Positions 1 to 64,000 of a DNA stretch of 64,000 nt are shown piece after piece. Positions within the stretch are counted from its first letter, which is position 1, and each line of letters starts with the position of its first letter. A program made the translations under genes and the position numbers. This DNA comes from Natronorubrum halophilum (GTDB taxonomy: Archaea; Halobacteriota; Halobacteria; Halobacteriales; Natrialbaceae): contig NZ_QQTY01000002.1 of NCBI RefSeq assembly GCF_003670115.1, forward strand, positions 1 to 64,000, in the 5' to 3' direction. The notes beneath the pieces are model-generated. The model saw only the letters and a list, made by a program, of their open reading frames with translations, did no database searches and was not told the origin of the DNA.

Positions 1-114
1 GCCACAGCGGCGGGGTTCCTCCCGTACCCATCCCGAACACGGAAGATAAGCCCGCCTGCGTTACGGGGAGTACTGGAGTGCGCGAGCCTCTGGGAAAGCC
101 GTTTCGCCGCCTCC
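1..114 (+). rRNA. rrf: 5S ribosomal RNA, copy 1 (5' end outside window)
   Basis: The sequence carries the canonical haloarchaeal 5S core, including GTACCCATCCCGAACACGG and the GTACTGGAGTGCG arm. It ends in GCCGCCTCC, which would close the terminal helix with bases lying before the window. It matches copy 2 (offset 191) almost base for base up to the 3' helix, where GCCGCCTCC becomes GCCGCTCCT. It is the distal gene of an rRNA operon reading rightwards. Confidence 0.93.
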
Positions 115-140
115 ACTCATACCTCGACACCATCGTCGAG

Positions 141-183
141 AACCGATACTGGTCTGGCGGCGGTTCGATTCCGCCGGTCGGCA
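141..183 (+). ncRNA. tRNA-like processing element before 5S copy 2
   Basis: The segment reads as a minihelix. A T-arm has stem GGCGG, loop TTCGATT and stem CCGCC, followed by acceptor-like GGTCGGC and a discriminator-like A. CCGAT at 143-147 can pair with GTCGG in the 3' strand, with one G-U pair. No D-arm or anticodon arm is present, so it is not a tRNA gene. In Haloferax a tRNA-like element upstream of 5S rRNA is cut by tRNase Z to make the 5S 5' end; the position here, immediately before copy 2, fits that role. Confidence 0.7.
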
Positions 184-305
184 TTACAGCGGCCACAGCG
201 GCGGGGTTCCTCCCGTACCCATCCCGAACACGGAAGATAAGCCCGCCTGCGTTACGGGGAGTACTGGAGTGCGCGAGCCTCTGGGAAAGCCGTTTCGCCG
301 CTCCT
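184..305 (+). rRNA. rrf: 5S ribosomal RNA, copy 2
   Basis: This is a complete 5S gene of about 122 nt. Its 5' AGCGGC pairs with 3' GCCGCT to close the terminal helix, and the conserved internal loops are intact. It starts directly after the tRNA-like element. The core is identical to copy 1, but the terminal helix differs by compensated bases, so both copies look functional. The exact ends are estimated from the terminal pairing. Confidence 0.93.
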
Positions 306-604
306 ATTCATACTTCACATCGCAGAGCAACTGCTATTTCCAATTCCAGAGGCAATCTCTTATCAGAGAACGGCTCACTACAGTACAAGTCTTTATCGGA
401 GTAAGATCGCAACTGCTCAAGATAGCGGTTATCTCGAGGTCAGAAGACGACGGAAACTGAGTCGGTACACGCGGTCGTCAGATCGGGGTACCTACTGCGC
501 AGTACTTTCGTACCGGCTTCGCTGTGCCGGTCGACCGGTTCCGGACGCTCGATCAGTGACGACGAGGCTTCCGCGAGATCGGAGCGATCGGGGTTACGAC
601 TGTT
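306..604. other. Intergenic region after the rRNA operon
   Basis: No convincing gene was found. The short frames here lack recognisable motifs and haloarchaeal acidic composition. No clear T-rich terminator follows the 5S gene. The region separates the rRNA operon from the convergent DUF3006 gene. Confidence 0.5.
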
Positions 605-994
605 TTACCGGCACTGTTCCGGTCGTTCCGGGATCTGCTGTGCCGTTAGTAACTCCTCATCTTCGATCACGACGATCAGGATGTCGCTTTCTTCAACCTC
701 GTCGAGTTGCGACCGCGGCGTCACATGTTGATCGACGAGCTCGCACTCTTTCTCGAGCAAGAGGACGACGTGTTCGCCGTCGACGATTCGATCGACGACG
801 GCAATGTACCGCGTTGCATCCTCCGGGACGTCTTCGAGCGCCCTCCCGTTCGACCGGCGGTAATTGTCGCCCGCTCGAGTCTCGAGACGTCCGGTGCGGG
901 CACCGGCAACTGCCGACGCGGCTATCGTCGCCGTTCCCAGCGAACCGAGTGTTTGCAGGACTGTTCGTCGCGATGGCCGCTTGCGTTGCGACAT
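605..994 (-). CDS. Tat-signal DUF3006 domain protein
   Basis: The product has 129 residues. It begins with MSQRKRPSRRTVLQTLGSLG, a twin-arginine signal (RRTVLQ) plus hydrophobic stretch, so it is probably exported by Tat. The mature part has the DUF3006 pattern: AVVDRIVDGEHVVLLLE followed by an acidic beta-rich section ending in DEELL. DUF3006 proteins are small, with unknown function. An in-frame start 56 codons upstream would place the Tat motif in mid-protein, so the start at 994 is preferred. No partner gene lies close by. Confidence 0.8.
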   Translation of the reverse strand: MSQRKRPSRRTVLQTLGSLGTATIAASAVAGARTGRLETRAGDNYRRSNGRALEDVPEDATRYIAVVDRIVDGEHVVLLLEKECELVDQHVTPRSQLDEVEESDILIVVIEDEELLTAQQIPERPEQCR

Positions 995-1664
995 GCCCCC
1001 CTTGGCCGCGGTATTCCTCATAAAGGTACGGACAAGTGTCGAACGGGTGGTGAATACTTGAAAGTAGACACCTCCACTTAATAATAAGAAATAATTCATA
1101 CTGGCCCAGATATCCTGTGGGAACTCGAAAACCGGGATAGGGCGTTTCCAAATGGCTTTCAATCAACTGTGACTATACCTGCGGACCTTTTTGGAAAATC
1201 AACACATGAGCGAGTAATATACTATTACTGGCGGGAGAGAGGCTTCTGAAACCCTGTTGGATTGGCGGTCCAATATAGGTGGATAACCATTATGTTTGAT
1301 CTTTATCTATCACAGACATCAGACATATCGTAATATTATCGTCCGTCTGTACGCGTGGTCTCGTACGCTGAGCCACCTCGTCATCGTGACGGTAGTAACG
1401 TGGCAGAGTTCACGTGGTCCGTAGTCGCCTCTTCAGTCGATCACGTCTTCCGCTCGAGACGGACCGTCTCGCGTCCCGGGTTCTGATTCCGTAGGCTGAA
1501 ACCGATCGCCTTCCGGACGGGGCCAGTTGTTTCGGCTACTGAAATCGTTCGGATCGCTGGCGGACGCGGAACTCGTAACCAGCGCTACGAAACCGGATTT
1601 TCAGTAACCCATAACAGACGTACTCTTGTTACACATTGTGGCACTGTTCGTGTTCACAGCGGTA
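995..1664. other. Long intergenic region, AT-rich in part
   Basis: These 670 bases hold no frame with haloarchaeal coding character. The part from about 1060 to 1340 is clearly more AT-rich than the surroundings, with several TATA-like strings (ATAATA, TAATATTAT). It may hold promoters or non-coding RNA, but no defined element could be identified. Confidence 0.45.
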
Positions 1665-2300
1665 TCATCCCTCGAGCGTGCCCTCTGTGGTATCACACTC
1701 GCAGCCACCCGCTTCGAGCAGTTTAACCACGTCGTACTGGGTTTGACACTCTTCACAGACGACCTGGACGCTCGTGAGCACGTGATGAGAGCCGAGTTCG
1801 AGTCGGTCGGTCTCTCGGAGTCGGGCGAGCTTACTCTCGGTTACCGCGACGGTTCGCTGGCGGAGTCCTTCGATGGCTCGGCGTTCCGTCATCCGAACCT
1901 CGTCGTCGGTCGTCTCCGGTAACGATGCGTTTCGGTACCCCGTGAGATACGATCGAATTGCACCGTAGGAGACGAACTCGTCGGTCAGCGTCTCGACGTC
2001 GACTCCCGCCCGCTCGAGCCGGCGTCTGGCCTGTAGCTGCTCGCCGCGACTACCCGTTTCCGTACGGAGCAGGTCGTACAGGTACCCGACGTCTTCGGTG
2101 ATCGTATCGACACCTGCGTCCTCGAGTGCGGTCCTGACGAGTCGCTCGTTGAACGACTCGGCGAGCGTTCGGAGGCTCTTTCGGTTCTCGGGATGGGTCC
2201 ACTGGGCCTCGAGCTCGTCGCCGACGCCATCGAGTTCGTATTTCTCGAGTAGTCGTGCGACTTTCGGTCTCGGTCCCGGACCCGTATTCCGCTCGTCCAT
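1665..2300 (-). CDS. rdfA: Rod-determining factor RdfA
   Basis: The 211-residue cytosolic protein follows the RdfA family pattern. An N-terminal SKVARL-like segment (PKVARLLEKYELDGVGDELE) comes first, then a middle LAESFNERLVRTALEDAGVD block and the QARRRLERAGVDVETL motif. A C-terminal cysteine-containing segment (VVCEECQTQYDV...CEC) probably binds a metal. RdfA is known from Haloferax volcanii as a factor needed for rod-shaped cells; its biochemical activity is not established. The gene stands alone and starts at the ATG preceding DERNTGPGP. Confidence 0.8.
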   Translation of the reverse strand: MDERNTGPGPRPKVARLLEKYELDGVGDELEAQWTHPENRKSLRTLAESFNERLVRTALEDAGVDTITEDVGYLYDLLRTETGSRGEQLQARRRLERAGVDVETLTDEFVSYGAIRSYLTGYRNASLPETTDDEVRMTERRAIEGLRQRTVAVTESKLARLRETDRLELGSHHVLTSVQVVCEECQTQYDVVKLLEAGGCECDTTEGTLEG

Positions 2301-2630
2301 TGGTCGTGGATTCTCGAGAGCGGTGGAAAGCCGTTTCGGTGCTCGGACGGGATCGTTTCACCATTCGAACTCGCGTTCTCTCGGTTGGAATCGCTGTGGA
2401 CGACTGTTGGTCCGAGCTATCGCCGATCGAACCGGGGTACGTCGTACTCACGTGCGGTTTCGCAGATGACGATCTTGCGGCGGCGGTTCCGTTCGCCATC
2501 GGAAACTGTTGTTCGGCGTGCTCTCGCAGTTCGGTATTCGAACTGTGGTGTCTCGGACGGGTAGAACACTGTCGATCACTCAGCTGGTCGGAAACTCGGA
2601 GAAAACCCGTACCACCCTTCTCCGACTGTA
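2301..2630. other. Intergenic region between rdfA and the IclR gene
   Basis: These 330 bases contain the upstream region of rdfA and the end of the IclR gene. The plus-strand frames here are short, basic and motif-free. No tRNA, repeat or clear terminator was seen. Confidence 0.45.
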
Positions 2631-3395
2631 TCAGCTGTAGGCGAGCGTGACTCTGATCTCGCCCGCTTTGTCCCAGAGCCGGTCCGGCAGTTCGTCGTGA
2701 ATGAACTCGCCGTTGAACCGGCTCGCCGGTCCGAACACGCCCAGCGAGCCGAGGAGTTCGTCGTCGGGCGTATAGACGGGGACGGCCACCCCGGAGAGAC
2801 CGTCCATGTGTTCTTGCTCGTTTAGGGCGTAGCCGCGTTCGCGGATCCGATCCAGGTCCTCGTACAGCGCGTCGGGGTCCGTTATCGTGTTGCTCGTGAA
2901 CGATTCGAGGCCCTTTTCGTCGATGAAGTCGGCGACCCGCCCTTCGTCCCACTCCGCGAGGATCGCCTTTCCCGAGGCGAGCGAGTGAAGGGGTCGCCGT
3001 TTGCCGATCATCGTATCGGAGAGGCTGCCGTAGCGGTGGATGTAGACGCCTTCGTACTCCTCTTCGACGATAAACACCGCTCGCTCGTCGGTCTCCTGGC
3101 CGAGTTCGAACACCTTCCGCTTTGCAGCCGTGTACCCTGTCTTCCGATTGCGAGCCCGTTCGCTGATCTCGAGCAGTCGGAACCCGATGTAGTAGTTGTC
3201 GTCGCGTTTGATCACGTACCCCATGTCGGTCAGCGTCGTGAGGTGCCGATAAACGGTGCTCTTACTGAGGTCCGTTCGTCGCGTGAGATCCGTGATCGTC
3301 ACCCCCTCTTCGGCTTTGAGGGCCTCGAGGATCTCGAACGTCTTGCGTGTCGTCGAGACGCCCGCGCCGGTTCCGTCTTCGCGATCGGTGCTCAT
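2631..3395 (-). CDS. IclR family transcriptional regulator
   Basis: The 254-residue protein has an N-terminal winged helix-turn-helix at about residues 18-75 (TITDLTRRTDLSKSTVYRHL). It is followed by the IclR effector-binding GAF-like domain, which contains LHSLASGKAILA near residue 140 and a GVAVPVY...GSLGVFGP segment near the C-terminus. IclR proteins bind small organic acids and control catabolic genes. The gene is read in the same direction as the glutaryl-CoA dehydrogenase gene just upstream, so that block is the likely target (inference). The start is the ATG at 3395. Confidence 0.92.
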   Translation of the reverse strand: MSTDREDGTGAGVSTTRKTFEILEALKAEEGVTITDLTRRTDLSKSTVYRHLTTLTDMGYVIKRDDNYYIGFRLLEISERARNRKTGYTAAKRKVFELGQETDERAVFIVEEEYEGVYIHRYGSLSDTMIGKRRPLHSLASGKAILAEWDEGRVADFIDEKGLESFTSNTITDPDALYEDLDRIRERGYALNEQEHMDGLSGVAVPVYTPDDELLGSLGVFGPASRFNGEFIHDELPDRLWDKAGEIRVTLAYS

Positions 3396-3605
3396 ACGTG
3401 ATCATGCGGGACCGTCACAATCAATGTTCCGGATAGTAAAACGAAATCGCGGCTATGCGGAACAGGCTCGATATCGACCGTGATCCGTCCGGGAGTGTTT
3501 CGGTATACGGGACGACACGAATCGGCTCCGAACCGCTCGAGGCGGTGGCGACTGCCGGCTCCCGTTCGCGTCTCGAACGAGGACCGTCGACACCCCGTGG
3601 CGGCG

Positions 3606-4769
3606 TTACTCGTATGCTGGAATGCCGGTGAACTCCTCGCCGAGGACGAGGGTGTGAATGTCGTGGGTACCCTCGTAGGTGTAGACCGTCTCGAGGTTAG
3701 CCATGTGGCGCATCGGCGAGTAGTCGGTGGTGATGCCGTTGCCGCCGAGCATTTCGCGAGCGATCCGCGACTGGTTGCGCGCCATACGAACGTTGTTCCG
3801 TTTCGCCATCGAGACGTGCTGCGGGCGCATCTCGCCGCGTTCTTTGAGTTCGGCGAGTCGATAGGCCAGTAGCTGAGCCAGCGTGATCTGGGTCCCCATC
3901 TCCGCGAGTTTACGCTGTTGAAGCTGGAATCGACTGATTGGGCCGCCGAACTGGTCCCGATCGTTCGCGTACTGACGGGCCTCCTCGAAGCAGTCTCGAG
4001 CGGCACCGACGGCCCCCCAGGCGATTCCGTAGCGAGCCTGGGTGAGACAGGAGAGCGGCCCCTTCATGCTGGAGACGCCCGGAAGCACGTTCTCCTCGGG
4101 GACGCGGACGTTATTCAGGCCGATTTCACCCGTGATCGAGGCTCGCAGCGAGAGCTTCTCGGTGATCTTGTTCGTCGAGACGCCGTCGCGGTCGGTTTCG
4201 ACGAGGAAGCCGCGGACGGGGTCGTCGTCGGCCGAGCGGTCGCGCGCCCAGACGATCGCGACGTCCGCGATCGGCGAGTTCGTGATCCACGTCTTCGAAC
4301 CGTTCAGGACGTAGCCGTCGTCGTCGCGCTCGGCGTAGGTCTCCATCGCCGTCGGGTTCGAACCGTGTTCGGGTTCGGTCAGTCCGAAACATCCGATCGT
4401 CTCGCCCGTTCCCATCTCCGGTAACCACTCGTCTTTCTGTTCCTCGCTCCCGTAGGCGTGGATGGGATACATGACGAGCGCCCCCTGTACCGACGCCATC
4501 GAACGCAGCCCCGAGTCGCCGGCCTCGAGTTCCTGCATCAGGAGGCCGTAGGCGGTCTCGGAAACGTTCGGCGACCCGTACCCCTCGAGGTTCGGTGCGT
4601 AAAAGCCCATTTCTCCCATCTTCGGGATGAGTTCCTTCGGGAACGTCCCGTTCTCGAAGTGCTCGCCGATGTCAGGTTTGACATGTTCCTCGACGAACTC
4701 CCGGGCCGTGTCCCGAATCATGCGCTCTTCCTGATCGAGATCCGCCTCGAGTTGAACGAAATCCAACAT
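3606..4769 (-). CDS. gcdH: Glutaryl-CoA dehydrogenase-type acyl-CoA dehydrogenase
   Basis: The 387-residue flavoprotein oxidises an acyl-CoA at the alpha-beta bond. Family members most like it also decarboxylate glutaryl-CoA to crotonyl-CoA. Visible motifs are the FAD/substrate segment FGLTEPEHGSNPTAM (about 128-142), SKTWITNSPIADVAIVWAR (158-176), and YTYEGTHDIH with the presumed catalytic Glu at 366. The GCDH-style YEGTHDIH distinguishes it from the YEGTSEIQ of the second dehydrogenase in this window. I chose the ATG at 4769 because it opens the conserved N-terminus; an extension of 34 residues is possible but basic and unlike the family. It is divergent from the TAXI transporter genes. Confidence 0.88.
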   Translation of the reverse strand: MLDFVQLEADLDQEERMIRDTAREFVEEHVKPDIGEHFENGTFPKELIPKMGEMGFYAPNLEGYGSPNVSETAYGLLMQELEAGDSGLRSMASVQGALVMYPIHAYGSEEQKDEWLPEMGTGETIGCFGLTEPEHGSNPTAMETYAERDDDGYVLNGSKTWITNSPIADVAIVWARDRSADDDPVRGFLVETDRDGVSTNKITEKLSLRASITGEIGLNNVRVPEENVLPGVSSMKGPLSCLTQARYGIAWGAVGAARDCFEEARQYANDRDQFGGPISRFQLQQRKLAEMGTQITLAQLLAYRLAELKERGEMRPQHVSMAKRNNVRMARNQSRIAREMLGGNGITTDYSPMRHMANLETVYTYEGTHDIHTLVLGEEFTGIPAYE

Positions 4770-5005
4770 AGGTGATAGTCTGCTAACGGCACAATAGGCA
4801 TTGCGGTACCTGTTGGGGATCGAATACACGACTGACAGCAATCTCGCGAAAAGTAATCGATCGCCGGTCACGACGCGATAGCGACACTACTTCGTCGGTA
4901 TCCGACTTTCCTTCTCTCCCAAATATTTGCACCGGTGTCGCCGGCCGTCCGTAACGTCCCGTGAGAACACAGTGAACATATAATGAGTGGTACACGGAAC
5001 AGAAG

Positions 5006-5013
5006 TATTATAC
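5006..5013 (+). promoter_or_regulatory. TATA box of the TAXI-TRAP operon
   Basis: TATTATAC lies 25 nt before the ATG at 5038, the usual spacing for a leaderless or very short-leader haloarchaeal transcript. The 268-nt divergent gap between gcdH and this operon is the probable control region for both. Confidence 0.5.
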
Positions 5014-5037
5014 GGGGTACGTATGTATCGTGTTGTC

Positions 5038-6063
5038 ATGGTGAGCGAACCTAGCGCCAGTAGTAGCGGGAAGACTCGTCGATCGTTCCTTGCGGCAACC
5101 GGCGTCGGAACCGCTTTGGCACTCGCAGGATGTACCGGTAGCAACGGTGAGACGACCGTTCGAATGCGCACGTCGACGTCGGAGACGACGGCCTACGGCG
5201 CCAATCAGGGAATCGCGGACGCGGTCAACGACCAATCTGACGACCTCTTCGTCGAGGCACAGACGAGTCAGGGGACTGAAGCGAACCTCGGCGCGCTCAA
5301 TAACGAGGAAGCCGAGATGGTGTACATCCAGAACTGGTCGGCACAGGAGGTCCGAGAGGGTGCCGACAGCTTCGCCGAACTCGAGTTCGAAATGACGCAG
5401 GTGTTTCACTTCTACGACCTGCCGTGGTTTTTCATCACCGACGAGGACCTCGAGACGCTGTCGGATATCGAATCCGGCATGACGGTCTCGCCGACGCCGG
5501 AAGGCTCCGGAACCGCGCCGGCCCTCGAGCGCGCGCTCGAACACGCAGTCGATGACTACGACCGCGGGAGTGCGACCTACGGCGAACAGGGCAACCAGAT
5601 GAACGAGAACCAACTCGATGTCGGCGTAGGAACGCTGATGAACTTCGGCATCGTGCCCGGGTGGCTCGATGAAATCGCCGGTTCAGTCGACGACCTTCGC
5701 GTGCTCGATATCTCGGACGAAACCGCCGAGGCCTGGGCGGGAGACGATCGGATTCTCGATCAGACCGTCGACACCGGGGTGATCGATAACGCGGACACGC
5801 CCGGAGAGATTCCCGCGCCCACGTTCGCATACAACTTCATCGCCCGCAACGACCTCGACCGGGATACGGTCTACAACTTCCTCGAGGCGATGTACGCCCA
5901 GCGCGAGGAACTCGGGGAGTATCACGCCGTCCTGGGGACCTTCGAAGACGAGGCGTTCTGGGTGGACAACATGTACGACGACGTCCCGTTCCACGAGGGT
6001 GCAGCCGACTTCTACGAGGACAACGACATGTGGAGCGACGACTTCGTGCGGGCTGACGAGTAA
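5038..6063 (+). CDS. TAXI-family TRAP transporter substrate-binding lipoprotein
   Basis: The 341-residue protein is the extracytoplasmic solute receptor of a tripartite ATP-independent transporter, TAXI type. It starts with a Tat signal (TRRSFLAATG) ending in the lipobox LAGC, so it is probably exported folded and lipid-anchored. The mature part shows the TAXI pattern: GANQGIADAVND near the start, LNNEEAEMVYIQNWSAQEV in the middle, and a FNFLEAMYAQREEL-like helix near the end. The ATG at 5038 gives a proper signal peptide; upstream in-frame ATGs add residues before it. It is followed after 6 nt by the fused permease. TAXI receptors often bind glutamate or other carboxylates; the substrate here is unknown. 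Confidence 0.88.
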   Translation: MVSEPSASSSGKTRRSFLAATGVGTALALAGCTGSNGETTVRMRTSTSETTAYGANQGIADAVNDQSDDLFVEAQTSQGTEANLGALNNEEAEMVYIQNWSAQEVREGADSFAELEFEMTQVFHFYDLPWFFITDEDLETLSDIESGMTVSPTPEGSGTAPALERALEHAVDDYDRGSATYGEQGNQMNENQLDVGVGTLMNFGIVPGWLDEIAGSVDDLRVLDISDETAEAWAGDDRILDQTVDTGVIDNADTPGEIPAPTFAYNFIARNDLDRDTVYNFLEAMYAQREELGEYHAVLGTFEDEAFWVDNMYDDVPFHEGAADFYEDNDMWSDDFVRADE

Positions 6064-6069
6064 GCACCG

Positions 6070-8301
6070 ATGTCAGCTATCAGTCGACGTTCCGACCGCG
6101 GTCTTCCGTTGCGGGTGCTCGGGTGGGCTGTCTACTGGCTCGGCGTCTCGTTGACGCTGTATACCGTCGGGTACGCCGCGTTGCTCCTCGTCGGGTGGCC
6201 GTCGGCGCTCGAGTGGCTCCATCCGACGCCGACGTGGTTGAATCGGGTCGAGGCGTACGTGATCATCTTCTTCGGGATGGGGGTGGCGCTGTACTACCTC
6301 GAGTACGCACACGAGCGACTCTCGCAGAGAACGGATGAGTGGACGAGGGATGCCACCGGCGAACGACCGACGGACGAGGTGACACGAGCGTCGGACGCGC
6401 CGCGGCAAGCGGCGGCGGAGAACGACTCCTCGAGCGGCCTCGAGTACGTCGAGGACGTCTACGCTCGGATCGATCCGTACGTCGCCGTCGCGTTCGCCGC
6501 GGCGGCGCTCGTTGCGACGGGGTACGTCTACACCAACTTCGGCCGACTCGAGAGTGACGCGTTTATCGTCGGCTACGATTCGACGGATCACCTCGTCGGC
6601 GTGGTGTTGATCGCGCTCGCGATCGACTCGACCCGACGGGCGTTCGGTGCCGTCATCGCAGCCGTCGCCGTCGGTTCGATCGGCTACGCGCACTCGGCGG
6701 TCGGCCAACAGCTGTTCGGCGTCTTCCGCCACTCCGGAATGAACTGGGAACAGATCGCCGAAAACGGCGCGGTGAGTATTAGCGGCGTGTACGACAGTAC
6801 GCTGATGGGCATCGGCTCGACGTGGGTCGCGATCTTCATCATGTTCGCCGGTATCGCCAAGGCCTACGGCCTCATGGATTTCGTCCGGACGGTCGGAAGC
6901 GAACTCGGCTCGAGCCTTCGGACGGGCGTCGTCCAGATCGCCGTGATCTCGAGTATGATCATGGGGTCGATCACCGGCAGCGCTGCCGCCAACACCGCGA
7001 CGACCGGCAGCTTCACCATCCCGATGATCAAAGATCAGGGCGTTCGCGACGACGTCGCCGCCTCGATCGAGGCGGTCGCCTCCGCGGGCGGCCAGATGCT
7101 CCCGCCCGTGATGGGCGTCGCGGCGTTCTTGATGGTCGACATTATCGGGGTTCCCTATCTCGAGATCGTGCGGGCAGGTATTATCCCCGCGGCACTGTTC
7201 TACTGTAGCGTCTGCGTCGCCGTTCACTTTACGATCCTCAAGTTCGGCTGGACCTCGAGCGAGCTATCGCCGTTCGACTGGCGGCTCCTCCTCCGCGGGA
7301 CTCACTTTGCGATCCCGATGGGCGTCCTGCTGTACACGCTCGTCTACCTGCAGTACACCCCGCTCACGGCAGGGATGTACACGATAGTGGCGATCATCGC
7401 CGTGATGTACGTCCGGAACGTCTGCGTCGACGTCTTGCACGTCGGAACGGGGAACGACGCGCGAGACACCGGCGGTGAAAGCGTCTCGGTCGGTGCGATC
7501 GGTCGGAACGTCCTCGCGACGACCAGACAAACCCTCGACGGCTTCAAGCAGGGCGGCCTCGAGATGGCGCCGCTCGTCGGCGTCCTCGCGGCGATGGGTG
7601 TGATCGTCGAACTGCTCGAGGGGACCGGGTTGACCGGGCGGGTTGCGACGACCATTATCGGCGTGAGCGACGTGACCGTCCTCGGCTTCGGGGGCGGCCT
7701 CTTGCTCGTGTTGGCCCTCGCGATGATCGCCAGCGTCCTGTTCGGCCTGGGGATGCCGACGCCCGCAGCGTACATCCTCGTCGCCATTCTGATCGCCAAG
7801 CCGGTCACCGAGATGGGTGTTCCCACGATCACGACGCACATGTTCGTGTTCTACTTCGCGATGCTGTCGGCGATCACGCCGCCGGTCGCAATCTCGGTCG
7901 CGATCGGTTCGCGCATCGCCGGCGCGAGTTTCATGCGCGCCTGCGTTCAGGCGCTCCGTCTCGGCGCTCCGGGATTCGTTATCCCCTACGCCTTCGTCGC
8001 GAACAACAGCCTCATCTACTGGTCACGGGAGACGATGATCGCGTTCCCCGTCGTTCTCGCCGGGACGATCGGACTGATCGTTGCGACGATCGGGTTCGAC
8101 GGGGCGAGGCGACTCTCGTACCCGGTTCGCGGGCTCTACGTCGTCGCCGCGTTCGCGGCGATGTTCGGGGCGTACGTCCACGTCGCCGTCCAGATCGTCG
8201 CCGGGGCCGCTATCCTCGGCGTGTTGGGATACGCTCGATTCGTCGTCGGCTACCAGAACGTCGACTCGACGACCGAGACCGATGCGGCGATGGTCGACTG
8301 A
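6070..8301 (+). CDS. TRAP transporter fused permease (small plus large membrane domains)
   Basis: The 743-residue polytopic membrane protein joins the small (DctQ-like) and large (DctM-like) TRAP subunits, as is usual for TAXI systems. Two hydrophobic segments are near residues 12-80. An acidic/Ser-rich loop near residues 90-130 follows, then many membrane spans with the DctM signatures GSITGSAAANTATTGSFTIP (about 300-320) and LFGLGMPTPAAYILVA. TRAP transporters use the Na+ gradient, which suits a halophile. The start is 6 nt after the receptor gene, indicating one transcript. The substrate is not shown by the sequence, but neighbouring CoA enzymes suggest a carboxylate. Confidence 0.92.
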   Translation: MSAISRRSDRGLPLRVLGWAVYWLGVSLTLYTVGYAALLLVGWPSALEWLHPTPTWLNRVEAYVIIFFGMGVALYYLEYAHERLSQRTDEWTRDATGERPTDEVTRASDAPRQAAAENDSSSGLEYVEDVYARIDPYVAVAFAAAALVATGYVYTNFGRLESDAFIVGYDSTDHLVGVVLIALAIDSTRRAFGAVIAAVAVGSIGYAHSAVGQQLFGVFRHSGMNWEQIAENGAVSISGVYDSTLMGIGSTWVAIFIMFAGIAKAYGLMDFVRTVGSELGSSLRTGVVQIAVISSMIMGSITGSAAANTATTGSFTIPMIKDQGVRDDVAASIEAVASAGGQMLPPVMGVAAFLMVDIIGVPYLEIVRAGIIPAALFYCSVCVAVHFTILKFGWTSSELSPFDWRLLLRGTHFAIPMGVLLYTLVYLQYTPLTAGMYTIVAIIAVMYVRNVCVDVLHVGTGNDARDTGGESVSVGAIGRNVLATTRQTLDGFKQGGLEMAPLVGVLAAMGVIVELLEGTGLTGRVATTIIGVSDVTVLGFGGGLLLVLALAMIASVLFGLGMPTPAAYILVAILIAKPVTEMGVPTITTHMFVFYFAMLSAITPPVAISVAIGSRIAGASFMRACVQALRLGAPGFVIPYAFVANNSLIYWSRETMIAFPVVLAGTIGLIVATIGFDGARRLSYPVRGLYVVAAFAAMFGAYVHVAVQIVAGAAILGVLGYARFVVGYQNVDSTTETDAAMVD

Positions 8302-8417
8302 TTCCTCCGTTCTCGTCTTCATCTCGGTGAACGCCGATCCCGTTTCGGTTCGCGCGTTCGGTTCGGAACTGTGAGTAACAACATTTTACTACTGTTCATC
8401 CGACTCGTAGATACTGT

Positions 8418-9968
8418 ATGACCAATCTCGTGCGGAACGTTTCCGAGACCGTCGAATCGACGCCCGATTCGGTCGCTATCGCGGACGATGACACCGAACT
8501 GAGCTACGAGGCGTTCTGGGAGCGGGCCGGGCGGTTCGCCCGGGCACTTGCGGACCGCGGTATCGGCGCTGACGATCGAGTCGCGATCTATCTGCCGAAT
8601 CTCCCGCAGTTCGTGACGGCGTTTCATGGCGCGCTTCGGGCGGGTGGAATCGTCGTCCCGATGAATCCGCAGTACAAGGCCCGCGAGATCGCTCACCTGC
8701 TTTCCGACAGCGGTGCCAGGGCCGTGGTCACGCTGTCGGAAAACGTCTCGGCGGTTTCCGATGTGCTCGAGGAAACGGCGGTCGAACGGGTCATCAGCGT
8801 GGGTCCGGACACGGACGGAGCAACCGATTTCGAGGACTTCCTCGCCGACGACACCCTCGAGATCGTCGACCGCGCTGACGACGATATCGCCGTCCAACCC
8901 TACACGAGCGGGACGACGGGCACGCCGAAGGGCGTCCTGCTCACGCACGACAACCTCGCGTGGACGGCCAACGCTAACTCCGATCTCATCGGGGGGATCG
9001 AACCCGACGACAAACTCATCGGAACCCTGCCGCTCTTTCACATCTACGGCATGTCCGTCGTGATGAACGGCGCGCTGTTCAACGGCGCAGCGTACTATCC
9101 CGTCCCCGAATGGGACGCTACGGCGGTCATGGAAACGATCGAATCTGAACGCATCACTGTCATGTTCGGCGTGCCGGCGATGTTCAACGACATGGTCAAC
9201 CATCCCGAGGCCGAAACCTACGACCTCTCCTCGCTGCGATTCGTCAATTCAGGGGGCTCGAGTCTCCCGATGGACGTCCTCGAGCGCTTCGAGGAGACCT
9301 TCGGGCCGGCCCTCTACGAGGGGTACGGGCTGACGGAGACGAGTCCGACGACGCACGCGAACGCGCCGGGTGCCCGTCGAAAGGGCAGCATCGGGAAGCC
9401 CTTCGACGGGATGGACGCGAAGGTCGTCGATGGTGAGTTCGCCGAGATTCCGCGCGTCAAGGAGGGACCGATCGACGAAGGCGAGGTCGACCTCGCCGAG
9501 ACCACCGGAGAACTCGTCGTCTCCGGCCCGAACGTAATGGCTGGCTACTACGGGCTGCCGGAAGCGGACGAGGAAGCCTTCACCGAGGCCGATGGCAAAA
9601 CGTGGTTCCACACCGGGGATATCGGCTACTGGGACGAAGATGACTTCTTCTACGTCGTCGACCGCGAGAAGCACATGATCGTCACCGGCGGCTACAACGT
9701 CTATCCGCGCGAGGTCGAGGAGTTGCTCTTCGAGCACGAGGATATCGCGGACGCCGCGGTCGTCGGCGTCCCTGACGAGCGTCGGGGCGAGACCGTCAAG
9801 GCGCTGGTCGTGCCGACACCGGACGCCGAAATCGCGCCCGAGGATATCAGGGAGTACTGCCTCGACAACGTGGCGGCGTACAAGCACCCCCGCGAGGTTC
9901 AGTTCGTCGACGAACTCCCGCGGACGACGACTGGGAAGGTCCAGAAGTTCAAAATTAGTGGCGAGTAG
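8418..9968 (+). CDS. Class I AMP-dependent acyl-CoA ligase
   Basis: The 516-residue enzyme activates a carboxylic acid with ATP to an acyl-adenylate and then a CoA thioester. Visible adenylate-forming motifs are A3 YTSGTTGTPKGVLL (about residue 160), A5 YEGYGLTETSPTTH (about 300), the A7 HTGDIGYWDEDDFFYVVDR region (about 395-413), and the C-terminal catalytic Lys507 in TTTGKVQK. Length and motif spacing fit long- or medium-chain fatty acid/aryl-CoA ligases. It lies downstream of the TRAP permease with a 116-nt gap containing its own AT-rich promoter-like stretch. Substrate specificity cannot be read from the sequence. Confidence 0.9.
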   Translation: MTNLVRNVSETVESTPDSVAIADDDTELSYEAFWERAGRFARALADRGIGADDRVAIYLPNLPQFVTAFHGALRAGGIVVPMNPQYKAREIAHLLSDSGARAVVTLSENVSAVSDVLEETAVERVISVGPDTDGATDFEDFLADDTLEIVDRADDDIAVQPYTSGTTGTPKGVLLTHDNLAWTANANSDLIGGIEPDDKLIGTLPLFHIYGMSVVMNGALFNGAAYYPVPEWDATAVMETIESERITVMFGVPAMFNDMVNHPEAETYDLSSLRFVNSGGSSLPMDVLERFEETFGPALYEGYGLTETSPTTHANAPGARRKGSIGKPFDGMDAKVVDGEFAEIPRVKEGPIDEGEVDLAETTGELVVSGPNVMAGYYGLPEADEEAFTEADGKTWFHTGDIGYWDEDDFFYVVDREKHMIVTGGYNVYPREVEELLFEHEDIADAAVVGVPDERRGETVKALVVPTPDAEIAPEDIREYCLDNVAAYKHPREVQFVDELPRTTTGKVQKFKISGE

Positions 9969-10150
9969 CCGCCGTCGGAACGGCGGAATTTCGTATCGGA
10001 ACGCGACGAACCCGTGCGTTCGTCGGGAGAAGGCCCTCCACGCCGCCGGAACTAAGATGGCCGTAGCCGAAATGATCGGCCCCGCTTTCCGGAAAACGCT
10101 ACCGAAGCCCGAAAACGCCGCTCCTCGAAAGTACTGTCTGCAACACTACT

Positions 10151-10199
10151 TTACAATGGTAGCATAACACTACCGATCCGTTGTAACTGTTGAATATAT
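10151..10199 (+). promoter_or_regulatory. Inverted-repeat operator and TATA region upstream of the acyl-CoA dehydrogenase
   Basis: TTACAA at 10151-10156 and TTGTAA at 10181-10186 form an inverted pair. Inside it GGTAG (10159-10163) faces CTACC (10169-10173). A TATA-like AATATAT follows at 10193-10199, 36 nt before the ATG. An operator just upstream of the TATA element would suit an activator or a regulator such as an IclR protein. This is an inference from symmetry only. Confidence 0.4.
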
Positions 10200-10235
10200 C
10201 GAAGCTGTTTTGGTACCCCCACGTAATCACTATCT

Positions 10236-11375
10236 ATGGCATTCACGCTGTCCGCCGAGCACGACGCAATTCGCGAGGCCGTTCGCGAGTTCGGGGAAAA
10301 CGAAATGGCCCCGGTCGCGGAGGAACACGACCGCGAGACCAAGTATCCCGAAGACATTCGCCGGAAGGCCGCCGAGTACGACTTCGTCGCGCCGAGCATT
10401 CCGCTCGAGTACGGCGGTGCCGGCATGGACAAAATCTCGAGTACGATCGTCACCGAGGAGCTCTGGCGGGCGGATCCCGGTATCGGCTCCGCCGTCGGCA
10501 GCGCCGGTTTCGGGACGAACATGATCATCGAGTTCGGCGACGAGTGGATGAAAGAGGAGTGGCTTCCCAAGGTCGCAAACGGAGAGACGGCCTCCTGTTC
10601 GATGATCTCGGAGCCCGCCCACGGCTCGAACGTCGCCGGGATCGAGACGGTGGCTTCCGAGGACGGCGACGAGTACGTCTTGAACGGCAACAAGATGTGG
10701 ATCACCAACGGCACCGTCGCCGACGTCGGCGTCCTGATGGCCAAGACCAGTCCCGACGAGGGCCACCGCGGCATCACCGCCTTCCTCGTCGAGATGGACC
10801 GCGACGGTATTTCGACCGAGAAGATCGACAACAAACTCGGCATTCGCGCCTCCGACCTCGCCGAGGTCATCATCGACGACGTTCGCATTCCGGCGGAGAA
10901 CGTCATCGGTGAGGTCGACGAGGGCTTCTACCAGCTGATGGAGTTCTTCGCCTCCGGGCGAACCAGCGTCGCCGCCCAGGCCGTCGGTGCCGCCCAAGGT
11001 GCCCTCGACGCCGCGATCGAGTACGCCAACGAGCGCGAGCAGTTCGACCGGAAGATCAAGGAGTTCCAGGCGATCGAGCACAAACTCGCCGAGATGGCGA
11101 CCAAGGTCGAGGCCGCCCGATCGCTGACCTACCGAGCCGCGTCGGAGGTCGAGAACAACAACCAGGACGTCGCCGCGCAGTACTCAAGCATGGCGAAGCT
11201 GTTCGCGAGCGAAATCTCGGTCGAAGTCGCCGATGAGGGCGTCCAGGTCCACGGCGGCTCGGGCTACGTGACGGACTACCCCGCCGAGCGCTACTACCGC
11301 GACGCCCGGATCACGAAGATCTACGAGGGCACCAGCGAGATTCAAAAGAACATCATCGCCGACCAGATCCTCTAG
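10236..11375 (+). CDS. Acyl-CoA dehydrogenase (short/medium-chain type)
   Basis: The 379-residue FAD enzyme catalyses the first step of beta-oxidation, passing electrons to ETF. It has the family signatures SMISEPAHGSNVAGIET (about 124-140), NKMWITNGTVADV (about 150), the arginine-rich REQFDRKIKEFQAIEHKLAEM motif (about 268-288) and GSGYVTDYPAERYYRDARI near residue 345. The catalytic Glu364 is in IYEGTSEIQKN. Full length, no truncation. It follows the acyl-CoA ligase on the same strand after 267 nt and probably uses its product. Confidence 0.93.
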   Translation: MAFTLSAEHDAIREAVREFGENEMAPVAEEHDRETKYPEDIRRKAAEYDFVAPSIPLEYGGAGMDKISSTIVTEELWRADPGIGSAVGSAGFGTNMIIEFGDEWMKEEWLPKVANGETASCSMISEPAHGSNVAGIETVASEDGDEYVLNGNKMWITNGTVADVGVLMAKTSPDEGHRGITAFLVEMDRDGISTEKIDNKLGIRASDLAEVIIDDVRIPAENVIGEVDEGFYQLMEFFASGRTSVAAQAVGAAQGALDAAIEYANEREQFDRKIKEFQAIEHKLAEMATKVEAARSLTYRAASEVENNNQDVAAQYSSMAKLFASEISVEVADEGVQVHGGSGYVTDYPAERYYRDARITKIYEGTSEIQKNIIADQIL

Positions 11376-11497
11376 TTCGGATCGTCACGCCGGCGCTCCA
11401 GCTTTCCTCGCCGGACGGTACCCGCCCCCCTCGCTCCCGCTCGAGCGGCATCTCTGCCGGCAGCCGATACCGACGGGCTCGAGCCGCGACCGGCCGG

Positions 11498-12739
11498 CTA
11501 TCGCTCGGGCACTCGAAGCTCGATCGCTGCGCCCTGGCCGTAGCCGACGCACATCGTCGAGAGGCCGAGCCCGCCGCCCCGGCGCTGTAGTTCGTGGATC
11601 AGCGAGACCGGCAGGCGAGCGCCGGAGGCACCCAGCGGGTGACCGATGGCGATCGCGCCGCCGTTGACGTTGAACACGTCGTCGTCGAAGCCGAGTTCGT
11701 CCTGACAGTACAGCGTCTGACTGGCGAACGCCTCGTTGAGCTCCACGAGGTCGTAGTCCTCGCTCGAGCGACCGTTGCGTTCCCAGATGCCCCGAACGGC
11801 GGGGATTGGTCCGATCCCCATGACCGTGGGATCGACGCCGGCGACGTTGTGATCCTCGAGTTCGGCCATGATCTCGAGGCCTCCCGCTTCCGCGAACGCG
11901 CTGCTCGTGATCAGGACGCCGGCAGCGCCGTCGGAGATCTGCGAGGCGTTGGCGGCGGTGACGGTGCCGTCCTCCTCGAAAGCCGGCGGGAGATCGGAAA
12001 TCTTCTCTTTCGTGGTGCCGGGACGCAGGCCCTCGTCTCGCTCTACGAGTCCGTCATCGTCGACGGCTTCTTCTCGCGGGCCCCGCCCGCCCGAACGGTC
12101 CGCAGAGCGTTGCTCCGCGCTATCGCCGTCTGCACGGTGCGTCTCCGACGCACCGCTGGTTTCGATCGGGACGATTTCGTCGTCGAACTTCCCCGCTTCC
12201 GTCGCTTCGACCGCGCGTTGCTGGCTGCGCGCACCGTAGGCGTCCTGGCGCTCGCGGGAGATGTCGTGCTCTCGAGCGACCGTTTCGGCGGTCTGACCCA
12301 TCGCGAGCCCGGCCGCGTCGTACTGTTCTGCGATGCCGCCGTAGGAGTCGATTCCCTTCCGGCGCTCGTTGCGGGACATGTTCTCGACGCCGCCGGCGAT
12401 AATCACGTCGCGCTGGCCCGCCCGGATGGCGTCGCTGGCGCTCATGATCGCCTCGGCGGAGGAGGCACAGAGCCGGTCGATCGTCGTCCCCGGGACGTTT
12501 TCTCCGAGATCGGAGAGCAAGGCGATGACGCGGGCGATGTTGTTGCTCTGCTCGTTGACCTGCTTCGCACAGCCCCACCGAACGTCGTCGACGTCGTCGC
12601 CGGTGAGGCCGGTTCGCTCGAGCATCTCGTCGATGAGCGGGACCGAGAGTTCCTCGCTGCCGGTTTCGGCGAAGACGCCGCCGTGTTTGCCCTGTGGAGT
12701 TCTGACTGCCTGGACGATGACTGGTTGCTGGTCGCTCAT
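11498..12739 (-). CDS. Thiolase (acetyl-CoA C-acyltransferase) with palindromic insertion
   Basis: The 413-residue enzyme cleaves 3-ketoacyl-CoA or condenses two acetyl-CoA. The active-site residues are Cys91 (DRLCASSAEA), His367 (AIGHPLGASGARL) and Cys397 (MCVGYGQG). Residues about 195-225 (SGASETHRADGDSAEQRS and onward) are a hydrophilic insert before the conserved VDDDGLVERDEGLRPGTT segment. At DNA level (12065-12157) the insert contains a perfect 9-bp hairpin. The start at 12739 gives the typical thiolase N-terminus; an upstream 28-codon extension is unlike the family. It is divergent from the 3-hydroxyacyl-CoA dehydrogenase gene. Confidence 0.92.
   Translation of the reverse strand: MSDQQPVIVQAVRTPQGKHGGVFAETGSEELSVPLIDEMLERTGLTGDDVDDVRWGCAKQVNEQSNNIARVIALLSDLGENVPGTTIDRLCASSAEAIMSASDAIRAGQRDVIIAGGVENMSRNERRKGIDSYGGIAEQYDAAGLAMGQTAETVAREHDISRERQDAYGARSQQRAVEATEAGKFDDEIVPIETSGASETHRADGDSAEQRSADRSGGRGPREEAVDDDGLVERDEGLRPGTTKEKISDLPPAFEEDGTVTAANASQISDGAAGVLITSSAFAEAGGLEIMAELEDHNVAGVDPTVMGIGPIPAVRGIWERNGRSSEDYDLVELNEAFASQTLYCQDELGFDDDVFNVNGGAIAIGHPLGASGARLPVSLIHELQRRGGGLGLSTMCVGYGQGAAIELRVPER
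12065..12157 (-). repeat. In-frame palindromic insertion inside the thiolase gene
   Basis: This part of the gene encodes a hydrophilic stretch absent from the ordinary thiolase fold. It holds a perfect hairpin, CGGTGCGTC (12135-12143) with GACGCACCG (12147-12155) and a 3-nt loop. A second one is GCAGAGC-GTT-GCTCCGC (12102-12118) with one mismatch. The reading frame stays open through both. Compare the inserts in the D-lactate dehydrogenase, AhbAB, NadA, amidohydrolase and HMG-CoA reductase genes. Confidence 0.6.
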
Positions 12740-13159
12740 CGGTACCGATTGTCTCTCTACAGGAGGTAAAGAAACTCCGTTCTTCGCGTCTGGTCGCCTC
12801 GACGAATAATGCGAATTGTTCACACGGGTGATGCTATTTCTATTAACTCGGCGAAACGCCGTCGAATCGAACGGGTTGCTCGCGCCGGCAACGAAAAACT
12901 CCTCGACCTCCCCAACCGATTCGCTCGCTCCACTCGCTCATCCCTCGCGATTCGAGCCGCGACAGCCGCCGTCGCGGCTCAGCGCGCCAGCAGTGCTGCC
13001 ATCGCGGTTCAGCACGCCAGCAGTGCCGCCATCGTGGCTCAGCGCGGCCAACGATCCCCCATCCACGGCTGCTCCGGCACCCGGTATCTCGTTCGATCGA
13101 ACGGTGGCACCCGTCTCGAGAGAGGAACGTTTTTGATCGCGACTGGAGTCGACACACAC
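12740..13159. other. Divergent intergenic region with repeats
   Basis: These 420 bases lie between the divergent thiolase and hydroxyacyl-CoA dehydrogenase genes. The open frame running into the dehydrogenase is low-complexity Ala/Ser/Arg and is not taken as coding. The region contains a C-rich block at about 12895-12955 (CTCCTCGACCTCCCCAACCG and onward) that resembles dispersed repeats I associate with Natrinema-type genomes, then a 30-bp tandem repeat. Confidence 0.5.
12965..13054 (+). repeat. 30-bp tandem repeat, three units
   Basis: Units begin at 12965, 12995 and 13025. The first two share the 3' part CGCCAGCAGT and the pattern GCYGCCRTCGCGGYTCAGC; the third decays in its last 8 bases. 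The repeat lies 105-195 nt upstream of the 3-hydroxyacyl-CoA dehydrogenase start. The 30-nt period keeps frame, and could encode an Ala/Ser-rich decapeptide, but it lies outside any supported gene. Confidence 0.8.
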
Positions 13160-14044
13160 ATGCAAATCGCAGTGCTCGGAGCCGGAAGCATGGGACACGG
13201 AATCGCACAGGTGTCCGCGATGGCGGGCCACGACGTGGTCCTGCGGGACATCGAGGAAGAGTTCGTCGAGGACGGTCTCGAGGGGATTCGCGCCAATCTC
13301 CAGGGTGGCGTCGACCGAGACAAGATTTCCGAAGACGAGATGGCGGCGACCTTAGAGCGCATCGAGGGGACGACGAACCTCGCAGGAGCGGTCGAAGACG
13401 CCGACCTGGTCGTCGAGGCGGTGCCCGAGGACATGGACCTGAAGAAAGCGGTCTTCGCGGACGTCGAGGACGCCGCGGACGAGGAGACGGTTATCGCCTC
13501 GAACACCTCCTCGCTGTCGGTGACGGAGATGGCCAGCGCGCTCGAGCACCCTGAGCGGGCCGTCGGCCTCCATTTCTTCAACCCGCCGCACATCATGGAT
13601 CTGGTGGAAATCGTCATCGCCGAGCAGACGGACGAACGGACCGAGACGTTCGCCGTGGACTACGTCCGGGGTATCGAGAAGGAGGACGTCGTCGTCCGCG
13701 ACACGGCCGGCTTCGCGACCTCGCGACTTGGCCTCGCGCTCGGTCTCGAGGCGATCCGGATGGTCGAGCAGGGCGTCGCCAGCCCGGCCGACATCGACGA
13801 GGGAATGTCGATCGGCTACGGGCATCCGATGGGGCCCCTCGAGTTGACCGATCACGTCGGACTCGACGTGCGCCTGCACATCGCAGAACACCTCCGCGAG
13901 GAACTCGGCGAGCGATTCAGGCCGCCCCAGTCCCTGCGCCGGAAGGTCCGGGCGGGCAATCTCGGCATAAAAAGCGGTGAAGGCTACTACGTCTGGGAGG
14001 ACGGCGAACGCGTCGGCATGAGTGGCGACTGGGGCGACGACTGA
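13160..14044 (+). CDS. 3-hydroxyacyl-CoA dehydrogenase family protein
   Basis: The 294-residue enzyme oxidises a 3-hydroxyacyl-CoA with NAD+. The N-terminus is an immediate Rossmann motif, GAGSMGHGIAQ (residues 7-17). HFFNPPHIMDLVEIV (about 135-149) carries the family's catalytic His-Phe-Phe-Asn-Pro signature. A C-terminal helical dimerisation domain includes GYGHPMGPLELTDHVGLDV. The ATG at 13160 is chosen because the Rossmann strand starts there. The gene probably works with the thiolase and acyl-CoA dehydrogenase; no enoyl-CoA hydratase is present in this window. Confidence 0.92.
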   Translation: MQIAVLGAGSMGHGIAQVSAMAGHDVVLRDIEEEFVEDGLEGIRANLQGGVDRDKISEDEMAATLERIEGTTNLAGAVEDADLVVEAVPEDMDLKKAVFADVEDAADEETVIASNTSSLSVTEMASALEHPERAVGLHFFNPPHIMDLVEIVIAEQTDERTETFAVDYVRGIEKEDVVVRDTAGFATSRLGLALGLEAIRMVEQGVASPADIDEGMSIGYGHPMGPLELTDHVGLDVRLHIAEHLREELGERFRPPQSLRRKVRAGNLGIKSGEGYYVWEDGERVGMSGDWGDD

Positions 14045-14436
14045 ACTCGCGGCGACGCCGTTATGAGCCTGGCGTCCTCGGGGCGAGCTTTCGCAACCTC
14101 TACAAATTTATCTAGAAACGGTCTATTCTACCAAACACTCGAGAATTTGATAACGACTTCGGCCGCTCTACCGTGTGCCGAGCAGCCGTCGAAGCCGTCG
14201 CGTACACCTCGCCTTTTCAGTTCGCGCGGACCGACTGCTGGCTGCTCTTTCGGCTATGCCGTGCGGTTTAGTGTTCGAGCCCAGTTTCACGGCGATCCGG
14301 CGGGTCTCGAGACCGTTCGTCGCTGCGCGGGACCGAAGAATGACCCTAACTAGTTAGACACGTCGCTTGTTGCGTGAGCGCTGCTACACACTGATACCGT
14401 CCGAATCGACGGACGGTGGCCCCGGGGGCGCACGTG

Positions 14437-14460
14437 GAAAAACCGACGGGGCCGTTTTTC
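14437..14460. terminator. Possible bidirectional terminator
   Basis: GAAAAAC at 14437-14443 pairs with GTTTTTC at 14454-14460, giving a T-run on both strands after a GC-rich centre. It is nearly 400 nt after the hydroxyacyl-CoA dehydrogenase stop, so its association with that gene is uncertain. Confidence 0.3.
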
Positions 14461-14712
14461 ACTCGATCACCACCGGTTTCCCGTCCACGTGCCATTCGGC
14501 GCACTCGAGATACGCTCGGGAGCGCCCCAACCCATAATATATAATTCATAGACACTTGTCTGTTATTTTCCCGAATCGGCACGCGTTGCTCGCGGTTCGA
14601 CCCGTTCGGACGGGAGAACTGTCAGCCGGCCTGATACCGGGCGAGCGGCTGGCCGTCGAAAAACGGGACAGGAAGGTCGACAATGCCGACGCTTTTAGCC
14701 ACCAGTGCGTAA

Positions 14713-14719
14713 GGAGGAG
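14713..14719 (+). promoter_or_regulatory. Strong Shine-Dalgarno site of the FAD/Fe-S dehydrogenase
   Basis: GGAGGAG lies 2-4 nt before the ATG at 14722 and is complementary to the 16S rRNA 3' end. Most genes in this window lack such a site, so it fixes this start well. A TATA-like CTTTTA stands about 30 nt upstream. Confidence 0.6.
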
Positions 14720-14721
14720 GT

Positions 14722-17700
14722 ATGTCTCTGGAGCCGAGCGCCGATCCGGCTGCCGACCGACGCGCGAACTACGACTATCAGAGCGACGACGTCGATCGTC
14801 CGGCGCTGGTCGACGACCTCGAGCGCCTCGTCGACTGCGACGTTCGTGCCGACTCCTACTCTCGCGAGCTGTACGCTACGGACGCGAGCCCCTACGAGAT
14901 GACGCCGATCGCCGTCGTCTTCCCGCGGTCGACGGCCGACGTCGTCGGCGTCGTCGAGTACTGTGCGGAGCGCGAGATTCCGGTCCTCCCGCGCGGCGGC
15001 GGAACGAGCCTCGCCGGGCAGTCGGTCAACCGCGCCGTCGTCCTGGACTTTACGCGTCACCTGAACGAGATCCTCGAGATCGATCCCGATGGCCGAACGG
15101 CGACGGTCCAGCCCGGAACGATCCTCGGAAGCTTGAACAACGCGCTCGCTTCCCACGAGCTAAAGTTCGCGCCCGACCCCGCGTGGGGTGACAAGAGCGC
15201 CATCGGCGGGGCGATCGGGAACAACTCGACGGGTGCACACTCGTTGAAGTACGGGAAAACCGACGCCTACATCGAGGAGTGCGAGGTCGTCCTCGCCGAC
15301 GGCTCCATCGCCGAGTTCGGCGAGGTTACGCTCGAGGAAATCGTCGAACGCGCCGACCCCGACGGCGACCTCGAGAGGCGGATCTACGCCGAAGTCGAGC
15401 GCATCATCGCGGAGGACGCGGACCGGATCGCGGAGACGTATCCGGATCTCAAGCGCAACGTTTCCGGCTACAATCTCGACCGGCTCGTCGCCGAGGTCCG
15501 CGGCGAGGAACTGCCCGGCGGTGAGGACACCGGCGAGCCCGGAACCGTTAACCTCGCGCGCCTGCTCGCCGGCAGCGAAGGCACGCTCGCGATCGTCACC
15601 GAAGCGACAGTGGCACTCGAACCCGTTCCGAACACGAAAGCGGTCTCGTTGCTGTGCTATGCGGACCTTCACGAGGCGATGCGCGACGTCGCGCCGATCC
15701 TCGAACACGAACCCGCCGCGGTCGAGGTGTTAGACGACGTGCTCATCGACCTCGCCCGCGACACCGCGGAGTTCGGTCCCGTTACGGAGATGCTCCCCGA
15801 CGGGACCAACGCCGTGTTGCTGGTCGAGTTCTACGCCGAGGACGAAGCCCACGGAGCGGAGCAGGTCGCCGGATTGCTCGCCGATCGACTGCCGTCGGCG
15901 ACGTCCGCCGGCGACGCTCCCGGGGATGCGCCGCGAAGCGACGCGGAGACGCTCGCGCTCGAGGCCCTCGAGGCGTACGAGAAAGAAGAGCGCGCGAAGC
16001 TCTGGAAGCTCCGGAAGTCCGGGCTCCCGATCTTGCTCTCGCGAACTACCGACGAGAAGCACATCTCGTTCATCGAGGACACCGCGATCCCGCCGGCGCA
16101 GCTACCGACGTTCGTCGAGCGCTTCGAGGAGATCCTCGAGGACCACGGTACGTACGCCAGCTTCTACGCCCACGCGGGCCCCGGCGTGCTCCACATCCGC
16201 CCGCTGGTGAACACGAAGACCGACGTCGGACTGGACCAACTCTACGGTATCGCCGACGACGTCACCGACCTCGTCGTCGAGCTGGGGGGCTCCGTCTCGG
16301 GCGAACACGGCGACGGCCGCGCTCGCACCCAGTGGAATCGGAAGCTCTACGGCGACGATCTCTGGCAGTCCTTCCAGGACCTGAAGACGGCGTTCGATCC
16401 CGACTGGATCCTGAACCCGGGACAGGTCGTCTTCCGCGGGGACGCCTCCGCGAGCGAGGCGAGCGGAGGCTCGTCACGGGTTTCCCGTGACGGTGAGTCG
16501 ACCGACCTGCGAGAGCACCTGCGATTCGATCCCGACTACGAGTTCGAGGCGGGCTTCGAGCCGAAACTCGAGTGGCAAAACGACAACGGGATGCAGGGAA
16601 TGGTCGAACTCTGCCACGGCTGTGGCGGCTGTCGCGGCGAGCAGGAGACGACCGGCGGCGTGATGTGTCCGACCTACCGGGCGAGCCGCGAGGAGATCAC
16701 GGCCACCCGCGGCCGCGCGAACGGGCTTCGGCAGGCGATGAGCGGCGACCTCGAGCCCGGAGAGGCCTTTTCCGACGAGTTCGTCGAGGAGGTGATGGGG
16801 CTGTGTATCGGCTGCAAGGGCTGTGCCATCGACTGTCCGAGCGAGGTCGACATGGCAAAGCTCAAAGCCGAGGTGACCCACGAGTACCACCAGCGAAACG
16901 GCTCGACGCTTCGCGATCGCCTCTTTGCGAACGTCGCGGAACTCTCAAAATGGGGTTCACGACTCGCACCGTTCTCGAACGCCGCGTCGAAGCTGCCGGG
17001 TGCGCGCACGTTCCTCGAGGCCACGATCGGTATCGGCTCGGACCGCCCGTTGCCGACGTTCCACGCGATCACGTTCCGTGACTGGTTCGAGCGGCGAGGC
17101 GACACGGCGGCCTCGGAAAACCGGACGGCGGAGCCGCGAACGGGGCGCGGCGGCGCTCGGGTCAGCGAGCGCGAGGCGGACCACAAGGTCGTGCTCTATC
17201 CCGACACCTACACCAACCACAACCACCCCGAGGCCGGAAAGGCCGCCGTTCGGGTGCTCGAGGCCGCGAACGTTCACGTTACGATCCCCGACGAACTGGG
17301 CGATACGGGACGGCCGGCGTTCTCGAAGGGCTTTCTCGAGCAGGCGAGAGAGACCGCCCGCAAGAACGTCAGGAACCTCGCGCCGCTCGTCGAAGACGGC
17401 TGGGACGTGGTCGTCATCGAACCCTCCGATGCGGTCATGTTGCAGTCGGACTACCTCGACCTTCTCTCCGACGAGTCGGCCGAACGCCTCGCCGGTTCGA
17501 CGTACGGCGTCTGCGAGTACATCGACACGTTCAGACTCGACGAGACGATCGCGTTCGATCCCGAGGCGGCCGACCAGCACCTCACGTACCACGGACACTG
17601 CCACCAGAAGGCGACGCGAAAGGACCATCACGCTGTCGGCGTTCTGCGGCGCGCGGGGTACGCCGTCGATCCGCTCGACTCCGGCTGCTGCGGAATGGCC

Positions 17701-17898
17701 GGCAGCTTCGGATACGAGGCCGAACACGCCTCGATGAGCGACGGGATCGCCTCGATCCTGTACGAACAGGTCGACGACAGCGAGGGCGAGCGCGTCGTCG
17801 CTCCCGGTGCCTCCTGTCGGACCCAACTCGAGGGCCGCCCCGGCGCGGACGAGGAGCCGCCGACGCCGATCGAGTTCGTCGACGCGGCGCTCGAGTGA
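14722..17898 (+). CDS. Fused FAD-binding and Fe-S D-lactate/glycolate dehydrogenase
   Basis: The 1058-residue protein joins GlcD-like and GlcF-like parts. Residues about 50-220 form the FAD-binding (VAO/PCMH) domain with LPRGGGTSLAGQSVNRAVVL. Residues about 300-560 form the FAD-oxidase C-terminal domain with SGEHGDGRARTQWN. Then come two Fe-S motifs, CHGCGGC (about 632-638) and CIGCKGCAIDCPSEVDM (about 694), and C-terminal cysteine-rich CCG segments with HGHCHQKA and DSGCCGMAG. Such fusions oxidise D-lactate or glycolate and feed electrons to the respiratory chain. At residues about 575-594 there is an inserted Ser/Ala-rich stretch coded by two perfect inverted repeats. Two more hydrophilic inserts stand near residues 393-410 and 795-815. 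Confidence 0.9.
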   Translation: MSLEPSADPAADRRANYDYQSDDVDRPALVDDLERLVDCDVRADSYSRELYATDASPYEMTPIAVVFPRSTADVVGVVEYCAEREIPVLPRGGGTSLAGQSVNRAVVLDFTRHLNEILEIDPDGRTATVQPGTILGSLNNALASHELKFAPDPAWGDKSAIGGAIGNNSTGAHSLKYGKTDAYIEECEVVLADGSIAEFGEVTLEEIVERADPDGDLERRIYAEVERIIAEDADRIAETYPDLKRNVSGYNLDRLVAEVRGEELPGGEDTGEPGTVNLARLLAGSEGTLAIVTEATVALEPVPNTKAVSLLCYADLHEAMRDVAPILEHEPAAVEVLDDVLIDLARDTAEFGPVTEMLPDGTNAVLLVEFYAEDEAHGAEQVAGLLADRLPSATSAGDAPGDAPRSDAETLALEALEAYEKEERAKLWKLRKSGLPILLSRTTDEKHISFIEDTAIPPAQLPTFVERFEEILEDHGTYASFYAHAGPGVLHIRPLVNTKTDVGLDQLYGIADDVTDLVVELGGSVSGEHGDGRARTQWNRKLYGDDLWQSFQDLKTAFDPDWILNPGQVVFRGDASASEASGGSSRVSRDGESTDLREHLRFDPDYEFEAGFEPKLEWQNDNGMQGMVELCHGCGGCRGEQETTGGVMCPTYRASREEITATRGRANGLRQAMSGDLEPGEAFSDEFVEEVMGLCIGCKGCAIDCPSEVDMAKLKAEVTHEYHQRNGSTLRDRLFANVAELSKWGSRLAPFSNAASKLPGARTFLEATIGIGSDRPLPTFHAITFRDWFERRGDTAASENRTAEPRTGRGGARVSEREADHKVVLYPDTYTNHNHPEAGKAAVRVLEAANVHVTIPDELGDTGRPAFSKGFLEQARETARKNVRNLAPLVEDGWDVVVIEPSDAVMLQSDYLDLLSDESAERLAGSTYGVCEYIDTFRLDETIAFDPEAADQHLTYHGHCHQKATRKDHHAVGVLRRAGYAVDPLDSGCCGMAGSFGYEAEHASMSDGIASILYEQVDDSEGERVVAPGASCRTQLEGRPGADEEPPTPIEFVDAALE
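16444..16490 (+). repeat. In-frame palindromic insertion inside the FAD/Fe-S dehydrogenase gene
   Basis: Two perfect inverted repeats sit side by side: GCCTCCGC (16444-16451) with GCGGAGGC (16463-16470), and TCACGGG (16474-16480) with CCCGTGA (16484-16490) around a TTT loop. They encode a Ser/Ala/Arg-rich stretch between the oxidase domain and the Fe-S part. The string TCACGGGTTTCCCG recurs in the AhbAB gene at 19841-19854. Confidence 0.65.
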
Positions 17899-17931
17899 GC
17901 GGGACCGCCCATCGGCCGTTTTCCACCGTCG

Positions 17932-19146
17932 TCACCCGTCGCTCCGGCTGACACGGAGCGGTTGGCGCGTCTCGTACGTGAGCACGCGCCAGAGCCACTC
18001 CATCGGACCGAACCGGAAGTACCGCAGCCAGAGTACCGACAGCGGAATCTGCACCGCCCAGATGGCCACGACGACGCCGAGCGCCTCGACTCGAGTCGTC
18101 TGCCCGAACAGTCCGAGTCCGTGGCCGTAGAAAATCGACGTGGCGAGTCCCGTCTGCAGGATGTAGTTGCTGAAGGCGGTCCGACCGACGGCGGCCAGCG
18201 ATCGGGTCAGAACCCCGTCGGGACGCCGCTGACAGTACCACATCACCATTCCGACGTACGCGACGGCGAGGGGAACGCTCCCCCAGTAGTTGAACTGTCG
18301 CCAAAACAGCGCCGTCCCGATCCCCCAGTCGCTCGCCTGAACGTACCAGACGCCGGCGAGAATCACGGCGAGCCCGCTGGCGGCCCCGAACCCGATCAGC
18401 CGGCGGTAGAACCGCGGGGGACGATCGTTCGTCAGTACGCCCCACTTGAACAGCGCCATCCCGAGGAGCATGGATCCGCCCACGCGCCAGACGGTGTATC
18501 CGAGGAACCCCGTGGTCTGTCGCTGGAACGCCGTCGGGATCCGGTGCCCCATCTGGTCTCCCCACCCGCTACGGTACGTCTCGACCTCGGTCCGGAGCGC
18601 CGTCTCGGGCGGTTGCCACGTACTCGCAATCGCGGACGGATCCAGCGTGAGTCCCGCCAGAATCTCGACGACGGAGGGGAACGCCAGCAGGCCGACTCCG
18701 AAGAGCACCAGCCTCCGCGGCGTATAGTCGCGAAGGAAGACGACGCCGAACGCACATAGGCCGTACGCGACGAGAATGTCGCCGTACCACAGCAGGTAGG
18801 CGTGTCCGAGGCCGAAGACGACGAGCCAACCGGACCGCCGACCGTACAATCTGAGCGCGGACCGCCCGCTCTTCTCGGCGCTCCGGATGAACAACAGGAC
18901 GCTCCCGCCGAACAAAAACGTAAACACCGTGATGAACTTCTGCTCCGCAAAGACGTGGCCGACGAACCAGGCCCAGTAGTTTACACCGGTCAAATCACCG
19001 TATATCGTCGGATTGGTGAGGACCGATCCGGGCATCGAAAACACCCGAACGTTGACCACCAGGATTCCGAGGAGTGCGACCCCTCGAAGCGCGTCGAGGG
19101 CGACGATACGTTCCGACGGCGGCGTTGGACCGTTCTCAGAACTCAT
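17932..19146 (-). CDS. DUF418 family membrane protein
   Basis: The 404-residue integral membrane protein begins with RIVALDALRGVALLGILVVN, the characteristic opening of DUF418/heparan-alpha-glucosaminide N-acetyltransferase-like proteins. About ten hydrophobic segments follow. A C-terminal section with GRTAFSNYILQT and GPMEWLWRVLTYE is the DUF418 signature. The family is predicted to transport or transfer acyl groups, but its function is not proven. It is convergent with the FAD/Fe-S dehydrogenase, with 33 nt between the stop codons. Confidence 0.9.
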   Translation of the reverse strand: MSSENGPTPPSERIVALDALRGVALLGILVVNVRVFSMPGSVLTNPTIYGDLTGVNYWAWFVGHVFAEQKFITVFTFLFGGSVLLFIRSAEKSGRSALRLYGRRSGWLVVFGLGHAYLLWYGDILVAYGLCAFGVVFLRDYTPRRLVLFGVGLLAFPSVVEILAGLTLDPSAIASTWQPPETALRTEVETYRSGWGDQMGHRIPTAFQRQTTGFLGYTVWRVGGSMLLGMALFKWGVLTNDRPPRFYRRLIGFGAASGLAVILAGVWYVQASDWGIGTALFWRQFNYWGSVPLAVAYVGMVMWYCQRRPDGVLTRSLAAVGRTAFSNYILQTGLATSIFYGHGLGLFGQTTRVEALGVVVAIWAVQIPLSVLWLRYFRFGPMEWLWRVLTYETRQPLRVSRSDG

Positions 19147-19292
19147 GAACCGTGCTCCAGTTCGAAACCGCGTATCCTCGGCAGTTCATCGCTCAGTTAT
19201 CCTCCAGCGTGGCCGCCGAAAAGCGGTGTTACCCGCCTTCCGCACTCCGTTTCGATCACCCGATGCGGGCGAGTACGGATCGAGAGTCGCTT

Positions 19293-20429
19293 TCAGTGTC
19301 CAACCAGTTCCTCGTACTGTGCGCCCGTCTGCTTCAGCGTCGCCGTCGAGTAGAGTCGCTCGTGATCGACGGGGAGGTACTCCGAAGCCAGTTCGTCGAT
19401 CCGTTCGTCGACGGCCGCGGAATCGCGACCGTGAATCATCGTAAACAGGTTGTACGACCAGCCTCGAGCGGGTCGGCGGGGCCGGTGATAACAGAGCGTG
19501 ACGTACGGTAATCCGCCCGCGCGTTCCCCCCAGTCGTCGAGGTTCTCGTCGGGGACGTCCCAGACGACCATACAGTTCGAGTCGAAGCCGGTGACGACGT
19601 GGTTCACGACGCAGCCGATACGCTTGATACAGCCGGCCCTCGCGAGGCGTTCGATTCCCTCGAGAACCCGCTCGACGTCCGCCTCGAGTTGCTCGGCGAT
19701 ATCTCGGTAGGGCGTTTTCGAGAGCGGGAACCCGTTTTGAATCGCGAGCAGGAGGTCGGCCTCGAACGCGGACAGATCGCCGGTCGCTTCCTCGCTGATT
19801 CGGGTCGCCGAGGCGTCGGTTCCCCCGCCCCGCGGCTGGCTCACGGGTTTCCCGCCTGCCGGCCCGTTCGAACGGGTCGCGGAACGGAGCTCCGCGTCGT
19901 TCGTTGCTGGCGCGAGGCCGGGCGTTGCGCTCTCACGGGCGAATCGATCCGCGTTCACCACGGGGAACTCGAGGTCGATGTAGTAATCCGTCAGCATCGG
20001 CAGGTCGAGCACCGCACAGCCGGTTCGGCGTTCGATCTCCGCGAGGATCTTCTCCCGCGTCTCCCGCGAGCCGGCGGTGACGACGAACCACATGTTCCAC
20101 TCGTGGTCGCGGGCGTAGTTGTGATTGACCTGCCGGTACTCGTTGATGACCGCCGCGACCTCGTCGAAGCGATCCGCCGGAGCCTGTACCGCGGCGAGCG
20201 TCGACGAGCCGATCACCGGCGGGTTGAGGACCGCTCCGAACCGGCGGACGATGCCCGCCTCGTGGAGGCGTCGAACGCGCTCGAGCGCGTCGGCCTCGTC
20301 GGTGCCGAGCGCAGAGCCGATGCCCCTGAAGGGACGCTCTTCGATTGGCACGCCGCTCTGGTAGCTATCGATAAGGACCGCGTCGACATCGTCGATGTGT
20401 TCGCGCCAATCCCCCGAACGGGTGCTCAT
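19293..20429 (-). CDS. ahbAB: Fused siroheme decarboxylase AhbA-AhbB (Lrp/AsnC-like)
   Basis: The 378-residue protein has two consecutive Lrp/AsnC-like halves. Residues about 8-155 show the AhbA pattern (VPIEERPFRGIGSALGTDE, NHNYARDHEWNMWFVV). Residues about 213-378 show the AhbB pattern (GFPLSKTPYRDIAEQL, CYHRPRRPARGWSYNLFTMI). Siroheme decarboxylase removes two carboxylates from siroheme to give didecarboxysiroheme in the alternative heme pathway of archaea. The fusion makes a separate partner unnecessary. The linker (about residues 158-212) is Ala/Ser/Arg-rich and palindromic at DNA level. Homology pipelines often label it an AsnC regulator; the heme role fits the motifs better. Confidence 0.8.
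   Translation of the reverse strand: MSTRSGDWREHIDDVDAVLIDSYQSGVPIEERPFRGIGSALGTDEADALERVRRLHEAGIVRRFGAVLNPPVIGSSTLAAVQAPADRFDEVAAVINEYRQVNHNYARDHEWNMWFVVTAGSRETREKILAEIERRTGCAVLDLPMLTDYYIDLEFPVVNADRFARESATPGLAPATNDAELRSATRSNGPAGGKPVSQPRGGGTDASATRISEEATGDLSAFEADLLLAIQNGFPLSKTPYRDIAEQLEADVERVLEGIERLARAGCIKRIGCVVNHVVTGFDSNCMVVWDVPDENLDDWGERAGGLPYVTLCYHRPRRPARGWSYNLFTMIHGRDSAAVDERIDELASEYLPVDHERLYSTATLKQTGAQYEELVGH
19841..19894 (-). repeat. Palindromic insertion in the AhbA-AhbB linker
   Basis: This segment contains TCACGGGTTTCCCG (19841-19854), identical to the hairpin in the FAD/Fe-S dehydrogenase gene. It also holds the perfect palindromes CCCGTTCGAACGGG (19863-19876) and CGGAGCTCCG (19885-19894). 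All lie in the interdomain linker and keep the frame open. Confidence 0.65.
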
Positions 20430-20491
20430 TGGTTGCCCTAGGTGGAAGGCTACCGTATGGCTTTCGGGTCCGGTCGACCGCACTCGAACGC

Positions 20492-21664
20492 TCACTTCCG
20501 TCGATCGGTCGCCCAGTCGATCGCGATCAGTCCGAGGACGACCGCGAGCATGGCGATCAACGAGCCGAACGAACCGGCCCAGCCGAACGCGTCGGCGAGG
20601 AAGCCGACGACGATCGATCCCAGCGAGGCGACGATCATGTAGACGGTGCGGACGAGGCCGAAGCCGACGCTCTGTTCGTCCGCGGAGAGGTGGTCCATAA
20701 ACCGGGGGAGGACGGCGGCTCCCCAGCCCATACTCGTTCCGAACAGCGCGATTCCCGCGAGGACGAGCGCGAACCGGGAGGCGACGACGAGCAGGCCGAG
20801 GCCGAGTATCCCGGTCGCCGCACAGAGTGCGATCGCGAGGTCCCGACCGAACCGATCGGAGAACTTCCCGACGCCGATCTGGAGGACGCCCTGAACGATG
20901 AAGTACGCCGCGAACAGGGCGCCGGCCGTCGTCGAAGCGTAGCCGTGATACTCGACGAAGAACGTCGGCAGGAACGACGCGATCCCCTGCCAGGTGAAGT
21001 CGAAGATGATCGCGATGACGCCCGTGTAGACGATCTGGGGCCGCGAGAGCAGCTCCACCATCGGCGCGAGCTCCACCCGGTCGCGAATCCGCATCTCGGG
21101 CCGGCGCGGCGTCGTCGGTCGGACGCGTCGTGCGAACAGGACGAAAATCGGGACGGAGATCGCGGCCGTGATCGCGACGGCCGGCCGCCAGCCGTACCGG
21201 ACCGCGATCCAGGAGACGGCGACCGGCGTGAGCAGCCCCGCGGCCGGCGCGCCGGCGTTGTGGATGCCGATCGCCGTCCCGATATCGTCGTAGGTGCGCG
21301 TGAGCAGCGCCGTCGCGACGCTGTAGTGGAGACCGGACGCGGCACCGACGAGGATCGCTCCGACGACGAAGACCGCGAAGTGGGGGGCGACGACGATCAG
21401 GAGGCTCGTCGCGCCGGTGCCGCCGATAGACGCCAGGATGACGAGGCGTTCGCCGTACCGATCCGCAAGCACCCCGCTCGGATACTGGCCGAGCGCGTAG
21501 GCGAGCCACATGCCCGTCATCGCCAGGCCGACGACCGTATTGGTGACGTCGAACTCGGCGGTGATCGCCGGGACGACGGGGCTCACCGCCAGCCGGCCGA
21601 CCATCGATACGAAGAACGCGAGCGTACAGAGCGCCAACACCGTGTCTCGATATCGCCACGCCAT
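20492..21664 (-). CDS. MFS transporter
   Basis: The 390-residue protein has twelve predicted membrane segments. The MFS loop motif between segments 2 and 3 is GVLADRYGERLVI (about residue 64), and the related GKFSDRFGRDLAI occurs near residue 262 in the second half. The family imports or exports small molecules by proton or sodium coupling. The substrate is not visible. The gene ends 62 nt before the AhbAB start on the same strand, so co-transcription is plausible. Confidence 0.9.
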   Translation of the reverse strand: MAWRYRDTVLALCTLAFFVSMVGRLAVSPVVPAITAEFDVTNTVVGLAMTGMWLAYALGQYPSGVLADRYGERLVILASIGGTGATSLLIVVAPHFAVFVVGAILVGAASGLHYSVATALLTRTYDDIGTAIGIHNAGAPAAGLLTPVAVSWIAVRYGWRPAVAITAAISVPIFVLFARRVRPTTPRRPEMRIRDRVELAPMVELLSRPQIVYTGVIAIIFDFTWQGIASFLPTFFVEYHGYASTTAGALFAAYFIVQGVLQIGVGKFSDRFGRDLAIALCAATGILGLGLLVVASRFALVLAGIALFGTSMGWGAAVLPRFMDHLSADEQSVGFGLVRTVYMIVASLGSIVVGFLADAFGWAGSFGSLIAMLAVVLGLIAIDWATDRRK

Positions 21665-21931
21665 GCTATCCGACTCAGGGGACGTTCGAACGCTCCGTCG
21701 CGAGGGCGGTATAGTTGTCGATGCCGGCGATACTGTACGGACGGCTCGCCCGAACCCGGTGTGAACCGTCCGCCTCGCGGTCGATCGTCGCTTTCTCGAT
21801 CGACAGTTTCAAACCGGGCAACTGCAAGATCGTGGTTCGAATCGATGATCTCCGATTGAATTGTCCGGTTCATCGCCGCCGACACTACCGGAAACGGGAG
21901 GCTTTTGGACGCCCCCTCCCAACCGACACGC

Positions 21932-23014
21932 ATGGCGCAGGCATCCCAGGAGTTCGGTGAGTGGCCGCTCAAGCGGCTGATGACGGCAGTTATCGGCTCC
22001 GGCCCCAAGTCCGCCGACGACATGTCCCGCGAGCAGGCTCGAGAGGCCTTCCAGCGAATTCTGGCGGGCGAGCCCGACGAAACGACCCTCGGCGCGTTCT
22101 GGCTGGCGAACCGCTGGAAGCGCAACAACCCCGAGGAGCTGGCGGCGTACACCGACGTCATGCTCGAGGAATCGGTCGTAACCGCCGAGCCGGACGCCGA
22201 TCCGGTGGACTGCGGGGCGAACTACGACGGCAAGCACAGCTCGGCCGTCCTCGGCGTCGGTGCCGGTCTCGTGGCTGCCGCCGCGGGAACCCCCGTCGTC
22301 GTCCACTCCGGCGACCGCGTTCCCACCCAGAAAGCGACGGCGTACAAACACGTCCTCGACGACCTCGGCGTTCGGACGGACCTCGAGCCGACCGAGAGCG
22401 CCGACATGGTCGACGAGACCGGCTTCGGCTTCTACTACCAGCCCGCGTTCAACCCCGGGATTCAGGACCTCTACGAGCGACGCGACCAGATGGGCGTCCG
22501 CACGTTCGTCAACACCATCGAGACCGTCGCCAACCCCGCGAACGCCGACGTTCACCTCGGCTCGTTCTACCACCTCGCGTTCGCGAAGAAGATGACCGAC
22601 CTGCTCAAAGGGAGCGAGCGCCTCGAGTTCTCCCGTGCCATCTTCTTCCAGGGAATGGAGGGCTACGACGACATCCGGCCCGGCTACACGAAGGTGGCCG
22701 AGTGGGATGCGGACGACGGAACCGGCGAGGAGTCCTTCGAGGACTACGAGATCGAGACCGCCGAGTACGGCATGGAGATGGAAAGCGAGGACCTCGCGGT
22801 CGACGACGTCACCGCCGACTCCGCCTCGATCACGGCGGACGTGCTGTCCGGCGAGCGCGACGACCACTTCGCCGACGCCATCGCGCTCAACGGCGCGTTC
22901 CGGATGTACGCCAGACAGGACGTCGACAGTCTCGAGGACGGACTCGAGCAGGCTCGAGCGGTTATCGCGGACGGGAGTGCCGAGGCGGTGCTCGAGGACC
23001 TTCGCGCGTTCTGA
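21932..23014 (+). CDS. TrpD2/YbiB-like glycosyl transferase family protein
   Basis: The 360-residue protein has the anthranilate phosphoribosyltransferase fold: an N-terminal helical domain (MSREQAREAFQRILAGEPDE), then an alpha/beta domain with VLGVGAGLVAAAAGTPVVVHSGDRV. The PRPP-binding GTGGD signature of true TrpD is replaced by CGANYDGKHSSAV. It therefore resembles the TrpD2/YbiB group, which binds nucleic acid rather than making tryptophan. No trp genes are nearby. The start at 21932 removes nine residues from the longest frame. Confidence 0.75.
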   Translation: MAQASQEFGEWPLKRLMTAVIGSGPKSADDMSREQAREAFQRILAGEPDETTLGAFWLANRWKRNNPEELAAYTDVMLEESVVTAEPDADPVDCGANYDGKHSSAVLGVGAGLVAAAAGTPVVVHSGDRVPTQKATAYKHVLDDLGVRTDLEPTESADMVDETGFGFYYQPAFNPGIQDLYERRDQMGVRTFVNTIETVANPANADVHLGSFYHLAFAKKMTDLLKGSERLEFSRAIFFQGMEGYDDIRPGYTKVAEWDADDGTGEESFEDYEIETAEYGMEMESEDLAVDDVTADSASITADVLSGERDDHFADAIALNGAFRMYARQDVDSLEDGLEQARAVIADGSAEAVLEDLRAF

Positions 23015-23273
23015 GACGGCCACCGGTTCACTCGTCGGTTTCGGCTACGGCATCGATCGCACGGTGATATAGCGCCGAATGCCGGATGATTCTCGTCCCG
23101 GGTGTCGCTTGCTTTTGCGACCGTATTCGACCCGCTCACAGCACCTGCCGGCAGCTGCGGGTCCGGACAATCCCTTCCAATGTTTGAAAATAGGACCACT
23201 TCGCCAAACGGAGTTGTGGTGAGTGTTGAAAATGATGAACGACTTTATGTGGTCCCCGTCCGATACCGCGAGT

Positions 23274-24032
23274 ATGCGACTGGAAGACAAGACCGTCGTT
23301 ATCACGGGTGCGGCAGCGGGAATCGGCGAGGAGACGGCGAAGCGGTGCGCCGAGGAGGGCGCACGCGTCGTCGTCACGGACGTCGACACGTCGGGTGGCG
23401 AGGGGACCGTCGCCGACGTCGAGGACGCCGGCGGTGAGGCCGAATTTCACGAACTCGACGTCACCGACAGCGAGCGATTCGACGCCGTCGTCGAGACAGT
23501 CGCCGACGAGTACGGCGTCGACGTGATGATCAACAACGCCGGCACCGGCCATCCCGGGGGCAGCCTCGAGGATCTCGACGACGATATCCGCGACTTCGTG
23601 ATCGACGTCAACATCAAGGGCGTCTGGAACGGCTGTGCGGCCGCCCTGCCACACATGAAAGAACGGGGCCACGGCTCCATCGTCAACGTCGGTTCGCTGG
23701 CGAGCATCCTCGGCCTCCCGAAGCAGGCCGCCTACTCGACGACCAAGGCTGCCGTCCTGAACATGACCCGAACGATCGCCGCGGAGGCGGGTCCCTACGG
23801 CGTCCGCGCCAACGCCGTCTGCCCCGGCTTCACCGAGACCCAGATGCTCGACCAGTACCTCGAGAAACGGGACGATCCCGAGAAGGCACGGCAGGCGATG
23901 GCCGAGCAGTACCCGCTCGAGCGACTCGGAAAGCCTGAAGAGATCGCGAACGCGATTCTGTTCCTCGCGAGCGAGGACGCCTCCTTCGTCAGCGGCCACG
24001 GACTGGTCGTCGACGGCGGGTTTTCGGCCTAG
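23274..24032 (+). CDS. SDR family oxidoreductase
   Basis: The 252-residue classical short-chain dehydrogenase has the Rossmann motif TGAAAGIGEETA (residues 10-21), the NNAG motif near 87 and the catalytic Ser (NVGSLAS). YSTTKAAV near 155 carries catalytic Tyr and Lys, and it ends with VSGHGLVVDGGFSA. Asp at the end of beta-2 (VVTDVDTS) suggests NAD(H) preference. The ATG at 23274 is preferred because the Rossmann strand begins seven residues later. The substrate is unknown. Confidence 0.93.
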   Translation: MRLEDKTVVITGAAAGIGEETAKRCAEEGARVVVTDVDTSGGEGTVADVEDAGGEAEFHELDVTDSERFDAVVETVADEYGVDVMINNAGTGHPGGSLEDLDDDIRDFVIDVNIKGVWNGCAAALPHMKERGHGSIVNVGSLASILGLPKQAAYSTTKAAVLNMTRTIAAEAGPYGVRANAVCPGFTETQMLDQYLEKRDDPEKARQAMAEQYPLERLGKPEEIANAILFLASEDASFVSGHGLVVDGGFSA

Positions 24033-24058
24033 TCGGACCGACTCGTCGACGCTCGGCG

Positions 24059-25048
24059 TCACTCACCGCGGATCAGTGCGATGCTCGCGAGCTGGTCGCC
24101 GCCGACGACGGTCGCTTCCTGCGTGAGTGCGTACAGGATTCCATCACGATCAGCCGCGGCCTCGTGTAGCGGTTCGTAGGTCGTCGGGTCGTACACCGTT
24201 CCGACTGCCGTTCCGTCGGTGACGAACTGGCCGACCTCGAGCGACGGCTTCGGGCGGAAGAGTCCGGCCGCAGTGGCGGTCACCTGGCCGAGATGGTTGC
24301 GGGCGACCGTCTGGTCTCGCTCGGGGATCTCGCCGGGAAGCATCCCGAGGTACCGACAGACGTCGAGTAAGCCGTCGACGCCCTCGTCGACGACGTCCTC
24401 GAGGATCTGCTTGTTGTGTGCGAGTTCGGGGGTGATCGCTGGAATGCCATCGCTTGCGGCGGCGACGCGGAGCTTTCCGTCGAATCCGCGTCGATGCCAC
24501 TCGTCGGAGGCGTCGTCGTCGGCCTCTTCGGACAAGAGGAGATCGATCCCGAAGGCCTCGGCGAGTCGTCGAGCCCGCGTATCGCCCTCCTGGTAGACGG
24601 TGTGAGGGAGCATGTCGGGACTGCCCGTATGGAGGTCGATAACGGCGTCGGCCCGACTGACCTCCTCCCAGAGGCGGGCGGCCATGCGCTGGTGGAGGCT
24701 CCCGCTAGCGTCGCCCGGCCAGATCCGGTTCATGTTGGCATTGATGCTGTCGAGTTGCTCCGGCGTGGTGTAGGAGACGCGATCGAACGTGAGCGGGTTC
24801 GCGACGGGGACGGCGATGACGGTTCCTGACAGCGACCCCAGCGGCAGGCGCTCGTGAAACCGTCGAAGCGTCTCCGTTCCGTTGATCTCCCGACCGTGTT
24901 GGGCCGCCTGCACGTAGAGCGTCGGACCCTCTTCGACGCCGTGATACGTATGGATCGTCGTCGTGAGCGCCACGCCGGAGGGTAGCCGTGCGAGCGTTAT
25001 GTCGTTCGTCTCGTGGGTTCCGGGGGTCTCGTGAGTCCCATGGTTCAT
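24059..25048 (-). CDS. Succinylglutamate desuccinylase/aspartoacylase family deacylase
   Basis: The 329-residue zinc hydrolase of the AstE/ASPA (M14-like) family has the metal-binding QAAQHGREINGTETLRR segment (His and Glu) near residue 50. VIDLHTGSPDMLPHTVY near residue 120 supplies the second His, and ITPELAHNKQILEDVV carries the catalytic Glu. It cleaves N-acyl amino acids. The ATG at 25048 starts a plausible short N-terminus; a start at 25099 is also possible. It is convergent with the SDR gene and lies 231 nt from the GCS2 gene. Confidence 0.85.
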   Translation of the reverse strand: MNHGTHETPGTHETNDITLARLPSGVALTTTIHTYHGVEEGPTLYVQAAQHGREINGTETLRRFHERLPLGSLSGTVIAVPVANPLTFDRVSYTTPEQLDSINANMNRIWPGDASGSLHQRMAARLWEEVSRADAVIDLHTGSPDMLPHTVYQEGDTRARRLAEAFGIDLLLSEEADDDASDEWHRRGFDGKLRVAAASDGIPAITPELAHNKQILEDVVDEGVDGLLDVCRYLGMLPGEIPERDQTVARNHLGQVTATAAGLFRPKPSLEVGQFVTDGTAVGTVYDPTTYEPLHEAAADRDGILYALTQEATVVGGDQLASIALIRGE

Positions 25049-25234
25049 AGCCCATCGTTGGATGTCCCTCGGTATGTAGCTGCGGCCGCCTGTTGCCATC
25101 GACCGGCCCGTGCCGGATCGATCTCTCGTCGCGATTCGGGATTCCGTGCGGTCCAACTCGGCACGACGAGCCCGCAATAGTCGGGCATATTCGTGGGAAA
25201 AGTTTTCTCGGTCTCGCAGGTCGACGCGACGGTT

Positions 25235-25282
25235 CCATCATCCAAGGCGGTGAACCTACCATCACCCAGGGAGGCGAACCTA
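25235..25282 (+). repeat. 24-bp imperfect tandem repeat at the GCS2 stop codon
   Basis: Two adjacent 24-nt units (25235-25258 and 25259-25282), each starting CCATCA and ending GAACCTA, agree at 20 of 24 positions. The second ends exactly on the stop codon of the GCS2-family gene (CTA = TAG on the minus strand). It could have arisen by slippage. Confidence 0.65.
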
Positions 25283-26452
25283 GACGCTCCCGCTATGCTG
25301 CTTTTCTACTGAGTCGACAAACCCGTTCATCTGCGAACGCTGGTCGTCGCCAGCCGTGTTCCGTTCGATAAACTGCTCGACGGGCCGTCTCGTCGCGTTG
25401 AGCATATCGACATCCGCTTTGAGTAGTCGTGCAAACTCGAGTCGACGGCTCCTGGCCTCGTCGGGCGAGATCACAGCAGCACGCGGGAATCGGTCGACGA
25501 GCGGCGAGTACGCGGTCGGATCGATACCGAACGCTTCGAGATACGTCCGGACTCGAGGAGTCAGACCGTCGGCGATCGCCTCGCTGGACAACCGTTGGAG
25601 AGACTCGAACGGCGGGATCACGATCGCGCCGGAGTAGAGACCCGGCTCAGTACCGACTACTACGGGCTTTGCCGCCGTCTCCTCGAGAATCCCCGCGATA
25701 TCGAAAGCGAGCTGGGTGAGTTTGCTCGGGAGGGCGGTATCTGGTGCGCGCCACTCGACGGTTCCGAGGTCATCTCGGATCCGAACGGGGCTGTGACTCA
25801 CGTTCTCGTGCGAAAACTGTTCGTACACGGCGGCTTCGGAAACCCCGCTGTCGACGGCGAGGGTTAGAAACGAGACGAAGGACTGACGGACCCGTTTCGC
25901 GTGCGCGTCCGGTGTTAGCGCGTACGGCTGGAGATCGCGAAAGCGGTGAAATCGTTCGTCCATCCCGCGACGGTATGCAGCGACTCGCGCTGCGGTTGCC
26001 GTTCGCCGTCCGTCGTAGTACGGCGACGACGCGACGAGCGCAAGTGCCGGATCGAGCGCCGTGAGGAGGTTCGCCTGGACAACCGGATTCGTCTGGTCGA
26101 AGTGAATGTGCGATCCAGCGACGTTCTTTGCGAATCGCAGATCGTCACCGTAGATCTGCTCGAGCGTCGCGCCCCGTTTCGATAGCACGGGGGGAGACTC
26201 CTCGAGCAGCGGCGTTCCGAGCGGAACGAGGTGGGTCCCGTGTGCGGCCGCGACGTCGAGAACCGCGCCAAGTACGTCGGCAAACGTGATCTCGAGGGCG
26301 ACTCGTGACTCCATCGGCGGCAGTACGATTTCGGCGAGCGAGTCGACGAACTCCGGAATGACGTACTCATGTGCCCGTATCACCTCTTCTGCCGACGTGA
26401 GATTCCCCTCATCGTCGATAACCCAGTACTCGACTTCGAGTCCTAATTTCAT
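25280..26452 (-). CDS. Glutamate-cysteine ligase family (GCS2) protein
   Basis: The 390-residue ATP-grasp-like GCS2 protein opens with MKLGLEVEYWVIDDEG, where the Glu residues bind metal-ATP. It contains FAKNVAGSHIHFDQTN (His-containing active-site strand, about residues 105-120) and SHSPVRIRDDLGTVEWRAPD (about 215-235). Haloarchaea use gamma-glutamylcysteine as their main thiol, made by a GCS of this type. Genomes often hold several paralogues, so this may not be the main enzyme. The ATG at 26452 is chosen for the conserved N-terminus; ATG 26458 and GTG 26461 are alternatives. Confidence 0.8.
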   Translation of the reverse strand: MKLGLEVEYWVIDDEGNLTSAEEVIRAHEYVIPEFVDSLAEIVLPPMESRVALEITFADVLGAVLDVAAAHGTHLVPLGTPLLEESPPVLSKRGATLEQIYGDDLRFAKNVAGSHIHFDQTNPVVQANLLTALDPALALVASSPYYDGRRTATAARVAAYRRGMDERFHRFRDLQPYALTPDAHAKRVRQSFVSFLTLAVDSGVSEAAVYEQFSHENVSHSPVRIRDDLGTVEWRAPDTALPSKLTQLAFDIAGILEETAAKPVVVGTEPGLYSGAIVIPPFESLQRLSSEAIADGLTPRVRTYLEAFGIDPTAYSPLVDRFPRAAVISPDEARSRRLEFARLLKADVDMLNATRRPVEQFIERNTAGDDQRSQMNGFVDSVEKQHSGSV

Positions 26453-26720
26453 AGTCATCACTCACGCGAACATTCTACACCCCGACAATCAGTGACGGGC
26501 GAAATAGCTCGCAGCGTATACTACTACCCCTACCCATATAGGGTCATTCTAGCATTTAGAATACCTACCCGTATATTATAATTTATCGCAGGGGCGGCTA
26601 ACGACCCGCACGTAACGCTACGGGCAACGGTGATACTACTCACAGAGCGTTTCAACGGTGTCCTCGCCGTCACGACTCGAGACCACTATCGTTTTCTGTC
26701 GGCCCGCCGTCGCTGACGCT

Positions 26721-27239
26721 ATGGGAGACGTTACTGCGACCCTTCACACCAACAAGGGAGACATCGATGTCGAACTGTACGACGAACGCGCCCCCCGGAC
26801 CGTCGATAACTTCGTCGGACTCGCGACCGGCGGCGAGACGTGGACCGACCCCGAATCGGGCGAAGAGGTCGAGGGAGAGCCGCTGTACGACGACGTCGCG
26901 TTCCACCGCATCATCGAGGGCTTCATGATCCAGGGCGGCGACCCGACCGAAACCGGTCGCGGCGGACCCGGCTACCAGTTTGACGACGAGTTCCACGACG
27001 AACTGCGCCACGACGACGCCGGCGTCCTGAGCATGGCGAACTCCGGTCCCGACACCAACGGCTCGCAGTTTTTCATCACGCTCGACGCCCAGCCACACCT
27101 CGACGACCGCCACTCCGTCTTCGGGAAGGTCATCGACGGAATGGACATCGTCGAAGAGATCGGTAGCGTCGACACCGACCGGAACGACCAGCCACAGGAG
27201 GATGTCGTCCTCGAATCGGTCTCCGTCGACTACGAATAA
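26721..27239 (+). CDS. Cyclophilin-type peptidylprolyl isomerase
   Basis: The 172-residue enzyme speeds cis-trans isomerisation of X-Pro bonds. It starts MGDVTATLHTNKGDIDVELY and contains FHRIIEGFMIQGGDPT (with the catalytic Arg) near residue 65. It also has GVLSMANSGPDTNGSQFFIT near residue 100 and the substrate-pocket HSVFGKVIDGMD. There is an acidic insert (DPESGEEVEGE) typical of halophiles. No signal peptide, so cytosolic. The ATG at 26721 fits; earlier codons are outside the domain. A TATA-rich stretch lies at about 26565-26585. Confidence 0.95.
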   Translation: MGDVTATLHTNKGDIDVELYDERAPRTVDNFVGLATGGETWTDPESGEEVEGEPLYDDVAFHRIIEGFMIQGGDPTETGRGGPGYQFDDEFHDELRHDDAGVLSMANSGPDTNGSQFFITLDAQPHLDDRHSVFGKVIDGMDIVEEIGSVDTDRNDQPQEDVVLESVSVDYE

Positions 27240-27357
27240 CCCCCGCGTCGATCGCTTCGAAATCCGTCCTCGTTATTTCGTCGCTATGCCCACGAGTTGT
27301 ATCCGAGTTTGACGGTCGAGTTCCGGCCTCGAATTACGACGGCTCTCGAAGCGGCGA

Positions 27358-27951
27358 TTAGAGATCGAACTCGAGGATATCCCCTTCCTCGACGCCGCGC
27401 TCGTCGGTCCACTCGTAGACGACTTCCAACACGTACTGTCCGCGACCCGGATAGGTCTGTTCGCTTCCGTCCTCGTCCGGTTCGGGCTCCGGCGCGTTGG
27501 CAATACCCGTGATGACGCCCTCGTCGTCGGCGAAGATGATGTCGATCCCGAACGACATGTCCGGCATGATGAACTCCCGGTCCTCGACCGTCTCGTAGAC
27601 GAACAGCATGCCGCGGTCTTCGGGTAACTCCTCCGTGTCGCTCAGTCCGAGCTGTTGTCGTTCCGGCGTATCGGCGATCGCCGCCGTCACTTCGCCCAGT
27701 TCGTCGCCGTCCGGATTCGTCACGCGAACGTCGGTCGACTCGTAGTCCGCGTGAATCTCCGTCGACGAGTCATCGTCACTCGAGTTCGAGTCCTCCGTCG
27801 ACGAGTCGTCGTCGCTCGAGTTCGACTCTTCCGTCTGTTCGTTTCCGTCGGTATCGTCGGTACATCCTGCGAGCCCGAGGGAACTAAGGCTTACAGCGAG
27901 GCCTGCGAGAACGGTCCGCCGGTCCACGATCGATGAGCGAAGCGGAGTCAT
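27358..27951 (-). CDS. DUF192 domain lipoprotein
   Basis: The 197-residue protein has a Tat-like lipoprotein signal (DRRTVLAGLAVSLSS, lipobox LAGC). A Ser/Asp linker containing a duplicated 12-residue unit follows, then the DUF192 domain: TPERQQLGLSDTEELPEDRG and a FIMPDMSFGIDIIFADDEG segment. DUF192 proteins are small extracytoplasmic beta proteins of unknown function. It is divergent from the SDR gene at 28168. The start at 27951 places the signal at the N-terminus. Confidence 0.88.
   Translation of the reverse strand: MTPLRSSIVDRRTVLAGLAVSLSSLGLAGCTDDTDGNEQTEESNSSDDDSSTEDSNSSDDDSSTEIHADYESTDVRVTNPDGDELGEVTAAIADTPERQQLGLSDTEELPEDRGMLFVYETVEDREFIMPDMSFGIDIIFADDEGVITGIANAPEPEPDEDGSEQTYPGRGQYVLEVVYEWTDERGVEEGDILEFDL
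27761..27832 (-). repeat. 36-bp tandem duplication in the DUF192 gene linker
   Basis: Two 36-nt units (27761-27796 and 27797-27832) starting GTCGACGAGTC encode two copies of a 12-residue SNSSDDDSSTE-type block. It lengthens the flexible linker between the lipid anchor and the domain without changing frame. Confidence 0.85.
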
Positions 27952-28167
27952 CTGAGATACTATCGACCACAACGGTACTGATAAATGTTTGTCGGGATTT
28001 CTGTGATTGAAGTATCCGAGACAGTACATTCTGTATTTCTACATAGTCTTCGAGAGTGAGTGAACGATCTCTTTCAGTTCGTCTCCGGATGACCCTCTCA
28101 GCTACTGTTCGTCGGACACGGGACGTGCGACAAGCACGTTAAGAACCACGGAGGCGCTAGACGCGGT

Positions 28168-29118
28168 ATGAGCTGGACAGCTGCCGATATCCCCGACCAG
28201 CACGGCCGAACGATCGTCGTCACGGGTGCGAACAGCGGGCTCGGACTCGAGACGACCCGCGAACTCGCTCGGAACGGCGCGGCGGTGATCATGGCGTGTC
28301 GGGACATCGAGCGAGGCGAGGACGCAGCACGAGATGTTCGCGAAGACCTTCCCGACGCCGACCTCCGCGTCGAAGCCTGCGATCTGTCGAGCCTCGAGTC
28401 GATCCGCGCGTTCGCCGAACGCCTCGAGGGCGAGGACGTCGACGTCCTGATCAACAACGCCGGAGTCATGGCGATTCCTCGCTCGGAAACCGACGACGGG
28501 TTCGAGACCCAGTTCGGTGTCAACCATCTCGGCCATTTCGCCCTCACGGGACTGTTACTCGAGAACCTCGGGATCCGCGCGGAACGCGACTCGCGCGTCG
28601 TCACCGTCTCGAGCGCGATGCACGAACGCGGCGAGATCGACTTCGACGACCTCCAGGGCGAGGACGCGTACGACCCGTGGGACGCCTACTGCCAGTCGAA
28701 ACTGGCGAACGTCCTGTTCGCGTACGAACTCGAGCGGCGGCTGCTCACCGCGGGCGCGAACGCAGAGAGCGTCGCGGTCCATCCGGGCTATGCGAACACG
28801 CGGTTGCAGCTCCGCGGTCCCGAGCAGAGCGGCAGTCGGCTCTGGATGGCGGCGTCGCGGCTCGCGAACACCGTGGTCGCGCAGTCGGCCGAGATGGGCG
28901 CGTTACCGATACTGTACGCCGCGACCGCGCCGGACGCCGAGGGCGGCGCGTACTACGGCCCCGGCGGTTTCGGGAATATGCGGGGTAGCCCCGAACGGCA
29001 GGCCTCCTCGGACCGATCGTACGACCGCGAGACGACCCAGCGGCTGTGGGACGTCTCGAGCGAACTGACCGGCGTCGCGTACGACCTGCCCGAGCCGAAG
29101 GCCGATCGGCCGGCCTGA
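28168..29118 (+). CDS. SDR family oxidoreductase (retinol dehydrogenase-like)
   Basis: The 316-residue short-chain dehydrogenase has TGANSGLGLETTRELARNG (residues 19-37) and an Arg after beta-2 (MACRDIERGEDAA), pointing to NADP(H). NNAGVMAIPRS is near 96, followed by the catalytic VSSAMHERG and YCQSKLANVLFAYEL with Tyr and Lys. The NNAGVM and YCQSKLAN forms are typical of the retinol dehydrogenase/WWOX-like subgroup. The substrate is unknown. The gene stands alone. Confidence 0.92.
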   Translation: MSWTAADIPDQHGRTIVVTGANSGLGLETTRELARNGAAVIMACRDIERGEDAARDVREDLPDADLRVEACDLSSLESIRAFAERLEGEDVDVLINNAGVMAIPRSETDDGFETQFGVNHLGHFALTGLLLENLGIRAERDSRVVTVSSAMHERGEIDFDDLQGEDAYDPWDAYCQSKLANVLFAYELERRLLTAGANAESVAVHPGYANTRLQLRGPEQSGSRLWMAASRLANTVVAQSAEMGALPILYAATAPDAEGGAYYGPGGFGNMRGSPERQASSDRSYDRETTQRLWDVSSELTGVAYDLPEPKADRPA

Positions 29119-29689
29119 GTTTCGCCGGCGAGGTCTCGGCCAGTCGCCTCGAACCGCCGTGATCGGTCGCCGCGGCCGGCAGCCGCCGCGGGCGGATCGA
29201 AAGGCCGTAGCCACCCGACCGCCGAGATGGGTACGACGGAACGAATTGGGTGACCAACGGCCGTGCAGCGAACGACGACACTTACGTGTGAGTTCTGAGC
29301 AATTCGACCATAACTCAAATCTGTTATATTATGTGGCGGTCTCTCTCTTCGCCAGCCGCGAGGTCTCACCGGCAAGTCTTGAGGACGACGGCACCGCACA
29401 AATCGATCCCGATAGTCCGCTGTTGTGCGACCGATCGCCCTTCAAACCTCCATCTCTCGTTCCGTTCGCATCCGGTCTCGCCCGTTCGGCTTTCGAACCC
29501 CGAACCGACGACGAATCGTCGTTGACGCCGCGCCAGAGATTGCAACTCGCCCGAAACCGAGCGATCTACGCGTCGACGGGCGGATGAGACTGAATTCGGT
29601 CCGACACATCTCGGATGTCCAATCGGTCACCCGGCCGAGGGAGTCTTGTTCGCTAGTGACGCTTTTGACTTATATTATTTAATCAGACA
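29119..29689. other. Intergenic region after the SDR gene
   Basis: No supported gene was found. The only longer plus frame (29159-29587) has mixed composition, no domain motif and unusual Leu/Ser/Pro content. An AT-rich patch at about 29310-29335 may be a promoter without an associated gene. Confidence 0.45.
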
Positions 29690-30030
29690 TATAACTGGAT
29701 CGCTGCCGCGAGGACGCGGTTGTCACGGCGGAAACGCCGAGCGCCATTCCAGCGAGCTTCCGGGGCGTCACGTTCTCGTCGAGACGAGACACCCCGACGA
29801 ATGTGAGAACGGTACTCATGAATCCATCGCTCGCCGTCGTCAAGTCCGCTCCGCGAACTGGGCCCCATCGTCACCGCGACCCAGAGTCCGAGGAACGCGA
29901 ACCCACACCAGCCGCGGCGAGTAAACGTCCGTTGGAGGTACCGAACGCGGGCCGGAGTCGAAAAACGGCGGCACCGATCGAAACCCGAAGAGACGCCAGC
30001 ACCACCGGTAGCATCGACTGAAATACCCAC
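29690..30030 (-). pseudogene. Decayed EamA/DMT-type transporter remnant
   Basis: Three minus-strand frames together read as broken membrane-transporter pieces. LPVVLASLRVSIGAAVFRLR is near 30010, a hydrophobic GFAFLGLWVAVTMGPSS is near 29900, and STVLTFVGVSRLDENVTPRK followed by LAGMALGVSAV is near 29740-29820. The last resembles the C-terminal E-x-V-T-P...G-x-x-L-I repeat of EamA proteins. The frame changes at least twice and the length is about one third of a complete gene. The identification is tentative. Confidence 0.35.
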
Positions 30031-30093
30031 TTCTGACGGCGTACATCCGCCCTAAAAGGCCGCTGCGAACAGCGAATCGAGCGCTCGAGCGCG

Positions 30094-30606
30094 TCAGTCC
30101 GCCAGCGGCGTCTCGGTACCGCGGACGCTGTCGACGATGACGTCGCCGTCGGGCCGGGACCCGATCCAGAACAGCTTGTATGCGTCGACCGACCGCTCGA
30201 ACGCGATGTCGGGCGCGGAGCCGACGGCGACCTTTCGGAGCGTCCACTTGAACACGGCGTCTTCCGCCTTCTCGAGGGCCTGCTCGTCCGAGAGGCCAGC
30301 GGGGACGACGAGTACGTCCTCGAGGGTCGTCGCGACGGTCTCGGGGACCACGTCGGCACGGACGGCGAGTCGACGGGAGCGGTCGACGCTGACGACGTAT
30401 TCAATGTCGCGGTCCGAAAGCAGCGGTCGCTCGATCGTCGCGACCGCGTCCACGACGCGGTAGGGGTAGGCGACGGCACCGACGCGGCCGGTCGACGCGA
30501 CGTCTTCGCGGGCTACCGTCGGTTCGATGACGGTCAGCGCCGCCCGCTTGCGGTGTCGTCGATCGCGAGTCGCCGGCTCGACGCCCCCTCGGCACGTGTC
30601 GCTCAT
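30094..30606 (-). CDS. Uncharacterised protein co-translated with PutP
   Basis: The 170-residue soluble protein has no domain I recognise. It contains IEYVVSVDRSRRLAVRADVV and a C-terminal FKWTLRKVAVGSAPDI segment, is predicted to be alpha/beta, and has no signal or membrane segment. Its ATG follows the putP stop with no gap (TAGATG), so expression is almost surely coupled. A role in regulating or assembling the sodium/proline symporter is an inference from position alone. Confidence 0.75.
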   Translation of the reverse strand: MSDTCRGGVEPATRDRRHRKRAALTVIEPTVAREDVASTGRVGAVAYPYRVVDAVATIERPLLSDRDIEYVVSVDRSRRLAVRADVVPETVATTLEDVLVVPAGLSDEQALEKAEDAVFKWTLRKVAVGSAPDIAFERSVDAYKLFWIGSRPDGDVIVDSVRGTETPLAD

Positions 30607-32295
30607 CTATTCCTCACCCGTCTCCCAGTAGTCGCTGGCCGTGACGTGTGCGCGGATGGTGTCGGTTTCGGTGACGGCCTTCGGCGCGACGTCGCGGCCG
30701 CCGTCGGTAACGTACTCCGGCGTGCCGGTCGGATCGTCGGCGCTCGAGAGCGCCGGCAGCGGTTTGTCGAAGGTGTCGAAGTGATCGTCGACACCCTCGG
30801 GGGGCGTCGTGAGCAGGGAACCGACGATGAGCGTCAGCGTCGAGAGGATAAACGCCGGGAAGAGTCCGTACACGCCGACGAGCCCGGTGAGGAACGCCGA
30901 TCCTTCGACTGCACCCAGGAGTCCGACGAGTTCGAGGATCGTCGAGAGCTGGGTCCACAGGACCATCGTCACGGTCCCAACGATCATGCTCGCGACGGAG
31001 CCGGCGGCGGAGACCCGTTTCCACCACAGCGACGCGATGAGCGTCGGACCGATGGCCGCTCCGAGGCCGCCCCACGCGTAGTCCAGTACGAGCGTGTAGA
31101 TAGAGGTGTTCTGTGCGAGGTAGGCGAAAGCGATACTGGCCGCACCCAGCCCGAGCGTGACGAACTGCGAGTACCGCACGAGGTCCTCCTGACTGGCCGC
31201 CGGATTGACGTAGCCGTGGTAGACGTCCTCGACGATAGCACTCGTCGCGACGAGCAGCTGGGAGTCGGCACTGGACATCATCGCGGCGAGTGCGGCCGCC
31301 AGGATGATCCCCGCGATCGCACCGGGGAAGAACTCGAGCGTGAGCATGGGCATGACGTTGTTCGGGTCTTCGATCCCGCCCTGCCCGAAGACGACGAGGG
31401 CGTACAGTCCGACGAACCCGGCTCCGATATACGCGACGAACATGAACAGTTGCGCGACGAGCGCGGCGAGACGCACGTTTTTGACCTCGTCGATGCCCAT
31501 GAACCGGACCATCACGTGCGGGTTCCCAGGGATGCCTAGCCCGATAGCGGCGTAGCTGATAATGCCGAAGACGGCCGCCCAGCCGGTCATGCCCGCCGTG
31601 ACGCTGGTGTAGGAACTCCCGACGGACGCGAGTTCGCCGAACGGGAGCCCGTAGTTGGTAAACGCGATGACCGGCAGGATGATGAACGCGGCGAGGATGA
31701 TCGCGCCCTGCAAGTAGTCGGACCACGCGACGGCGAAGTAGCCGCCGAGCATGGTGTAGCCGACGACGATGACGCCGCCGCCGAGGATCCCGACCAGCGA
31801 CGAGACGCCGGTGAGGACCTCCAAGAGCGTCCCGGCGGCGACGATCTGTGCGCCCACGTACCCGCCCTCGAAGATCATCAGCACGAACGCGGAGACGCCC
31901 TTGACCAGTCCGGTGTCGTCCTGTAGGCGCGTCTCGAAGAAGGTCGGTAGCGTGACCGCTTTCACGACTTCCGTGTACTTTCGAAGCCGCTTTGCGAGCC
32001 CCGCCCACGCGAACAGGTCGGCGGGGATCATCCCGAGTCCGTTGTAAAACGCCATCACGCCGGTCCCGAACGCGTCGCTCGGGACGCCGAGCGTGAGCCA
32101 CCCGCTCATTTCGGAGGCGCGCTCGGAGAAGCCGGTTACGACCGGGCCGATGCTTCGGCCGCCGATGACGTAGTCGTCGACGGAGTCCATGAGTCGGGAA
32201 GAGTACAGCCCGATCCCGAGCAGAAGGAGGAGGTACACGCCGAACGTCCCCAGCACCCAAGCGCCGGCCGACCCGGCGAGCCCGTCAGTTGCCAT
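30607..32295 (-). CDS. putP: Sodium/proline-type symporter (SSS family)
   Basis: The 562-residue protein has about thirteen membrane spans of the sodium:solute symporter family. The N-terminal YVIGGRSIGPVVTGFSERAS segment, with the SERASEMSGW motif near residue 52, is typical of PutP. AALAAMMSSADSQLLVATSA near 330 holds the Na+-site Ser residues. The C-terminal tail is cytosolic and acidic. Proline dehydrogenase and P5C dehydrogenase genes lie upstream, which supports proline as substrate. Its ATG overlaps the end of the small gene before it (ATGGCAACTGA), indicating coupling. Confidence 0.92.
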   Translation of the reverse strand: MATDGLAGSAGAWVLGTFGVYLLLLLGIGLYSSRLMDSVDDYVIGGRSIGPVVTGFSERASEMSGWLTLGVPSDAFGTGVMAFYNGLGMIPADLFAWAGLAKRLRKYTEVVKAVTLPTFFETRLQDDTGLVKGVSAFVLMIFEGGYVGAQIVAAGTLLEVLTGVSSLVGILGGGVIVVGYTMLGGYFAVAWSDYLQGAIILAAFIILPVIAFTNYGLPFGELASVGSSYTSVTAGMTGWAAVFGIISYAAIGLGIPGNPHVMVRFMGIDEVKNVRLAALVAQLFMFVAYIGAGFVGLYALVVFGQGGIEDPNNVMPMLTLEFFPGAIAGIILAAALAAMMSSADSQLLVATSAIVEDVYHGYVNPAASQEDLVRYSQFVTLGLGAASIAFAYLAQNTSIYTLVLDYAWGGLGAAIGPTLIASLWWKRVSAAGSVASMIVGTVTMVLWTQLSTILELVGLLGAVEGSAFLTGLVGVYGLFPAFILSTLTLIVGSLLTTPPEGVDDHFDTFDKPLPALSSADDPTGTPEYVTDGGRDVAPKAVTETDTIRAHVTASDYWETGEE

Positions 32296-32431
32296 TGCGC
32301 TTTCCCTCGTAGCGCCGCCGGAGTTGTTTCTCTCGCTTTCCCTCCCAGACGTAGTAGACGGCGAGCAGTACCAGGTACACGGCGAACGGTCCAAATAACC
32401 AGATTAGTTCGACTGATCCACTCTCAGGCAT
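32285..32431 (-). CDS. Small membrane protein preceding PutP
   Basis: The 48-residue protein starts MPESGSVELIWLFGPFAVYL and continues through one hydrophobic segment (about residues 9-28) to a very basic tail with KREKQLRRRYEGKR. Its stop codon overlaps the PutP start by 11 nt. Small one-helix partners encoded next to SSS transporters are known in bacteria; the same role is inferred here. The ATG at 32431 is the only sensible start, and the basic C-terminus should be cytosolic. Confidence 0.75.
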   Translation of the reverse strand: MPESGSVELIWLFGPFAVYLVLLAVYYVWEGKREKQLRRRYEGKRNGN

Positions 32432-32602
32432 ATTGGTGTGTGCTTCCTACCCATACATAAGACTACCGAACTTCGACTTTTCGATGTGAAACTATCAGCC
32501 AGGAAAGAAACAGTCGCTAACGGTGGATCTCCGGCCCCGTTCGCTCATTGATTCCGGGGCCCCGACGGCATCGATACGTTCCCGCGAGGCGACGAGAACT
32601 CG

Positions 32603-33442
32603 TTATACGCCGACGACCGCCCGGAGCGCGAACAATGCGTTCTCCTTTCGCTCGCGAATCCGGCGGTAGAAGTACTGCATCCATTTGTCGCCGTAAGGAA
32701 CGTACTGGTTGACCTCGTAGCCCTTTCGAGCGAGTTCGCGCTGGGCGTCCTCCCGAACGCCCATGAGCATCTGAATCTCGAACGGCGTACCGCATTCCTC
32801 GTGAAGATCCGTCGCGAGTTCGAGCATCTGCGGGTCGTGGCTGCCGACCGCGACGCCGCGATCGAACTCGCGGAACAGGTACTCGAGGTGTGTCTCGTAG
32901 GCTTCGTCGACGGCCGCCTTCGACTCGTAGGCGACCGACGACGGTTCGTCGTAAGCGCCTTTCACCAACCGGACGGCGGCGGGGACATCGGCCAGCCGGC
33001 GCAGGTCGTCACGCGTCCGTTTGAGGTTCGCCTGAATAGCGACGCCGACGTCGTGAGGGTGGCTGCGGGCCGTCGCTCCGACGGCGTCTACGGTCGTGTC
33101 CGTCGTCGTGTGGTCTTCCATGTCACACCAGACGAATACGTCGTCGTCGGCCGCGGCCTCGACGATCCGTTCGAAGTTCGCCGCGAAGACGTCGGGCCCG
33201 ACGTCGATCCCGATCTGGGACGGTTTGACCGACAGACAGCCGTCGAGGTCGTGGCGAGTCAGTTCGGACGCGAGCCGACAGTACTTATCGGCGTCCTCGT
33301 CCGCGGGGCCGCGCTCGTGGTAGTGTTCGCCGAGGAGGTTGACGATAGCACCCAATCCCTCGTCGTTGCAGTCCGAGACGTAATCTAGCGTCCCCGGAAC
33401 GGTCGTATCGGCGACGAAACGGCTCGCGATCGGCGGAATCAT
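32603..33442 (-). CDS. Proline dehydrogenase
   Basis: The 279-residue FAD enzyme has a TIM-barrel fold. It contains LSVKPSQIGID (about 68-78), VFVWCDMEDHTTTD (about 101-114) and VRLVKGAYDEPSSVAY (about 155-170). A C-terminal IQMLMGVREDAQRELARKGY...QYVPYG and YFYRRIRERKEN with the substrate-binding RRxxE-like motif complete the pattern. It oxidises L-proline to pyrroline-5-carboxylate. This is the short, monofunctional archaeal/Gram-positive form, unlike fused PutA. The ATG at 33442 starts the conserved part. It lies between putP and the HTH-10 regulator on the same strand. Confidence 0.93.
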   Translation of the reverse strand: MIPPIASRFVADTTVPGTLDYVSDCNDEGLGAIVNLLGEHYHERGPADEDADKYCRLASELTRHDLDGCLSVKPSQIGIDVGPDVFAANFERIVEAAADDDVFVWCDMEDHTTTDTTVDAVGATARSHPHDVGVAIQANLKRTRDDLRRLADVPAAVRLVKGAYDEPSSVAYESKAAVDEAYETHLEYLFREFDRGVAVGSHDPQMLELATDLHEECGTPFEIQMLMGVREDAQRELARKGYEVNQYVPYGDKWMQYFYRRIRERKENALFALRAVVGV

Positions 33443-33527
33443 ACCGTATCGCTGGGACCGAGCGATCCTAAATGGATACCCGACCACAAGATTCTGCCGA
33501 CGCCAGTGTGAATTAATCGGGCGGCGG

Positions 33528-34262
33528 TCAGGAGTCGTCCGGGTTGAGCAGTTTCGTCTCGGCCTTTCGCAGGTGCTCGAGCAGCGTCGTCTTCGAGACG
33601 CCGAGTTCGTCGGCGAGTTCGCGCGTGCTGACCTCGCGGGGCCACGCGTAGTAGTCGCGTTCGCAGGCGAGTTCGAACGCCTCGCGCTGACGAGGTGTCA
33701 GGCGGTCGAGCCGATCGGGCGTGCCCGACGGATCGCCCGCTGGCGAGGAAATCTTGCTGATAGAGATGGTGGCGTCGGTCTCGGCTCGGATGGCCTCGAT
33801 CCGGTCTCGGACTTCCGCCCGATCGTCGGCGATGAAGACGGGCCAGTGTTCGAGGCCACCCTCGACGCGGACCGACGCCTCGTGGATGAACCCGTGCGAG
33901 GCGAGCGTGTCGCTGATGCTGTGTTCCGGCTCGTATTCGACGAACAGTTCGCGGGTCACGTTTCCCGGATCCGGTGTCGACCCCGCCGAGGCCTGGCCGA
34001 GCTCGACCGTCGAGTGGGTCAGTGGCGACTCGTCGGCGAACGCGACGAACTCGTCGAGCTGACCCGCCGTCTTTGCGTAGGCGGTGAAGTGACCCTTGAC
34101 CGTTCCCTCGACGGTCCTGTGAGCGGTGTGGATGAGGAGCCCGGCGTCGACCGTCTCGGTCCCCTGTAATCCCCAGCAGTTGGGATGCCAGATCTCCAGC
34201 GTGAGCCGCGTCCCGTCGGTCGTCCCGGTCTCCGTCGTGGTCGTGGAACTCGTGCTACTCAT
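33528..34262 (-). CDS. HTH-10 (bacterio-opsin activator-type) regulator of the proline cluster
   Basis: The 244-residue protein has an N-terminal beta-rich sensor domain (TLEIWHPNCWGLQGTE and onward, about residues 20-150) and a C-terminal HTH-10 domain. The latter includes LTPRQREAFELACERDYYAW and STRELADELGVSKTTLLEHL. The N-terminal domain probably senses a metabolite. Its place between proline dehydrogenase and the divergent P5C dehydrogenase makes it the likely regulator of proline catabolism. A C-terminal KLLNPDDS closes the protein. The ATG at 34262 was chosen; the long frame running further upstream is antisense to P5C dehydrogenase. Confidence 0.88.
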   Translation of the reverse strand: MSSTSSTTTTETGTTDGTRLTLEIWHPNCWGLQGTETVDAGLLIHTAHRTVEGTVKGHFTAYAKTAGQLDEFVAFADESPLTHSTVELGQASAGSTPDPGNVTRELFVEYEPEHSISDTLASHGFIHEASVRVEGGLEHWPVFIADDRAEVRDRIEAIRAETDATISISKISSPAGDPSGTPDRLDRLTPRQREAFELACERDYYAWPREVSTRELADELGVSKTTLLEHLRKAETKLLNPDDS

Positions 34263-34344
34263 TATCTGTCTCGAGCATCGATTCTTGTGTGAGCAGCATA
34301 AACATACCGCATATCGAGCCCCAAGCCGACCATGGGAGGCCACT

Positions 34345-34350
34345 GTTATT
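34345..34350 (+). promoter_or_regulatory. TATA-like element of the P5C dehydrogenase gene
   Basis: GTTATT stands 26 nt before the ATG at 34377, in the 114-nt gap between the divergent regulator and dehydrogenase. No clear operator palindrome could be identified in the gap. Confidence 0.4.
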
Positions 34351-34376
34351 CCCCCCAGACACTCGACCGGTAACGT

Positions 34377-35909
34377 ATGCAACGGACGACAGCCCAGCCT
34401 AACCGCCATTACATCGACGGCGAGTGGACCGACGGAGAGAGCGACGAGACGTTCGAGAGCGAGAACCCGGCGACCGGCGAGACGCTTCGGACCTTCCATC
34501 GAGGAACCGAGTCGGAGGTCGATCGCGCGCTCGAGGCGGCGGACAGCGCCCGGGCCGAGTGGCGGACCCTGTCTCACATCGACCGCGCGGAGTACCTTTG
34601 GGAGATCTACCACGAACTGCGCGAGCGGACGGACGAACTCGGCGAGATCGTCACGAAAGAGTGCGGGAAGGAGATTTCGGAGGGAAAAGCCGACGTCGTC
34701 GAGGCCGCACACATGGTCGAGTGGGCCGCCGGAAACGCACGCCACCCTCACGGCGACGTCGTGCCCTCGGAGATCGGGAGCAAGGACGCGTACATGCGGC
34801 GGAAACCCTGCGGCGTTGTCGGCTGCATCACGCCGTGGAACTTCCCGGTCGCGATTCCCTTCTGGCACATGGCCGTCTCGCTGGTCGAGGGCAACACCGT
34901 CGTCTGGAAGCCCGCCGAACAGACGCCGTGGTGCGCCCAGATCGTCGCGGAGATGTTCGAGGAGAGCGGCATCCCCGACGGCGTCTTCAATATGATTCAG
35001 GGCTTCGGTGACGTCGGCGCTGCCATCGTCGACGACCCGCGCGTCGACACCGTCCTCTTTACCGGGTCGGCCGAGGTCGGCCAGGAAGTCGCCCGCACCG
35101 TCGCCGAACAGCCCGGGAAGCTCGCGGCCTGCGAAATGGGCGGCAAGAACGCGGTCGTCGTCACCGACGAGGCCGACCTCGACACGGCCGTCCACTCGGC
35201 CGTGATGAGTTCGTTCAAGACGACCGGTCAGCGCTGCGTCTCGGCCGAACGCCTGATCGTTCACGAGAGCGTCTACGACGAGTTCAAGCAGCGGTTCGTC
35301 GAGATCGCCGAAAACGTCGCCGTCGGCGATCCGCTCGCCGAGGATACCTTCATGGGCCCGCTGATCGAAGACGAACACAGGGAGAAGGTCCTCGAGTACA
35401 ACGAACTCGCGCGAAGCGAAGGCGTCGACGTCCTCGTCGATCGCGACGAGTTGGCCGACGACGAAATCCCGGACGGCCACGCCGAGGGCCACTGGATCGG
35501 CCCGTTCGTCTACGAAGCCGATCACGAGGCGGACCTCCGCTGTACGCAGGAAGAGGTCTTCGGCCCCCACGTGGCCCTCGTGGAGTACTCGGGTAGCATC
35601 GAGGACGCCGTCGCGGTTCACAACGATACCGAGTACGGACTCGCGGGCGCAATTATTTCCGAGGACTACCGCGAGGTCAACTACTACCGCGACAACGCCG
35701 AGGTCGGACTCGCCTACGGAAATCTGCCGTGTATCGGTGCGGAAGTCCACCTGCCGTTCGGCGGCGTCGGCAAGTCCGGAAACGGCTATCCGAGCGGTCG
35801 GGAAGTGATCGAGGCCGTCACCGAACGCACCGCGTGGACGCTGAACAACTCGAACGACATCGAAATGGCACAGGGGCTGTCCGCCGACATCACGACCGAC
35901 GATGACTGA
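34377..35909 (+). CDS. Aldehyde dehydrogenase, probable 1-pyrroline-5-carboxylate dehydrogenase
   Basis: The 510-residue NAD(P)-dependent dehydrogenase has GCITPWNFPVAIPFW near residue 150 (active-site Asn) and the nucleotide-binding FTGSAEVGQEVA. The catalytic Glu is in CEMGGKNAVVV and the catalytic Cys is in TTGQRCVSAERL near 285. EVFGPHVALVEY and LPFGGVGKSGNGYPSGREVI lie near the C-terminus. Position next to proline dehydrogenase and PutP makes pyrroline-5-carboxylate (to glutamate) the likely substrate. It overlaps the small zinc-finger gene by 8 nt. Confidence 0.9.
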   Translation: MQRTTAQPNRHYIDGEWTDGESDETFESENPATGETLRTFHRGTESEVDRALEAADSARAEWRTLSHIDRAEYLWEIYHELRERTDELGEIVTKECGKEISEGKADVVEAAHMVEWAAGNARHPHGDVVPSEIGSKDAYMRRKPCGVVGCITPWNFPVAIPFWHMAVSLVEGNTVVWKPAEQTPWCAQIVAEMFEESGIPDGVFNMIQGFGDVGAAIVDDPRVDTVLFTGSAEVGQEVARTVAEQPGKLAACEMGGKNAVVVTDEADLDTAVHSAVMSSFKTTGQRCVSAERLIVHESVYDEFKQRFVEIAENVAVGDPLAEDTFMGPLIEDEHREKVLEYNELARSEGVDVLVDRDELADDEIPDGHAEGHWIGPFVYEADHEADLRCTQEEVFGPHVALVEYSGSIEDAVAVHNDTEYGLAGAIISEDYREVNYYRDNAEVGLAYGNLPCIGAEVHLPFGGVGKSGNGYPSGREVIEAVTERTAWTLNNSNDIEMAQGLSADITTDDD

Positions 35910-36000
35910 GATGAGCTGTCCGCTCTGCGGGCGACCGACCGACGCATCGGACGACTGGTGTCGACGGTGTGGGTGGATGAGTCACTGCGGTGCCGATTAG
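35902..36000 (+). CDS. 32-residue double CxxC zinc-finger micro-protein
   Basis: The tiny protein reads MTEMSCPLCGRPTDASDDWC and continues RRCGWMSHCGAD. CPLCG and CRRCG are two zinc-knuckle halves. It starts at an ATG overlapping the P5C dehydrogenase stop (ATGACTGA), so it is translationally coupled. Haloarchaea carry many such single-domain zinc-finger micro-proteins, some with roles in stress and biofilm. A specific job in proline metabolism is only inferred from position. Confidence 0.65.
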   Translation: MTEMSCPLCGRPTDASDDWCRRCGWMSHCGAD

Positions 36001-36388
36001 CGCCGAGTGCCTCACACACCGTCGCCGCGGGCTGCTTGCACGCTTGCGATAACTGCGTTCCGAAGACGTGAACGGCCCAGCGGCCCGGCCGCTCTCTCGG
36101 CAACGGCGCGACTGACGCATCCCGTCGATATGGGTCGGTACCGGGTCGAGCGCTCGGCCGTTCACGCGTTCCGAACGCGCTGTCGCCGGCGAGATCCGGC
36201 GGGTGAGCACCGTCTGGGCTCCGGCCGCGGTTGCGATCGATTTCGGAAGCCGGAACGAGAGCCCGGATCTCCTCTCCCTCAAAACCCACCAAAAAATCAA
36301 AGAAAAGAATGGAATTATCGACGTATGTCGCAAAACATCGTTCACACATTCCGAACGCTTATGGCTCGAGGGAACCGGTGTTCGAACC
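36001..36388. other. Intergenic region before the second IclR gene
   Basis: No supported gene was found. It is strongly A-rich around 36285-36320 (CCAAAAAATCAAAGAAAAG). A TATA-like CTTATGG lies at about 36358-36364, 25 nt before the IclR start. The A-rich tract is unusual for this chromosome and may be a regulator target. Confidence 0.5.
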
Positions 36389-37165
36389 ATGACGAACGAA
36401 CGCCCACGACCGGTCAAGACGACGAAAACGTCGCTCGCGCTCGTTCGGGCGGTCCGCAACAGCGATGGGGCCGGGTTGAGCGAGCTGGCTGACCGCCTCG
36501 GCCTGGCAAAAAGCACCGTCCACAACCACCTTCATACGCTGGTCGACGAGGGGTTTCTGGTCCGCGACGGAGATACCTACCACGTCGGCCTCGAGTTCCT
36601 GCCGTTCGGCGAGCACGCGCGAGACCGGAACCCGCGGTACGCGACGGCGCGCCAGCGGGTCCACTCACTCGCCGAGAAGACCGGACACGAAGCCGACTTC
36701 ATCGCCGAAGAACACGGCCGCGCGTACTCGCTCGAGTACGCGGTCGGGGAGTCGAACTCTCGAGGGCTATCGGAATCGGGCCCGTTCCGGGCGGGCAACC
36801 GCTTTTACATGCACCACTGTGCCTCCGGTAAGGCCATGCTGGCGTCGATGCCCGAACCGCGCGTCCGCGACATCATCGACCAGTGGGGGCTCCCGGCGAC
36901 GACCGACCGCACCATCACCGACGAGTCGGCGCTGTGCGACGAACTCGAGTCGGTACGACGCCGCGGGTACGCGGTCAACGACGAGGAACTGATCGCCGGC
37001 TACCGATCCGTCGGCGCGTCCGTGACGAATCCCGACGGGGAGGTCGTCGGTGCGTTCTCGATCGGAGGACCGACGTATCGAATGGCCGTCGACGAGTCGA
37101 CGATCGAGGAAATCGGACGGTTGCTACTGGACGAAATCGACTCTCTCGAGTCGAAACTGTTCTAG
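36389..37165 (+). CDS. IclR family transcriptional regulator
   Basis: The 258-residue protein has an N-terminal winged HTH at about residues 10-70 (GLSELADRLGLAKSTVHNHL). A GAF-like effector domain with HHCASGKAMLASMPEP and AGYRSVGASVTNPDGEVVGA follows. It differs clearly from the IclR protein at 2631-3395 and probably answers to another effector. The ATG at 36389 follows a TATA-like box at leaderless distance. A perfect inverted repeat immediately after the stop codon could be its terminator or an operator. Confidence 0.92.
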   Translation: MTNERPRPVKTTKTSLALVRAVRNSDGAGLSELADRLGLAKSTVHNHLHTLVDEGFLVRDGDTYHVGLEFLPFGEHARDRNPRYATARQRVHSLAEKTGHEADFIAEEHGRAYSLEYAVGESNSRGLSESGPFRAGNRFYMHHCASGKAMLASMPEPRVRDIIDQWGLPATTDRTITDESALCDELESVRRRGYAVNDEELIAGYRSVGASVTNPDGEVVGAFSIGGPTYRMAVDESTIEEIGRLLLDEIDSLESKLF

Positions 37166-38088
37166 CGCTTATTACAACCGTATGGTTGTAATTACGTGGC
37201 GTTCCGAACACTACCGCGACGATAGCAGCCGACGGCGGACACCTGCGGACGCATCGCTCCGGTACCGCATTCCCCGCGAGCGGTCTCGGACGGACCGAGT
37301 CGTGCCGCCGCGGGCGTCGAGCCGTCCGATGCGAGGCGAACTGGCGTGGTCGCTGATCTGGTTTTCAGGCGTCGAACGTTTCGATCGAAGCAACCGGTGG
37401 AGCGGGAGGACTGACGTCCGATCGGATTCGAAGCGACTCGAGAGGAGGGTGAACTGAGCGCCATCCGGAAGAGCTAGAGCCGTCCGAAACGGAAAATAGA
37501 ACTTTTAAAAGTTTATTATCAAAATGGTAAGTGAAGGCACTAGGATTCAAAATACGTTCTTATTCTATATTAAATACGCTCGGTCAGTGATGTCATCGGT
37601 CTCGGAACTGAAGCCGTGTCGCTGTCGGAGACTGGTCAGCGATTCGCCCTGGAGCGGAGAACGCGGCATCGGTATCGTCTTCGCGTTCGGGGAACGATCT
37701 CACCACGGCGCCACGCATTCCGATTCAAGCATTGCAGTCGTGGACCTCCTAGACTCGGGTTCGATCGTAGCGGACGGCCACATCGGCCGATGTTGCGTCG
37801 AACCGCTATTTATTCGACCGGAGTACATATGGGAGATATTCACTACGGTTTCATCCGTCGGTTCGATCTACAGTGTGTCTCCATTCATATGTTATCATAT
37901 TATTTATCGGATGGTTTGAAATAAAATATATAAACTTTATATGTGTTTCTTCCTGGACCTCGACACTGGAATACGGCGTCGGTTCGCGAGAGCTCGTTCC
38001 GAAGGCTGACTGTTATTCGTCCGACTCCGCTCACACTTCAGTTCGCGGCAATCGTAACGCGAAAGACGGCTCGGTCGAACGGGTATAC
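37166..38088. other. Long intergenic region, AT-rich in its right half
   Basis: These 923 bases lie between the IclR and ferredoxin genes. The left part is GC-rich with no domain-bearing frame. The right part (about 37500-37610 and 37790-37950) is very AT-rich with several TATA-like strings, unlike the host average. It may be foreign DNA or a large promoter region. No RNA gene or mobile element could be recognised. Confidence 0.5.
37171..37192. promoter_or_regulatory. Perfect 9-bp inverted repeat after the IclR gene
   Basis: ATTACAACC (37171-37179) and GGTTGTAAT (37184-37192) are exact reverse complements around GTAT. The element begins 6 nt after the IclR stop. It lacks a following T-run, so an operator is as likely as a terminator. 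The TTACAA core recurs in the inverted repeat upstream of the acyl-CoA dehydrogenase at 10151. Confidence 0.5.
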
Positions 38089-38430
38089 ATGAGCGACGAC
38101 GACGGTATCCAGCGCGCGAGCGACGTCGGTTCGTCGAACGCGCCGTCGATCGAGGAAAAGCCCTACAAGATCATTTTCGAGGCCAACAAGTGCTTCGGCG
38201 CGGGCAAGTGCGCCGAGGTCAGCGACAACTGGGTGATGTCCATCGAATCGGGGATCGCCCAGCCGAACACGTACTTCTTCGGCGAGGACGACCTCGAGCA
38301 CAACGTCCGCGCGGCGGAGATCTGTCCGGCGAAGAAAGACGACGGCTGTATCCACGTTATCGACCGTCGAACCGACGAGGAGATCGCGCCGGATCCACAC
38401 GGTGACGGGACGCTGAGCGTCGACTGGTAA
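38089..38430 (+). CDS. Single-cluster ferredoxin
   Basis: The 113-residue acidic protein has Cys residues in NKCFGAGKCAEV (about residues 34-44) and in ICPAKKDDGC (about 82-91). It lacks the full CxxCxxCxxxCP set, so it probably binds one [3Fe-4S] or atypical [4Fe-4S] cluster, as in the P450-associated or Fer4-type small ferredoxins. A Ser/Asp-rich leader precedes the domain. The ATG at 38089 is preferred, since upstream codons come from the AT-rich stretch. No obvious redox partner gene is adjacent. Confidence 0.8.
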   Translation: MSDDDGIQRASDVGSSNAPSIEEKPYKIIFEANKCFGAGKCAEVSDNWVMSIESGIAQPNTYFFGEDDLEHNVRAAEICPAKKDDGCIHVIDRRTDEEIAPDPHGDGTLSVDW

Positions 38431-38524
38431 GCAGCGGGCGACGGCACCCGCTCCGCAAAAATCCACGACGGCGACACCGAAACGCACATCCCGAACCGGG
38501 AACAACGCTCGAGTGCGCTTCTGT

Positions 38525-38608
38525 GCGAGGGTAGCCAAGCAGGCCAACGGCGGTGGGCTTAAGACCCGCTCCCGTAGGGGTCCGAGGGTTCAAATCCCTT
38601 CCCTCGCA
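38525..38608 (+). tRNA. tRNA-Leu (anticodon UAA)
   Basis: Acceptor strands GCGAGGG and CCCTCGC pair over 7 bp, with discriminator A at 38608. The anticodon stem GTGGG/CCCGC closes loop CTTAAGA with anticodon TAA at 38560-38562. The long variable arm CCCGTAGGGG is typical of class II tRNA-Leu. The T-arm is GAGGG-TTCAAAT-CCCTT. No intron is seen. CCA is not encoded. Confidence 0.95.
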
Positions 38609-38966
38609 TTGTCGCTGCGAGCAATTCGCGAGCAGCGGCAATCGACCGGAAGGATTCGAATGACGCGAGACGCAGCGCGAACGGAGTGAGCGACCGTCTC
38701 GAGGTGGTTCAAATCCCTTCTCGCATCCTGAGGGGTACGCCCTCATGCGATTTTACCGGCTGCACCGTGACAGCCGACACGATCGCACTGGTTCGACAAA
38801 AGCGCAAGAGTGCGACGATTTTGAGAAGTGGGTGTAGCACACCCGTACTGGTTTAGATGGGGGTATTCCGCTACGAGTGACTCCCCTGTACGCCCTGTGC
38901 CGGAAACGAACGAGCCAGATCTGACACGAGGATTCCGATGAGAAAGTTTGTGATGCTGACCCTACA
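38609..38966. other. Region between tRNA-Leu and the FNT transporter, with an attachment scar
   Basis: No gene was found here. It begins with sequence trailing the tRNA, contains a second copy of the tRNA 3' end at 38706-38725, then AT-richer DNA before the transporter. The stretch GCGCGAACGGAGTGAGCG near 38676 is of a purine-rich repeat type also seen near 43650. Confidence 0.55.
38706..38725 (+). repeat. Duplicated tRNA-Leu 3' end (putative attachment site)
   Basis: GGTTCAAATCCCTTCTCGCA repeats the T-arm and 3' acceptor of the intact tRNA-Leu gene (GGTTCAAATCCCTT at 38587-38600, then CCCTCGCA). No 5' half of a tRNA precedes it. Such a truncated copy downstream of a tRNA is the usual mark of integrase-mediated insertion. 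No integrase gene remains here. Confidence 0.65.
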
Positions 38967-39800
38967 ATGGTACGCCAGAGGCCTCCGATTGTGGATGATT
39001 CAAAAGACGAGAATCTCGGGATAATGGAACAGACGCCTACTCGAGATGTTCTCGATTCGTTGATTGAGAACGGGCTTCACGAGATCAACCGTGAATGGTC
39101 CGGTCTATTGTTATCCGGCGTCTCAGCGGGTCTCGATATCGGTTTTGGTCCATTGATGATGGCGGTAGTGCTTACGCTCTCTCAGGGCGGCTTTGGCGAT
39201 CTCACGACGGAGTTACTATTAGCGAGTGTCTATTCTGTCGGTTTCATTTTCGTGATATTAGGTCGTTCGGAACTGTTCACCGAACATACCACGTTGGCAG
39301 TGATACCAGTTCTCGATCGGCAGGCATCAGTACGGCAGTTGACCCGCCTCTGGGGACTGGTATACGTCGGGAATATTGTTGGCGGGTTTCTGTTTACGCT
39401 TCTTGCCGTGATCCTTATGCCGGGTCTCGGAGTCGTCTCGCCAGAGGCGTTCGAAGAGATCGCGCTTAAACTCGTTTCGCACGAGATTCAATGGCTGTTC
39501 GTTGCAGGAATTTTTGCGGGTTGGTTGATGGGACTGTTAGCGTGGTTGATTACGGCAGCACAAGAGACGACAAGCCGAATATTTCTTATTTGGATCGTAA
39601 CCGCTACGATCGGAATACTTCACCTCCCGCACTCGATCGCAGGCAACGTCGAGGTGCTCTTCGGTCTATTTGTGTCACCTGCGATTTCGCCGCTGGATTA
39701 TCTCATGTTCCTCCTCTTGGCTACGCTCGGAAACGCGTTCGGCGGGGCAATCTTCGTGGGGGCGTTAAAATACGGACACGTTGTCCGAGGGGCGAATTAA
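38967..39800 (+). CDS. Formate/nitrite transporter (FocA/NirC) family protein
   Basis: The 277-residue membrane protein has six predicted segments and the FNT signatures: SGVSAGLDIGFGPLMMAVVL near residue 52, GRSELFTEHTTLAVIP near 94, and a C-terminal AISPLDYLMFLLLATLGNAF segment. FNT proteins conduct formate, nitrite, hydrosulfide or lactate as small anions. The gene uses TTA, CTA and ATA codons that are rare in neighbours and is visibly AT-richer, which suggests transfer. A start at 39024 (MEQTPTRD) is also possible. The nearby tRNA scar fits acquisition by integration. Confidence 0.88.
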   Translation: MVRQRPPIVDDSKDENLGIMEQTPTRDVLDSLIENGLHEINREWSGLLLSGVSAGLDIGFGPLMMAVVLTLSQGGFGDLTTELLLASVYSVGFIFVILGRSELFTEHTTLAVIPVLDRQASVRQLTRLWGLVYVGNIVGGFLFTLLAVILMPGLGVVSPEAFEEIALKLVSHEIQWLFVAGIFAGWLMGLLAWLITAAQETTSRIFLIWIVTATIGILHLPHSIAGNVEVLFGLFVSPAISPLDYLMFLLLATLGNAFGGAIFVGALKYGHVVRGAN

Positions 39801-39841
39801 GGGTTCGGATCGCTTCAACTGTCAATCGCTACGCCTCTCTA

Positions 39842-41314
39842 CTAGAACGGATACTCTCGAGACTCGCGTTGTACCGAGATCCACTTCGTCGTCGTCAGTT
39901 CGTCGAGAATCGACTCGCCGTTGTACCGCCCCAGTCCGGACTGTTTCATCCCGCCGAAGGGAACGTGGGGCTCGTCGTTGATCGGCTGGTCGTTGATGTG
40001 AATCATCCCCGTCTCGATCCCGTCGGCGATCGTTCGGGCCTGCTCGAGGTCCTCGCTGTGGACCGATCCCGATAGCCCGTGGATCGTGTCGTTGGCCAGT
40101 TCGATCGCCTCACCGTCGCTCGAGTAGGGGATAACCGGTGCGACGGGGCCGAAGTGTTCGTTGCACGCCGCGGCCATGTCGTTGTCGGCGTCCGAGAGCA
40201 CGGTCGGTTCGACGACCAGCCCGTCGTGGTCGCCGCCGGTCTCGAGGGTCGCGCCCTCGTCGACGGTTTCGTCGACGTACGCCAGGATCTGATCGCGCTG
40301 CGTTTCGTCGATGATCGGCCCGATGATCGTGTCTCCGTCGGTCGGATCGCCGGTCGGTAAGTTCGCCGCGCGATCGGTGAGCATCCCCACGTAATCGTCG
40401 TAGACGTCCTCGTGGACCAGGTGCCGGTTGATCGAGATGCAGGCCTGGCCCTGGTGGAGGAACGACCCGAAGACGCCGCCGTCGACGGCGCGACCGACGT
40501 CCGCGTTCTCGGTGACGACGTGGACGTTGTTGCCGCCGAGTTCGAGCGCGGGGAGCGCGCAGTTCTCGGCGGCCTGCGTGGCGACGCGCTGGCCGATCTC
40601 GGTCGAGCCGGTAAAGGCGAGTACGCGGGGAATCTCGTGGCCGGCGATCGCGTCGCCGATCTCGGAGCCCTGCCCGGGAACGACGCTCAGGACGCCCTCC
40701 GGAACGCCGGCCTCCTCGAAGATCCGCGCGAGCAACAGGCCGCCGGTGATCGGCGTGTTCGAGGCGGGTTTGAGCACGACCGCGTTTCCGGCGGCGATCG
40801 CCGGCGCGACTGCCCGCATCGAGAGGTGTAACGGGAAGTTCCACGGCGAGATGACGCCGACGACGCCGGCGGGGTTGCGCTCGACGATGTGTTCTTTCCC
40901 CGGAATCACCGACTCGGCGTGTTGCCCCTTCATTCGGAACGGGTAGCTCGCCGCCTGTTGCATCATTCCTCGAGCCGTCTGCAGTTCGGCCTCGCCTTTG
41001 ACCTGCGTGCTGCCGGACTCGAGAGCGAGCAGGTCCGTGATTTCCTCGCGGTGGCTGCGGACGAACTCGAGTGCGGCCGTGACGACGCCGGCCCGTCGTT
41101 GCGGCGGCTGGTCGGCCCACGATCGCTGGGCCTCGGCCGCGGCTTCGTACGCCCGATCGACGTCCGCTTCGGTCCCGGCGGGAACGGTCGCGATCTTCTC
41201 GCGCGTATAGGGGTTCTCGACCGCGATCGTCCCTCGGTCGCCGGGATCGGTCCATTCGCCGGCGAGATACAGTGAGTTCCAGCCCGAATCGGGCGTCAGC
41301 GGAAGGTCCATCAT
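39842..41314 (-). CDS. Aldehyde dehydrogenase family protein
   Basis: The 490-residue dehydrogenase has VGVISPWNFPLHLSMRAVAP near residue 155 (catalytic Asn), FTGSTEIGQRVA near 232 and ALELGGNNVHVV with the catalytic Glu. HQGQACISINRHLVHE carries the catalytic Cys near 290, and EHFGPVAPVIPY and FGGMKQSGLGRYNGE near 450 complete the fold. It resembles benzaldehyde/vanillin-type dehydrogenases more than the P5C enzyme, but the substrate is uncertain. The N-terminus starts with two consecutive ATGs; the first (41314) is given. Confidence 0.92.
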   Translation of the reverse strand: MMDLPLTPDSGWNSLYLAGEWTDPGDRGTIAVENPYTREKIATVPAGTEADVDRAYEAAAEAQRSWADQPPQRRAGVVTAALEFVRSHREEITDLLALESGSTQVKGEAELQTARGMMQQAASYPFRMKGQHAESVIPGKEHIVERNPAGVVGVISPWNFPLHLSMRAVAPAIAAGNAVVLKPASNTPITGGLLLARIFEEAGVPEGVLSVVPGQGSEIGDAIAGHEIPRVLAFTGSTEIGQRVATQAAENCALPALELGGNNVHVVTENADVGRAVDGGVFGSFLHQGQACISINRHLVHEDVYDDYVGMLTDRAANLPTGDPTDGDTIIGPIIDETQRDQILAYVDETVDEGATLETGGDHDGLVVEPTVLSDADNDMAAACNEHFGPVAPVIPYSSDGEAIELANDTIHGLSGSVHSEDLEQARTIADGIETGMIHINDQPINDEPHVPFGGMKQSGLGRYNGESILDELTTTKWISVQRESREYPF

Positions 41315-41433
41315 GCGGGCACGCTACCGCTCGGTTGTGTATAAGTGACACACCGGCGAGCGCAACGCGACGCGAGCCGAGTCGGTCACGCTCGAGGACG
41401 CTCGCTCGAGCGGAACCGAACGTCGCGCGTTCG

Positions 41434-42249
41434 TTATTCGCCCGTCCGGAACGACAGATCCAGCGACGGTGCCGAGTGGGTGAGCGATCCCATCGAGATG
41501 ACGTCGACGCCCGTCGCGGCGTAGTCGGCGACCGTTTCGAGCGTGATCCCGCCGCTGGCTTCCGCGAGCACCCCCCCGTATCGTTCCAGTCGGTCGACGG
41601 CTTCCCGCGTCTCTTCGGGGGACACATTGTCGAGCAAAACGATATCCGCGCCGGCCTCGGCGGCTCGCGGCGCGTCCGCGACGGTCTCGACCTCGACGTC
41701 GAGTTTCGTCGCGAACGACGTTCGCGCTCGGAAGTGGTCGATCGCTCCCTCGAGACCCATCTCCGCGATGTGGTTGTCCTTCACCATAACCATGTGCGAG
41801 AGGTCGAGACGGTGGGTGTCGCCCCCGCCCGCGACGACGGCGCGCTTCTCTACGCCGCGGAGTCCGGGCGTCGTCTTCCGAGTCGCGGCGATTCGGACGT
41901 CGTCGGATTCCGCGCGCGCCTCGTCGACGACGTTCCGGGTGCGAGTCGCGATTCCCGACGCGTGGCCCGCGAGGTTCACGGCGACGCGTTCGCCGCGGAG
42001 GATCTCGCGTGCGGGGCCCTCGACGCGGAGCGCCTCGTCGCCCGGTCCGACGGGGGTTCCGTCCTCGAGCGTCTCGAGTACCCCGACGCCGAGATAGTCG
42101 AAGACGGCGCTCGCGGCCTCGAGGCCCGCGACGACGCCGGATTCCTTCGCGACGAGTCGGCCCGTCGTTTCGCCCGGGACCTGATTCGTCACGTCGTGGT
42201 GGCCGATATCCTCGCGGAGCCAGCGTTCGATTTGTGCGTCGGTGATCAT
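41434..42249 (-). CDS. nadC: Nicotinate-nucleotide diphosphorylase (quinolinate phosphoribosyltransferase)
   Basis: The 271-residue enzyme converts quinolinate and PRPP to nicotinate mononucleotide, the third step of de novo NAD synthesis. It starts MITDAQIERWLREDIGHHDV and contains RKTTPGLRGVEKRAVVAGGG (about 135-155), the KDNHIAEMG substrate loop and DIVLLDNVSPEE near the C-terminus. EASGGITLETVADYAATGVD carries the phosphate-binding loop. nadB and nadA lie upstream on the same strand, but a plus-strand mscS gene separates them from nadC. Confidence 0.95.
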   Translation of the reverse strand: MITDAQIERWLREDIGHHDVTNQVPGETTGRLVAKESGVVAGLEAASAVFDYLGVGVLETLEDGTPVGPGDEALRVEGPAREILRGERVAVNLAGHASGIATRTRNVVDEARAESDDVRIAATRKTTPGLRGVEKRAVVAGGGDTHRLDLSHMVMVKDNHIAEMGLEGAIDHFRARTSFATKLDVEVETVADAPRAAEAGADIVLLDNVSPEETREAVDRLERYGGVLAEASGGITLETVADYAATGVDVISMGSLTHSAPSLDLSFRTGE

Positions 42250-42443
42250 GCGGCCTTGGCCGCGGGTGCGGGTCCGGCGAAAATAAAGGGTGCGTTTGTG
42301 ACGGCGGCCGCTGACCGACGCCGGCCGGTGCGGCTCCGGGTCTCGACGACCATCGGTATCAACCGTCTCGAACGCTGAGGGTCGCGAAAATCTGACTGTC
42401 GGCTTGCAGAAATAGTTACTTCGATCGTCCCCCTCTCGCTGTC

Positions 42444-43588
42444 ATGAACGAGTTCTTCGTCGGTCTCCTCGCGCGGCTATTCGAGGATCTTCCCGCCTGG
42501 CAAGCGACTGCTCTCCTGATCGGCATTTCGCTGGGGATCGCGGTCGTTCTCGAAGTCGTCGTGCTCCGAACCCTGCTCCGGTACACCAGTCGGACGAAGA
42601 CGCGCTACGATTTCATCCTCGTCGAGGAGCTTCGGCTGCCGGTCGTCGTCACGGCCGCGCTGGCGGGCGTCTATCTGCTCACGCAGCTCCCATCCGTCAC
42701 CGAAAACGTCCTGCTCGCGCCCGGTCAACTCGACACGTTCTTCGGCAAGCCCTCGCTGTCGGTCATCGTCGTCGCCTGGGCGTTCGCCGCCAACCGGATC
42801 GTCAATCGGTTCGTCGACGAGGTCAAGGACAAGGGGTCGCGATTCGACTTCGCGCCGGTCTTCTCGAACGTCTGGACGCTGATCGTCTCCGCCGGCACGA
42901 TCGGCGTCTTGCTGTCGCTGTGGGAGTACAGTATCCGCCGCTGCTCGGCGCGGCCGGCGGCGCGGGCATCGCCGTCGGCTTCGCCGCCCGCGACACCGTC
43001 GCCAACTTCTTCGGCGGCATCGCGCTCTACTTCGACGACACCTACAAGCTGGGCGACTACATCGAACTCGACTCCGGCGAAGCGGGCACCGTCGTCAAAG
43101 TCGGCATTCGATCAACGACGCTCATGATGCGCGACGAAGTGCTCATCACGGTCCCGAACGCGGTGCTGAACGCCGCGAAAGTGATCAATCAGTCGGCTCC
43201 ACAACGCCGCCGTCGACTCAAGGTCCCGATCGGCGTCGGCTACGGGACGGATATCGACGCCTTCGAGGAACTCGTCCTCGAGATCGCCGACGCGGAATCG
43301 CTCGTCCTCGACTCGCCGAAGCCGCGGATGCGGTTTCGGGCCTTCGGCGACTCGGCGCTCGAGTACGAACTCCTCTGCTGGGTGGCCGCGCCGACCCGCG
43401 CCAACAAAGCGACGCACGAACTCAACCGGGCGATGTACAAGGCGTTGGCCGCATCGGAGATCGAGATTCCGTTCCCCCAGCGCGAGATCCACGTTTCGAG
43501 GCCGGGGCCGACCGACGACGACACGACGGATTCGACGTCACCGGTTCTGGGCGATGCGGACGACGTTACTCCGGGACGACGAGCGTAG
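42444..43588 (+). pseudogene. mscS: Mechanosensitive channel MscS, single frameshift
   Basis: Frame one (from 42444) encodes the N-terminal membrane helices up to GVLLSLWEYSI near residue 164. Frame two picks up the pore and beta domains from about 42936 (PLLGAAGGAGIAVGFAARD, FFGGIALYFDDTYKLGDYIE, VGIRSTTLMMRDEVLITVPN). The junction at 42935/42936 is explained by one missing base, where ATC ACG CCG would be expected. The joined product would be a normal MscS of about 380 residues that opens on membrane tension. It could be a true pseudogene, a sequencing error, or less likely a programmed shift; no slippery heptamer is seen. Confidence 0.85.
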
Positions 43589-43706
43589 CGAGGCGGGACG
43601 CCGAACCGACAACCCACGGCGCAGCGAGGCACGACGCTGGGACACCCGAGGAACGAAGCGAGAAACGAAGAGAAATGACGAGGAGCGGTGAGCGGAGCGG
43701 CGGCTG

Positions 43707-45215
43707 CTACGCGAGCGGCGCGTCGTCGTCGACGACGTAGTGACAGCCCGTCGACTCCGCGTTCTCGCTCGCGGCTCGAGCGATCAGCAGGGCCGTCACG
43801 CTCGCGTTCCTGAGTTCGTAGAGATCCCGGGCCGTTCGGGTACGGGTGTACGCGTCGACCTCGCCCTTGAGCCGTCGGAGAACGGCGCTCGCACGGGCGA
43901 CGTCGTCCGGATCGCGCTCGAGGCCGAGGTGCTCGTCCATCGTCCGCTTCAGCCGGATCGACTTCTCGGTGGCGAAGCGCTCGGGCAGGTCCGGGTCGCC
44001 GTTACGCAGGTCGGGTACCTCGACGGTCTCGGGTTCTGCCTCGAGATCGACGGCATCCGCACCCGCTCGCAGCCCCCAGACGAGTCCCTCGAGCAGGCTC
44101 GTACTCGCCAGTCGATTCGCGCCATGAACGCCGGTTCGGGCACACTCGCCGACGGCGTACAGTCGATCGAGCGAGGTTCGCCCGTTCTCGTCGACGTCGA
44201 TTCCGCCGCACAGGAAGTGCTCGCAGGGCGCGACGGGGATCTCGTCGCCTTCGATCCCGCGGTCGCGACACGTCTCGGCGATCGCGGGATACTCGGTCTC
44301 GAACTCGCGTTCGAGCGTGCTCACGTCCAGGTCGACCTCGCCCGTCTCCTCGCGTTCTGTCTCGACGGCGCGGGCGACGACATCCCGCGGAGCGAGATCA
44401 CCCTGCGGATGGTAGTCGTTCATGAACCGTTCGCCGTCCCGATTGCGGAGGACGGCTCCCTCGCCGCGCAGGGCCTCCGAGAGCAGGAACGGATCGTCGC
44501 CTGCGTACGCCGTCGGATGGAACTGGACGTACTCGAGATCGGCGACTTCGGCCCCGGCGAGCGCGGCCATGGCGATCCCGTCGCCGGTCGCGTCGTCGGG
44601 ATTGGTCGAACGCGTATAAAGCGCTCCGATGCCGCCCGTCGCGAGGATCGTCGTCCCGGCGAAGATCGCCTTTCCGGTGGATTCCTCGTCGCTCACGACG
44701 CCGTGAACGCGCCCCTCGTGCGTGATGAGCTCGAGCGCGGCGGTGTCCTGGCGAACCTCGATGCGGTCGTGCGCATCCAGATAGCGCAGGAACGGGCGCA
44801 GAATGTGCGTTCCAGTCGCGGCGTCGACGTGGAGGATCCGGTACGCCGAGTGGGCTGCCTCGCGCGTGTAGTCGAACTCGCCGCCGTCGGTCTCGTCGAA
44901 CCCGATCTCGAGCGTCTCGAGCAACACGTCCTCGACGGCGTCGTCTGCGTTCTCGACCAGTACGTCGACCGCGTCCGGATCCGCCGTGCCGTCGCTGGCT
45001 GTGAGGATGTCCTCCTTGAGGCTCTTCGGGTCCCCGCGCGTCGTCGAGATGCCGCCCTGCGCCCAGTCGGTGCTGGCGTCGTCGGGACGCTCGGCCTTGG
45101 TCAGAAGCAACACCTCGGCACCCTCGCGTGCGGCCGACAGGGCGGCTGCACAGCCCGCGATGCCGCTGCCGATCACGAGTACGTCCGCGAGTTCGTGGTC
45201 TGTTGTGTCAGTCAT
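43707..45215 (-). CDS. nadB: L-aspartate oxidase
   Basis: The 502-residue FAD enzyme oxidises L-aspartate to iminoaspartate for NAD synthesis. The Rossmann motif is VIGSGIAGCAAALSAAREG (residues 14-32), with TDWAQGGISTT near 50. TTILATGGIGALYTRSTNPD is near 188, and AEVADLEYVQFHPTAY supplies the active-site His. The C-terminal helical domain follows. The nadA stop is 9 nt before its start, so both are translated from one message. The enzyme should produce H2O2 or use a quinone/fumarate acceptor. Confidence 0.95.
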   Translation of the reverse strand: MTDTTDHELADVLVIGSGIAGCAAALSAAREGAEVLLLTKAERPDDASTDWAQGGISTTRGDPKSLKEDILTASDGTADPDAVDVLVENADDAVEDVLLETLEIGFDETDGGEFDYTREAAHSAYRILHVDAATGTHILRPFLRYLDAHDRIEVRQDTAALELITHEGRVHGVVSDEESTGKAIFAGTTILATGGIGALYTRSTNPDDATGDGIAMAALAGAEVADLEYVQFHPTAYAGDDPFLLSEALRGEGAVLRNRDGERFMNDYHPQGDLAPRDVVARAVETEREETGEVDLDVSTLEREFETEYPAIAETCRDRGIEGDEIPVAPCEHFLCGGIDVDENGRTSLDRLYAVGECARTGVHGANRLASTSLLEGLVWGLRAGADAVDLEAEPETVEVPDLRNGDPDLPERFATEKSIRLKRTMDEHLGLERDPDDVARASAVLRRLKGEVDAYTRTRTARDLYELRNASVTALLIARAASENAESTGCHYVVDDDAPLA

Positions 45216-45224
45216 GATCGAGGG

Positions 45225-46403
45225 TTAGATCTCGAGCATCCGTTCGAGAGCGAGGCCCGCGAGTTCCTTCTCCTCGGGGGCGACCTCGATCACGTTGCGT
45301 TCGCGGCCGCGGACGAGTTCCTCGAGCACCCAGGTGAGGTAGTTCGGGTCGATCTGGCGCATGGCGTTGCAGTCCATGCAGGCGTCGCCGCACAGCGGCA
45401 GGACGTTCACCTCGGGATGCCAGCGCTGGAGGTGCTCGGTAAGGTGGATCTCGGTGCCGATGGCCCACGTGTCGCCGGGATCGGCCGTTTCGATCGTCTC
45501 GCAGATCGCCGCTGTCGAACCGGCCTCGTCGGCGGCCTCGACGACCTCGCGTCGGCACTCGGGGTGGACGATCACCTTCGCGTCGTCGTGCTCGGCCCGG
45601 ATCTGCTCGATGTGCTCTACGCGGAATCGCTCGTGGACCTGGCAGTAGCCGTCCCAGAGGATGATGTCGCTCTCGGCGACCTCGTTGGCATCGCCGGACA
45701 CAGTCCGGCTGCTCGAGGTGTGTCGCGCCTCGCTGTCTTTCCCATCGGAATCCCACGGGTCCCATTCGGCGATCCGGTCTTCCATGCCCATCCGGTGGGC
45801 GGTGTTCTCCCCGAGGTGCTTGTCGGGGAGGAAGAGGACCTTATCGCCCCGCTCGAAGGCGTACTCGAACGCCTTGTGCGCGTTCGAGGAGGTACAGACG
45901 AGTCCGCCCTGACTCGCACAGAAGGCCTTCAGATCCGCGTAGGAGTTCATGTACGTGATCGGAACGATGTTCGCGTCCGGCGCGGCGGCGGTGATCTCGG
46001 CCCACGCGCTGTCGACCTGGAGCGCCTCGGCCATCCCGGCCATCGGACAGGAGGCCTCCATGCTCGGGAGGATGACGGTCTGGTCGTCGTCGGTGATGAT
46101 ATCCGCGCTCTCGGCCATGAACGTGACGCCGGCGAAGATCACGTACTCGGCGTCCGCGGCGGCGGCTTCCGTCGACAGTTGATAGGAGTCGCCGACGAAA
46201 TCGGCGTGCTCGACGATCTCGCGTCGCTGGTAGTTGTGGCCGAGGATCACGACGTCGTCGCCGAGTTCCTCGAGTGCCGCTTCGATGCGTTCGGTCCGTT
46301 CTCCCTCCTCGAGTTCCCGGTAGCGGGGCGGTAACTGCTCGAGGGTGTCGTATTTGAACAGACTCAGTTCGGTATCCAGCTCCGTCGTTTCCATTGTAAC
46401 CAT
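45225..46403 (-). CDS. nadA: Quinolinate synthase A with palindromic insertion
   Basis: The 392-residue protein condenses iminoaspartate with dihydroxyacetone phosphate to quinolinate and holds a [4Fe-4S] cluster. Likely cluster ligands are the Cys in CPMAGMAEA-like sequence, the Cys in GLVCTSSNAHKAF or HPECRREV, and CGDACMDC near residue 340. The start at 46403 is favoured because AGGTGA lies 6 nt upstream, an ideal Shine-Dalgarno site; ATG 46394 is the alternative. At about residues 217-245 a hydrophilic Ser/Asp-rich insertion interrupts the fold and is coded by a perfect 6-bp inverted repeat (45694-45708). Confidence 0.94.
   Translation of the reverse strand: MVTMETTELDTELSLFKYDTLEQLPPRYRELEEGERTERIEAALEELGDDVVILGHNYQRREIVEHADFVGDSYQLSTEAAAADAEYVIFAGVTFMAESADIITDDDQTVILPSMEASCPMAGMAEALQVDSAWAEITAAAPDANIVPITYMNSYADLKAFCASQGGLVCTSSNAHKAFEYAFERGDKVLFLPDKHLGENTAHRMGMEDRIAEWDPWDSDGKDSEARHTSSSRTVSGDANEVAESDIILWDGYCQVHERFRVEHIEQIRAEHDDAKVIVHPECRREVVEAADEAGSTAAICETIETADPGDTWAIGTEIHLTEHLQRWHPEVNVLPLCGDACMDCNAMRQIDPNYLTWVLEELVRGRERNVIEVAPEEKELAGLALERMLEI
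45655..45750 (-). repeat. In-frame palindromic insertion inside nadA
   Basis: CCGGAC (45694-45699) and GTCCGG (45703-45708) form a hairpin with a 3-nt loop ACA. The segment around it encodes the Ser/Arg/Asp-rich stretch SEARHTSSSRTVSGDANE. The conserved parts of NadA on both sides are intact. The limits are judged from the protein pattern. Confidence 0.5.
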
Positions 46404-46607
46404 TCTCCGTCACCTGTGGTTGACTACACATCACAGGCCGCTATTGAATAACTTTTTCCTTCGATACCCGGAACTGGGGGAATACCATCGATTTATACGA
46501 CGATAGAAAACGAATTACCGGTTGTTGGACTCTACCGACAGATTCCGGTCGGTGACTGTCGCGTGAGCGTTGACTACATCCTTTCCGCTGGAGCCCGTAG
46601 CGTCGAT

Positions 46608-47678
46608 ATGGCGCTTCAGGATACATTCGCACACTTCACGCGGCGAGACTGGGAGCGGGACGCGCCCGAGGGAACGGTGCGGCTCGCCCTGGTCGGCGTC
46701 GGAGGCTTCGCTCAGAACCGCGCGTTGCCGGCCATTGCTAACGGAACGTACTGCGAGGCGACGACGCTCGTCACCAGTTCGCCCGATCGAACGCGATCCG
46801 TCGCCGAATCGTTCGACGTTCCCCACGTCGTCGACTACGACTCGTTCCTGGCCGGTGACCACGCGGAGACGTACGACGCGGTTTACGTCGCGACGCCGAA
46901 CGCCACCCACGGTACCTACGCTATCGCCGCCGCAGCGCACGGCAAACACGTCATCTGTGAGAAACCCCTCGAGACCGATCTCGAGGGCGCTCGAGGGATC
47001 GCCACCGCCTGTGACGACGCCGACGTGACGCTGATGACCGCCTACCGCCTGCAGGTCGAACCGACGGTGCGGCGAACGCGGGAACTCGTTCGCAACGGCG
47101 TCATCGGCGACGTCGTCCAGGTCCACGGCGGCTTCTCGCATCCGCTGTTGGAACACGCCGGTCCCGAAACGTGGCGACTCGATCCCGACCTCGCGGGCGG
47201 GGGCGTGCTGGTCGACCTCGGCGTCTATCCGCTGAACACGATCCGGTACCTTCTCGACGCCGATCCCTCGGGTATCTACGCCACAACCCACTCGAGCGGT
47301 GAGCCGTTCGACGCGGTCGACGAGCACGTCGCGTTCCAACTCGAGTTCGAGAGCTGCGCGACGGCATCCTGTACCGCGAGCTTCGACGCTCACGCAAGCA
47401 GCCGCCTCGAACTGGTCGGCACCGAGGGCATGATCTCGATCACCTCGCCGTTCGGCGGCGTCGTCCCCCAGGAGATGGTCGTCGAGAGCGGCGACATGCG
47501 CATGGAGTACACGGGTCCGTCGGTCGATGAGGTCCGCGAGGAGTTCGATTACTTCGGCTACTGCGTGCTGACGGGCACCGACCCGGAGCCCGATGGCGAG
47601 GACGGGATCGCGGACCTTCGGGCGATCGAGGCGGCCTACGAGTCCGCGGAGACGGGGTGTCGGGTCGACCTCGAGTGA
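46608..47678 (+). CDS. gfo6: Gfo/Idh/MocA oxidoreductase, D-xylose 1-dehydrogenase Gfo6-like
   Basis: The 356-residue protein has the N-terminal FAHFTRRDWERDAPEGTVRL leader typical of the haloarchaeal Gfo6 group. A Rossmann segment ALVGVGGFAQNRALPAIANG follows, then the catalytic Lys in ICEKPLETD (about residue 124). GPETWRLDPDLAGGGVLVDLGVYPLNTIRY is split by the sugar-binding site near residue 200. Gfo6 enzymes oxidise D-xylose with NADP+. No other xylose genes are nearby, so the sugar is not certain. The ATG at 46608 is preferred to a GTG at 46563, whose extra residues do not fit the family. Confidence 0.85.
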   Translation: MALQDTFAHFTRRDWERDAPEGTVRLALVGVGGFAQNRALPAIANGTYCEATTLVTSSPDRTRSVAESFDVPHVVDYDSFLAGDHAETYDAVYVATPNATHGTYAIAAAAHGKHVICEKPLETDLEGARGIATACDDADVTLMTAYRLQVEPTVRRTRELVRNGVIGDVVQVHGGFSHPLLEHAGPETWRLDPDLAGGGVLVDLGVYPLNTIRYLLDADPSGIYATTHSSGEPFDAVDEHVAFQLEFESCATASCTASFDAHASSRLELVGTEGMISITSPFGGVVPQEMVVESGDMRMEYTGPSVDEVREEFDYFGYCVLTGTDPEPDGEDGIADLRAIEAAYESAETGCRVDLE

Positions 47679-47732
47679 GCAGCGACCCGGTCGTGGATCA
47701 TAGAGCAACTCGCCGGTCGGCGTCGACCCTCG

Positions 47733-48479
47733 CTAGATCGCCGACACGAGTCCGATCGCCGTCATCAGCGCTCCGATCGCCATCCAGACGACCGCCGGCT
47801 TGGCCAGCCGTCGGGCGGCCACACGCTGTGAGGAATCCGCGACGACGAAGGCCGGGGCGTCCGGCCCGCCCTCGACGACCGAACTGACGTCGCGCATCGT
47901 TTCCCGCGCATCCACGTCGTAGCGAGACTGCCCGAACACGTACGCCTCCTCGCCCGGATCGAGCCGCCGTTCGTGGTATCGCCTGTCGTTTCCGGTCGCG
48001 ATCTCGACGACGCCGATATCGAACGACGTGTTCTCGGACTCGAGATCGGACTCGGTCTCGAGGAACTCCCTGATCGGCTCCGGTTCGGCCTCGCCGCCGT
48101 CGACCTCGATTGTCGTTTCCGTCGAAAGCGCGAGGTCGGCTCCGGCCGGCTCGACTCGGACGCTCGCGGTGGCGTCCTCGAGCCTGAAGGGGACCCCGCC
48201 GGCTCCCTCGTCGACCGTCGTCCACGAGGAGTGTTTCCCGCTCGAGCGGTACTCCTCGACCTCGTACTCGTAAACCAGACACTCCGTCCCAGTCAGCGGC
48301 CCCCTAACCGTTCCGCCGACGGCGCTCGCCGTCCCCTCGAGTTCGACGGGCCCCTCGGCTCGTTCGATCGTGACGATATCGTCGGTCCCGCCGCGGTAGA
48401 CGTGATAGGCGGGCCGGAGCTTCCAGCACCCGGCTGCGACGAGCGCGACGCCGACTACAGCGAGTATCACACCGAGCAT
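47733..48479 (-). CDS. GIDE/BAM-domain membrane protein
   Basis: The 248-residue protein has one N-terminal membrane segment (MLGVILAVVGVALVAAGCWK) and a second at the C-terminus (VVWMAIGALMTAIGLVSAI). Between them is a beta-rich part with VELEGTASAVGGTVRGPLTG and ECLVYEYEVEEYRSSGKHSS. This matches the GIDE (BAM) domain found in mitochondrial MULAN and in prokaryotic membrane proteins. There is no RING finger. The function in archaea is unknown; it may sense or bind membrane ligands. Confidence 0.75.
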   Translation of the reverse strand: MLGVILAVVGVALVAAGCWKLRPAYHVYRGGTDDIVTIERAEGPVELEGTASAVGGTVRGPLTGTECLVYEYEVEEYRSSGKHSSWTTVDEGAGGVPFRLEDATASVRVEPAGADLALSTETTIEVDGGEAEPEPIREFLETESDLESENTSFDIGVVEIATGNDRRYHERRLDPGEEAYVFGQSRYDVDARETMRDVSSVVEGGPDAPAFVVADSSQRVAARRLAKPAVVWMAIGALMTAIGLVSAI

Positions 48480-48633
48480 CGATCGAACGTCGCGGCTGGA
48501 GCCGATAATATTGTTGGTTTTCGAACACCACTGGCGAAACCGGGTGGGCCGCGCCGTCGACGGAACACCGACCGCTCCCCGCAGCGCACGCTTTTCGGGT
48601 CGTTCTCGTTTCGTACGACCGGCGTTGCGCTGC

Positions 48634-50304
48634 TCACGCGACGCGGCCGTCGAAGACGATCTCGCCGTCGACGAGCGTCATCGCCACGTCGATCTCGTCG
48701 ATCCGAACGGACTCCGCCCAGGGCGATTCCTCGAGCACTACGAGATCCCCCCGCTTGCCGACCTCGAGCGTGCCGAGTCTGTCCTCGTCGAAGCCGGCGT
48801 AGGCCGCGCCGCGGGTGTACGCCCGTAGTGCCTCGGTGACCGACAGCCGCTGTGCCTCGGTCGGTGCGTTGACCGCGTGGTGGATCCCCAGCAGGGGATC
48901 GAGCGGCATGCAGTCCGAGCCGAAGGCGAGGGGCACGCCCGCCTCGAGCACCCGCCGGAAGCGGTTCGTTCGGCTCCGTCGCTCCCTGCCCAGCCGCTGG
49001 TCGTAGAGCCCACCCTCTCCGGCCCACTGGTGGAAGTTCGGCTGCATCGAGGCGACGATTTCGGCTTCAGCCATGCGCTCTATGTGCTCGTCGGTCGCGA
49101 GTTCGACGTGTTCGATCCGGTGGCGCGAGCCCCCGGGATCGCTCGTGGTTTCGAAGGCGGACAGCGCCTCCTCGATCGCCGCGTCCCCGATGGCGTGGGC
49201 GGTTAGCTGGAATCCCGCGTCGTCGACTCGGTCGACGATCTCCTCGAGTTCCGCGGGGGTGATGACCCACTCGCCGTCGGCGCGCTGCGCCGACGAGGCT
49301 CGCGACCCGCCGGATCGCTCACCGCTGTCCTCCGGGTCGGGGCCGACACCGCCGCTCGTGTCGAGGTCGACGCCGTCGGTAGTCCAGTCGGGATCGCCTC
49401 CACCGTCGGGTTCGTACGGCTCGAACAGCTTCGCCGTCCGGGATCCGATACTCCCGTCCGTGTAGGTTTTGATCGCGCCCGTCTGCACGCGGTCGCTGCC
49501 GCCGTTCGTTGTCAGCCCCACCTCGAGTACGCTCTCTAGGTGATCGATCCAGTAGTTGATCCGCACGCGCGTTGGCAGGTCGCCCGCCGCCTCGAGGTCG
49601 CGGTACACTCGCGGAGAGCGGGAGTTCCGGACCATGTCGTGGACCGCGGTGACGCCCGTCGAGGCGGCGTGCTCGAGACCGGCGGTGACGAGGTCCAGGG
49701 TTTCGTCGTAGCCGGGAGAAATGTGCGAACGGACGGTCTCGGCCGCGTCTTCGACGACGACGCCGGTGGGCTCGCCGGTCGCCTCCGAGCGCCGAACGTC
49801 GCCCTCGGGGAGATCGTCGGCGAGACGCTCGAGGGCGACCGAGTTCAGCGACGCGGCGTGCATGTCGATCCGCAGGGCGACGACGGGGCGCTCGGTGCTC
49901 ACCCGATCGAGGTGCTCGCGCGTGAGGTAGGCGCGGTCGTCACCCTCCCACTCGCTTTCGTCGTAGCCAAAGCCCTGAATCCACTCGCCGTCCGTTTCGT
50001 CGGCGCGCGCGGAGAGGCGTTCGACGCAGCCCTCGGAACCGGTCGCGTCCGAGAGGTCCGCGTGGACGAGGAACCGGCCCGTGTTTTCGACGTGCGTGTG
50101 GGCGTCGATGAAGCCGGGCAGGACGACTCGGCCCTCGCAGTCGATCACGTCGGTTTCGACGCCCTCGAGGAACTCGATCTCGTAGGTGTCGCCGAGGCGA
50201 ACGATCTCGCCGTCGCGGATCGCGACCGCCTCGTGGACGGTGTCGGGTTCGGTAAGCGTGTGGACCGCCCCGTTGATCAGCAGGCGGTCGGCGGCGTCGG
50301 TCAT
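48634..50304 (-). CDS. Amidohydrolase (YtcJ-like, amidohydrolase 3 family) with palindromic insertion
   Basis: The 556-residue zinc hydrolase has the N-terminal LLINGAVHTLTEPDTVHEAV and metal-binding LPGFIDAHTHVENTGRF near residue 60. A middle VRINYWIDHLESV precedes TAHAIGDAAIEEALSAF (His), SRHRIEHVELA (His) and FGSDCMPLDPLLGIHHAV (Asp), the usual YtcJ ligands. The substrate is unknown. An insertion at residues about 310-345 (GGVGPDPEDSGERSGGSRAS and onward) contains a perfect 9-bp hairpin in DNA (49275-49295). The start at 50304 puts the conserved N-terminus at once. Confidence 0.88.
   Translation of the reverse strand: MTDAADRLLINGAVHTLTEPDTVHEAVAIRDGEIVRLGDTYEIEFLEGVETDVIDCEGRVVLPGFIDAHTHVENTGRFLVHADLSDATGSEGCVERLSARADETDGEWIQGFGYDESEWEGDDRAYLTREHLDRVSTERPVVALRIDMHAASLNSVALERLADDLPEGDVRRSEATGEPTGVVVEDAAETVRSHISPGYDETLDLVTAGLEHAASTGVTAVHDMVRNSRSPRVYRDLEAAGDLPTRVRINYWIDHLESVLEVGLTTNGGSDRVQTGAIKTYTDGSIGSRTAKLFEPYEPDGGGDPDWTTDGVDLDTSGGVGPDPEDSGERSGGSRASSAQRADGEWVITPAELEEIVDRVDDAGFQLTAHAIGDAAIEEALSAFETTSDPGGSRHRIEHVELATDEHIERMAEAEIVASMQPNFHQWAGEGGLYDQRLGRERRSRTNRFRRVLEAGVPLAFGSDCMPLDPLLGIHHAVNAPTEAQRLSVTEALRAYTRGAAYAGFDEDRLGTLEVGKRGDLVVLEESPWAESVRIDEIDVAMTLVDGEIVFDGRVA
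49268..49375 (-). repeat. In-frame palindromic insertion inside the amidohydrolase gene
   Basis: CGTCGGCGC (49275-49283) and GCGCCGACG (49287-49295) pair perfectly around a 3-nt loop GCT. The coded stretch is rich in Gly, Ser, Asp and Arg and lies between two conserved parts of the barrel. Confidence 0.55.
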
Positions 50305-50439
50305 GTCAGAGAGCCCACGAGCGAGCGACAAAACGATTGCGGCGAACCGCGTCGAACGTCGTGGATACGGCCTCTCGGTCGACGACGGTTCACACGAATC
50401 GAGGCTAACGTTTAGTATGTTAGATATCGTATCATTCGT

Positions 50440-50826
50440 ATGCTCTCGCACGAAAACCGCGTCATTCTGGGATCAATTATCCTGTCGGTGCTCGCTGTTC
50501 TCGGAGCAGTCGTCGTCGACACCTATCTGGTGATTTCCCTCGGTGCGAACCCCGTCCTCTCGTTTCTCGTCTTCGGCGGCATCGTCGTCGTCGTCCCGCA
50601 ACTGTACCTCGCGGTCACCGACGAGGACGTCTCTCCTCGGAGCAGAGTTCGCTTCGCCGTCATCGCGACGGGCGTGTTCGCAGTCATGTTCGCCAGAGAC
50701 GCGGCGGCACTCGAGAGCCGGATAATCCTCACGGTCGGCGGCGGCGCGTTCGTCGGCCTCGTCTGCTACGAGTTCCTCGCCGGCTACCGGGCCTCGAGTG
50801 ACGATCCATCGGCCCGGCCCCAGTGA
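50440..50826 (+). CDS. Small uncharacterised membrane protein
   Basis: The 128-residue protein has four hydrophobic segments (about residues 8-28, 38-57, 68-82 and 92-110) and polar ends. It contains no motif known to me. It begins MLSHENRVILGSIILSVLAV and ends with an Asp/Ser-rich tail. It is divergent from the amidohydrolase gene and 60 nt before hmgA on the same strand, so it may be expressed with hmgA. Confidence 0.7.
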   Translation: MLSHENRVILGSIILSVLAVLGAVVVDTYLVISLGANPVLSFLVFGGIVVVVPQLYLAVTDEDVSPRSRVRFAVIATGVFAVMFARDAAALESRIILTVGGGAFVGLVCYEFLAGYRASSDDPSARPQ

Positions 50827-50886
50827 CCGACGTCGGTCCCGTGAGAATCAGCAACCCTTAGGACCGGCCGCTGTCTTGGCCAACGT

Positions 50887-52164
50887 ATGACAGACCCCGA
50901 GGACCTCGTCGAGCGGGTGCGCGAGGACGACCTTCGCATTCACGAACTCGAGGACCACGCCGACCACGACACCGCGGTCGAGGCCCGTCGGCTGCTGATC
51001 GAACGCGAGACCGGGACCGACCTAGAGACGATCGGCGACTACGGCTTCCCGGCGGAGGCGGCGGATTCCACCATCGAAAACATGATCGGCGCGGCCCAGA
51101 TCCCGATGGGCGTCGTCGGACCGGTCGCCGTCAACGGTGAGGAAACCTCGCCGAACTCGCAGAACTCGGCGAGCTCTGCGAACGACGGCGGCGCGGCGAG
51201 CGGCGACTACTACCTCCCGCTCGCGACGACCGAGGGCGCGCTGCTCGCGTCGGTCAACCGCGGGCTCGGCGTGATCCGAACGGCCGGCGGCGCCGCTGCT
51301 CGCGTGACGAAAAACGGGATGACCCGCGCCCCGGTGTTTCGGGTCGAGGGCGTCGTCGAAGCCGCGGAGACGGTCGAGTGGGTTACCGAGAATTTCGAGG
51401 CGCTGCGGGAGGCCGCCGAATCGACGACGAGCCACGGCGAACTGCTCGATGTCGAACCCTACGTCGTCGGCGACTCGGTCTACCTGCGATTCGCCTACGA
51501 CACGAAGGACGCGATGGGGATGAACATGGTCACGATCGCGACCGGCGAGGCCTGCGAGATCGTCGAAGCGGAGACGCCCGCCTCCCTCGTCGCGCTTTCG
51601 GGCAACCTCTGTTCGGACAAGAAACCCGCCGCCATCAACGCCGTCGAGGGTCGCGGCCGCTCGGTGACGGCCGACGTTCTGGTCCCCGGCGAACTCGTCG
51701 AGGAGCGCCTGCACACCACCGCGGACGCCATCGCCGAGGCGAACACGCGCAAAAACCTCACCGGCAGCGCGAAGGCCGGCAGCCTGGGATTCAACGCCCA
51801 CGCGGCGAACGTCGTCGCCGCCGCCTTCCTCGCGACCGGACAGGACGAGGCGCAGGTCGTCGAGGCCGCGAACACGATCACGACGATGGACGCTCGCGAA
51901 CGCGAGGACGGTACCACCGACCTCTACGCCAGCGTTTCGCTGGCATCGCTCGAGGTCGGCACCGTCGGCGGCGGGACGAAGCTCCCGACCCAGAGCGAAG
52001 CGCTCGAGGTGCTCGACCTTCGCGGGGGCGGCGACCCGGCGGGGTCGAACGCCGACGCACTGGCCGAGATCATCGCCGTCGGCGCGCTCGCCGGCGAACT
52101 CTCCCTGCTCGCGGCGCTCGCCTCGCGGCACCTGGCGAGCGCTCACGAAGACCTCGGACGCTAA
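50887..52164 (+). CDS. hmgA: HMG-CoA reductase (class I) with palindromic insertion
   Basis: The 425-residue enzyme makes mevalonate for archaeal lipid synthesis. Active-site motifs are ENMIGAAQIPMGVVGPV (about 64-80), the Glu in TTEGALLASVNRG (about 118), and the NADP-binding DAMGMNMVTIATGEACEIVE (about 210-230). NLCSDKKPAAINAVEGRG carries the catalytic Lys (about 245), and the His is in ASRHLASAHEDLG at the C-terminus. A Ser/Asn-rich insertion at residues about 84-105 stands between VNG and the conserved YYLPLATTEGA. It is coded by an 8-bp inverted repeat (51147-51173). This gene is the classical statin target in haloarchaea. Confidence 0.96.
   Translation: MTDPEDLVERVREDDLRIHELEDHADHDTAVEARRLLIERETGTDLETIGDYGFPAEAADSTIENMIGAAQIPMGVVGPVAVNGEETSPNSQNSASSANDGGAASGDYYLPLATTEGALLASVNRGLGVIRTAGGAAARVTKNGMTRAPVFRVEGVVEAAETVEWVTENFEALREAAESTTSHGELLDVEPYVVGDSVYLRFAYDTKDAMGMNMVTIATGEACEIVEAETPASLVALSGNLCSDKKPAAINAVEGRGRSVTADVLVPGELVEERLHTTADAIAEANTRKNLTGSAKAGSLGFNAHAANVVAAAFLATGQDEAQVVEAANTITTMDAREREDGTTDLYASVSLASLEVGTVGGGTKLPTQSEALEVLDLRGGGDPAGSNADALAEIIAVGALAGELSLLAALASRHLASAHEDLGR
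51147..51205 (+). repeat. In-frame palindromic insertion inside hmgA
   Basis: CTCGCCGA (51147-51154) and TCGGCGAG (51166-51173) are exact reverse complements with an 11-nt loop. They encode part of the Ser/Asn/Gly stretch before the conserved YYLPLATTEGA. The reading frame is kept. Confidence 0.55.
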
Positions 52165-52210
52165 GGGAGCGGAGACGATCGCCGCTCGACGCAGTTGGGA
52201 CGACCGCCCC

Positions 52211-52567
52211 TCAGCCGACAAGTTCGCGGTTCTCCGCTCGAGCGCGAACCGTCACAAGCGCGATGTAGGACCCGCTCGCGACGAGCAGGGCCAGTCCACC
52301 GAGCACCTGCGGCCCGCTTACGGCTACCGTGACGAGAAGCAACCCGATCGCCGCGACGCCGTTTGCGAAGGCAAGGTCCCGTCGTCCGTACGTGCCGTGG
52401 AGGACGGCGACGGCGGCGAACGTCGCGGCGAACGCGGCCGTCGCCAGCATCGCCGCGTCGATTCCGAAAATCGTCTCGTTGATGTACCTGTTGTACCCGA
52501 AGAAGGCGAGGGCCACGACCGTTCCGACGCCGATCGCCGTCCCCTGTGCGTCTACCGTGTCGTCCAT
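52211..52567 (-). CDS. Small uncharacterised membrane protein
   Basis: The 118-residue protein has four predicted helices: about residues 12-25, 38-56, 66-83 and 86-105. It ends in a charged VRARAENRELVG. No family is recognised. It is convergent with hmgA (46 nt between stops) and divergent from dpsA. Confidence 0.65.
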   Translation of the reverse strand: MDDTVDAQGTAIGVGTVVALAFFGYNRYINETIFGIDAAMLATAAFAATFAAVAVLHGTYGRRDLAFANGVAAIGLLLVTVAVSGPQVLGGLALLVASGSYIALVTVRARAENRELVG

Positions 52568-52710
52568 CTGCTCGCCATTGTCCCGCTCGATGCAAAGCCC
52601 TGCCGTTCGCCGCCTCCCGGTCGACCTGGCGTTGAATCCCGTTCACGTTCCGTAAGTGGCAGATACGCGTACATGAATAACAGCTCGTTTTTAGGCGATA
52701 CGAAAAATTG

Positions 52711-52733
52711 TTCGATAATTGAAAAGATATAAG
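52711..52733 (+). promoter_or_regulatory. dpsA promoter with abutting palindrome
   Basis: An imperfect palindrome TTCGATAATTGAA (52711-52723) directly precedes the TATA-like AAGATATAAG (52724-52733), which is 27 nt before the ATG at 52761. TTTTTAGGC at 52690-52698 resembles one half of the TTTAGG operator described around 54467. Both could bind metal or redox regulators. Confidence 0.5.
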
Positions 52734-52760
52734 GGTATTCCGCTCGAAGTGAGACTCGTA

Positions 52761-53306
52761 ATGAGCACACAGAAAACCGTTCGTCAATCCGCAGGCACCG
52801 TCGAAGAAAACGCGCTGCGACTCGACGAAGAGAAGGCGGAACAGATTATCGACGCGCTGAACACGGACCTCGCGGACGCGTACGTCCTCTACCACCAGCT
52901 CCACAAACACCACTGGAACGTCGAAGGTGCGGAGTTCCTCGACATCCACGTGTTCCTTCAGGAGGTCTACGAGGACGTCGAGGCGGCCGCGGACGACCTC
53001 GCCGAGCGGCTGCAGGCCCTCGGCGGCGTTCCGCACGCGAGTATGACGGCACTCGCGGAAGCGGCGACGATCGAACCGGAAGACGAGGACGTCTACGACG
53101 TTCGGACCTCGCTGTCGAACGATCTCGACCTGTTCGGCGACGTCATCGAGAGCTACCGCGACCACATCGAACTCGCCGACGGACTCGGCGATTACGCCAC
53201 GGGTGAGATGCTCCGCGAACAACTCGAGACGATCGAGGAACACGCCCACCACATCGAACACTACCTCGAAGACGACACGCTCGTCCTCGAATCCGCGACG
53301 AAATAG
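52761..53306 (+). CDS. dpsA: DNA starvation/iron storage ferritin DpsA
   Basis: The 181-residue four-helix ferritin stores iron in a dodecamer and protects DNA from oxidative damage. Ferroxidase ligands are seen in LHKHHWNVEGAEFLDIHVFL and EVYEDVEAAADDLAERLQAL (about residues 48-95). The family C-terminus ends HAHHIEHYLEDD. The ATG at 52761 is chosen because 14 upstream residues are unlike known DpsA and the TATA box fits. The DtxR-type regulator lies about 0.6 kb away, consistent with a metal-related region. Confidence 0.95.
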   Translation: MSTQKTVRQSAGTVEENALRLDEEKAEQIIDALNTDLADAYVLYHQLHKHHWNVEGAEFLDIHVFLQEVYEDVEAAADDLAERLQALGGVPHASMTALAEAATIEPEDEDVYDVRTSLSNDLDLFGDVIESYRDHIELADGLGDYATGEMLREQLETIEEHAHHIEHYLEDDTLVLESATK

Positions 53307-53325
53307 CCTGCACTCGCCGTTTTAC

Positions 53326-53625
53326 TCACTCGATATCCGGCGCTTTTTCGTCCGTCCGTCCCGGAAGCTCGAGTTCGATCTCGAGTTCGGGCTCCCCGAC
53401 CCCGTCGAACTCGAGTTCCAGATCGAGGGGTTCACCGAACGCGAAGGGAAGTTCCCAGTCGTCGGTGACGATGGTGAGGTCGTCGCCGTCGCGGAGCTGT
53501 TCGCCTAATTTGATCAGAAACGTTCCGACTTCGGCCGCGTCGAGTCGGTATTCCTGTTCGAACTTCCGGCCCGATCGGATCGTCGTTCGTTCGTCCGCTC
53601 GGTCGTCGTCTGTTTCGGGAGTCAT
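53326..53625 (-). CDS. Amphi-Trp domain protein
   Basis: The 99-residue acidic protein has the amphi-Trp pattern EQEYRLDAAEVGTFLIKLGE, then LTIVTDDWELPFAF with the single Trp, and a repeating LDLELEFDGVGEPELEIELE beta section. The domain is widespread in haloarchaea and of unknown function. It is convergent with dpsA, with 19 nt between stop codons. Confidence 0.85.
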   Translation of the reverse strand: MTPETDDDRADERTTIRSGRKFEQEYRLDAAEVGTFLIKLGEQLRDGDDLTIVTDDWELPFAFGEPLDLELEFDGVGEPELEIELELPGRTDEKAPDIE

Positions 53626-53649
53626 TTTCGGTGTGGTGTCTCGATGTGG

Positions 53650-53817
53650 TCACCGAACGATAGCGATAGTCACGTCGCTCGCGATCCAGCCGTCGGTGTT
53701 CCCCGATTCGAGGAAGATCGATCTCTCGGGACGGCTCTCACAGACTGCGATTTCGGGAGCGTGACTCGGTTCTCGTTCGAAGCCAGTCTCGGCGTGTGAC
53801 CGGGTGCTAACGGTCAT
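53650..53817 (-). CDS. Conserved small protein, 55 residues
   Basis: The protein begins MTVSTRSHAETGFEREPSHA and ends with SGNTDGWIASDVTIAIVR. The ESGNTDGWIASD block recalls a small haloarchaeal family of unknown function. It has one Cys and no membrane segment. It lies directly downstream of a TTTAGG-N4-CCTAAA operator, 8 nt before the ATG at 53817, so it is probably under DtxR-type control. Its 56-codon length falls below usual gene-finding limits. Confidence 0.7.
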   Translation of the reverse strand: MTVSTRSHAETGFEREPSHAPEIAVCESRPERSIFLESGNTDGWIASDVTIAIVR

Positions 53818-53825
53818 CACCGTGG

Positions 53826-53841
53826 TTTAGGCGGGCCTAAA
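53826..53841 (-). promoter_or_regulatory. DtxR-type operator, site 1
   Basis: TTTAGG-CGGG-CCTAAA is a perfect 6-bp inverted repeat with a 4-bp spacer. It lies between a TATA-like CTTTTTCT and the start codon of the 55-residue protein, where a bound repressor would block transcription. Sites 2 and 3 before the DtxR gene have the same arms and spacing. Confidence 0.65.
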
Positions 53842-53920
53842 GAAAAAGCGCTCGGTCTCGGGTGAGGGCTCGCGCCACGACCGAACCGTCGGCAGACGCA
53901 GACGGTGACGGCTCGGACAC

Positions 53921-54319
53921 CTACCGGGACGACCCGTCGGCCGTCGGCGGATCGACCGACCGGGTCGGCGACAGGAGAACGGTTTCCAACCGCGCCACGA
54001 CGGCCGGGCTGATCGTTCCGACGAGAGTCGCGGCTTCCCCACGGTGGTCGTCGATGTCGAGCACCTCGTCGAAAAAGCGACAGATCGTCTCGTACCTGTC
54101 GAACAGCTCTTCGGCCTGTTCTCGGCCGTCCGGCGTCAATCGGACGCCCACGTACGGCTCGTAGTCGACGAGCCCGCGCGTCTCGAGGCGCTGGACCATC
54201 TCCGTCGTTGCGGCGGGCGACCGACCGGTCGAATCCGCGATCCGTCCGGTCGATATCGGCTCGCTGGCAGCCGCTGTCAGTTCGTAAATCGTGAGCAGAT
54301 AGTGATTTATCTTCGACAT
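53921..54319 (-). CDS. DtxR/MntR-type metal-dependent transcriptional regulator
   Basis: The 132-residue protein has a winged helix at the N-terminus (MSKINHYLLTIYELTAAASE, STGRIADSTGRSPAATTEMV) and the adjoining metal-binding/dimerisation helices (YVGVRLTPDGREQAEELFDR, FFDEVLDIDDHRGEAATLVG). The SH3-like third domain is absent, which is common in archaeal members. It should sense Fe2+ or Mn2+. The ATG at 54319 opens the domain. Two matching operators (sites 2 and 3) stand about 150-200 nt upstream, indicating autoregulation. Confidence 0.88.
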   Translation of the reverse strand: MSKINHYLLTIYELTAAASEPISTGRIADSTGRSPAATTEMVQRLETRGLVDYEPYVGVRLTPDGREQAEELFDRYETICRFFDEVLDIDDHRGEAATLVGTISPAVVARLETVLLSPTRSVDPPTADGSSR

Positions 54320-54466
54320 GAGTGGGTGTCGGATGGGCGCGGTCGGTTCGCAGCCTCGCCGCGATAACGGGTAACTCGTCCGTTCGTCCGCAACTCCGGT
54401 CCGTCCCCGAATCGCTTCTAAGCGACTCGAGGTGATTGCGGCCGTCACGGATCGTCACCCCGACCA

Positions 54467-54484
54467 TTTTAGGTAACCCTAAAA
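54467..54484. promoter_or_regulatory. DtxR-type operator, site 2
   Basis: TTTTAGG-TAAC-CCTAAAA forms an inverted repeat with 7-bp arms, TTTTAGG and CCTAAAA, around a 4-bp spacer. It lies 34 nt (centre to centre) from site 3, on the same side as the DtxR gene promoter. The gap between the divergent DtxR and DUF5817 genes makes either gene a possible target. Confidence 0.7.
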
Positions 54485-54500
54485 CAACCAGCGTTAAGTA

Positions 54501-54517
54501 TTTTAGGTAACCCTAAA
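54501..54517. promoter_or_regulatory. DtxR-type operator, site 3
   Basis: TTTTAGG-TAAC-CCTAAA repeats site 2, differing only at its last base. The 34-nt interval is just over three helical turns, so both sites face nearly the same side of the DNA and could bind regulators cooperatively. Confidence 0.7.
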
Positions 54518-54592
54518 CCTTGCGTCGAGACAGGTTCGGACAGTACCGCACAGCACCGGAGTCGATCGACAGCAAATACGGGCCGAGGCGGT

Positions 54593-55117
54593 TTACAGCA
54601 GTCGATACCGGCCTCGGTTCTCACTCGCCACGCCGCGTCTCGTGAGTTTCTCGAGCGCGTCTCGGACGTACTCGGCCGACACACCGCGTTCGCCGGCGTA
54701 TTCGATGACGTCGTCGTCGGTCGGCCGCTCCAACTCCGCGAGCGCCCGTTTGACGATTTCCTTCTTGCTCCCGCTGCGATTCGGTTGGCGCTGATCGCGG
54801 TCGCCGGCCGCCTCGACTTCCTCGACGTCCAGCCCCGATTCCTCGAGGTACTCGTCGTCGTCGACGACGCCGTCGGCCACGTCCGCCTCGAGGGCATCGA
54901 ACGAGTCCAGTTTGGCGAAGGCTTCGCCCTCACCCTGCCGGTTCGCGAGCATCGAGGCGCGAACGTCGCGGGCGTGGCTCGCGTCGTCGGTCGTGACGAA
55001 CTTCTTGCGCTTCTCGTAGCCCCGGCGAGAGCCACAGCGGGGACACTGGGTCGTCTCCGAACGACCCTCGATGATCCAGAGGTTCGAGCACTCGCTACAG
55101 CCGACGACGGCGTACAT
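54593..55117 (-). CDS. DUF5817 zinc-ribbon protein
   Basis: The 174-residue protein starts MYAVVGCSECSNLWIIEGRS and has a second pair in CPRCGSRRGYEKRKKF, so CSEC and CPRC form a zinc ribbon. An acidic helical middle part follows. A C-terminal winged-helix-like domain (SKKEIVKRALAELERPTDDD, YVRDALEKLTRRGVASENRG) ends the protein. The family is haloarchaeal and uncharacterised; DNA or RNA binding is likely. The ATG at 55117 puts the first Cys at residue 7. Confidence 0.82.
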   Translation of the reverse strand: MYAVVGCSECSNLWIIEGRSETTQCPRCGSRRGYEKRKKFVTTDDASHARDVRASMLANRQGEGEAFAKLDSFDALEADVADGVVDDDEYLEESGLDVEEVEAAGDRDQRQPNRSGSKKEIVKRALAELERPTDDDVIEYAGERGVSAEYVRDALEKLTRRGVASENRGRYRLL

Positions 55118-55267
55118 GTCTCGGAATGCACGCGGCTGGTAGTTCAACCTTCGGCACGTGGAGCGGAAGTGATCCGGTTCGTCCACTGGGGAGCGACGCG
55201 CGGAGTGGGTGTGAACGCATCGCACGAGTTCCGAAAACTATGAGGCGCGCTCTCACATCTCGTCGGT

Positions 55268-55609
55268 ATGGAACGCGTTTCCCTGTCAGACCTCGAGCCG
55301 TCCGAAGCCGCCGACGGCGTCCACCTGGCGCTGATGGCCGGCGTCGACTCGATGAACGTCCAGCACTTCGAAATCGCGCCCGACGCGGTAGTCGACGAGC
55401 ACGAACACCCAAACGAACAGACGGGCTTCATCTACGAGGGCGAACTGGTGTTCCTCGTCGAGGGCGAGGAGATCGTCTGCGGTCCCGGCGATTCCTACGC
55501 GATCCCGGGCGATCAGCCCCACGCGGCCGAGAACCGCGGCGAGGAGACCGTTCGCGGCGTCGATATCTTCGCTCCGCCGCGAGCGAACCCGAACTGGCAA
55601 TCCGAATAG
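55268..55609 (+). CDS. Cupin domain protein
   Basis: The 113-residue single-domain cupin contains motif 1 EHEHPNEQTGFIYEGELVFL (about 41-60) with metal-binding His residues, and motif 2 PGDSYAIPGDQPHAAEN (about 75-91). Cupins of this type bind a metal and may be sugar isomerases, dioxygenases or sensors. No activity can be deduced. It is divergent from the DUF5817 gene. Confidence 0.9.
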   Translation: MERVSLSDLEPSEAADGVHLALMAGVDSMNVQHFEIAPDAVVDEHEHPNEQTGFIYEGELVFLVEGEEIVCGPGDSYAIPGDQPHAAENRGEETVRGVDIFAPPRANPNWQSE

Positions 55610-55669
55610 CGCCGTTCAGTACCGCTCCCCGTCCTCGTTCATCGACTATTCACTTACGAATACCACGGA

Positions 55670-55677
55670 GTTATATT
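55670..55677 (+). promoter_or_regulatory. TATA box of the Nramp-like gene
   Basis: GTTATATT lies 22 nt before the ATG at 55700, the spacing expected for a short-leader haloarchaeal gene. Confidence 0.5.
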
Positions 55678-55699
55678 CCCCGGGTAGCAAGGTCAGCCG

Positions 55700-57076
55700 A
55701 TGGCTACCGAGTCAGGGGCACCCGAGTCGTGGGGAGTCAGTCGAATAACTGGATACCTCGAGCGATTGGGGCCGACGTGGCTCGCCGGGGCGATCGCGGC
55801 GGGGCCGGCGACCATGGCCAGTCTGCTGGTCGCGGGAGCGAGCTTCGGCTACGCACTCCTGTGGGTCGTCGTCCTCTCGGCGATCCTCGGGACCGTCGGC
55901 CAGTACCTCGCGATGCGGCTCGGACTGCTCACGGCAGCCGGACTCGTCAGCGTCGTCGAAGATCACCTCGGTTCGTTCTGGGCCTGGGTACTCGTCGTCG
56001 ACGCCGTGTTGGCCGCGGGGCTCGCCCAGCTCGTGATCATGAAGACGGTGGCGGACGTGAGCGCAACGATCGCCGGCAGCGCGGGCGTCGGAATCGCGGC
56101 CCTGAGCGACCCTCGCCTCTGGGGCGTCACCTGGGCGCTCGTTCTCGCTCTGGGGATCGCCGGCGGCGGCTACCGCCTCGCCGAAGTCGGCGCAAAGTTG
56201 CTCGTCTCGTTCGTCGTGCTCGCGTTCGTGGCCTCGGTGTTCGTCGTGCCGATCGATCCGGCTGCGGCGGCCTCCGGCCTGGCTCCCGAGATTCCGGCCG
56301 GCGTCGGCGGCGCGGTCGTCGCCGCCGGAGTGCTCGGCGGCGCGGTCCACATCACGCTCCTGACGATGCAGAGCTACACGATGCGCGCTCGCGGCTGGAC
56401 CGAGGACGATGCGGGTCTCGCGACCTTCGACGTCGCGAGTTCGATGCTCGTCGCCTTCGGAATCTTCAGTCTCGCAGTCTTCCTCGTCGCGGCGAGCGTC
56501 CTTCCCGAAACCGGCGTCGATCCGGCGACGATCACCGCGATCCAGGCCGCCGAGGCGCTCGGTCCAGTCGCCGGCGAGTACGCTACCTGGCTGTTCCTGT
56601 TCGGGCTCCTCGGTGCGGCCGTCTCGACGCTCGGCGGGAACACGATCGTTCCCCCCTATCTGCTCGCGGACAAGTTCGGCTGGGAACAATCCGTCGACGA
56701 CCCGCGCTACCGGTTCGCCGTCGTTACCGTCGCGCTCGTCTCGGCCGTCGGTGCCTTCCTCGAGGGCGCGTTCTTCGAACTCCTCGTGCTCGTGCTCGCC
56801 TTCGGACTCGTCGGTACGCCGTTCGCGCTCGCCGTGATCCTCTACCTGCTGAACGATCCCGACGCCGTTCCCGAAACCAATTCTCGGATCGCGAACCTCG
56901 GCGGCATCGTTCTGTTCGCCGTCGCGACCGTCCTCGCGGGCGAGTTCGTCCTCGAGGAGCTCGAGACGGTCGCCGAACCGGCGTCGGCGTTCGTCGTCGC
57001 CTTCGCGGTCGCGATGGCGCTGGCAACTGTCGGACTCGCCGGCAGGTACGTTCGGGAGCGTCTCGGTACCGCCTGA
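55700..57076 (+). CDS. Nramp-family transporter lacking the canonical metal-binding motif
   Basis: The 458-residue protein has about eleven membrane segments with the Nramp layout: first helix GPTWLAGAIAAGPATMASLL, sixth helix GGAVHITLLTMQSY, and AVSTLGGNTIVPPYLLADKF further on. True Nramps have DPGN in helix 1 and MPH in helix 6 as metal ligands. Here the first is AGPATM and the second GAVH, so Mn2+/Fe2+ binding of the usual kind is unlikely. It may carry another cation or solute. It starts 90 nt after the cupin gene. The DtxR operators are over 1 kb away, so control by them is uncertain. Confidence 0.8.
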   Translation: MATESGAPESWGVSRITGYLERLGPTWLAGAIAAGPATMASLLVAGASFGYALLWVVVLSAILGTVGQYLAMRLGLLTAAGLVSVVEDHLGSFWAWVLVVDAVLAAGLAQLVIMKTVADVSATIAGSAGVGIAALSDPRLWGVTWALVLALGIAGGGYRLAEVGAKLLVSFVVLAFVASVFVVPIDPAAAASGLAPEIPAGVGGAVVAAGVLGGAVHITLLTMQSYTMRARGWTEDDAGLATFDVASSMLVAFGIFSLAVFLVAASVLPETGVDPATITAIQAAEALGPVAGEYATWLFLFGLLGAAVSTLGGNTIVPPYLLADKFGWEQSVDDPRYRFAVVTVALVSAVGAFLEGAFFELLVLVLAFGLVGTPFALAVILYLLNDPDAVPETNSRIANLGGIVLFAVATVLAGEFVLEELETVAEPASAFVVAFAVAMALATVGLAGRYVRERLGTA

Positions 57077-57126
57077 GCTTGCGCTCCGTACCAATCTTCA
57101 AGCCGCCCGAGATCGAGTTCCCACCC

Positions 57127-57577
57127 ATGCCGACACTCGAAAACGACGCGATACGTCACCGAGGAGGAGTGGGACACCGTCCTCGAGGTCAACCTCAAGG
57201 GCGCGTTCCTCTTCACTCGAGCGGCGTTGCCCCACATGTACGAGCAGGGCCAGGGCAACGTCATCAACATCTCCTCGGGGCTCGGTCGGCAGGCGATGGC
57301 GGGCGCGGGTAGCTACGTCGCGTCGAAGTGGGGACTCGAGGGGCTCACTCGAACGACCGCCCTCGAGAGCGAGGAGTACGGTGTCAACGCGAACGCGCTC
57401 GCTCCGGGCGGCCGGGTCGATACTGACATCTGGGCGCACCTGCCCGCGGAGGAACGCGAGCGAATTCTCGATCCGGACGTGATGGACGACGCGGCCGTCC
57501 TCCTGGCCGCACAGGATCCTGGCGGCGTTACCGGCGAATCGAGGACTGCAAACGAATGGGAAACGCGCCTCGAGTGA
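57127..57577 (+). pseudogene. SDR oxidoreductase with deleted Rossmann part and frameshift
   Basis: The gene keeps its start, MPTLENDA at 57127. It then jumps at about 57150 into another frame that carries VTEEEWDTVLEVNLKGAFLF and TRAALPHMYEQGQGNVINIS, then the active-site YVASKWGLEGLTRTTALE and EYGVNANALAPGGRVDT. The nucleotide-binding GxxxGxG half and the NNAG motif, about 90 residues, are missing. The remainder lacks cofactor binding and is probably inactive. The frame from 57227 is open but starts inside the fold. Confidence 0.75.
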
Positions 57578-57588
57578 ACGAATCCGAA

Positions 57589-57972
57589 TTAACCGTATGT
57601 CTCGAGCGAATCCCACTCGCGTCGCATCAGTTCGCGGACGCCGTGCTCGAGGATGCCCTCGCCGAGCGAGGTCGCCCGGTAGTAGGAGTACAACCCGTCG
57701 GTATCGGGGGCTTTGCGCTTTCGATTCTCGACGAGGCCGACGTCGATGAGTTCGTCCAGGTGGTAGTGGAGCACGTTCGACTGCACCTCGAGACGATCGC
57801 GCAACTCGCTCGCGCTCCGTGAGCCGTCCTCGACGAGCGCGTTCAGGACGCGAAACCGCGTCTCGTTGCCGATCGAGCGCTGCATCTCGAGGTATTCTTC
57901 CAGACTCAGGATGCTGTGTTCGGGCAGCAGTTCGTCCCCGAACCGTCGCGTCGAACGCTCGGACTCTGCCAT
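57589..57972 (-). CDS. ArsR-like winged-helix transcriptional regulator
   Basis: The 127-residue protein has a helix-turn-helix in NETRFRVLNALVEDGSRSAS and ELRDRLEVQSNVLHYHLDEL (about residues 35-75), then the beta wing LVENRKRKAPDTDGLYSYYR. It has no Cys pair for metals, so it is not a classic arsenic sensor. A leading EEYLEMQRSIGNETR segment is common in haloarchaeal members of this family. The target is unknown. Confidence 0.88.
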   Translation of the reverse strand: MAESERSTRRFGDELLPEHSILSLEEYLEMQRSIGNETRFRVLNALVEDGSRSASELRDRLEVQSNVLHYHLDELIDVGLVENRKRKAPDTDGLYSYYRATSLGEGILEHGVRELMRREWDSLETYG

Positions 57973-58038
57973 ACGTCCCTTTTGAACCGGCCGTTGCTTA
58001 AGCGTTCCTTGAGTCAGTCATCGCTGAAACGGCGTACA

Positions 58039-58045
58039 TTTATAT
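58039..58045 (+). promoter_or_regulatory. TATA box before the NDT-like fold gene
   Basis: TTTATAT lies 22 nt before the ATG at 58068, at leaderless distance. This supports the 58068 start over the upstream in-frame ATG at 58044, which lies inside the TATA region. Confidence 0.5.
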
Positions 58046-58067
58046 GGTGTGCGCGAGCAGCCGGCGT

Positions 58068-58688
58068 ATGCGCGACCGAATTATCGACGAACTCGGCGAT
58101 CTCCCTCGCTCACGATTTCTGGTGTACCTGATGGGGCCCTACCAGGCGTTCGACGTCGAGCGGGCGCTCGAGGACGTCGATCCCGAGGCGATCCCCGAAT
58201 CGGTCGACTTCGGAACGCTCGTGGGCTCGGAGCACGACCTCGAGCGCGACGAGGCGGCGCTGGATCTCCTCCTCGAGGTTCGTGACCGACTCCGAACCGA
58301 AGCGGGCGTCAACGCCTTCCTCGCGATCGACGTCGACGTTCCACTCGCGGAAACGGACGCCGCAACGCAGAGCATCGAATTCGCCCGCGCGAGCAACGCC
58401 GTGGTGTACGTCGTTCCCGCCGCGGGTGACAACCTCGGCGTCGGGATCGAAGTCGGTGCCGTCCTCGAGGCGTTGTTCGACGACGAGACGCCCGCACACC
58501 GTCAGGAACGCGTCCTGTTCGTCCACGAATCGGGCGTTCGAAGCGCGATGATCGCCGCCGTCCGAGACCGCTGGGAGGCGCGGATCTACTCGTACGACGA
58601 CCGCGAGGAGCTGACGCGCCAGCTTCGGCTGTTCGTCCGCGACCTCGTTCGAAAGGAACGAATCGGCGAGTTGCCGCGACTCGAGTAA
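58068..58688 (+). CDS. Uncharacterised protein with nucleoside deoxyribosyltransferase/TIR-like fold
   Basis: The 206-residue protein starts MRDRIIDELGDLPRSRFLVY, followed by LMGPYQAFDVERALE near residue 22. Near residue 105 it reads EFARASNAVVYVVPAAGDNL, then GVGIEVGAVLEALFDDETP. The order strand-GPY, strand-S-N-A-V-V, and Gly-rich G-x-E-x-G resembles nucleoside 2-deoxyribosyltransferase-like Rossmannoid folds, some of which are NAD-cleaving defence or signalling enzymes. The Glu in GIEVG could be the catalytic residue. No partner gene is visible. The fold call is an inference. Confidence 0.55.
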   Translation: MRDRIIDELGDLPRSRFLVYLMGPYQAFDVERALEDVDPEAIPESVDFGTLVGSEHDLERDEAALDLLLEVRDRLRTEAGVNAFLAIDVDVPLAETDAATQSIEFARASNAVVYVVPAAGDNLGVGIEVGAVLEALFDDETPAHRQERVLFVHESGVRSAMIAAVRDRWEARIYSYDDREELTRQLRLFVRDLVRKERIGELPRLE

Positions 58689-58705
58689 CCGGTATCGCGG
58701 TGGCG

Positions 58706-59143
58706 TTACGCCAGCGACTTGCGCATCTCGACGTGTGGAATCCCGGCCTCCTCGAACTCCTCGCCGTAGCGTTCGTAGCCGAGCCTGCGATAGAAGCCGG
58801 CGGCGCGCGTCTGCGAGTGGAGCGTGAGCGATTCGAGGCCCCGCGCCCGCGCCCGCTCCTCGACGGCGTTCATCACCGCGCGACCGATCCCGTCCTCGCG
58901 GCGTGACTCGAGGACGGCGACCCGTTCGACCTTGCCGACGCCGTCTTTCGGCTCGCGAAGTCGGGCGGCACCGATCGGTTCGTCGGCGTCGTACGCGACG
59001 AAGTGGGTCGCGGTTTCCTCGTGCTCGTCGTACTCGAGGTCCTCGTCGACGCCTTGCTCCGCGACGAACACGTCCTGTCGAACCTCGAAGACGTCCTCGC
59101 GCTCGCGTTCGGTGTCGACGACGCGAATATCGATCTCGTCCAT
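58706..59143 (-). CDS. GNAT family N-acetyltransferase
   Basis: The 145-residue protein has the GNAT core: AVLESRREDGIGRAVMNAVE, containing the acetyl-CoA loop R-x-x-G-I-G, plus the preceding beta strand GKVERVAVLE. It also has the LTLHSQTRAAGFYRRLGYER signature. Its first third (FVAEQGVDEDLEYDEHEETA) is that of the ElaA/YjcF type. It acetylates an unknown amine. It is convergent with the NDT-like gene (17 nt). Confidence 0.92.
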   Translation of the reverse strand: MDEIDIRVVDTEREREDVFEVRQDVFVAEQGVDEDLEYDEHEETATHFVAYDADEPIGAARLREPKDGVGKVERVAVLESRREDGIGRAVMNAVEERARARGLESLTLHSQTRAAGFYRRLGYERYGEEFEEAGIPHVEMRKSLA

Positions 59144-59311
59144 GACGAAGCCGTAGGCGTCCCGGTCGTGAAACCGTTACTCTTCGCCGAACCCGTCCGT
59201 TCGCGATCGAATTCCGCTGAGACGGGAAGCTCCGGACCGCCGCGGGGTGGTCGTTTGTCGACCGGGGAACCGTAGCGGCTCTCTCGAGCGAGCAGTCGGC
59301 GGGATCTCGAC

Positions 59312-59623
59312 TCAGCCGAAAAACGCACCTCCCATTCTGCCGGGACCGGTGTCGTCGTCCCCGTCGTCCGGTCTCGCCTCGTCGTCCGCCGCTTCGTTCG
59401 CCTCGAGGTAGTCCGCGAGTTCGTCCGCGTAGATGGCGACGACCGTCCGGGTTTCGTCGTCCTGGATCGCGAACGCCTGGACGATGTAGTTGGGGACGTC
59501 CGACGACGACTCGAGCGTTCCGGCGTAACTGGCGATCGCCCGCAGTTCCGCCGCCGAGTGGTCGTCGAATCGTTCGATGATGAAGTCCGGTACCGTGTCA
59601 TGTGGTGTCGGTGGTGTTGGCAT
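59312..59623 (-). CDS. Uncharacterised haloarchaeal small protein
   Basis: The 103-residue acidic protein has FIIERFDDHSAAELRAIASY and IVQAFAIQDDETRTVVAIYA, then an Asp-rich tail ending RMGGAFFG. It looks like an all-helical haloarchaeal family without known function. No signal peptide or membrane segment is present. The upstream region (59624-59720) is AT-rich with several TATA-like sites. Confidence 0.7.
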   Translation of the reverse strand: MPTPPTPHDTVPDFIIERFDDHSAAELRAIASYAGTLESSSDVPNYIVQAFAIQDDETRTVVAIYADELADYLEANEAADDEARPDDGDDDTGPGRMGGAFFG

Positions 59624-59972
59624 ACACTCCCGATCGAACCCGATATAGATAACGTTCGCTGATTATTTAGATTTCTGACTAATTATCTAAATGTATTATA
59701 GCGCGTAATATTTAGAATATCGTCGATTCGCGACTCGGGAGCCGTGCGTTCTTTCGAAAGATCGACGAACCGCGACCAGCGGGGACACCGTTCGTGATCG
59801 ATACTGTGCCGCGGATTGAGGGAGAACCGGTGGCCGTTGGACCTCCACCGCCGATTCGTCCGCGAACTCGATCAGATCCGCGGGGACGTCCCGCTCCCGC
59901 TGAAAATCACAGTCGTAAACCTATTCAGCGAAGTTGCTTTACGTCGCCTTCCGCTTTCAGTAGTACGCAGAG
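59624..59972. other. AT-rich divergent promoter region
   Basis: The left part (about 59645-59730) is very AT-rich, with repeated TATTTAGA and TTATCTAAA-type strings that partly form inverted pairs (TTTAGAT at 59667 and ATCTAAA at 59685). It separates the small protein from the histidine kinase. No gene was found. The inverted pair may be an operator. Confidence 0.45.
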
Positions 59973-61733
59973 ATGGAGCCCGAATCAAAACCCACCTGGT
60001 CCACTCGCTCGGATCCAGAGCGAGGAGCCGAATCGGGAACGGTGTCCTGGTTCGACCCGCTCTGGTACCGACGGGCCTGGGTCGCTGCAGCGGTGCTCGT
60101 TCTCACGTCGCTCGGCTGGATGCATTTCGAGATCGGTGGTGCTCGGGCCACGCTCGTCTTCTCGAACGTGGTCCTTACCGGTAGTGCAGTGGCGGCAACC
60201 GTCTTTCTGGGCGTCTTGACCGCCCGGAGCGAGTCGCTCGATAAACTCGGATGGGGACTCACCACGGCCGGTATGGGATTCTTTGCAACCGGCGAACTCT
60301 CGTGGATGCTCTATGAACTCGGGCGGGGCGGGGTTCCGTATCCTGGCGTCCCTGATTTCTTCTATCTCGGCGGCTACCTCTTCGTTGCAGTTGGATTGCT
60401 GGCGATCGCCACGACGCAACACCGTGCGAGGTCGGCGCTCCGAATGAGTCTCGACGGGCTGCTCGTCGCGGTTGCACTGCTCACGATCAGCTGGCACTTC
60501 GTGCTCGAGCCGATCCTGGCGGTCAGCGACGTCGATTCCTACACGATGTGGGTGTCCGTGGCGTACCCGGTACTCGATATCGTCGTCGGTTCGGTTGCGT
60601 TTATCGTCGCGGCGAACGCACGCGGTTCGCGTCGCATCCCGATCACGCTCATCGCGTCGGGAATTTTCGCATGGGCGTTCGCCGACAGCATGTTCGCCTA
60701 CCTGTCGTTCAACGACGGATACGTCCACAACGAGTTCGATACGATCTGGCTCGTCGGTTATCTGGCGGTCGCGCTGGCCGCAGTTCAACTGGCAGCAACG
60801 ATGCCGCCGGCTACGATCAATCGCAGCCGATACGAGCTCTGGGAAACGATCGCACCCTATGCACCGTTCCTGATTGCGATGGGCGTGACGGGCTACACTG
60901 CATCGGTCGGCACTCTCGACCAGGTCGGTCTCGGTCTCGGCGTAGTGGTGTTACTTAGCCTGGTCGCCCGCCAGTCGTACATCTTTTACGACACGTCGGT
61001 CTTGAGCGGCCGACTCGAGCGAAACGAGGCGGCGCTCTCGCGTCGAAACGAAGAGTTGCTGCTTCTGAATCGAATCGTTCGACACGACATCCGGAACGAC
61101 ATGGCGGTCGTCCTCGGCTGGGGCGAGGAACTGAACGCACGTGTCGACGCGGACGAACGCGTGATGCTCGAGCGAATGCTGGATACGACGCGACACACGA
61201 TCGAACTTACCGAAACGTTGCAGCTATTCACCGAAGCCTGGGACACGGACGGCGAACACGACCTGGAGTCGATCCCGCTCAGAACGACCCTTCTCGAGAC
61301 GCTCGCCCGTCGGCGCGAGACGTACGCGGACGTCGAATTCGTCGTCATCGGCACCGTTCCCGACGTCGATGTTCGGGCGAGCCCGCTCCTGTCGACGGTA
61401 TTCAGAAATCTGCTGAACAACGCGGTCCAGCACAACAACGCCGACGAACCGCGCATCGAAATCAGCGCGGATCTAACCGAGGAAACGGTGACCGTCCGAA
61501 TTTCGGACAACGGACCGGGGATCCCACCCGCCCAGCGTGATGTCGTGTTTGGCCGCGGCGAGAAGGGGCTCGAGAGCGACGGATCCGGGGTCGGCCTGTA
61601 TCTCGTGGATACGCTCGTCACGCAATCCGGCGGCGACGTGTGGATCGATTCGAACGAGGTGGGTGGTGCCGTCTTCACCGTGGAACTACAGCGCGAGTCT
61701 ACTGAACCCGACGGCCGCGAGCGCACGTCGTGA
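59973..61733 (+). CDS. Membrane sensor histidine kinase
   Basis: The 586-residue protein has an N-terminal sensor of about ten membrane segments (residues 28-335). A DHp-like helix follows with RIVRHDIRNDMAVVLGWGEE (about 365-385), where the His in RHDIRND is the phosphorylation site. The ATP-binding domain then shows N box RNLLNNAVQHNNADEP (about 480), G1 ISDNGPGIPP (about 512) and G2 GLESDGSGVGLYLVDTL (about 530). The signal and the response regulator are not visible; haloarchaeal kinases of this type often act with a separate receiver. The start at 59973 precedes an acidic segment and the first helix. Confidence 0.92.
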   Translation: MEPESKPTWSTRSDPERGAESGTVSWFDPLWYRRAWVAAAVLVLTSLGWMHFEIGGARATLVFSNVVLTGSAVAATVFLGVLTARSESLDKLGWGLTTAGMGFFATGELSWMLYELGRGGVPYPGVPDFFYLGGYLFVAVGLLAIATTQHRARSALRMSLDGLLVAVALLTISWHFVLEPILAVSDVDSYTMWVSVAYPVLDIVVGSVAFIVAANARGSRRIPITLIASGIFAWAFADSMFAYLSFNDGYVHNEFDTIWLVGYLAVALAAVQLAATMPPATINRSRYELWETIAPYAPFLIAMGVTGYTASVGTLDQVGLGLGVVVLLSLVARQSYIFYDTSVLSGRLERNEAALSRRNEELLLLNRIVRHDIRNDMAVVLGWGEELNARVDADERVMLERMLDTTRHTIELTETLQLFTEAWDTDGEHDLESIPLRTTLLETLARRRETYADVEFVVIGTVPDVDVRASPLLSTVFRNLLNNAVQHNNADEPRIEISADLTEETVTVRISDNGPGIPPAQRDVVFGRGEKGLESDGSGVGLYLVDTLVTQSGGDVWIDSNEVGGAVFTVELQRESTEPDGRERTS

Positions 61734-62005
61734 TTCCGCGCGGAGCTTCGTCAATACTACGCGTTGACACCGATCCGAGATACGCGTTGACAACGGATCG
61801 AAACGCGCCCGATAGCACTCGAAGCGTTCACTGATCGAGCGTCAGCGCCGACTCGGTACGAGCGGATCGAGAACGCAAAAACGATCGACCGCGTGAACGA
61901 CCGTTCGATATTTCGGTGGCGGAGCCCCAAACGAACGAGAAGCGCGCGTACGCTGGCTCCTCGAGAGCGTCAGAGCGCCGTGGTTCCGACTGCCCGAAAA
62001 GCTCT

Positions 62006-63268
<1,263 letters not shown>

Positions 63269-63400
63269 CTCGTCTGTACGGTTCTCCGACGGGGGTAAAA
63301 GGTCTACCATTTCCATCGACGGATGACGAAAGTTGGTCGCTGCTCGGTCGGGAACCGTCCAACGGTCCGCGTGGAAATCGGCTGCCGTTTCGAACCGGGC

Positions 63401-63688
63401 TCACTCGCTCGAGGCGGTCGATTCGCGGGTTCGATCCCAGTATCTAACGATCACCCCGACACCGACGACGACGACGCACGCTCCGGCGAATCCCAGGAGC
63501 GCTCGTCCGGTCGCGATCAGTAGGGACTCCGCAAGCGTAACCCAGAACACGGCCAGGACGGTGATTCCGACGACGACGAGCGTTGAGCCGATATCGACGT
63601 AATCCCGGCTCTCGTCGACTGCCAGCCGACCGACCGCGACGGCCGACATTACCGCACAGAAGGCGACGAGCAGGATGACCGGCGTCAT
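63401..63688 (-). CDS. Small uncharacterised membrane protein
   Basis: The 95-residue protein has three hydrophobic segments (about residues 1-18, 32-52 and 58-78) and a polar tail ending RYWDRTRESTASSE. MTPVILLVAFCAVMSAVAVG opens it. The ATG at 63688 is chosen because an upstream extension is basic and irregular. No family is recognised. Confidence 0.6.
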   Translation of the reverse strand: MTPVILLVAFCAVMSAVAVGRLAVDESRDYVDIGSTLVVVGITVLAVFWVTLAESLLIATGRALLGFAGACVVVVGVGVIVRYWDRTRESTASSE

Positions 63689-63873
63689 TGTCGTCACCGG
63701 TACACAGGCCGGTATGGTAAGTGTGAGGATTTGCCGTCGGTGGACGATCCACGTCACGCGACCCCACCGAACCGGGTCGGTGAAGCCGCTCGCTGACGTG
63801 TGGCGGTCGGTCACCCCGTTCACCGTCCGGCGCGACGGAAACACATTTTCACGGTCGGCTCGCAGGGGAGCGT

Positions 63874-64000
63874 ATGCACGTGCTCGTCCACGGCGGTGCT
63901 GGCAGTATCCCGGACGACCCCGAGGTCAGACAGGCGGTCCTCGAACGGGCCGCTACCGCCGGTGCGGAACGATCAGCGACCGTCGATGCGGTTGTGGAAG
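63874..64000 (+). CDS. Isoaspartyl peptidase/L-asparaginase, N-terminal fragment
   Basis: Only the first 42 residues fall inside the window. They begin MHVLVHGGAGSIPDDPEVRQ, the characteristic opening HGGAGS of plant-type asparaginases (Ntn-hydrolases), then AVLERAATAGAERSATVDAV. The catalytic Thr lies beyond the window. The gene continues past 64000. Confidence 0.85.
   Translation, partial: MHVLVHGGAGSIPDDPEVRQAVLERAATAGAERSATVDAVVE

Follow-up and report, generated by a model that had tools for sequence, protein, structure and literature searches.

A 51-bp double-hairpin palindromic element dispersed in Halobacteriales, and a probably coincidental 14-mer match in Natronorubrum halophilum

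Do two unrelated genes that contain the same 14 nucleotides owe them to a common insert, or to chance? Within the 64,000-nucleotide stretch of Natronorubrum halophilum DNA analysed here (the window), the 14-mer TCACGGGTTTCCCG occurs exactly at 16474-16487 (copy 1) and 19841-19854 (copy 2), each time on the + strand, in host genes read from opposite strands: a FAD/Fe-S dehydrogenase gene (+) and an AhbAB-like gene (-). The first-pass annotation had correctly reported this arrangement, and took the match as the strongest hint of a common origin for the palindromic inserts.

Counting the 14-mer across the 4.67-Mb genome, a check named by that annotation, recovered two copies, only those of the window, where Markov models of order 1 to 5 predict 0.05-0.09 per genome. 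In the window, exact direct repeats of at least 14 bp number 129, against ~92 in an order-5 Markov sequence, and in 124 other Natrialbaceae genomes the 14-mer was counted 7 times. Given these three results, the match is compatible with chance and weak as evidence of kinship, and the weight placed on it was not borne out. A comparison of lineage-specific inserts across 460 kb gave one pair with a 14-mer in common, against 0.175 expected from random segments, which is unremarkable. The 14-mer was likewise rejected as a genomic repeat, with its two genomic copies and chance-level counts among relatives. The non-random aspect of this locus is the site of copy 1, which is a 51-bp in-frame insertion of a dispersed repeat family.

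Copy 1 lies in a gene (14722..17898, +) encoding a 1058-aa FAD-linked oxidase/4Fe-4S/CCG-domain dehydrogenase (Pfam PF02913, PF01565, PF13183, PF02754), orthologues of which were present in all 31 relatives searched. The in-frame element (16444..16494, +) was matched at 16441-16494 with 73.4 bits by R1, a covariance model of the element with 54 positions, and places the peptide (D)ASASEASGGSSRVSRDG between the FAD-oxidase C and Fer4 domains, bringing the stretch bounded by NPGQVV and LRF(D) to 39 aa, 17 more than the 22 aa of most relatives. Its first, nearly fixed half is hairpin A (16444..16470, +; GCCTCCGC-gagcgaggcga-GCGGAGGC), and its second, variable half is hairpin B (16472..16492, +; CGTCACGGGtttCCCGTGACG), a perfect 9-bp stem with a 3-nt loop that contains the 14-mer. 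Folding of this copy returned exactly hairpins A and B on both strands (z of -4.6 on the + strand and -5.3 on the - strand). In the AlphaFold2 model of the protein, residues 566-670 have a pLDDT of ~25, the alignment being shallow and the model poor in that region.

The gene carrying copy 2 (19293..20429, -) encodes an AhbAB-like/NirD-like two-domain protein (NirDL-like HTH and AsnC ligand-binding domains) with a long inter-domain linker, exceeding the length found in most relatives; varied longer linkers also occur in other genomes. Copy 1 is indeed the longer hairpin, as had been noted, and copy 2 retains only CGGGtttCCCG. With filters off, the best covariance-model score across 19700-20050 was 3.5 bits, against 73.4 bits for copy 1, and copy 2 folded no better than shuffled sequence (z -0.3); because of this score and the lack of excess folding, copy 2 is probably a coincidence, outside the recognisable element family. 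We therefore regard as quite improbable the earlier proposal that the two 14-mers are copies of one insert: the two do sit 3.4 kb from each other in linkers of increased length, with 14 identical bp and a GGCT slightly upstream of each, but hairpin A is missing at the AhbAB site and sharing of a 14-mer is chance-compatible even among inserts. A common origin of palindromic coding inserts, as first proposed, thus holds for copy 1, a member of a dispersed and structure-conserved family, and is not supported for the AhbAB copy; similarly, the common flanks that the annotation had suggested seeking link copy 1 to dozens of further genes and do not link it to copy 2.

The ~51-bp element consists of two tandem hairpins, A with an 8-bp stem and B with a 9-bp stem (columns 4-11/23-30 and 32-40/44-52, respectively, of A3, a gap-free alignment of 12 copies that was not fitted to structure). 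Hairpin A (consensus GTCTCCGC, gagcganngcga-type loop, GCGGAGGC) is nearly fixed, with 96.7% of its stem pairs retained across 77 copies, and the stem of hairpin B, 7-10 bp long, drifts in sequence with its pairing kept. Across the same 77 copies, two-sided changes were found in 16 of the 17 stem pairs, including 9/9 in hairpin B. Covariation reached 0.458 in A3, against 0.181 +/- 0.027, and 0.541 in the 77-copy alignment, which was made to the covariance model and so favours structure, against 0.177 +/- 0.010 when shuffled and 0.05-0.11 when slid. Such stem covariation is a property of nucleic acid, and a 27-bp DNA core is identical to the base across unrelated genes and intergenic sites. Both observations make it very improbable that the inserts arose by ordinary low-complexity linker growth selected for acidic, flexible haloarchaeal loops, even though their peptides are rich in Ser, Gly and Asp and lie in linkers or loops: under that process, unrelated loci would share the peptide while their synonymous codons were randomised, the opposite of what is observed. 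The loop of hairpin A follows the pattern GA-GC-GAN-GC-GA. Sequences of the GCGAAGC type form unusually stable DNA mini-hairpins.

Searching with the insert DNA gave matches in 49 of 125 Natrialbaceae genomes, mostly to its first 33 bp, and the core TCCGCGAGCGANGCGAGCGGAGG was found with at most 2 mismatches in 60 of the 125, its reversed control giving only a handful of matches. The covariance model R1 extended this distribution to 115/125 Natrialbaceae genomes at E <= 0.01 and to 323/392 Halobacteriales genomes at E <= 0.001, with match lengths of mostly 51, 54 or 60 nt and with copy numbers per genome that are, in many genomes, lower bounds. Outside archaea the search covered plasmid and phage collections; 4 of 72,556 plasmid records matched, all of them haloarchaeal, and three of these matches lie in RefSeq-annotated coding sequences, in the same frame (S9 peptidase WP_253484632.1; P-type ATPases WP_225336624.1 and WP_253485100.1). 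The Natronorubrum genome itself holds about a dozen R1 matches at E < 0.02, and most of those without coding assignment look intergenic. Its coding copies lie in the genes for the FAD dehydrogenase, MetX, an acyl-CoA ligase and probably glycerol-1-phosphate dehydrogenase (a host whose NCBIfam assignment is weak), and its SdhA gene has a weaker, decayed copy of 25.8 bits. On the - strand of the window, a possible diverged member with a hairpin B-like GTCGGCGCgctGCGCCGAC (49273..49311; scored by the covariance model at 22.8 bits, with E = 0.005 for the window) lies in a lineage-specific coding insert, present relative to three of three relatives. Tandem pairs of hairpins with 3-nt loops were in excess both here (6 against 0.25) and in another genome, G109 (12 against 0.1), an excess that led to intergenic arrays; intergenic copies are common in other genomes, and in G109 and G107 they form part of arrays of several hairpins. 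Most high-scoring Natrialbaceae copies lie within genes, and extragenic ones exist too. The element is thus shown to be dispersed throughout Halobacteriales, in intergenic DNA as well as within protein genes that are unrelated to one another. Genome-wide counts of hairpins and of recurrent stems with 3-nt loops were not retained, since codon words, CCTCGAG among them, made up most of their modest excess.

In-frame copies were identified in at least 17 named protein families and are nearly always read as GVSASDASGGSS..SDG, adding ~17 acidic, Ser/Gly-rich residues to their host. According to NCBIfam, these hosts include IleRS, MetRS, SdhA (the succinate dehydrogenase/fumarate reductase flavoprotein), an ETF alpha-like protein, ornithine carbamoyltransferase, carbamoyl-phosphate synthase, 8-oxoguanine glycosylase, Kae1-Bud32, aconitase, GatE, MetX, acyl-CoA ligase, adenine deaminase, isopropylmalate/tartrate dehydrogenase and HMG-CoA reductase. 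Antisense copies were found in glutamate synthase (GltB) and in a histidine kinase. All six frames of the consensus copy are open, so that stop codons do not force the frame bias, yet sense frame 0, acidic and free of Arg and Lys, is used in ~20 gene families, and the antisense copies, in 2, keep the same codon register. This usage indicates that insertion keeps to codon boundaries. The frame bias is explained in part by selection for an acidic loop that the host tolerates; since one antisense frame is equally acidic, the sense bias seems to go beyond such selection, and the ~20:2 dominance of sense copies counts against blind insertion, which predicts no such bias.

Empty alleles define the insertion precisely. 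For SdhA, the filled locus L311 reads ...AATTCGGAG[51 bp]GGCGAGCG... and the empty locus L130 ...AATTCGGAGGGCGAGCG..., with no duplication of the target, and MetRS carries a clean 51-bp insertion that is missing from the MetRS of this genome and from locus L135. Clean empty alleles without target duplication are thus available for the FAD dehydrogenase, SdhA and MetRS; shorter homologues exist for acyl-CoA ligase and HMG-CoA reductase. At the FAD locus, 52 of the 63 scorable loci from named haloarchaea have the standard linker length, nine (Haloarculaceae and other Halobacteriales) have a different form, 12 aa longer, and two, Natronorubrum sulfidifaciens and Natronolimnohabitans sp. A-GB9, have the same kind of insert. 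In a tree of 98 FAD-gene sequences, the four filled tips are scattered (4 parsimony changes), with empty nearest neighbours at distances of 0.035-0.17. The insert nevertheless sits at the identical codon in several lineages, and within the 77-copy set the TCACGG form of hairpin B is found in all filled FAD alleles and only in those. Because the codon and this locus-specific hairpin B are common to separate lineages, the sequences seem to fit an old insertion followed by losses, or allele transfer, better than repeated fresh insertion.

These empty sites also bear on whether a mobile element is needed at all. Template switching has been documented both as a source of hairpins and as a means of their maintenance (PMC8794818), and local fold-back hairpins could have been perfected by quasipalindrome correction. 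Perfect hairpins with stems of at least 8 bp, of varied sequence, are abundant in the coding inserts of this genome (7 against 0.5 expected) and of G109 (5 against 0.4), and some inserts look locally templated (260730 region). Local fold-back, however, explains neither the nearly identical hairpin A at unrelated loci of many genera nor the empty alleles that have neither arm, and template switching as a sufficient explanation is distinctly unlikely; it may still account for the drift of hairpin B and for some other inserts.

Alternatively, the hairpins could act in transcripts as functional RNA or DNA structures (in processing, termination or protein binding), the coding copies being exaptations. 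Both stems co-vary strongly, intergenic copies are numerous and the sense strand is favoured within genes, as such a function would have it. Against it, copies lie, in either orientation, within genes coding for essential enzymes, the element is missing in close orthologues, both strands fold about equally well, and no Rfam family was matched: at gathering score, Rfam detected only 5S rRNA and tRNA in the window and nothing at seven array loci. This reading is unlikely.

We consider it fairly probable that the family is a haloarchaeal ~51-bp double-hairpin palindromic element that has spread in a non-autonomous, selfish manner, copy 2 of the 14-mer being coincidental. Its copying or insertion would likely proceed through a single-stranded hairpin, and the genic copies that survive would be those at codon boundaries in inter-domain or surface loops. 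The perfection of the stems may reflect selection on the mobile form, template-switch repair between the arms, or both. The dominance of sense copies and the shared codon at the FAD locus count against this reading. More tentatively, with slightly less than even confidence, the element may be an order-wide, self-spreading one that enters essential genes in frame and keeps its hairpins while their sequence changes. It would then parallel the Rickettsia coding palindromes independently, in archaea, and undescribed machinery would probably move or repair it in the form of single-stranded hairpin DNA.

Regarding such machinery, no mobilising enzyme was found, and R1 showed no TnpA/TnpB locus with the element at each of its two ends. 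This matters for a comparison with the PATEs and small mobile repeats of Haloquadratum walsbyi, remnants of IS200/IS605 transposons with fused near-terminal palindromes of ~52 bp. As described (PMC3119063), PATEs are haloarchaeal, palindromic and devoid of target duplication, as at the SdhA and MetRS sites here, with minimal, terminal-only forms of 52 bp, and the Natronorubrum genome has TnpA and TnpB genes. However, the 38 TnpA/TnpB loci gave a single R1 match (28.9 bits) and no pair at their ends, and the described terminal-only PATEs are fused via one palindrome and not via two different tandem hairpins. They are also tied to IS605-type ends, and in-frame insertion into host protein genes does not feature in the description consulted. 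Among archaeal elements PATEs come closest, but a link to IS605 ends was not supported for the double-hairpin element, and a PATE-like origin is improbable; a distant relation could escape R1 alone.

The closest functional parallel comes from bacteria. Rickettsia palindromic elements (RPE) and those of Wolbachia (PMC3767692, PMC2229807, PMC10969869) are likewise dispersed palindromes found between genes and in frame within unrelated, often essential genes, including aminoacyl-tRNA synthetases, with no known mobiliser. RPE of Rickettsiales are 100-150 bp long and form a long stem-loop with ~12-bp terminal inverted repeats (PMC3767692, PMC2229807, PMC10969869). The haloarchaeal element shares their dispersal between genes and in ORFs and their frame-preserving insertion, but is ~51 bp long, is made up of two tandem hairpins, one fixed and one co-varying, where RPE have a single long stem-loop bounded by inverted repeats, and is distributed across an archaeal order. 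It works like RPE but is not a member of that class, from which its length and architecture set it apart. The literature searched, mainly open-access, contained no description of an archaeal coding palindromic element, and novelty is unproven. Protein-coding palindromic repeats have so far been regarded as peculiar to Rickettsiales. With a second case in archaea, whose copies are very many, whose empty sites can be identified and whose hosts can be cultured, it would become possible to test how such elements move, why frame and sense strand are so constrained, and how loops are gained by proteins. The element accounts for many odd Ser/Gly/Asp insertions in haloarchaeal enzymes, which R1 can be used to annotate.

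Other known palindromes are more remote. Those in the mitochondrial coding sequences of nematomorphs (PMC6649704) also keep perfect pairing within genes, but are long perfect repeats of up to 284 bp and form no dispersed family with a conserved half. REP/BIME units, associated with RAYT transposases (PMC12306157, PMC2817692), are short, numerous and palindromic, often in intergenic arrays; they share a consensus and rarely extend into coding sequence, whereas the haloarchaeal element has one freely varying stem and genic copies, its high-scoring Natrialbaceae members departing from the mostly extragenic habit of REPs. Y1_Tnp genes occur in the Natronorubrum genome.

The FAD-linked oxidase/4Fe-4S dehydrogenase gene carries a second 51-bp in-frame insertion (window 17095-17145), missing in 6 of 6 relatives, which contains weaker hairpins (CGAGGC..GCCTCG and GCCGCG..CGCGGC) and was not matched by the covariance model of the double-hairpin element. 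Perfect hairpins, in tandem pairs in several cases and of unrelated sequence (e.g. CGGTGCGTCtccGACGCACCG), were recovered from other lineage-specific coding inserts at window 12059-12157, 45690-45734 and 49276-49413, and at about 79636 and about 260730 of G000:C2 (N. halophilum genome, contig C2). Coding inserts were hairpin-rich in this genome (7 hairpins vs 0.5 expected) and in the relative G109 (5 vs 0.4), and the same count revealed no hairpin richness in those of the relative G107.

At one such insert (G000:C2:260730-260774, locus L100), copies of the 13-bp direct repeat GGACGTCTCCGAG lie on both sides, and one arm of the insert's hairpin copies the adjoining repeat, a sequence arrangement that looks like duplication followed by fold-back synthesis. 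In the succinate dehydrogenase flavoprotein gene SdhA, a decayed element copy (G000:C2:357792-357839, L351) displays a 9-bp deletion and broken stems; Natrinema-group genomes harbor a perfect copy at the identical codon.

Intergenic hairpin arrays were located at G000:C2:167732-167781 (L095 7732-7781), G109:C1 about 983265 and about 1194913, and G107:C3 about 730721, the sites in these three genomes including loci L120, L144 and their neighbours. They combine perfect hairpins with 3-nt loops and conserved linkers (e.g. ..GATCCCGCG-AACCRTGCRA-ACGGGYGC..), the stems varying between species by paired changes while the linkers remain unchanged. None of the seven array loci searched matched an Rfam family.

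Elsewhere, the window holds two tandem 5S rRNA genes (1-306), identical over a 110-bp stretch, and a tandem Ala/Ser-rich repeat (RASSAAIVAQ.., 12809-13120) read through by a long ORF upstream of a 3-hydroxyacyl-CoA dehydrogenase-like gene; a start codon set too far upstream is the probable cause.
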